DNA from: Acetobacteraceae bacterium
Lineage (GTDB): Bacteria; Pseudomonadota; Alphaproteobacteria; Acetobacterales; Acetobacteraceae
DNA length: 15,602 bases
Assembly: GCA_027340195.1 (NCBI GenBank)
Contig: DAHWNE010000120.1
Coordinates: forward strand, 1-15,602
Reading direction: 5' to 3'
The stretch's first letter is position 1; every line of letters begins with the position of its first letter. Of this stretch, positions 1-15,602 are shown piece by piece. Both the position numbers and the translations under genes were made by a program. The notes under the pieces are model-generated. The model was not told where the DNA came from, searched no databases, and saw only the letters and a list, made by a program, of their open reading frames with translations.

Positions 1-1956
<1,956 letters not shown>

Positions 1957-2077
1957 GGGGGGATGGTCGGGGTTCGCGTGCGGGATGGCAAGCCGGGGCG
2001 AGGCGGCAAGCGACGCTGCGCGATCGTGACGTTTCGTCCAGCTTGCCGCATTCCCGCGCCGGCGGGGGGATCGCGCG

Positions 2078-2106
2078 TTGCCGGGCGGGCGACGCGTGCC
2101 TATTCT
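2078..2106 (+). promoter_or_regulatory. Possible sigma-70-type promoter for the DUF1269 gene
   Basis: TTGCCG (2078-2083) and TATTCT (2101-2106) are separated by exactly 17 bases, and transcription would start near 2113, about 40 bases before the ATG at 2155. It lies in the 198-base gap between the divergent helicase and DUF1269 genes. The match is moderate and rests on spacing and an AT-richer -10 box in an otherwise GC-rich stretch. Confidence 0.35.
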
Positions 2107-2154
2107 CTGCCCATCGCCGTCGCCACGGCCCAGCATCGAGGTCATCCGGACACC

Positions 2155-2658
2155 ATGAGCGATCTGATCGTCATTGCTTTCGACTCCGAGGAAAAGGCCG
2201 AATCGGTCCGCCAGAAGGTACTCTCCATGCAGAAGGAGTATCTGGTGGAGGTGGGCGACGCGGTGGTGGCGGTGAAGCTGCCGAACGGGCATGTGAAACT
2301 GAACCAGATGTTCCACCCCACCGCCGCCGGCGCCGCGGCCGGCAGCTTCTGGGGGCTGCTGATCGGCGTGCTGTTCATGATGCCGCTGGTCGGCGTGGCG
2401 ATCGGCGCCGGAGCCGGCGCGCTGGGCGGCGCGATGACCGATTTCGGGATCAATGACAAATTCATGAAAGAGTTGGGCGAGTCGCTCCGCCCCGGTGGCG
2501 CGGCGCTGTTCCTGCTGATCCGCAAGATGACCGCCGACAAGGTGTTCGAGGATTTGCGCGGCGTCGGCGGCACGGTGCTGCGCACCTCGCTGGATCATTC
2601 CCGCGAGCAGGCGTTGCGGGACGCGCTGGCCGGCCATCTCGCCACGCTGCCGGCCTGA
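2155..2658 (+). CDS. DUF1269 family membrane-associated protein
   Basis: This 167-residue protein matches the DUF1269 family. It begins with a short soluble domain opening SDLIVIAFDSEEKAESV, and a glycine/alanine-rich hydrophobic hairpin at about residues 60-100 could insert in or associate with the membrane. A second soluble segment (about 105-160) contains the typical RPGGAALFLLIRKMTADKV run. The function is not established for the family. The ATG at 2155 was chosen because the family starts at this residue. The open frame continues far upstream, but that part is only antisense to the helicase. A GAGG at 2138-2141 is rather far from the ATG, so the ribosome binding site is weak. A short GC-rich hairpin (GGCGG-TCTG-CCGCC, 2661-2674) directly follows the stop without a T-run. 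The SOUL-family gene follows 87 bases downstream, so co-transcription is possible. Confidence 0.85.
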   Translation: MSDLIVIAFDSEEKAESVRQKVLSMQKEYLVEVGDAVVAVKLPNGHVKLNQMFHPTAAGAAAGSFWGLLIGVLFMMPLVGVAIGAGAGALGGAMTDFGINDKFMKELGESLRPGGAALFLLIRKMTADKVFEDLRGVGGTVLRTSLDHSREQALRDALAGHLATLPA

Positions 2659-2745
2659 CGGGCGGTCTGCCGCCGAGGCGGGGCGTGCGTCGCCGTCCAT
2701 GAGCGCCCGCGATCGGGCACGTTGTTCGACATCGGGAGGTTTGTG

Positions 2746-3306
2746 ATGGCCGTCGAAGAACCCCCCTTCACCACCGTTCTGAGCGACGGCGCGTTCGAGA
2801 TCCGCGATTATCCCGGGCTCATCGTCGCCGAGGTCACCGTGACCGGCGAACAGAAGGAAGCCGCGCGCAAGGGGTTTCGCCTCCTCGCCGGATATATCTT
2901 CGGCGGAAACCGGCGCCGTGAGAGCATCGCCATGACCGCCCCGGTGGCGCAGCAGCCGGAGAGCGAAAAAATCCCGATGACGGCCCCGGTCACCCAGGTC
3001 CAGGACGGGGGAAGCTGGACCGTCCGCTTCACGATGCCGCGCGCTTACAGCCTGGAGAGCCTGCCGCAACCGAACGACCCGAAGGTGCAGCTGAAACCGC
3101 TTCCGCCGACACGGTTCGCGGTGCTGCGGTTCTCCGGGCTGGCCCGCGCGGCGGACGTGGCGGCGAAGACCGAGACGCTGCGCGCCACGCTGCGATCACG
3201 CGGCTTGCGCGCCGCGGGTCCCGTGACCCTTGCGCAGTACAACCCGCCCTGGACGCCGTGGTTCATGCGGCGGAACGAGGTGATGGTCCCGCTGGAGCCG
3301 GGCTGA
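2746..3306 (+). CDS. SOUL family heme-binding-like protein
   Basis: This 186-residue soluble protein belongs to the SOUL/HBP family, whose eukaryotic members bind heme or porphyrins. It shows the two family repeats IAMTAPV (residues 61-67) and IPMTAPV (76-82), the early EIRDYP segment (18-23) and the C-terminal YNPPWTPWFMRRNEV block (165-179). Length is normal for bacterial members. The ATG at 2746 is preceded by GGGAGG at 2734-2739, six bases upstream. A TTG at 2722 in the same frame would add eight residues but has no such site. No secretion signal is visible, so it is likely cytoplasmic. The bacterial role is unknown; heme or porphyrin binding is a family inference. It converges on the lipocalin gene at 3393. 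I see no sigma-E-type promoter before it. Confidence 0.9.
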   Translation: MAVEEPPFTTVLSDGAFEIRDYPGLIVAEVTVTGEQKEAARKGFRLLAGYIFGGNRRRESIAMTAPVAQQPESEKIPMTAPVTQVQDGGSWTVRFTMPRAYSLESLPQPNDPKVQLKPLPPTRFAVLRFSGLARAADVAAKTETLRATLRSRGLRAAGPVTLAQYNPPWTPWFMRRNEVMVPLEPG

Positions 3307-3335
3307 TCGTGTCTCGGTTGTGCTCTGCATGGGCA

Positions 3336-3362
3336 CCGCCGATATGTTGTCCTGTCGGACGG
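3336..3362. terminator. Weak hairpin between convergent genes
   Basis: CCGCCGA (3336-3342) can pair with TCGGACGG (3355-3362) with a one-base bulge and a 12-base loop. It sits in the 86-base gap between the SOUL gene (plus) and the lipocalin gene (minus), where a two-way terminator would be expected. There is no T-run on either side, so the call rests only on position and pairing. Confidence 0.2.
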
Positions 3363-3392
3363 CTGTGACCGGAGACTTGCGGCACGGCGAGA

Positions 3393-3929
3393 TCAGGGCG
3401 CGCTGCCGCTTGGGGGGAACTGCGGCACCCGGCGGAACTTCGCCGTGTCGTAGCCCTCGGCGGCGAACCGGGCGAGCAGCGCGTGAAGCTCCGCATCACT
3501 CATGCGCCGATGCCGCGACAGGACCCAGCCGTAATCCCGCCCCGGATAGCCCACCAGCGCGGTTCCGTAGTGCGGCCCGACGTAGAGGATAAGGTATGAC
3601 AGATAGAGCGGCCAGAACGGCGACTCCCGCCAGTAGGCGCCGTGCCGGCCCTTCACCACATAGCCGTGCATCACGAAGCGCGTGGGCCGGCCGGAAAATC
3701 CCCCGCTCAGCCCGTGATAGACATCATGCACGTGGCCGTGCGGGAAACTGACGTCGAAATAGCTGGCGACATTGCCGCGCTCGGCGAAATACGGGATCTC
3801 GGCGATGATGTACCAGCGCCCCGCATAGCGCGACAGATCGACGTCGGGGGCCAGGCGCTGGCGGGTGCCGAAACCGGCGCAGCCGGACAGCGCGACCAGC
3901 AGCGCGAGCAGTGCGGGGAAGCGCTTCAT
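3393..3929 (-). CDS. Lipocalin family outer-membrane lipoprotein (Blc-like)
   Basis: This 178-residue protein has a lipoprotein signal peptide with lipobox LSGC (residues 14-17, lipidated Cys17) and a lipocalin barrel. Visible are the first-strand signature YAGRWYIIAEIP (35-46, with the G-x-W motif), a central hydrophobic strand region (about 105-128) and the late YGWVLSR segment (133-139). Bacterial lipocalins of the Blc type bind fatty acids or lysophospholipids at the outer membrane and are stress-induced. It is the last gene of the leftward operon and starts in an ATGA overlap with the DUF6134 gene, so translation is probably coupled. The context suggests it handles modified or damaged acyl chains released during oxidative stress; that role is inferred. 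The frame is open far upstream of the ATG at 3929, but the signal peptide fixes the start. Confidence 0.92.
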   Translation of the reverse strand: MKRFPALLALLVALSGCAGFGTRQRLAPDVDLSRYAGRWYIIAEIPYFAERGNVASYFDVSFPHGHVHDVYHGLSGGFSGRPTRFVMHGYVVKGRHGAYWRESPFWPLYLSYLILYVGPHYGTALVGYPGRDYGWVLSRHRRMSDAELHALLARFAAEGYDTAKFRRVPQFPPSGSAP

Positions 3930-4552
3930 GTCACCCTCTCGTAACGAATCAGCGAGCCGTCGCTGGCGGTGAACAGCAGGCCGGTCCAGACCCCGGCCTC
4001 GGTGTACCAGATGCGCATCCTGGCCGGGCCGGTGATGGCGTAGCAGTTCGCCGCCACCCGCGCCCCGCCGGCCAGCAGCGCCGGATGCGGCCCGAGCGGC
4101 TGCACCCGCGGGTGCAGCAATCGCCCGTTCTCCAGATTGATCCACGGTCCCCGCAGCTCCGCCCGGTTCCAATGGCTCGCGATCATCGCGTCGGCGGGCG
4201 CGCGATAGCGCGGCGTGCGGGTCCCCTCCACCCAGAAGCCGGAGGCATCGCGGGTCGCGCGCATGAACAGCGCGGTACCGTCGTCATCGGTGTGCGAGGC
4301 GGCCGCCACGCAGCGCCCGTCGCGCCAGGTTTCCTCCCCGCGCAGCCGGTAGCGGTAGAGCACCAGCGGGCCGAAGCGGACCGCGATATCGACGGCGATG
4401 ACGACCCGCATCCCGCCCGGCGCGGGCAGGAAGCGCAGCACATGGGTGCCGATGCGGGATCCCTCGCGCAGCAGGCGGAAGTGCAGCAGGTCGGCGCGCG
4501 GCACCCCCGGCGCCACGACCGCGGCGGCCAGCAGCGCGCGGCGGGTCAGCAC
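3926..4552 (-). CDS. DUF6134 family exported protein
   Basis: About 208 residues, read from a GTG at 4552. This start gives a twin-arginine-like leader LTRRALLAAAVVAPGVPRA (residues 2-20), pointing to export across the inner membrane. The mature part begins LLHFRLLREGSRIGTH and carries the segments RFGPLVLYRYRLRGEETW (59-76), SHTDDDGT (86-93) and WNRAELRGPWINLENGRL (128-145), which I recognise as DUF6134. No catalytic motif is apparent, and the shape suggests a beta-rich periplasmic protein. The GTG overlaps the end of the upstream methyltransferase gene by seven bases, so it should be translationally coupled. The downstream lipocalin gene overlaps it by ATGA. Function is unknown. Its place after acyl-chain-modifying enzymes and before a lipocalin suggests envelope lipid handling (inference). 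An in-frame ATG at 4636 would place the start deep inside the methyltransferase gene and was rejected. Confidence 0.8.
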   Translation of the reverse strand: MLTRRALLAAAVVAPGVPRADLLHFRLLREGSRIGTHVLRFLPAPGGMRVVIAVDIAVRFGPLVLYRYRLRGEETWRDGRCVAAASHTDDDGTALFMRATRDASGFWVEGTRTPRYRAPADAMIASHWNRAELRGPWINLENGRLLHPRVQPLGPHPALLAGGARVAANCYAITGPARMRIWYTEAGVWTGLLFTASDGSLIRYERVT

Positions 4553-5745
4553 CCCCGTGGTTCCAAACGCCAGAGGCCGACGTCCACCCGCCCGGCGCGG
4601 AACCCGGCCTCGCAATAGGCGAGGTAGTAGTCCCACAGCCGGCGAAACCGCGGCGGGAACCCCTGGGCGGCGATCGCGGGCCAGGCGTCGTGGAAGCGCG
4701 CCCGCCAGGCAGCCAGGGTGAGCGCGTAGCTGGCGCCGAAATGTTCCCGATGCGTCACCGCGAAGCCATGGCCGGCGGCCAATCGCGCGATCTCCCCCGC
4801 CGAGGGCAGCATCCCACCGGGAAAAATCTGCCGCTGGATGAAGTCGGCGGCGCGGCGATAGGCCGGCAGGGCGTCCTCGGCGATGGTGATGGCCTGGATC
4901 ACCGCTACCCCCCCGGGGGCGAGGCAGCGGCGAAGGGTGGCGAAATAGCTCGGCCAGAAGGCCACGCCCACCGCCTCGATCATCTCGATCGAGACGATGC
5001 GGTCATGGAGTCCCGTGCAGTCGCGATAATCCTGCAACAGGATCCGCGCCTGCTCGCCCAGCCGGGCGCGCGCCCAGTCCAGCTGGGCGGGCGAAAGGGT
5101 GATGCCGGTCACGCGTGCCCCGGCCTCGGCCAGCCGGGCGGCCAGCCCGCCCCAGCCGCAGCCGATCTCGAGCACGCTCCGGCCGGGGGCGAGGTCCAGG
5201 AGCTCCAGCACCCTCGCCTGCTTCTCCGCCTGCGCCTCCTCCAGCGTCATCCCCGGCCGGGTGAAGAGCGCGGAGGAATAGCTCATGCCCGCGTCGAGCC
5301 AGGCGGCATAGAAGGCATTGCCGAGGTCGTAATGGGCGCGGATGTTGCGCCGGCTGCCGCCACGGGTGTTGGCGCGCGCGGCATGGGCGAGGCGGTGAAA
5401 CAGCCGCACCGGAGCCGGCCCGCCCTCGGCGCCCGGGATGCGGGCGAGGTTGCGCGCGGCGAGTTCCAGTAACGCCACCGGGTCCGGGCTGGACCAGTCG
5501 CCATCGATGAAGGCTTCGGCGAAGCCGTTGTCCCCGCCCAGCAGCAGCCGGCCGAGCGCGCGCCATCGGTGCAGCACCCAGACCGCCTCCGGCCCGGCTT
5601 CGGCGCCCTCCCCGCGCTGGCGGGTCCCGTCGGGCAGCACCACGACGAGGCTGCCGGCGGCGAGGCGGGCCAGCAACCGCCCGATCAGCCACCGCCCGGG
5701 ATGCGGCCAGCCGGCGGCCGGGCGGTCGAGCGCGCGTTCGCTCAT
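4546..5745 (-). CDS. CFA-synthase-family SAM-dependent fatty-acyl methyltransferase (operon 1)
   Basis: A 399-residue member of the cyclopropane-fatty-acyl-phospholipid synthase family. An N-terminal domain (about 1-130) has the DGDW segment (81-84). Then come HYDLGNAFYAAWLD (138-151), the SAM-binding loop VLEIGCGWGG (191-200), VSIEMIEAVG (251-260), DFIQRQIFPGGMLPS (301-315) and the C-terminal GFRAGRVDVGLWRL (381-394). By my alignment, the histidine that in E. coli Cfa (LLHTIG segment) helps hold bicarbonate is Gln284 here, in IQAITI. That substitution fits the group that sits beside flavin amine-oxidase-like and DUF1365 genes. The product may therefore be a methyl-branched or methylene fatty acid rather than a cyclopropane (inference). 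The ATG at 5745 overlaps the upstream DUF1365 stop as ATGA. It belongs to the leftward operon driven by the sigma-E-type promoter at 7851-7879. Confidence 0.93.
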   Translation of the reverse strand: MSERALDRPAAGWPHPGRWLIGRLLARLAAGSLVVVLPDGTRQRGEGAEAGPEAVWVLHRWRALGRLLLGGDNGFAEAFIDGDWSSPDPVALLELAARNLARIPGAEGGPAPVRLFHRLAHAARANTRGGSRRNIRAHYDLGNAFYAAWLDAGMSYSSALFTRPGMTLEEAQAEKQARVLELLDLAPGRSVLEIGCGWGGLAARLAEAGARVTGITLSPAQLDWARARLGEQARILLQDYRDCTGLHDRIVSIEMIEAVGVAFWPSYFATLRRCLAPGGVAVIQAITIAEDALPAYRRAADFIQRQIFPGGMLPSAGEIARLAAGHGFAVTHREHFGASYALTLAAWRARFHDAWPAIAAQGFPPRFRRLWDYYLAYCEAGFRAGRVDVGLWRLEPRGC

Positions 5746-6521
5746 GCTAGGTCTCCTTGCGCGACGATGCTGATCGGCTCGGCCGGTGGCGGCGGGCAGC
5801 GGCGGATGCGCAGGCCCTTGCGCCAGAGCTTCGCCGCCTCCCAATGGATCGCCCCCAGCACCTGGGCCGCCAGCAGCGGGTGGCGGGCGAACAGGCCGAG
5901 CAGGGCGCGGTCGGTCAGCTCCCGCCGGCGCTGCGCGAGGCAGGCGGTCAGCACCGGCCCGGCCGCGTCGCGCGCCTCGATCGCGACGCTGAGCCGCGTG
6001 TCCGGCCCAACCAGCCGGAACCGGTACTCGAGCCCCATGTCCATAAAGGGCGAGACGTGAAAGCGCTTTTCGCACGCCTGGCGCAGCGGGCCGGGACCCT
6101 CGGCGACGGGGATCAGGTAGCTGTGGCGCTGGCCGAAGGTGTTGTGGACTTCGTACAGCATCGCCCGCAGCCGGCCGGTGGCATCGTGGCACCAGAACAG
6201 GCTGAGCGGGTTGAAGGCGAAGCCCAGCACCCGCGGCATCGCCAGCAGCAGGATGCGCCCGCCGGCGAGGTCGATGCCGGCGCGCGCGCCCGCCGCCTCG
6301 AGCTGCGCGCGCAACGGGGTGGCGTCGCCGGCGAGGTGGTCACGGGTGGAGAAGCCGAACAGATTGAAGCGCTCGGCGGAGAACCAGCGGAGCCGGGCGG
6401 CGAGCGCCGGAATCTCGTCGAGGTCGAGCAGCAGCGAGACCATCCGCCGCCGCAGCCGATGCCGCACCGGGCGCAGGCGGGTATGGACCACCGATCCCAC
6501 ATAGATCGCCGAGAGGGTCAT
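5742..6521 (-). CDS. DUF1365 family protein
   Basis: A 259-residue protein of DUF1365, a family found very often between a flavin amine-oxidase-like gene and a CFA-like methyltransferase gene, as it is here. It opens with SAIYVGSVVHTRLRP and contains RFNLFGFSTRDH (51-62), the signature FNPLSLFWCHD (103-113), YEVHNTFGQRHSYL (123-136) and KRFHVSPFMDM (152-162). The conserved Asn, His and Cys residues could form an active or metal site, but no reaction is proven to my knowledge. In R. sphaeroides a DUF1365 gene belongs to the sigma-E/ChrR regulon. Both ends overlap neighbours as ATGA, so coupled translation is likely. The ATG at 6521 gives the normal N-terminus of the family. The open frame upstream of it is only antisense-like extension inside the flavoprotein gene. 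Confidence 0.92.
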   Translation of the reverse strand: MTLSAIYVGSVVHTRLRPVRHRLRRRMVSLLLDLDEIPALAARLRWFSAERFNLFGFSTRDHLAGDATPLRAQLEAAGARAGIDLAGGRILLLAMPRVLGFAFNPLSLFWCHDATGRLRAMLYEVHNTFGQRHSYLIPVAEGPGPLRQACEKRFHVSPFMDMGLEYRFRLVGPDTRLSVAIEARDAAGPVLTACLAQRRRELTDRALLGLFARHPLLAAQVLGAIHWEAAKLWRKGLRIRRCPPPPAEPISIVAQGDLA

Positions 6522-7822
6522 GCCGCGATCGCCTCCCGCGGCATCGGCAGGCGCGCGGATTCGCCCTCCACGCGCCAGGGGCGGCGGACCCCGCCGATCG
6601 CCTCGGCCACGGCGAGCCCGGCCTGCAACCCGTCCTCGTGGAAGCCGGCGCCGAACCAGGCGCCACAGAACCAGGTGCGCCGCTGCCCCTGGAGGGCCCA
6701 GAGGTCGCGCTGGGCGCGCAGGGCCGCGGCGTCGAACAGCGGATGGGCGAACACCTCGCGACGGATCACCGTCTCCGGCGCCGGCGCCCGCGTCGGGTTG
6801 AGGGTGACGAAGACGTCGCCCGCCCCCGCCAGCGGTTGCAGCCGGTTCATCCAGTAGGTCACGCAGGGGGCGTCGCCGCCGAGATAGTTCCAGCTCGACC
6901 ATACCGCCCGCCGCCGCGGCATCAGCGCCTTGTCGCGGTGCATCACCGCCAGGTTGCGGCTGGTGCCGATGGCCCCGAGCAGCGCCGCCTCGGGCGCCGA
7001 GGCGTCCTCGAGCAGCGCCCGGGCCTGCGGGGCATGGGTGGCGATCACCACCTGGTCATAGGTCTCCCATTCCGCGCCGTCGGCCGCGATCTCCACCGCC
7101 CCCGGAAGGCGGCGGATCGCCCGCGCCGCGCAGCCGAGCCGGAGGCGGGGCCCGAGCGGGGCCGCGAGCCGATGCACGTATTCGCGGCTGCCGCCCGCCA
7201 CCGTCCGCCATTGCGGCCGATCGCGCAGCTTCAGCAGCCCGTGATTGGCGCAGAAGCGGATGAAGGCCAGCGCCGGGTAGTCGGCGATGCGCGCGGCCGG
7301 AGCGGACCAGATCGCGGCGGCCATCGGCAGCAGGTGATCGCGCACGAAGGCCGCGCCGTAGCCCCGCCGGGCGAGCCAAGCGCCGAGCGGGACCTCCGGG
7401 TCGAGCGTGCGCGCGGCGGCCTCCGCCTCGCGGTAGAAGCGGGCGATATCGCGCAGCATCGACCAGAAGCGCGGGCGGATCAGGTTGCGGGTCTGGCCGA
7501 ACAGGCCGGCCAGGTCGGTGCCCGCGTATTCGAGCGCCCCGCCCTCCAGCGAGACCGCGAAGGACATGTCGGAGGGCACGGAACGAACCGCGAGGTGATC
7601 GAACAGCGCCACCAGGTTCGGATAGGCGGGTGGATTATAGACGATGAACCCCATGTCCACCGGCTCGGTGCCGCCTGCGGACGGGACATCGACGGTCAGG
7701 CTGTGCCCGCCGGGGCGCGGCGCGGCCTCGTAAACGGTGACGTCATGCGCCCCGGCCAGCAGCCAGGCCGAGGCCAGCCCGGCGATTCCCGCCCCCACCA
7801 CCGCGATCCGCTGCCGCCGCAT
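6518..7822 (-). CDS. NAD(P)/FAD-dependent amine-oxidase-like flavoprotein
   Basis: A 434-residue flavoprotein of the NAD(P)-binding/amine oxidase fold. The dinucleotide-binding motif is VVGAGIAGLASAW (8-20), with the ribose-binding acidic residue in VYEAAPRPGGHS (30-41). It also has DMGFIVYN (56-63) and a C-terminal FCGAWFGAGFHEDG segment. This type is regularly paired with DUF1365 and CFA-like enzymes and presumably oxidises, reduces or desaturates the acyl chain. The exact reaction is not known from sequence. The start was set at the ATG at 7822, which has GAGG five bases upstream. A GTG at 7849 in frame would lie upstream of the expected transcription start of the sigma-E promoter (near 7844), which argues against it. 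It is the first gene of the leftward operon and overlaps DUF1365 by ATGA. Confidence 0.92.
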   Translation of the reverse strand: MRRQRIAVVGAGIAGLASAWLLAGAHDVTVYEAAPRPGGHSLTVDVPSAGGTEPVDMGFIVYNPPAYPNLVALFDHLAVRSVPSDMSFAVSLEGGALEYAGTDLAGLFGQTRNLIRPRFWSMLRDIARFYREAEAAARTLDPEVPLGAWLARRGYGAAFVRDHLLPMAAAIWSAPAARIADYPALAFIRFCANHGLLKLRDRPQWRTVAGGSREYVHRLAAPLGPRLRLGCAARAIRRLPGAVEIAADGAEWETYDQVVIATHAPQARALLEDASAPEAALLGAIGTSRNLAVMHRDKALMPRRRAVWSSWNYLGGDAPCVTYWMNRLQPLAGAGDVFVTLNPTRAPAPETVIRREVFAHPLFDAAALRAQRDLWALQGQRRTWFCGAWFGAGFHEDGLQAGLAVAEAIGGVRRPWRVEGESARLPMPREAIAA

Positions 7823-7850
7823 CCGAGCCTCGTTCGTGCTACCTGTCACC

Positions 7851-7879
7851 CCTTACGCAGCCGGCGGCGGACCGGATCA
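7851..7879 (-). promoter_or_regulatory. Sigma-E (RpoE)-type promoter of the leftward operon
   Basis: Read on the minus strand, TGATCC (7879-7874) is followed after exactly 18 bases by TAAGG (7855-7851). R. sphaeroides sigma-E promoters have a TGATCC -35 and a TAAGA-like -10 with similar spacing. Transcription would start near 7844, leaving a leader of about 22 bases before the ATG at 7822. The mirrored plus-strand promoter has the same spacing, which makes chance unlikely. Confidence 0.85.
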
Positions 7880-7897
7880 CCGGCGCGGGAGTGATCC
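7874..7897. repeat. Inverted repeat formed by the two -35 boxes
   Basis: GGATCAC (7874-7880) and GTGATCC (7891-7897) are perfect inverted copies with a 10-base centre. They contain the -35 elements of the two divergent promoters. It may be no more than the by-product of two facing promoters, or also a site for another protein. Confidence 0.85.
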
Positions 7898-7920
7898 GAT
7901 CCGGCGGATGCGGCGTAGAG
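7892..7920 (+). promoter_or_regulatory. Sigma-E (RpoE)-type promoter of rpoE-chrR and downstream genes
   Basis: TGATCC (7892-7897) is followed after exactly 18 bases by TAGAG (7916-7920). This fits autoregulation of rpoE by its own product, as known for R. sphaeroides. The predicted transcription start is at about 7926-7928. That leaves a leader of about 68 bases before the preferred rpoE start at 7995, or almost no leader before an in-frame ATG at 7926. Confidence 0.83.
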
Positions 7921-7994
7921 GGGGCATGTATGTGTCGCGCCAGCCCTGGATGGTCTGGGCCGGGCCTGCCCGACGCCACGGGGAGCCCTGCCCG

Positions 7995-8543
7995 ATGACC
8001 GACGCTCCGGACGCCACCCCCGCCGCCCTGATCGCGGCGGTGGCGCGCGGCGACCGCGCGGCCTTCGCCGTGCTGTTCGGCCGGTTCGCTCCGCGCATCA
8101 AAGCGTTGCTGATGCGCCGGGGTACCCAGGCCGCCGAGGCCGAGGAGCTGGCGCAGGAGGCGATGCTGGCGATCTGGCGCAAGGCCGCGCAGTTCGACCC
8201 TTCCCGCGCCACCGCCGCCGCCTGGATCTTCGCCATCGCCCGCAATCTGTCGATCGACGCGCATCGCCGCGCATCGCCGGCGCCGGCGGACGATCCGGGC
8301 CTCGCGCCCGACCCGCCGGCGACCGCTGACGCGCTGCTGGACGAATCGGAGCGCGCGGCGCGGGTGCGCGCGGTGATCGCCACCCTGCCCGCCGAGCAGG
8401 CCGAGGCGCTGCGCCTCGCCTTCTTCGACGACCGCTCGCACGCCGATATCGAGTCCCTGCTCGGCATCCCGCTGGGCACGGTCAAATCCCGCCTGCGGCT
8501 GGCGATGGGGCGGCTGCGGGCGGCGCTGGGAGATCTGGCATGA
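7995..8543 (+). CDS. rpoE: ECF (group IV) sigma factor RpoE, ChrR-partnered
   Basis: A 182-residue ECF sigma factor. Region 2 spans about residues 21-90 (AFAVLFGRFAPRIKALLMRRG, then the AAAWIFAIARNLSIDAHRR -10-recognition helix). Region 4 spans about 122-178, with LPAEQAEALRLAFFDDRSHADI and the -35-binding IPLGTVKSRLRLAMGRLR. It closely resembles R. sphaeroides RpoE, including the K-A-x-L-M patch (36-40) that aligns with residues K38 and M42, which I recall as touching ChrR there. The ATG at 7995 has GGGGAG nine bases upstream and matches the family N-terminus (MTD). An in-frame ATG at 7926 would add 23 unusual residues. The gene overlaps chrR by ATGA and should control both divergent promoters at 7851-7920. 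The expected trigger is singlet oxygen or organic peroxide (family knowledge). Confidence 0.95.
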   Translation: MTDAPDATPAALIAAVARGDRAAFAVLFGRFAPRIKALLMRRGTQAAEAEELAQEAMLAIWRKAAQFDPSRATAAAWIFAIARNLSIDAHRRASPAPADDPGLAPDPPATADALLDESERAARVRAVIATLPAEQAEALRLAFFDDRSHADIESLLGIPLGTVKSRLRLAMGRLRAALGDLA

Positions 8544-9148
8544 TCCGCCACCATCCCGCCGATACCACCCTGCTCGCCTGCGCCGCCGGCAGGATGCCCC
8601 CTGCCCATGCGCGGGTGATCGGCGTCCACGCGGCGCTGTGCCCGCACTGCGCGGCGGGGCTCGCGGCGGCGGAAGCGGCCGGCGGAGCGCTGTTGGAGGC
8701 GCTAGCGCCGGTGGCGCTGGCGCCGGACGCGCTGGCGCGCACGCTGGCCCGGCTGGACGCCGCGGCGCCGGAACCCGCGCCCCCGGGGTTCGACCTTGCC
8801 GCGCTCGCCTCCGGGCGCTGGCGGCGTGTCGCCCCCGGCATCGCCATCATGCCCCTGATGGCGCGCGATGCGACCGACAGCCGGCTCGATCTGATCCGGG
8901 TCGCCCCGGGCCGCGCCCTGCTCGCGCATGGCCATTCCGGGGCCGAGACCACCTGCGTGCTGACCGGCGCCTTCACCGACGGCGCCGACAGCTACGGCGC
9001 CGGGGATTGCGTCGAAACCGATCCGGCGGTGGCGCATCAGCCGCGCGCCCTGCCGGGGGAGGATTGCATCTGCCTGATCGCGGTCACCCATCACCTGCGC
9101 CCGCGCTCCTGGCTTGGGCGGGTGGTGCGTCCATTGCTGGGGATGTGA
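8540..9148 (+). CDS. chrR: Zinc-binding anti-sigma factor ChrR (ASD plus cupin domain)
   Basis: A 202-residue ChrR. The N-terminal anti-sigma domain has the zinc ligands His5, His30, Cys34 and Cys37 (pattern HxxxCxxC). The C-terminal cupin domain (about 95-190) keeps its metal-site pattern, His130, His132, Glu136 and His166, in LAHGHSGAE and VAHQP. In R. sphaeroides the first domain alone holds sigma-E inactive, and the cupin domain is needed for release on singlet oxygen. Both sets of ligands are intact, so a working sensor is expected. It is a cytoplasmic protein. Its ATGA overlap with rpoE suits equal production of the pair. The next gene starts two bases after its stop, tying effector genes directly to the regulator transcript. 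Confidence 0.95.
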   Translation: MIRHHPADTTLLACAAGRMPPAHARVIGVHAALCPHCAAGLAAAEAAGGALLEALAPVALAPDALARTLARLDAAAPEPAPPGFDLAALASGRWRRVAPGIAIMPLMARDATDSRLDLIRVAPGRALLAHGHSGAETTCVLTGAFTDGADSYGAGDCVETDPAVAHQPRALPGEDCICLIAVTHHLRPRSWLGRVVRPLLGM

Positions 9149-9150
9149 GC

Positions 9151-9963
9151 ATGTCCGCCACCGCCGCCGTCCCTGCCACGGAGTTCGGCGTGATGATCGC
9201 GCTGGTCAACCGTCTCGCCCCGCGCCGCCGGGTGCGCCACACCGAGGCCGCCTATCGCCCCGGGCCGCGCGGCGGGATCGACCTCTATCGCCCGGCCGAT
9301 GCGCGCGATCCGCCCGGCGTGCTGTTCTTCTATGGCGGCGGGTGGGAGACGGGGGCACGGGCGATGTATCGCTTCGTCGGCGCCAGCCTGGCCGCCCATG
9401 GCATCGCCTGCGCCATCCCCGATTACCGGCTGTTCCCGGAGGTGCGGTTTCCCGCCTTCATGGAGGACGCCGCCGCGGCGCTGGCCTTTCTGGCCGCGCG
9501 CCGGTTCGTCGATCCGGCGCGGCTGGTGCTGATGGGGCACTCGGCGGGGGCGCAGATCGCGACCCTGCTCGCGCTCGATCCGCGCCACCGGCACGCCGCC
9601 GGGGCGCCGGCGCCGGCCGGGGTGGTCGGCCTCGCCGGGCCCTATGACTTCCTGCCGCTGCGCAGCCCGGTGCTGCGGGAGATTTTCGGCCCCGCCGAGA
9701 CCTGGCCCGAGTCGCAGCCGGTTCGCTTCGCCTCCGCCGGGGCGCCGCCGATGCTGTTGGCGACCGGCGCCCGCGACCGCACCGTGCTGCCGCGCAACAC
9801 GATCAGCCTGGCGGCGGCCCTGCGTCGGGCCGGCGCCCCGGTCACCGCGCGGGTCTATCCGGGCCTCGGCCACCGGGCGCTGATCGGCGGCTTCGCCCCC
9901 GGGCTGGGGGCGCTGCTGCCGGTCAGGCGCGCGGTGCTGCGCTTCATCCGGAGGGTGACATGA
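9151..9963 (+). CDS. Alpha/beta hydrolase (esterase/lipase, HSL/BD-FAE-like)
   Basis: A 270-residue alpha/beta hydrolase. The oxyanion-hole motif reads FYGGGWETG (60-68, a variant of HGGG), the nucleophile elbow is GHSAG with Ser131, and the likely acid and base are Asp209 (ATGARDRTV) and His241 (GLGHRAL). DYRLFP (91-96) is typical of the esterase/kynurenine-formamidase-like group. No signal peptide is seen, so it should be cytoplasmic. It begins two bases after chrR and ends in an ATGA overlap with the DUF1295 gene. The position within a lipid-modification operon suggests it cleaves an ester, perhaps a damaged or modified acyl chain or a hydroperoxide-bearing lipid; the substrate is a guess. 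Confidence 0.9.
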   Translation: MSATAAVPATEFGVMIALVNRLAPRRRVRHTEAAYRPGPRGGIDLYRPADARDPPGVLFFYGGGWETGARAMYRFVGASLAAHGIACAIPDYRLFPEVRFPAFMEDAAAALAFLAARRFVDPARLVLMGHSAGAQIATLLALDPRHRHAAGAPAPAGVVGLAGPYDFLPLRSPVLREIFGPAETWPESQPVRFASAGAPPMLLATGARDRTVLPRNTISLAAALRRAGAPVTARVYPGLGHRALIGGFAPGLGALLPVRRAVLRFIRRVT

Positions 9964-10742
9964 GCGCGCCGGCGGTGGCGCTGGCGGTGGTCGTCTGGCT
10001 ATCGGTGGCGATGATGGGCGCCTGGGTGGCGCAATACGCGGCCGGCAACGCGAGCTGGGTGGATGTGGTCTGGACCTTCGCGCTGGGGGCGGCCGGGGTC
10101 GGCTGCGGCCTCGGCGCGCCGGGGCCGCGCGGGGTGCTGGTGGCGGCGATGGCCGGGCTGTGGGCGCTGCGGCTGGGCGGGCACATCCTGCGCCGCAGCC
10201 GAGGTGCCCCCGAGGACGCCCGCTATGCCGGGCTGCGGGCGGAGTGGGGCGCGCGGTTCCAGCGGCGCATGTTCGGCTTCCTGCAGATCCAGGCGGCCGC
10301 CGCGGCGATCCTGGCGATGAGCTTCCTGGCGGCGGCCCGCAACCCGGCCCGGCTCGGCGCGACGGACGCGCTGGGGGTGGCGCTGTTCGCCGCCGGGGTA
10401 GCGGGCGGGGCGCTGGCGGATGCGCAGCTGGCGCGGTTCCGGCGGGATCCCGCCAACCGCGGCGCGCTGTGCGAGCACGGGCTGTGGCGCCATTCGCGCC
10501 ACCCCAATTATTTCTTCGAGGTCCTGGGCTGGTGCGGCTGGCCGCTGCTGGCGATCGCGCCCGGCTATGCGTGGGGCTGGTCGGCGCTGAGCGCGCCGGC
10601 GCTGATGTATGTGCTGCTGGTGCATGTCTCCGGCATCCCGCCGACCGAGGCGGCGATGCTGCGCTCCCGCGGCGCCGCCTTCCGCGCCTATCAGGCGCGC
10701 ACCCGTCCCTTCCTGCCGCTACCGAAACGGAGACCGCGATGA
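9960..10742 (+). CDS. DUF1295 family multi-pass membrane protein (steroid 5-alpha-reductase-like)
   Basis: A 260-residue membrane protein with about six to seven hydrophobic segments, falling in DUF1295 and the wider steroid-5-alpha-reductase/isoprenylcysteine-methyltransferase superfamily. The conserved C-terminal signature is GLWRHSRHPNYFFE (174-187), followed by two more helices and a basic tail YQARTRPFLPLPK (244-256). The superfamily reduces double bonds with NADPH or methylates lipids, so this protein may reduce or alter an acyl-chain double bond in the inner membrane (inference). It overlaps the genes on both sides by ATGA. Genes of this family often sit next to CFA-like methyltransferases. 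Confidence 0.9.
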   Translation: MSAPAVALAVVVWLSVAMMGAWVAQYAAGNASWVDVVWTFALGAAGVGCGLGAPGPRGVLVAAMAGLWALRLGGHILRRSRGAPEDARYAGLRAEWGARFQRRMFGFLQIQAAAAAILAMSFLAAARNPARLGATDALGVALFAAGVAGGALADAQLARFRRDPANRGALCEHGLWRHSRHPNYFFEVLGWCGWPLLAIAPGYAWGWSALSAPALMYVLLVHVSGIPPTEAAMLRSRGAAFRAYQARTRPFLPLPKRRPR

Positions 10743-11764
10743 GCCTGGTTGCCGCCGTCACCGGCGCCGCCGAGCGCCTGCCCCTGCCCGACGCCCTGAC
10801 CCGGGCCGGGATCGCGCTGCTGGTGAACCGCACCGGCCGGGCGCTGGACCGCGCGCCGCCCGAGGCGGAGCGCGACTTCGCGCTCTCGATGTGGGCCTGG
10901 CCGATCGCCCGCTCCCCGGAGGCGGCCAACGCCCAGCATTACGAACTGCCGGCGGCGTTCTTCGGCCAGGTGCTGGGGGCGCGGCGCAAATACTCCTGCT
11001 GCCTCTATGCCGACCCGGCGGATACGCTGGACGTCGCCGAGGAGCGCGCGCTGGAGGTCACCGCCGCCCATGCGGGACTGGCGGATGGGCAGCGGATCCT
11101 GGAGCTCGGCTGCGGCTGGGGGTCGCTCAGCCTGTGGATGGCCGAGGCGTTTCCACGCGCCGCCATCACCGCGGTCTCCAACGCCGCCGCCCAGCGGCGC
11201 TTCATCGAGGCCGAGGCGCGCCGGCGCGGCATCACCAATCTGCGGGTGCTGACCGCGGACATGAACGAGTTCGAGCCCGACGGGCGCTTCGATCGCGTGG
11301 TCTCGGTCGAGATGTGGGAGCACATGAGCAACTGGCACGCGCTGCTGGCGCGCGTGCACGGCTGGCTGGAGCCGGGCGGGCGGCTGTTCCTGCACGTCTT
11401 CAGCCACCGCAGCGCCCCCTATGCCTTCGACCCCGAGGACGCGGCGGACTGGATCGCCCGGCACTTCTTCACCGGCGGCATCATGCCGAGCCACGGGCTG
11501 ATCCGCGAGCTCGACCAGCATTTCACCCTGGCCGCCGACTGGCGCTGGTCCGGCACCCATTACCAGCGCACCGCGCGCGACTGGCTGGCCCGCTTCGACG
11601 CCAATCAGCCGGCGATCGCGCCGATCCTGGCCGAGGTCTATGGCGCGGATGCGGCGCTGTGGCGGCGGCGCTGGCGGCTGTTCTTCCTGGCCACCGCCGG
11701 GCTGTTCGGCGCGCGTGACGGCAACGACTGGGGGGTGAGCCACTACCTGCTGGCGCCGCGATGA
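10739..11764 (+). CDS. CFA-synthase-family SAM-dependent methyltransferase (operon 2, CfaA-like)
   Basis: A 341-residue SAM-dependent methyltransferase of the CFA-synthase/coclaurine N-methyltransferase group. It shows HYELPAAFFGQVLG (67-80), KYSCCLY (84-90), the SAM loop LELGCGWGSL (121-130), VSVEMWEHMSNW (188-199) and DWIARHFFTGGIMPSH (237-252). It is shorter than the other methyltransferase in the window (399 residues) and differs in its N-terminal domain and C-terminus, so the two are not recent duplicates. It resembles the CfaA-type protein of the R. sphaeroides sigma-E regulon. The substrate is probably an unsaturated phospholipid acyl chain, though members of this subgroup may act on other molecules. 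It is ATGA-coupled to DUF1295 upstream and to the membrane protein downstream. Confidence 0.92.
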   Translation: MSLVAAVTGAAERLPLPDALTRAGIALLVNRTGRALDRAPPEAERDFALSMWAWPIARSPEAANAQHYELPAAFFGQVLGARRKYSCCLYADPADTLDVAEERALEVTAAHAGLADGQRILELGCGWGSLSLWMAEAFPRAAITAVSNAAAQRRFIEAEARRRGITNLRVLTADMNEFEPDGRFDRVVSVEMWEHMSNWHALLARVHGWLEPGGRLFLHVFSHRSAPYAFDPEDAADWIARHFFTGGIMPSHGLIRELDQHFTLAADWRWSGTHYQRTARDWLARFDANQPAIAPILAEVYGADAALWRRRWRLFFLATAGLFGARDGNDWGVSHYLLAPR

Positions 11765-12279
11765 GGCGGAGCGCGGCCACCCCCGAGGCCACCGCGTGTT
11801 TTCTCGCCCTGGTCCTGGGGGCGAACGGGCCGATCTACCCGCTCTACGTGATCGCGGTGGTCGGGTGGGCGAGCGGACATTGGGCGTTCCTGACCATGGG
11901 GGCGATGCCGCTGTTCCTGGCGATCCCGGCGCTGGCCCGGCGGGTGCCGGGCATGGCGGGCGGTGCGTTGTGGCTGGTGGGCACGCTCAATACGCTGTGG
12001 TGCATGAAGCTGCTGGGGCCGGCGAGCCTGGTGGGCGCGTTCCTGCTGCCCTGCGCCGGGCTGGCCGCGCTGCTGCCGGCGGGGTGGGCGCGGCTGGCCG
12101 GGGCCGGGCTGCCGCTGCTGGGGTTGCTGGTGCCGCATGCGTGGTTCGGCGCGGCGATCCTGCGGCTGACCGCGGGGCAGGCGGCGCGGCTGGCGAGCCT
12201 CAACCTCTTCAGCGCCGGCTGCCTGACCGGGCTGATCGGGCTGCGGCTGGGGAGGCTGATCGCGCCGGAGGGGCCGTAA
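11761..12279 (+). CDS. Small multi-pass membrane protein of unknown function
   Basis: A 172-residue protein that I do not recognise. It is almost entirely hydrophobic, with about five helices at roughly residues 10-32, 40-60, 66-85, 88-125 (possibly two close helices) and 140-165. Candidate conserved polar spots are NGPIYP (21-26), HWAF (40-43) and NTLWCMK (76-82). There is no signal peptide or enzyme motif. Its ATG forms an ATGA overlap with the upstream methyltransferase gene, so it is almost certainly the last gene of the rpoE operon. It could be a subunit or membrane anchor for the DUF1295 or methyltransferase enzymes (inference). Confidence 0.82.
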   Translation: MRRSAATPEATACFLALVLGANGPIYPLYVIAVVGWASGHWAFLTMGAMPLFLAIPALARRVPGMAGGALWLVGTLNTLWCMKLLGPASLVGAFLLPCAGLAALLPAGWARLAGAGLPLLGLLVPHAWFGAAILRLTAGQAARLASLNLFSAGCLTGLIGLRLGRLIAPEGP

Positions 12280-12364
12280 GCCGCGGGGCTGGCGCGTGAG
12301 CGGTTGACGCCCCGACCGACCCATGGTCCGCATCGGTCCAGATCACAGCACCGGACCGACCGCC

Positions 12365-14089
12365 ATGCCCGACCCGCAGGAGCCCCGCGCCGAAATCCCG
12401 CTCAGCCCCCCTCCCCTGCCCGCGCGCTGGGCCCTCGAGGCCGAGGTGGTGGTGATCGGCGCCGGGGCCACCGGCATGACGGCGGCGATCGTCGCCGCCG
12501 AGGCCGGGGCCTCGGTGATCGTGGTGGAGCAGGAAGCCGATATCGGCGGGCACGCCATCACCAGCGGCGGCAACGTGCCGCTGGGCGGGGGCACGCGCGC
12601 GCAACGCGATCACGGCATCGTCGATTCGCCCGCATTGCTGTTCGCCGACCTCACCGACTGGTCGGTGGTGGAGCCGAACGGATTTCCCGATTACCGTTAC
12701 AACGACCGCGAGATCGTCCGCGCCTTCGTCGATGTCAATGTCGAGACCTACGACTGGCTGGTCGATCACGGGGTGGTGTTCGTCGATAAGGCGCCGGACG
12801 CGCAGGGCGGCAACGCGGTGGGCAACTCGGCCCCACGGGAGATGCATTGCGCGGTCTCGCACTGGCCGATGGTGCAGACCGGGAAGCCCGCCGATCCGGC
12901 CGAACAGGCGACGCGATCCTCCGGCAATGGGCTGATGCGCCCGCTGGAGGCGGCGGCGCGACGCGCCGGCGTGCGCATCCTGCTCGGCCACCGGATGGTG
13001 GGACTCTATCGGGAAGCGCCGGTCGCCGGCCGGGTGCTGGGAATCGCGGCGGATCATGGCGGCCGGCCGCGCGCCATCCGGGCCCGCCGGGCGGTGATCA
13101 TCGGCACCGGCGGCTCGACCGGCCATGTCGCCTTCCGCCGCATCGCCGATCCGCGGCTGACCGAGGAATATTGCGGCCTCGCCGGGATGCCGTGGTCCGA
13201 TCAGGACGCGAGCGGGGAGCTGGCGGCGATGGCGATCGGCGCCTCGCTGTGGGGGACCTACAACCAGACGGGCGAGTTCGGCTTCAACCTGACCAAGCCG
13301 GCGGCGATCGGCTGCCGCTACGGCTACCAGAATCTGCGCTGGTATCCGGGCAGCGCGGTGTTCGACCGCGCCGGCGCGATCGGGCTGCCGGTGAAGGACT
13401 GGCAGGACGTGATCACCGTCAACATGCTGGGACAACGATTCTACGACGAAACCGGGCGCGGGTTCACCACCAACAACTACAACTCGCTCGATCCCTATAC
13501 GCAAGGAAGCTGGCGCAACGTGGAGCGGGTGAGCTTCCGCGCCAACAACTGGCTGAACGCCGCGATGGCCGGGATCGGCGACGGGCACAACGGCGGCGGG
13601 CCGATCTGGGCGATCTTCGATGCCGAGGCGGTGCGACGGGAGGGCTGGATCACCGAGCACCCGCATGTCGATCGGGAGGGCGGGTTCTTCTTCGAGGCCG
13701 ATACCATCGCCGAGCTGGCGCGGCGGATCGCGATGCCACACCAGCGCGTGCCGATGCCGCCCGAGGGGCTCGAGCGCAGCGTGGCCCGCTACAACCGATT
13801 CGTGGAGACCGGGGTGGACGAGGATTTCGCCAAGCCCTGCCCGCGGTTCCCGATCGCCACGCCGCCGTTCTTCGCCGCCTGGGCGACGCCGGTGATCCAT
13901 GACACGCGGATGGGGCTGCGCATCGATGCGCGCTGCCGGGTGATCGACCGCAACGGCGCGGTGATTCCCGGCCTCTATTGCGGGGGCGAATCGGCGGGCG
14001 GGTTCAGCGAACACGGGCTGTCGCGCGCGATCTGCCAGGGGCTGATCGCGGCGCGGGATGCGCTCACGCCTCGGCCAGAGGCAGGGTGA
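12365..14089 (+). CDS. FAD-binding flavoprotein (FAD_binding_2 family; fumarate reductase/ketosteroid dehydrogenase-like)
   Basis: A 574-residue flavoprotein. The FAD motif [14 protein letters not shown] (28-41) is followed by the ribose-binding Glu55 in [14 protein letters not shown]. The C-terminal [21 protein letters not shown] segment is the usual closing FAD contact of the fumarate-reductase/succinate-dehydrogenase flavoprotein group. The central cap is unusual, rich in aromatic and Asn residues ([32 protein letters not shown]). No leader peptide or heme motif is seen, so it is probably soluble and cytoplasmic. Relatives reduce or oxidise carbon-carbon bonds next to carbonyls; the substrate cannot be told. 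The start is uncertain: the ATG at 12365 gives the shorter N-terminus, an in-frame ATG at 12323 would add 14 residues, and neither has a clear ribosome binding site. Its end overlaps the kinase gene by 26 bases, tail to tail. Confidence 0.87.
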
Positions 14090-15164
14090 AGGAAAACGCG
14101 GTGCCGCCGTCCTCGACCGCCACGGCGGCGATGCGCCCGCCATGCTGCTCGACGATGCCGCGCGCGATCGCGAGCCCCATGCCGAGCCCATCCGGCTTGT
14201 CGGTCACGAAGGGCTGAAACAGCGCGCCCGCGACCGCCGGCGACAGGCCGGAGCCGGTGTCGCGCACGCTGATCCGCGCCATGCCCGCCTCCGTCCGCGC
14301 ACTCACGCCGAGGAGCCTGCGCGGGGCGTCGGCCATCGCCTCGATCGCGTTGCGGATCAGGATCAGCAGCACCTGCTGGATCAGGGCGCGGTCGGCGCGC
14401 ACCGGTGGCAGACCCGGCGGCAGGTCGAGGCGGACACTGACGCCGGTCTCGGCCGCGCCCACCAGCGCCAGCGCGCAGGCTTCCTCGATCAGCGGCGCGA
14501 GCGGCTCCGGCCGCGGGGCCGGGGCGGCGCCGGCGACGAAGCCGCGCAGCCGGCGGATGATCTCGCCGGCGCGCAGGGTCTCGGCCCGCGCGCGGGCCAG
14601 CGCCTCGGCGGCGCGGGCGGGATCGTCGCCCAGCCGTTCCAGCGCCGCCAGGTAGTTGGAAATGGCGGTGAGCGGCTGGTTGAGTTCATGGGCCAGGGCG
14701 GCGGCCATCTGCCCCATCGCCGACAGGCGGGTGGCCTGGGCCAGGCGCTGTTGCAGCTCCTGCATCCGCGCCCGTGTGGCCTGGGTCTCGGTGAGATCGC
14801 GGATGAAACCGGTGAAGCAGCGGGCAGCGCCGCCGCCGGCCTCGCCGACCGCGAGTTCCATCGGGAAGGTGGAGCCGTCGCGGCGTTCGCCGACCACGAC
14901 GCGGCCGATGCCGATGATGCGGCGTTCGCCGGTGGCGAGGTAGCGGGCGAGGTAGGAGTCATGCTGGCTGCGGTACGGCTCGGGCATCAGGAAGGAGACG
15001 TTGCGGCCGGTCGCCTCGGCTGCGGTCCAGCCGAACAGGCGTTCGGCGGCGGCGGAGAAGCGGATGATGCGCCCTTCGGTGTCGATCACCACCAGGGCAT
15101 CCGGGATGGTCTCCAGGATCGAGCGAAGCTGGGCGGCGTCGGTGCTGCGCGGGCGGTCGGGCAT
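14064..15164 (-). CDS. FixL-like soluble PAS sensor histidine kinase
   Basis: A 366-residue kinase with one PAS domain (about 12-128), an HWE/HisKA-type dimerisation helix with the phosphorylated His159 in AHELNQPL, and an ATPase domain with the N-box LIRNAIEAM (269-277) and DTGSGL and [11 protein letters not shown] (327-336). The PAS domain closely matches the oxygen sensor FixL. The heme-ligand histidine aligns with His68 ([12 protein letters not shown]), and Arg74, Ile83, Ile86 and Arg88 ([10 protein letters not shown]) align with the Bradyrhizobium heme-pocket residues. No membrane segment is present, and no FixJ or other response regulator is in the window, so its partner is elsewhere. 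The ATG at 15164 was preferred to one at 15227, because the extra 21 residues look like non-conserved leader. A role as an oxygen or NO sensor is inferred. Confidence 0.9.
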
Positions 15165-15225
15165 GGGGCGGCCTGGGGTTGCGGATGCGCTTGCATCGCG
15201 CCGCGGCCCAAGGCAAGCCGGGACC

Positions 15226-15602
15226 ATGCGGCGGTTCTGGATCGTGCTGGCCTGTGCGGTGTTCCTGGCGGGGCTGATCCTGGATACCGGGGCGTTGCTG
15301 CGGGTGGGATGGTACTATTTCTGGGCCGGGCTGCGGGCACATCCGTGGTGGGCGTTGGGCCTGGTGGCGGCGGGGCTGGCGCTGTGGGCGGGGCGACGGT
15401 GGCTGACACGGCGCGGAGGGAAGCGGCAGGGGCGAAAGCGGCGGGGGCGAAAGCGGCAGGGCAAGCGCGGGGGGAAAAAGCCCACGGCGGGCGGGGCGCG
15501 CAAGAAGCGGGTGAGCACGGCGCCGGCCGAACCGGCGGTCGATGTCACCGCGCCGCCCGCCGCGACACCCCCATCGCCTCCGCCAGATGCGCCCGCGCCG
15601 CC
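15226..15602 (+). CDS. Small membrane protein with basic repeat and Pro/Ala-rich tail (3' end cut by window)
   Basis: The frame is open from the ATG at 15226 to the window edge (125 complete codons). It starts [20 protein letters not shown] and has two hydrophobic segments (about residues 4-24 and 41-56). These are followed by a strongly basic stretch with three copies of K-R-x-G-R/K (66-80), more Lys/Arg, and a Pro/Ala-rich end. I do not recognise a family. The arrangement (two helices, charged tail facing the cytoplasm) resembles small membrane proteins of unknown role. Codon third positions are GC-rich over most of the frame, which supports coding, but weaken after about 15550. It is divergent from the FixL-like kinase gene with 61 bases between the starts. 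Confidence 0.5.
15421..15465 (+). repeat. Three tandem 15-base repeats
   Basis: AAGCGGCAGGGGCGA (15421-15435) is repeated at 15436-15450 with one change and at 15451-15465 with a diverged end. In the plus frame it encodes [10 protein letters not shown] and KRQGK. The repeat keeps the reading frame, as expected if the basic tail is translated. Confidence 0.85.
15545..15602 (-). CDS. Possible C-terminal end of a minus-strand gene
   Basis: On the minus strand, an open frame enters from the right edge and ends at TGA (15547-15545), encoding an end that reads [18 protein letters not shown]. Nearly every codon ends in G, unlike the overlapping plus frame, and the sequence looks like a helical protein C-terminus. 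Only 18 codons are visible, so no family can be named. Confidence 0.3.
   Translation of the reverse strand, partial: AARAHLAEAMGVSRRAAR

Follow-up and report, generated by a model that had tools for sequence, protein, structure and literature searches.

Gene content of the divergent locus

The window, a 15,602-nucleotide stretch of DNA from an Acetobacteraceae bacterium (contig DAHWNE010000120.1), carries two divergently oriented operons. On the plus strand, rpoE encodes an ECF11-type sigma factor; its short form occupies positions 7995..8543 and starts at ATG 7995, upstream of which GGGGAG is found at 7980-7985. The protein matches only Pfam Sigma70_r2 and Sigma70_r4/r4_2, i.e., it consists of the σ2 and σ4 domains alone, and its best solved chain is that of R. 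sphaeroides RpoE (2q1z). It is followed by chrR (8540..9148, plus strand), which encodes an anti-sigma factor of 202 residues with a C-terminal Cupin_7 domain (PF12973) spanning residues 90-182. The motif HAALCPHC, read in the ChrR translation, is presumably the zinc-site-like motif of the anti-sigma factor. The two-domain sigma factor, the adjoining cupin anti-sigma factor, and a TGATCC/CGTA promoter before rpoE are all as expected of an ECF11 RpoE-ChrR system. Downstream of chrR, the plus strand encodes an alpha/beta hydrolase, a DUF1295 protein, and a CMAS-family protein, and the frame at 11761-12276 beyond the last of these has no Pfam match.

The opposite operon, on the minus strand, begins with a gene for a ufaD-like FAD-dependent oxidase (6518..7822; PF01593), which corresponds in gene order to RSP_1091 of R. 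sphaeroides. Its likely start is ATG 7822, with a leader of about 22 nt that contains GAGG. Next come a ufaO-like gene for a DUF1365 protein (5742..6527; PF07103), for which RSP_1090, or UfaO, is the reference, and a gene for a CMAS-family methyltransferase (4546..5640; PF02353), both with approximate starts, and then a gene for a DUF6134 protein. Beside this operon, a frame at 3393-4172 on the minus strand encodes a product that by eye resembles a lipocalin-type lipoprotein. The locus thus shows the divergent rpoE/ufaD core-regulon arrangement, in which a ufaD-ufaO-like operon lies opposite rpoE with σE motifs on both sides.

The same gene families, in the same orientation, are found in R. 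sphaeroides (RSP_1091-1087 and rpoE-chrR), where the divergent operons are reported to carry an RpoE-dependent promoter each and where singlet oxygen (1O2)-induced proteolysis of ChrR is reported to need RSP_1091 and RSP_1090 (PMC3818230). These two proteins are described as UfaD and UfaO, which take part in the synthesis of furan fatty acids (PMC7380195), and the RpoE core regulon, as reported, includes rpoE-chrR and the furan fatty acid genes (PMC6852236). Since the divergent layout has been published for R. sphaeroides, it is already known. On the spacing of the divergent σE pair, the accessible portions of the open-licence literature offer nothing, which is weak evidence of absence.

Two mirrored promoters between the operons

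Direct reading of the sequence places two promoters back to back between the operons. The minus-strand promoter, which would serve the ufaD-like operon, has its -35 element TGATCC at 7874..7879 (GGATCA on the plus strand) and its -10 element TAAGG at 7851..7855, with CGTA at 7857-7854. The rpoE promoter, on the plus strand, has TGATCC at 7892..7897 and TAGAG at 7916..7920, with CGTA at 7914-7917. Thus, as originally predicted, TGATCC-N18-TAAGG on the minus strand and TGATCC-N18-TAGAG on the plus strand stand at 7851-7920, both spacers measure 18 bases, and the two -35 boxes form a perfect GGATCAC-N10-GTGATCC inverted repeat, the only one in the window. The distance given between the -35 boxes was also right, but "touching" was loose wording, because 12 bp (7880..7891) lie between them. 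Transcription of the minus operon is predicted to start at 7844-7845, at an offset of 34-35 from the -35 box; this placement is based on the enrichment of A at the minus-operon start offset in relatives.

In the assembly, which comprises 2.24 Mb and is 66% complete, TGATCC-N16-CGTA has exactly two matches, both of which belong to this pair, and the reversed-pattern control has 0. The inverted repeat occurs at a single place in the same assembly, and for the window it was present in 0 of 200 shuffles. Even with E values of up to 1 allowed, Rfam yielded no structured RNA in 7700-8200, and no sigma-70-like promoter or terminator was detected within 7750-8100. The proposal that divergent σE promoters serve a regulator operon and an effector operon is backed by the motif, the gene content, and the R. 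sphaeroides precedent. Both promoters appear to be ECF11-type σE promoters, and RpoE is probably the factor that uses them in this organism.

Conservation of the promoter pair among relatives

For comparison, rpoE loci were collected from four sources: the best 30 places in 100 relatives, 397 genomes from the window's family, 385 genomes from the class, and a named-genome set made up of the best 80 of 301 matches to the R. sphaeroides protein, mostly with Rhodobacterales titles. The locus set omits G311:C56 from the family search and, at contig ends, G641:C130 and G700:C300 from the class search. Among the 291 loci examined, a ufaD-like gene was divergent from rpoE in 173, and in the other 118 it was absent or outside the sequence examined. 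The set is unbalanced in that 79 of the 173 divergent loci come from the named-genome set. Both promoters were within the score limit in 162 of the divergent loci, and a recognizable pair was missing in 11. A protein tree was built on 105 rows, namely, every fourth named-genome locus and all others; rows L003 and L035 are identical in it.

At the plus promoter, the spacer was 18 in 162 of 162 loci with the pair, and at the minus promoter it was 18 in 156, 17 in 5, and 19 in 1. Because the promoter scoring favors a spacer of 18, we also made a separate, unbiased tally of hexamers. The intergenic regions of the 173 divergent loci (48,822 bases, window included) contain 332 exact TGATCC hexamers on the two strands, compared with 31 expected from Markov resampling. 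CGTA follows at spacer 18 after 267 of the 332, where 0.05 would be expected. Spacer 17 accounts for 5, and no other spacing between 10 and 26 accounts for more than 3. The consensus from the divergent loci is GTGATCC(A/G)-N15-CGTA. A G precedes TGATCC in 78% of plus promoters and 64% of minus promoters, and G-TGATCC is found on both sides in 68 of the 136 loci having two exact hexamers. Five loci of the window's family (L007, L010, L041, L045, and L047) have CGTC or CGTT for CGTA at -10 boxes; their gaps between the -35 boxes are 13-15 bp.

Equal spacers and inverted -35 boxes are what results when one sigma factor reads one element on both strands. The symmetry of the pair therefore adds little, because a spacer of 18 is near-universal for such promoters and the seventh paired base of the repeat is part of the -35 consensus. 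Judged by these comparisons of sequence, the promoter pair is real, conserved, and ordinary.

Distance between the -35 boxes

Among the 162 paired loci, the gap between the -35 boxes was never shorter than 4 bp and reached more than 100 bp; two outliers (264 and 917) are possibly mispaired promoters. The gap did not exceed 15 bp in 48 of the 162, measured 12-14 bp in 34, and was longer than 15 bp in 114. Gaps of 12-14 bp were found in 29 of 53 loci of the window's family; in a few other families they were found in L020, L030, L223, and L290 and, at 14 bp, in L122 of the named-genome set. In that set (the best 80 of 301 matches), most gaps lay within 24-142, and values of 65 and around 140 formed clusters. 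The 12 bp of the window compare with 9, 10, and 8 bp in its three nearest rows in the 105-row protein tree, and with 31 bp in L093 (Cereibacter johrii) and 32 bp in L094, near relatives that stand in for R. sphaeroides, which is itself outside the locus set. The exact -35/-35 distance is not maintained.

The original prediction read the mirrored geometry as a switch or rate-sharing device for competing holoenzymes, to be given up if relatives that keep the gene order had lost the mirrored spacing. Relatives with the same gene order, the three nearest rows among them, have lost the -35/-35 distance, which is the outcome named in advance as counting against the prediction. An overlapping-promoter switch should conserve its geometry wherever the gene order is conserved, and here the geometry varies under a conserved gene order; a geometry-locked or conserved switch thus appears not to be supported by the loci compared. 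The overlapping divergent promoters of pLS20 are described as a switch with DNA looping (PMC4207663). The window resembles pLS20 in its overlapping divergent promoters, whereas the looping switch is described for pLS20.

We compared the gap with its flanks in 39 pairs of near neighbors. Of these, 11 had the same gap, 14 differed in it by no more than 3, and 14 showed a larger difference. The median change was 2 bases for the gap, 3 for the rpoE side, and 1 for the ufaD side, so that the gap is not clearly more constrained than the leaders. Helical phasing of the two boxes was also considered and was not upheld. A first Rayleigh test gave a p of about 5e-6, and p stayed at about 0.01 or less under thinning of relatives when the 12-14 bp peak was kept. 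Once this peak was omitted, p rose to 0.06 at the loosest thinning and to 0.29-0.55 at stricter thinning. When the test was confined to gaps above 15 bp, the loosest thinning gave 0.017, and stricter thinning gave 0.08-0.47. Outside the 12-14 bp peak, then, the Rayleigh test on thinned relatives found no robust helical phasing of the -35 boxes, and because the signal fades without the peak, the apparent periodicity is mainly the peak itself.

The rows with gaps of 12-14 bp do not share one gap sequence: apart from the bases adjoining the boxes, it differs among genera. A gap of 12-14 bp requires at least 15 changes on the 105-row tree, in a count made with no shuffle control. The preference for 12-14 bp in the window's family may reflect a geometry that is favored but dispensable, or descent. 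Independent placement fails to explain it, and some coupling between the two promoters may therefore exist.

One rival reading is competition, in which two holoenzymes cannot co-occupy the site and the operons share initiation events at high σE. Steric exclusion is plausible at the gap of 12 bp found here, and both the frequency of gaps of up to 15 bp, with their concentration at 12-14 bp, and the divergence of the short-gap sequences among genera would suit it. It sits poorly, however, with the majority of loci whose gap exceeds 15 bp, with the different gaps in the nearest rows, and with the lack of a robust phase rule outside the peak. Moreover, exclusion matters only near saturation: for equal competitors on overlapping sites, simple arithmetic, a/(1+2a) versus a/(1+a), gives a loss of about 8% at a binding weight a of 0.1 and of half at saturation. 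Mutual exclusion alone would yield no bistability, and since both operons belong to the same positive loop in R. sphaeroides, antagonism between them would be of no obvious help. We consider competition unlikely.

The opposite effect is predicted by the supercoiling model, in which the DNA between two promoters becomes negatively supercoiled as they are transcribed away from each other. These supercoils could help closely spaced promoters to fire together, and such mutual stimulation would agree with the short gaps common in the window's family and with co-induction in a positive loop; conservation of the gap is nonetheless weak outside that family, and we regard this reading as quite improbable. 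Finally, the notion that the GTGATCC inverted repeat, a perfect 7-bp one, serves a dimeric regulator as its operator and does not consist of two -35 boxes can be dismissed, as the spacing of its arms varies across the whole range of gaps and yet CGTA keeps its place at spacer 18 from TGATCC.

A start codon at the predicted rpoE transcription start

With the offset counted from the first T of TGATCC, transcription is expected to start at offset 34-36. In the window, an ATG is located at this predicted rpoE start (7926..7928, plus strand), in frame and open into RpoE (MYVSRQPWMVWAGPARRHGEPCP-MTDAPD...). Translation from it would produce a predicted N-terminal extension of 23 codons (7926..7994, plus strand), which ends before Met 7995.

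Across 240 scored rpoE promoters, an in-frame, stop-free ATG was present at offset 34-36 in 160, comprising 127 of 162 divergent loci with the promoter pair and 33 of 78 nondivergent loci with a plus promoter; 11 divergent loci without the pair and 40 nondivergent loci without a plus match were left unscored. The remaining scored loci had an in-frame GTG (17), an ATG that was out of frame or interrupted (9), or none of these (54). At other 3-nt intervals from offset 25 to 90, an in-frame open ATG was found in 0-23 of the 240, except for the adjacent interval 37-39, where it was found in 56, a count to which 'MM' starts contribute their second ATG. ATGs that were out of frame reached 56 of 240 at other intervals versus 9 at offset 34-36. 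On the ufaD side, an in-frame ATG at offset 34 was seen in 5 of 162 loci. For rpoE, offset 34 alone accounted for an ATG in 20 of 53 loci from the window's family, in 10 of 34 from elsewhere in the class, and in 54 of 75 loci of the named-genome set. The R. sphaeroides relatives L093-L095 differ from the window in that their predicted rpoE start site lacks a start codon.

The extension itself varies most at third positions in codons 2-9 (11 and 40 distinct sequences; the pairs are not independent). For equal-length whole extensions, pN/pS was 0.65 in frame, whereas the two shifted frames gave 1.03 and 0.96; for the first 100 codons of RpoE proper it was 0.16 (93 nonindependent pairs from 52 loci). 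These ratios indicate a weak constraint on the extension, in the right frame. By a crude test, a later start with a Shine-Dalgarno-like sequence was present in 61 of the 160 extended loci.

Four of 350 matching plasmid records were inspected for the annotated rpoE start. The Rhizobium tropici record places the rpoE start exactly at the start-site ATG, and its -35 box has one mismatch; in Qingshengfaniella alkalisoli, the annotated start is a TTG located 99 nt downstream of an in-frame start-site ATG. Skermanella mucosa gave only a weak promoter match, downstream of the annotated rpoE start, and no promoter was found upstream of rpoE in the Azospirillum B510 plasmid record. Annotated rpoE starts disagree (L295 2067 and L297 1875), with a TTG 99 nt downstream versus the start-site ATG itself. 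We predict from the position of the ATG that the rpoE mRNA is leaderless and that σE is N-terminally extended, here by 23 residues.

Leaderless messages of ECF sigma genes have precedents: p1 of M. tuberculosis sigE is reported to give a leaderless mRNA (PMC4921905), and in B. japonicum ecfF the mapped start, 6 bp after the -10 box, is reported to overlap the annotated upstream ATG, an overlap that made the authors pick a later start codon (PMC3420878). These two genes, however, belong to ECF groups other than the ECF11 group of the window. In S. meliloti, 171 leaderless start sites are reported, all of them AUG (PMC3616915). The Streptomyces SigR/SigR' system with RsrA offers a parallel for the extension: it too joins a stress sigma factor to a redox-sensitive zinc anti-sigma factor, and an autoregulated upstream promoter is described as giving rise to an isoform that begins at an upstream ATG and is thereby extended at its N terminus (PMC4921905, PMC5472188). 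SigR' is reported to be unstable, with an extension given as 55 residues (PMC4921905) or 58 residues (PMC5472188), whereas the extension of the window's RpoE is 23 residues long and predicted. A SigR'-like system would make the extended and the short form from different promoters; within positions 7750-8100 of the window, no sigma-70-like second promoter was found. The accessible portions of the open-licence literature contain nothing that treats leaderless messages, ChrR, and sigma factors together, which is weak evidence of absence.

Interpretation and implications

Altogether, we think it very likely that the locus comprises two ordinary ECF11 RpoE promoters that drive divergent core-regulon operons within one positive-feedback loop; on the plus side, the message may also be leaderless and RpoE extended. 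The observations are the motifs and their conservation, the families of the genes, the variation of the gap, and the ATG in frame with rpoE. From them we infer that the promoters depend on σE in this organism, where the transcripts start, that the extension is translated, and that the loop feeds back. Under this explanation, stress would free RpoE from ChrR, and the RpoE holoenzyme would transcribe the ufaD-ufaO-like furan-fatty-acid operon leftward and rpoE-chrR itself rightward. The ufaD-ufaO-like products would in turn promote ChrR turnover, as in R. sphaeroides, and the two arms would form a single positive-feedback loop, co-induced and not switched against each other. The plus promoter seems to be placed such that the mRNA starts at the in-frame ATG, so that the message would lack a leader and RpoE would carry the extension. 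Conserved as they are, and probably answering to one regulator, the mirrored promoters are not geometry-locked; therefore, no new switch mechanism is needed.

Extending the start-codon result beyond this locus, we tentatively raise the possibility, which we rate as doubtful at present, that most alphaproteobacteria with the divergent arrangement make a leaderless, σE-driven rpoE mRNA and an extended, stress-specific RpoE' with altered stability or altered affinity for ChrR. If this were true, RpoE' and Streptomyces SigR' would be convergent feedback devices, the former partly hidden by start-codon annotation, and some annotated ECF11 starts, as well as the constructs made from them, would lack the natural N terminus. 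If leaderless translation is real, the start-codon result would matter more than the promoter geometry, and the singlet-oxygen response would gain an unstudied layer of control.
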